Assembly: GCA_031263965.1 (NCBI GenBank)
Contig: JAISES010000123.1
Location: 1-5,295 of the forward strand
Length of the DNA: 5,295 nt
DNA from: Prevotella sp.
Lineage (GTDB): Bacteria; Bacteroidota; Bacteroidia; Bacteroidales; Dysgonomonadaceae
Reading direction: 5' to 3'
Below the pieces are notes generated by a model. That model was not told where the DNA came from, did no database searches, and saw only the letters and a program-made list of their open reading frames with translations. How positions within the stretch are numbered: position 1 is the first letter of the stretch; every line of letters starts with the position of its first letter. The translations under genes were made by a program, and so were the position numbers. Positions 1 to 5,295 of the stretch are shown in pieces.

Positions 1-356
1 ATATTGACGTATTTATTAAGAAAAAGTCTGAATTTTTGAAAAAAGAACTTAGCCTGACAGATGCCGAGGCGGAAGTATTTATTCCGTTGGAAGCCGAACT
101 TTCGAAGAAGATATACGAAGCGAACCACGATCTACGTAAGGAATGGCGTGAGTTGATATTTAAACCGGCATACAAAACCAAAGCGGAAAAAGAGCGTATT
201 ACCTATTTAACTTTGGAAAGGGAAAGAAGAGAAGCGGTACTACGGGCCGAGTACTTCAAGAAGTTTGCAACGGTATTGTCTACTGAAAGAATAAATAAGT
301 ATCGGAAAGCCGATGATAAATATAGAAAAGAAATGTTGATGGATTATAACTATTAG
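1..356 (+). CDS. Spy/CpxP-like charged periplasmic protein, 5'-truncated (copy 1 of a tandem pair)
   Basis: This gene enters from outside the window: the frame is open from base 3 (Ile-Asp-Val-Phe-Ile...) and matches residues 32 onward of the next gene, so the missing part should be a signal peptide plus about 10 residues. The TTG at 36 is an internal Leu codon, not a start. The visible 117 residues are very rich in Lys, Glu and Arg and predicted helical, with an LSLTDAEAEVFIPLEAEL segment near the start and a YFKKFATVLSTERINKY segment near the end. The L-(T)-x-x-(E/Q)-A pattern and the helix-rich charged composition recall the Spy/CpxP (LTxxQ) family of periplasmic chaperones or stress sensors; that link is inferred from pattern only. 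The protein ends earlier than its neighbour (DYNY, TAG at 354-356) and its middle third has diverged most. It is probably co-transcribed with the gene 15 nt downstream. Confidence 0.8.
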   Translation, partial: IDVFIKKKSEFLKKELSLTDAEAEVFIPLEAELSKKIYEANHDLRKEWRELIFKPAYKTKAEKERITYLTLERERREAVLRAEYFKKFATVLSTERINKYRKADDKYRKEMLMDYNY

Positions 357-364
357 AAGGAGGA
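357..364 (+). promoter_or_regulatory. Strong Shine-Dalgarno sequence for the second charged-protein gene
   Basis: AAGGAGGA begins immediately after the TAG stop of the upstream gene and lies 7 nt before the ATG at 372. It is nearly a full anti-SD complement, unlike the AT-rich starts of all other genes in this window, and it fixes the start at 372. Its position suggests that ribosomes finishing copy 1 could help initiate copy 2. Confidence 0.75.
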
Positions 365-371
365 ATCATAT

Positions 372-845
372 ATGAAATTAAAAAATATCCTGTTTTTGCC
401 GCTATTGTTTAGCTTCGTTTTTTCTGTAGCGGCCCAGGAGAACCGGAAGGGAGGAGGATTCGATATTGACGCATTTATTAAGAAAAAGTCTGAGTACCTG
501 AAAAAGGAACTTAACCTGACAGATGCTGAAGCGAAAGCGTTTATTCCGTTGGAAGCCGAGTTTTCGAAGAAAAAATTCGAGGTGAACCGCGATGCACGCA
601 AGGAAACACGTGAATTGAAAAAGAAACAGAACAAGACCGATGCGGATTATAAGCGAATCGTTCAACTGGACCTTCAATCGGAACGAAAAGAATCGGAGTT
701 GCAGATAGAGTATTTCAGAAAGTTTGCAACTGTCTTGCCGGCAGAAAAGTTAGAAAAGTACAGATCGGCCGATATAAAATATAAAGAAGAAGCATTGAAG
801 CGCCACCAAGAGAAGAAATACCAGCTGAGAGAAAAACTTGATTAA
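372..845 (+). CDS. Spy/CpxP-like charged periplasmic protein (copy 2 of a tandem pair)
   Basis: A 157-residue protein of unproven function. Residues 1-21 form a signal peptide (MKLK, then a hydrophobic stretch LFLPLLFSFVFSV, then AAQ), with likely cleavage around A20-A21/Q22, so the mature protein should be periplasmic. The mature part starts with a Gly-rich linker (RKGGGFD), then long helices dense in Lys/Glu/Arg: LNLTDAEAKAFIPLEAEF at about 48-65, RKETRELKKKQNKTDADYKR in the middle, and YFRKFATVLPAEKLEKYRSAD at about 115-135, ending in a basic-acidic tail. The repeated L-T-D-A-E and L-P-A-E-K-L-E-K-Y pattern resembles Spy/CpxP-type chaperones and small proteins often encoded next to ECF sigma factors in Bacteroidota; this is inferred from pattern, not from a search. 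It is a duplicate of the gene just upstream. The start is secured by the Shine-Dalgarno sequence at 357-364. No terminator hairpin is evident before the his promoter. Confidence 0.85.
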   Translation: MKLKNILFLPLLFSFVFSVAAQENRKGGGFDIDAFIKKKSEYLKKELNLTDAEAKAFIPLEAEFSKKKFEVNRDARKETRELKKKQNKTDADYKRIVQLDLQSERKESELQIEYFRKFATVLPAEKLEKYRSADIKYKEEALKRHQEKKYQLREKLD

Positions 846-867
846 ATTCAAAAAAAATGACATAAAG

Positions 868-898
868 TTTGATTTATTGCAAATAATGCATACTTTTG
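868..898 (+). promoter_or_regulatory. Bacteroidota-type promoter of the his leader/operon
   Basis: TTTG at 868-871 (-33 element) is followed after 19 nt by TACTTTTG at 891-898, a full match to the TAnnTTTG -7 consensus of the Bacteroidota primary sigma factor. Transcription should begin roughly at 903-906, about a dozen bases before the leader-peptide ATG at 918. Element identity and spacing are seen directly; the start site is inferred. Confidence 0.8.
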
Positions 899-917
899 TT
901 TCATAGAATAATTTTAT

Positions 918-980
918 ATGAATAACAAAGCACATCATTATCATTTTTATTACTGCCAAAAGGTAAGTAGCATATATTGA
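918..980 (+). CDS. hisL: His operon leader peptide (attenuation sensor)
   Basis: A 20-codon open frame, ATG at 918 and TGA at 978-980, lies between the promoter and the intrinsic terminator ahead of hisG. Its centre reads HHYHFYYC: His codons at 933-935, 936-938 and 942-944, with Tyr/Phe codons around and after them. Scarcity of charged His-tRNA would stall the ribosome there and leave the antiterminator segment from 962 free; a ribosome that reaches the stop would cover that segment. There is no Shine-Dalgarno sequence, only an AT-rich upstream stretch, as is usual in Bacteroidota. The peptide probably has no function beyond being translated. The symbol follows usage for enterobacterial his leaders; homology to them is not implied. 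The clustering of His codons and its position between promoter and terminator make chance unlikely. Confidence 0.85.
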   Translation: MNNKAHHYHFYYCQKVSSIY

Positions 981-1015
981 TGTGATGTCTGCAAAATATA
1001 TAGTGAGAGCTTACC
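931..1015 (+). promoter_or_regulatory. His attenuator: alternative leader RNA structures (pause and antiterminator hairpins)
   Basis: Antiterminator: GGUAAGU at 962-968 pairs with 1009-1015 (GCUUACC; the last pair is G-U), stacked on AUAUAUU at 972-978 pairing with 995-1001. This uses the 5' arm of the terminator hairpin, so the two structures exclude each other. Pause or protector pairing: CACAUCA at 931-937, which contains the first His codons, is complementary to UGAUGUG at 978-984; a second register pairs ACAUCAU at 932-938 with 982-988. These bases fall in the antiterminator loop, so this pairing would cross the antiterminator stem. The complementarities are read directly from the sequence; the switching model is inferred from classical his/trp attenuators. 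Confidence 0.72.
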
Positions 1016-1040
1016 GGAATGGTAGGCTCTTATTTTTTTT
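1004..1040 (+). terminator. Intrinsic terminator of the his attenuator
   Basis: Bases 1004-1015 pair with 1021-1032 around a 5-nt loop (GGAAT). The core AGAGCUUACC/GGUAGGCUCU has one G-U pair, and the base of the stem adds a G-U and a U-A. Eight T residues follow at 1033-1040. It lies upstream of hisG, not after a gene, and its 5' arm is shared with the antiterminator, so it is a regulated rather than a constitutive terminator. Confidence 0.9.
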
Positions 1041-1059
1041 ATAATATAAAACGGATATA

Positions 1060-1914
1060 ATGGTATTAAGAATTGCAGTACAATCGAAAGGCCGGTTATT
1101 TGAAGAAACAATGGAGCTGCTTCAGGAAGCAGGTATAAAACTAAATAACATTAAACGGACACTCCTTATTCCGGCGAAAGATTTTCCGGTAGAAATACTC
1201 TTCTTGCGTGACGACGACATTCCCCAAGCAGTAGCAACAGGCGTAGCCGATATAGGGATAGTCGGAGAAAATGAATTTGTAGAAAAAGACGAAAATGCAG
1301 ACATCGTTAAACGGCTGGGCTTTAGCAAATGCCGCCTGTCTCTGGCCATACCAAAAGATGAAGACTATCGGGATGTAAAATGGTTTGAAGGGAAAAAGAT
1401 AGCCACCTCCTACCCTTTCATATTAAAAAAATACCTGAAAAAACAGAATATCAATTCGGAAATACATATTATTTCAGGATCTGTAGAAATATCGCCAAGC
1501 ATAGGATTGTCCGATGCCATCTTCGACATCGTCAGCTCAGGCGGAACACTTGTCAGCAACCGCCTGAAGGAAGTAGAAGTCGTCATGCGTTCGGAAGCTT
1601 TATTAATTGCAGCGAGAAATATATCCCAAGAGAAAAAAGATATTCTTGATGAATTGATATTCAGGATAGAGGCCGTACAAAATGCAGAAGGCAAAAAATA
1701 CGTACTCTTGAATGCGCCGGAAAACAAGCTAAACGAAATATTCGGTATCCTGCCCGGAATGCGCAGTCCTACCGTTACACCGTTGGCGACAAAAGGCTGG
1801 TGTTCGGTACAGTCGGTTGTAGAAGACAAGCGTTTTTGGGAAGTTATCAACAAACTGAAAGGATTGGGTGCAGAAGGGATACTCGTACTGCCAATCGAAA
1901 AAATGATATTATGA
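1060..1914 (+). CDS. hisG: ATP phosphoribosyltransferase, long form (HisG)
   Basis: HisG joins ATP and PRPP to give phosphoribosyl-ATP, the first committed step of histidine synthesis, in the cytoplasm. The 284-residue length and layout match the long, hexameric, histidine-inhibited form: a periplasmic-binding-protein-like catalytic region (about 1-205) starting LRIAVQSKGRLFEE, then a C-terminal ACT-like regulatory domain (about 210-284) with YVLLNAPENKL, LPGMRSPTVTPL and the ending GILVLPIEKMIL. The family signature is at about 143-164 (E143, G149, D152, D156, then SSGGTL), the PRPP-binding loop. Having the regulatory domain, it should not need a HisZ partner. The ATG at 1060 gives the usual N-terminus and lies 19 nt after the terminator T tract, so its transcription is gated by the attenuator. 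The stop overlaps the next start as ATGA. Confidence 0.97.
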   Translation: MVLRIAVQSKGRLFEETMELLQEAGIKLNNIKRTLLIPAKDFPVEILFLRDDDIPQAVATGVADIGIVGENEFVEKDENADIVKRLGFSKCRLSLAIPKDEDYRDVKWFEGKKIATSYPFILKKYLKKQNINSEIHIISGSVEISPSIGLSDAIFDIVSSGGTLVSNRLKEVEVVMRSEALLIAARNISQEKKDILDELIFRIEAVQNAEGKKYVLLNAPENKLNEIFGILPGMRSPTVTPLATKGWCSVQSVVEDKRFWEVINKLKGLGAEGILVLPIEKMIL

Positions 1915-2453
1915 TACAGGTTTTAGACGATATTGTTTTAAATCCTCTCTCTGAAAAGGATATTCCCGACATATTCAACACCCTGAATAATGAACGGGAA
2001 TATATGCGAGTGTGGTTGCCTTTTGTAGATTACACTCACGAGATAGATGATACCAGAAACTTCGTAACTTCGGCGCTGCAAATGGAAGACAAGCAATTCG
2101 CGATCTCTTATCAAGGCAAATTTGTCGGTCTGGTAGGATTTAAAAATACCGATTCAGCCAATAAGAAAACGGAAATAGGATATTGGTTGTCTCAACATGC
2201 ACAAAGGAAGGGTATTATGGTACATTCTGTTTTGAAACTCATAGAATACGCATTCGGTGAAATGGGTATGAACCGGATACAAATAAAAGTCGCGGTAGAC
2301 AATCATCGAAGTAAACAGATACCCGAAAAATTAGGCTTCTTTCTCGAAGGAGTAGAACGTGACGGAGAGCTACTTGTGGACAATGTTTATACAGATATTA
2401 ATGTATATAGCTTGCTTAAAAAAGAATTCAAAGACAAATCATGCAAATCATAA
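1911..2453 (+). CDS. GNAT-family N-acetyltransferase, RimJ/RimL type, embedded between hisG and hisD
   Basis: A 180-residue acetyl-CoA-dependent N-acetyltransferase; the acceptor is unknown. The frame is open back to 1800, but the ATG at 1911 is preferred: it overlaps the hisG stop as ATGA and gives a standard RimJ/RimL N-terminus (IVLNPLSEKDIPDIF). Visible family features are the MRVWLPFVD segment (about 32-40), the acetyl-CoA loop region IGYWLSQHAQRKGIM (89-103, where a Gly/Ala often seen at the end of the Q/R-x-x-G-x-G/A motif is Met, as is common in this subgroup), and NRIQIKVAVDNHRS (121-134) followed by IPEKLGFFLEGV (137-148). RimJ/RimL relatives acetylate N-termini of ribosomal proteins, other proteins or small amines. 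The 4-bp overlap with hisG and 13-bp overlap with hisD indicate coupled translation under the his attenuator, yet no histidine-pathway step is known to need an acetyltransferase. The role is open. Confidence 0.9.
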   Translation: MIQVLDDIVLNPLSEKDIPDIFNTLNNEREYMRVWLPFVDYTHEIDDTRNFVTSALQMEDKQFAISYQGKFVGLVGFKNTDSANKKTEIGYWLSQHAQRKGIMVHSVLKLIEYAFGEMGMNRIQIKVAVDNHRSKQIPEKLGFFLEGVERDGELLVDNVYTDINVYSLLKKEFKDKSCKS

Positions 2454-3718
2454 AATATCCCGAACGGTCGGAATGGACGAAAATACTGGCTCGTCCTGTA
2501 TTCGACACATCATCGCTTAACAATACGGTAAGCGCCGTATTAAACGACATTAAGAGCGGAGGCGATAAAGCGGTATTGGAATACGAAGAAAAATTCGATA
2601 AAGTCAGGTTATCTTCCCTTACTGTCAACCCGAAAGAAATAGATGAAGCCGATGCGCTCGTCTCTGAAGAACTGAAAGCCGCGATTCGACAAGCAAAAAA
2701 GAATATCGAAACATTCCATCGCAGCCAGATATTTGAAACAAAGAAAATAGAAACAACCCCGGGTGTCACATGTTGGCAAAAAGCCGTCGCAATAGAAAAA
2801 ATCGGCTTGTATATCCCGGGAGGTACAGCTCCTTTATTCTCTACAGTATTGATGCTTGCCATTCCCGCCAAAATAGCAGGATGTAATGAAATTATACTAT
2901 GTTCTCCTCCTAATAGAGAAGGGAAAATACATCCTGCTATCCTTTACACGGCAAAAGAAGCCGGAGTAAATAAAATATTCAAAGCCGGAGGTATACAAGC
3001 TATCGGAGCAATGGCTTACGGCACTGAATCGATACCCAAGGTCTATAAAATATTCGGGCCGGGAAACCAATATGTAATGGCGGCTAAGCAATTAGTAAGC
3101 CTTAAAGACGTAGCTATCGATATGCCGGCCGGGCCATCGGAGGTACAGGTTATTGCCGATGATACCGCAAATCCGGCCTTCGTCGCTGCCGACCTTTTAT
3201 CACAGGCTGAGCACGGAGCCGACAGCCAGGTAATATTGACCACAACAAGCGAGGCCTTTATTTCGAAAGTTTCTCTGGAAACAGGGCTTCAATTAGCAAA
3301 GCTTCCTCGTCGCGATACAGCAGAAAAAGCTCTCCAAAACAGCAAGTTGATTTTATTGAAAGATAAGCAAGAGGTTATAGATATTACGAATCTGTATGCT
3401 CCCGAACATTTGATTATCGAAACTTCGCACTATATGGACATTGCTGATAAAACAATCAATGCAGGATCTGTTTTCCTTGGGCATTACACCCCTGAAAGCG
3501 CGGGAGATTACGCATCCGGAACAAATCACACCTTGCCTACGAACGGTTATGCGACAGCATATAGTGGAGTCAATCTGGATAGCTTTATCAAAAAGATCAC
3601 TTTTCAGGAAATAACCGGAGAGGGAATACAAAACCTCGGACCGACTATTGAGATTATGGCAGAAAATGAAGAGTTGTTTGCTCACAAAAATGCAGTAACT
3701 TTGAGGCTAAAAAAATAA
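2441..3718 (+). CDS. hisD: Histidinol dehydrogenase (HisD)
   Basis: HisD oxidises L-histidinol to L-histidine in two NAD-dependent steps through histidinal, ending the pathway; it is a cytoplasmic zinc homodimer. At 425 residues it is of normal length. The family signature is present at about 225-258 (AIDMPAGPSEVQVIAD ... LSQAEHG). By alignment with the E. coli enzyme the zinc ligands are Q255, H258, D356 and H415, and the catalytic Glu-His pair is E322-H323 in APEHL; all are intact, so the enzyme should be active. Other landmarks are IGLYIPGGTAPLFSTVLM (121-138), FGPGNQYV (205-212) and the DYASGTNHTLPT segment (356-367). The ATG at 2441 lies inside the acetyltransferase gene with a 13-bp overlap, giving MQIIKYPERSEW, a typical N-terminus. 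It is followed after 4 nt by a lipoprotein gene, not by hisC. Confidence 0.98.
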   Translation: MQIIKYPERSEWTKILARPVFDTSSLNNTVSAVLNDIKSGGDKAVLEYEEKFDKVRLSSLTVNPKEIDEADALVSEELKAAIRQAKKNIETFHRSQIFETKKIETTPGVTCWQKAVAIEKIGLYIPGGTAPLFSTVLMLAIPAKIAGCNEIILCSPPNREGKIHPAILYTAKEAGVNKIFKAGGIQAIGAMAYGTESIPKVYKIFGPGNQYVMAAKQLVSLKDVAIDMPAGPSEVQVIADDTANPAFVAADLLSQAEHGADSQVILTTTSEAFISKVSLETGLQLAKLPRRDTAEKALQNSKLILLKDKQEVIDITNLYAPEHLIIETSHYMDIADKTINAGSVFLGHYTPESAGDYASGTNHTLPTNGYATAYSGVNLDSFIKKITFQEITGEGIQNLGPTIEIMAENEELFAHKNAVTLRLKK

Positions 3719-3722
3719 AGGC

Positions 3723-4067
3723 ATGATAAAATATATTTGCTTATTCACATTAATTCTGCTTGCAGGTTGTTCGCCTAAAACCTTAAAAACAGGGCGATAT
3801 AAAGGTTCGGATAAAATCGTATACGAAAAAATGTTTATGGGCAAGCTTGAAGTCGAAGACAAGAATACCATCGATGAGATTGTAAACCTATTAGGCACAG
3901 CAAAGAAAGGCCCTTCCAAGTTTATCGTAAAGGAGCAACTGTTTTTTATAAAGAACAATGATACATTGACAATACGTAAAAGTGAGACTTTTTTACAAAA
4001 TGTAGACGGTTCTTTCCAATTGGATGAACAGACAGAAGAAAAGTTAATGAAATTGTTTGGTAAATGA
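3723..4067 (+). CDS. Small lipoprotein of unknown function
   Basis: A 114-residue protein with a lipoprotein signal: MIKY, hydrophobic ICLFTLILLAG and lipobox LAGC with Cys16, so it should be lipidated and attached to a membrane facing the periplasm. The mature part has no family I can name with certainty. It begins SPKTLKTGRYKGSDK, has an acidic-basic middle (KLEVEDKNTIDEIVNLLGTAKKGP), a predicted beta region (SKFIVKEQLFFIKNNDTLTIRK), and ends in a short charged helix (EQTEEKLMKLFGK). The succession 'index helix, beta strands around an ND/NG turn, final E..L..L' vaguely recalls small single-domain lipoproteins of Gram-positives and Bacteroidota, but this is only an impression. It starts 4 nt after the hisD stop, so co-transcription and perhaps translational coupling with hisD are likely, though no functional link to histidine synthesis is evident. 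Confidence 0.85.
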   Translation: MIKYICLFTLILLAGCSPKTLKTGRYKGSDKIVYEKMFMGKLEVEDKNTIDEIVNLLGTAKKGPSKFIVKEQLFFIKNNDTLTIRKSETFLQNVDGSFQLDEQTEEKLMKLFGK

Positions 4068-4127
4068 CAAATATCATATAGGATAAAACATTTAAAATTA
4101 GATATATATTATTAAATATAAATCCTA

Positions 4128-4562
4128 ATGCATCCTCAAATAATAAAATACGGAAGTCCCGAATACGATGAGATGCTCGTTCTGCGAACTAAAATATTGC
4201 GTGAACCTTTGGGATTGACTTTCTCTCGGGAAGATCTGGAAAAAGACAAAGACGATTTCTTGCTTGCAATACGCCCGTCCGGCAATCAACGTATCGCAGC
4301 ATGCTGCATACTCACCCCTCTGGACAATAAAACAGGAAAGCTCCGGCAAATGGCAGTAGACGATACAGTTCAAAAGTCAGGACTGGGTACGGCTATGCTT
4401 GCCTTTGCCGAATATGTGGCTGCAAAAGAAGGTTTTGAAAAAATAACTTTGCATGCCCGCAAAGTAGCTGCCGGCTTTTACAAAAAATACGATTACAAAA
4501 TAGTCGGGGACGAATTTACAGAAGTAGGCATCCCCCACTATGAAATGGAAAAGGAAATTTAA
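4128..4562 (+). CDS. Small GNAT-family N-acetyltransferase
   Basis: A 144-residue single-domain acetyl-CoA-dependent acetyltransferase with unknown acceptor. The order of parts is standard: N-terminal region with LRTKILREPLGL (about 19-30), central strand DFLLAIRPSGNQRIAACCIL, then the motif A stretch LRQMAVDDTVQKSGLGTAML (72-91) in which Q82-K-S-G-L-G87 is the acetyl-CoA pyrophosphate-binding loop, and motif B LHARKVAAGFYKKYDYKIVGDEF (108-130). The ending EVGIPHYEMEKEI is common in ElaA-like and related small GNATs, so that is the closest subgroup I can offer. It is not closely similar to the acetyltransferase at 1911. A 60-nt AT-rich gap separates it from the lipoprotein gene, without a recognisable TTTG/TAnnTTTG promoter or Shine-Dalgarno sequence; the next gene follows after 11 nt. 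Confidence 0.9.
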   Translation: MHPQIIKYGSPEYDEMLVLRTKILREPLGLTFSREDLEKDKDDFLLAIRPSGNQRIAACCILTPLDNKTGKLRQMAVDDTVQKSGLGTAMLAFAEYVAAKEGFEKITLHARKVAAGFYKKYDYKIVGDEFTEVGIPHYEMEKEI

Positions 4563-4573
4563 ACTATAAAAAT

Positions 4574-5152
4574 ATGAATAAAAGACTCTTATTGACATTA
4601 TTGGCATTTACTATTTACACCGTAGTTTCGGCACAAGAACTTGGTACATATCAGAAATTAGACATCGGAATAAATGGCATTGGCATGTCATTAGAAGTCC
4701 CCGTTTCTGAAAAAATTGTGATAGAGCCGTATATAGGGGTAGGACCCAGCTACGACTTAAATGGGAATGGGGATGCCCTTGCCGATAAGATCGACTGGCA
4801 TTGGGCGCTGTTAGAACCTAGTTTTCACGGAGCTGTTTACGGGAAGTTTTTGTACAATAGGAGTAGCAGGGCAGAAAAGGGAAAATCGCTTCTATTCAAT
4901 TCAGGGAATTTCATTGGAGCTAAGGTTAAATACATATCTAAATCCCTATCCGACCCTCAATTTTACTCAAACACGCTATTATTCAATCTAAATTGGGGAG
5001 GACAGCGAAATATAGGAAAACACTGGGCATATAGTTATTCTGTGGGAATAGGCTACGGCCGCAATCTTGACCAATCTTACGGACTATTCTATCCCGCATT
5101 CGATATTAAAATTACTTATGTACTCCCTTTTTTTAGCAAAGGGTCGAAATAG
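4574..5152 (+). CDS. Exported beta-rich protein, possible small outer-membrane barrel
   Basis: A 192-residue protein with a clear signal peptide: MNKR, hydrophobic LLLTLLAFTIYTVV, then SAQ with likely cleavage before Q21. The mature chain is rich in aromatic and Gly residues and shows runs of alternating polar and apolar residues: KLDIGINGIGMSLEV, KIVIEPYIGVGPSY, SFHGAVYGKFLY, GAKVKYIS, LLFNLNWGGQ, AYSYSVGIGYGRN and FDIKITYVLPFF near the C-terminus. This is what an outer-membrane beta-barrel of about eight strands would look like, but no family is recognised and a soluble beta protein cannot be excluded. The segment DLNGNGDALADKIDW could be a long loop. It sits 11 nt after the acetyltransferase gene and probably shares its transcript. 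No terminator hairpin is obvious after the stop. Confidence 0.82.
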   Translation: MNKRLLLTLLAFTIYTVVSAQELGTYQKLDIGINGIGMSLEVPVSEKIVIEPYIGVGPSYDLNGNGDALADKIDWHWALLEPSFHGAVYGKFLYNRSSRAEKGKSLLFNSGNFIGAKVKYISKSLSDPQFYSNTLLFNLNWGGQRNIGKHWAYSYSVGIGYGRNLDQSYGLFYPAFDIKITYVLPFFSKGSK

Positions 5153-5239
5153 AAAATTAATTGAAAATGGGAAACGGGAAAAAACAAGTACAGGAAACCG
5201 TCTGCCGGTCCGGGTAACAAATTGATAATTTTGAAAAGT

Positions 5240-5295
5240 ATGCAAAATAAAAAAGTATTAGTGTTTCTGGCAAAGGCATTTGAGACTATGGAATT
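5240..5295 (+). CDS. DJ-1/PfpI-family protein, 3'-truncated by the window end
   Basis: Eighteen complete codons from ATG at 5240 (KKVLVFLAKAFETME) run off the window. They align without gaps to the N-terminus of human DJ-1 and bacterial YajL-type proteins: first beta strand VLVFLAK and then the E-x-M-E turn, with E18 matching the conserved glutamate that contacts the nucleophilic cysteine in that family. The Gly usual after LAK/LAD is Ala13 here. Family members are described as protein or small-molecule deglycases, chaperones or oxidative-stress proteins, so the exact role cannot be given from this fragment. A TAATTTTG sequence at 5226-5233 sits just before the start but lacks a convincing -33 partner. 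Confidence 0.75.
   Translation, partial: MQNKKVLVFLAKAFETME

Follow-up and report, generated by a model that had tools for sequence, protein, structure and literature searches.

A putative ribosome-mediated histidine attenuator upstream of hisG, with counterparts in sampled Bacteroidota genomes

Does the DNA at positions 868-1060 of the window (the whole 5,295-nucleotide stretch analysed here), which leads up to a hisG gene, work as a classical ribosome-mediated transcription attenuator that raises transcription of hisG and the downstream genes when little charged tRNA-His is available? We regard this as very probable, judging from sequence comparison and modelled folds. The parts of such a device, their overlap and their order are observed in the sequence or in its folding.

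The gene downstream encodes the long form of ATP phosphoribosyltransferase with its C-terminal domain (hisG, 1060-1914, forward strand; Pfam PF01634 and PF08029, TIGR00070 and TIGR03455) and is followed on the same strand by a GNAT acetyltransferase gene (1911-2453; Pfam PF13302), which overlaps hisG by 4 nt, and by hisD, encoding histidinol dehydrogenase (2441-3718; Pfam PF00815, TIGR00069). The closest named HisG (96%) came from a MAG labelled Prevotella sp. (L002), where the order of these genes is identical. A second GNAT acetyltransferase gene lies behind hisD at 4128-4562, and both GNAT genes of the window are also present in L002. Upstream, positions 3-356 and 372-845 are tandem copies of one gene (IDxFIKKKSE..LTDAEAE..FIPLEAE), the second of which yielded no match in Pfam or NCBIfam; L002 carries a single copy, immediately upstream of hisG.

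The next 23 HisG loci after L002 were labelled Dysgonomonas (18) or Prevotella sp. (5), and by relatedness we assign the source genome to Dysgonomonas. The loci labelled Prevotella sp. (L002, L003, L006, L010, L011 and L013) encode HisG proteins 85-96% identical to that of the window and group with Dysgonomonas; their labels are probably wrong. The source assembly comprises 3.5 Mb in 527 contigs with a completeness of 82.7%, and its hisB (PF00475) lies on a different contig, behind an aminotransferase-like ORF that we took for a putative hisC. Among the 22 genomes of the genus with a hisB match, 19 carry hisB 4.8-8.4 kb downstream of hisG on the same contig and strand, the exceptions being G000, G018 and G020.

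On the forward strand, a promoter match at 868-898 consists of TTTG (868-871), a 19-nt spacer and TACTTTTG (891-898), and fits the Bacteroidota promoter consensus TTTG / TAnnTTTG as quoted in PMC7366714. The first-pass annotation had called a consensus-type promoter at this place and was right about its presence, while missing that its type is that of Bacteroidota; an E. coli sigma-70 promoter was rejected, as the 3 sites returned by a scan, where 2.2 were expected, all lie outside 868-898. The leader peptide ORF extends from the ATG at 918-920 to the TGA at 978-980 and encodes the 20-codon peptide MNNKAHHYHFYYCQKVSSIY. It contains the three His codons first described for it, all within four codons at 933-944 that read His-His-Tyr-His (CAT CAT TAT CAT; His at 933-938 and 942-944), where most relatives in the genus have CATCATCATCAT. 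Should transcription begin some 6 nt past the TAnnTTTG motif, the window leader would have a 5' UTR of only about 12-15 nt.

Between leader and hisG, the terminator scan and the fold placed an intrinsic terminator at 1002-1040 (stem 1002-1015/1021-1034, the second strand being arm 4, with a U tract to 1040). Stem and U tract reached -19.6 kcal/mol (z -4.38 against dinucleotide shuffles), this was the sole terminator-like site within 600-1300, and it ends, as annotated from the start, 19 nt before the hisG ATG at 1060. The 5' strand of the antiterminator is arm 2 (962-978, with a GGTAAG core at 962-967), delimited by folds and by the columns of a three-arm alignment, and its 3' strand is arm 3 (995-1015), delimited by folds and comparison, of which 1002-1015 doubles as the 5' strand of the terminator. 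When arm 4 was omitted from the fold, 962-968 and 970-978 paired with 995-1004 and 1009-1015, which reproduced the antiterminator with its shared arm as originally drawn. The fold of the antiterminator region 945-1022 (-14.4 kcal/mol) was not better than shuffles (z -0.70), nor was the arm 2:arm 3 duplex of the window alone better than shuffled sequence (p 0.25), so that it is comparative evidence that carries the antiterminator. The initial account had both of these hairpins right and missed a default (protector) hairpin, seen in the fold and in covariation within the genus, in which the His-codon strand (arm 1, 930-943) pairs with an anti-His segment (978-992); within it, an inner hairpin (950-957/962-970) sequesters arm 2 in the fold.

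We propose that these parts would switch as follows. With His-tRNA scarce, a ribosome would stall on 933-944 with a footprint that leaves arm 2 free, arm 2 would pair with arm 3 ahead of the synthesis of arm 4, letting RNA polymerase read through. With His-tRNA ample, the ribosome would reach the TGA at 978-980 and cover arm 2, arms 3 and 4 would pair, and transcription would end near 1040. With no translation at all, the His-codon strand would pair with 978-992, arm 2 would be tied up and the terminator would form by default. We folded these states assuming that the ribosome covers about 12 nt past the codon, and obtained the antiterminator (-12.6 kcal/mol) with a ribosome on the His codons and arm 4 absent, the terminator alone (-19.6) with a ribosome at the stop, and, for naked RNA, arm 2 in the 5' hairpin and again the terminator. 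The terminator is the more stable of the two at equilibrium (-24.7 against -12.6), so the switch would have to be kinetic, as is likewise the case for attenuation in E. coli. The geometry put forward at the outset, in which stalling at 933-944 frees arm 2 and a ribosome at the stop covers it, agrees with these folds and with the 17 nt that separate the last His codon from arm 2 in the window, the footprint size being assumed.

The comparison drew on 285 hisG upstream regions, taken from 80 named loci and, more widely, from genomes belonging to the family, the order and the phylum of the window; 255 of them were kept once short and duplicate regions had been removed. This survey is a sample and not a census, with regions taken for 120 further matches and up to 30 loci per search. 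A His-rich leader was defined as an ORF no longer than 45 codons that has at least 3 His in seven codons and lies within 330 nt of hisG. It was found in 219 of the 255 distinct regions, against 28 of 1275 dinucleotide shuffles, and, as a control, in 10 of 427 regions upstream of other ORFs (200 aa or longer) of the named loci, three of these ten being in reality hisG regions. Grouped by approximate kinship, the leader was present in 25/28 regions of the window's own genus, 135/160 of the same order, 44/45 of the same class and 15/22 of other classes of the phylum. Of the 219 regions with the leader, 207 also have a terminator with a score of -8 or better downstream of it and ahead of hisG (24 of 219 when shuffled), and 202 of these 207 scored -12 or better. 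The first-pass annotation had made its reading depend on leader and paired arms recurring in relatives, and the comparison did not refute it. The last His codon precedes arm 2 by a median of 17 nt (IQR 14-18, n=207), and the end of the leader stop minus the start of arm 2 has a median of 6 (IQR -2 to 13). In the sampled genomes, conservation extends well past Bacteroidales for the His leader, the terminator, the shared arm and the spacing.

The promoter motif recurs as well: of the 207 loci with leader and terminator, 167 have TAnnTTTG in the 70 nt that precede the leader ATG, against 13 of 207 after shuffling. By group, these were 23/24 in the genus, 48/48 among other named loci, 71/88 in the order or family and 25/47 in the phylum (2, 2, 8 and 1 in the respective shuffles), with median distances to the ATG of 20, 20.5, 20 and 17 nt; in 11 of the 25 phylum loci with the motif, it lies a mere 6-10 nt from the leader ATG.

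No His leader was found within 330 nt of hisG in 36 of the 255 regions. Three of these are explained, by a leader about 600 nt upstream (L005), by one that starts at 377 nt (L063) and by one with only two His by eye (L051); among the other 33, L022, L034, L064, L069 and L078 showed no convincing leader up to 3 kb upstream. L005 (D. hofstadii) holds about 0.45 kb of extra sequence between His leader and hisG, upstream of 5001, which would separate hisG from the attenuator. In L022 (Dysgonomonas sp. 520), we found no ATG-started His leader within 3 kb and, by eye, a terminator-like hairpin within 200 nt before hisG; possibly the sensor alone was lost there.

For covariation within the genus, we aligned 24 loci (alignment A3), leaving out L005, L022 and L085, which have no leader in place, and L092, which has one, and including L018, whose correct hisG region is not part of the survey counts. 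The nine-pair terminator core was 100% paired, with 4 pairs changed on both sides and a covariation score reached by 0 of 500 shuffles. Of the cells of the default hairpin, 89.0% were paired; 5 of its pairs were changed on both sides, and 1 of 500 shuffles scored as high. The antiterminator core was 99.3% paired, and its covariation was reached by 106 of 500 shuffles, there being too little variation for significance; in L013, a position shared by all three arms is altered together, from U-A-U to C-G-C. Covariation in both hairpins, the check proposed with the first description of the locus, thus appeared for the terminator within the genus and for the antiterminator between lineages but not significantly within the genus. 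Taken locus by locus, the protector hairpin reached p<=0.05 in 15 of the 24 genus loci (p 0.10 for the window alone), against 25 of 180 elsewhere. Two wider forms of default pairing were tried and rejected: pairing of the stretch after the His codons with arm 2 across the phylum was near chance (15/194 at p<=0.05), being on average slightly stronger than in shuffles (Wilcoxon p 1e-4), and general anti-His words (RTGRTG) between the arms were unconvincing, at 40/207 against 28.2 expected.

Between lineages, arms 2, 3 and 4 come in several sequence types (GGUAAG / CUUACC / GGUAAG; UCAGGCG / CGUCUGA / UCAGACG; UCAAGCG / CGUUUGA / UCAAACG), and the three arms change in concert. The arm 2:arm 3 duplex was better than shuffled upstream sequence (p<=0.05) in 110 of 207 loci, and in 167 of the 207, arm 2 paired more strongly with its own arm 3 than it did on average with arms 3 of other types (Wilcoxon p 1e-22, with relatedness ignored). 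The native pairing ranked among the best 5% of swaps in only 47 of 207, so that single loci, the window among them, are often unconvincing alone. The signal from ungapped 9-mer matching between the arms (6.63 native, 6.09 swapped) was weaker than that from duplex energies.

The window itself departs from most of its relatives in one respect, which limits what had been claimed for its leader frame: the His leader is conserved, and the frame 3' of the His codons is not the usual one. Typical relatives encode HHHHF(I/L)LLPxG(K/E) with a stop inside GGTAAGTAA, and 22 of the 24 leaders in A3 extend no further than the stop in GGTAAGTAA/GGTAAGTGA; the remaining two, from the window and from L087, read on to the TGA matching 978-980. 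The window leader passes the TAG at 968-970 because its run of five T (944-948) is one base shorter than the six in its nearest relative L002, and the L087 leader reaches the TGA because it has one base fewer before GGTAAG than L007. The five-T run could be an assembly error, given the incomplete and fragmented source assembly.

This departure makes it conceivable, and in our judgement unlikely, that the family of attenuators is real while the copy in the window has decayed, with Tyr for the third His and a shifted frame, and responds weakly or not at all. The window has three His codons and not four, the third codon of its His run is Tyr where most relatives have more His codons, and its frame differs from that of L002; its antiterminator duplex (-9.5) lies at the weak end of the genus range (-9.0 to -15.6 among the first 12 listed), and the leader of L051, with its two His, indicates that erosion does occur. 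However, the window terminator, at -21.2, is as stable as those of relatives (about -18.5 to -22.6), all arms are present, and the genome of L087, whose leader also runs to that TGA, is a 99% complete member of the genus (G023) assembled in one contig. Moreover, a ribosome at 968-970 or at 978-980 would in either case sit over arm 2, so the attenuation logic looks tolerant of the frame and would survive the shift.

We consider it very improbable that the His-rich ORF encodes a small protein with a function of its own, such as the binding of metal, with the terminator setting a basal level only. Runs of His could bind metal, and the ORF is widely conserved; yet the peptide outside the His run varies widely between lineages, the frame past the His codons shifts between close relatives, the spacing from the His codons to arm 2 is nearly fixed, and the recurring C-terminal GK-stop or QAR coincide, in our reading, with arm 2 nucleotides. 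Just as improbable is use of the terminator by another sensor (T-box, riboswitch or RNA-binding protein) with the His ORF incidental, a reading in whose favour we found nothing, as no Rfam family, T-boxes and RF00514 (His_leader) included, matched the window at E<=1.

Ribosome-mediated attenuation at hisG, the reading we prefer, gains from other leaders in the source genome, which we counted in its support. Upstream of pheA (L368:1333-1491), a Phe-rich leader ORF MNNFSFTYFFFFYFYFKK is accompanied by a TAnnTTTG promoter match and by a terminator just before the gene, and is likely a Phe attenuator by its sequence; upstream of a leuA-like gene (PF00682; L369, reverse strand, about 1322-1454), an Ile/Leu-rich leader ORF MKSHSIIISSLILLWRYLE with a strong terminator is likely an Ile/Leu attenuator. 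A search for trpE (PF04715) gave no match in the source genome.

Not every His leader in the sample precedes a terminator. Conserved His leaders (THHxHFHHR..., ...VHHFHHSS) stand before hisG in the families labelled f110 and f117 and in L139, L143 and L145, nearly all of them without an intrinsic terminator. In f110 (L337-L366; 48 matching genomes), the leader was present in 29 of 30 loci, and none of these 29 had a terminator scoring -8 or better; f117 (L308-L336; 57 matching genomes) had the leader in 27 of 29 new loci and a terminator in 4 of 27. In an alignment of 11 f110 loci, a long-range helix links the RNA 5' of the leader with the region immediately upstream of hisG; 86.4% of its cells are paired, 3 of its pairs are changed on both sides, and 4 of 500 shuffles attain its covariation score. 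RNAalifold nested three further main helices within it, with little covariation (term -0.13). We treat this helix as a lead, because the 11 loci were selected from 30 for being alike, and counting followed only after the helix had been spotted by eye. Nine hisG loci of f110 and f117 had no Rfam match. These families suggest, with a chance that we put at about even, that the hisG leader is a phylum-wide His-codon sensor with exchangeable outputs: an intrinsic terminator in most sampled lineages, the window included, and in at least two families another structured, terminator-less output, translational or Rho-dependent, one of them with a long-range helix.

Ribosome-mediated attenuation requires a ribosome closely behind RNA polymerase, and Bacteroidota are said to initiate translation largely without Shine-Dalgarno pairing. 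With the layout conserved in the phylum and the leader start some 12-15 nt from the predicted transcription start, the coupling of transcription and translation in Bacteroidota becomes directly testable. As a natural switch responsive to His, the hisG leader would also be of use in work on these bacteria, and it is a candidate Rfam family that annotation currently misses.

Among known systems, the enterobacterial his leader follows the same switching logic as the one proposed here. Enterobacterial hisL (RF00514) and the window share a His-codon leader upstream of hisG, a His-codon strand that pairs in a predicted hairpin and a downstream terminator. They differ in the number of His residues, which is 7 in an unbroken row in E. 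coli HisL, 3 in the window and mostly 3-6 per seven codons in its relatives. The E. coli leader has three hairpins in its Rfam model, and the window element lacks a covariance-model match, has arm 2 near or overlapping the leader stop, and carries TAnnTTTG shortly before the ATG. The Rfam His_leader model found E. coli hisL at 131.6 bits in our control, and no Rfam match was obtained in 20 further hisG loci at the gathering score or in 11 at E<=0.5. The window element thus appears to work like the enterobacterial attenuator while standing outside its Rfam family.

In some Firmicutes, His attenuators with leaders of three to five consecutive His codons have been proposed in 17 genomes (PMC9413887), and in bacilli a His leader peptide precedes hisZ and a hisS paralog (PMC2965389). 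As described in these sources, they resemble the window in placing a short consecutive-His leader before alternative terminator and antiterminator hairpins, and differ from it in phylum, with no evidence of shared descent.

Within Bacteroidota, small ORFs reminiscent of leader peptides are described in B. thetaiotaomicron (PMC7366714); the main text of a paper on Bacteroidota his genes (PMC8305728) does not use the word 'leader', and that of the 2024 B. thetaiotaomicron atlas (PMC10994844) contains neither 'attenuat-' nor 'leader' nor 'histidine'. We also note Lopatovskaya et al. (2010), as cited in PMC4833913. The statement made at the outset, that attenuators in Bacteroidota are known mainly from prediction, is roughly right and needs one amendment: a transcriptome study of F. 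psychrophilum reports strong indications of leader-peptide attenuation ahead of amino-acid operons, and its list of conserved structured 5' elements in Flavobacteriaceae that have no Rfam hit includes hisG (PMC9723704). That element shares phylum and gene with ours; in the relevant passages of that study, hisG is not named as attenuated, and no leader peptide, arms or covariation are given for it. Leader-peptide attenuation of amino-acid operons and a structured hisG element have already been reported in a flavobacterium (PMC9723704), and the window adds another member.
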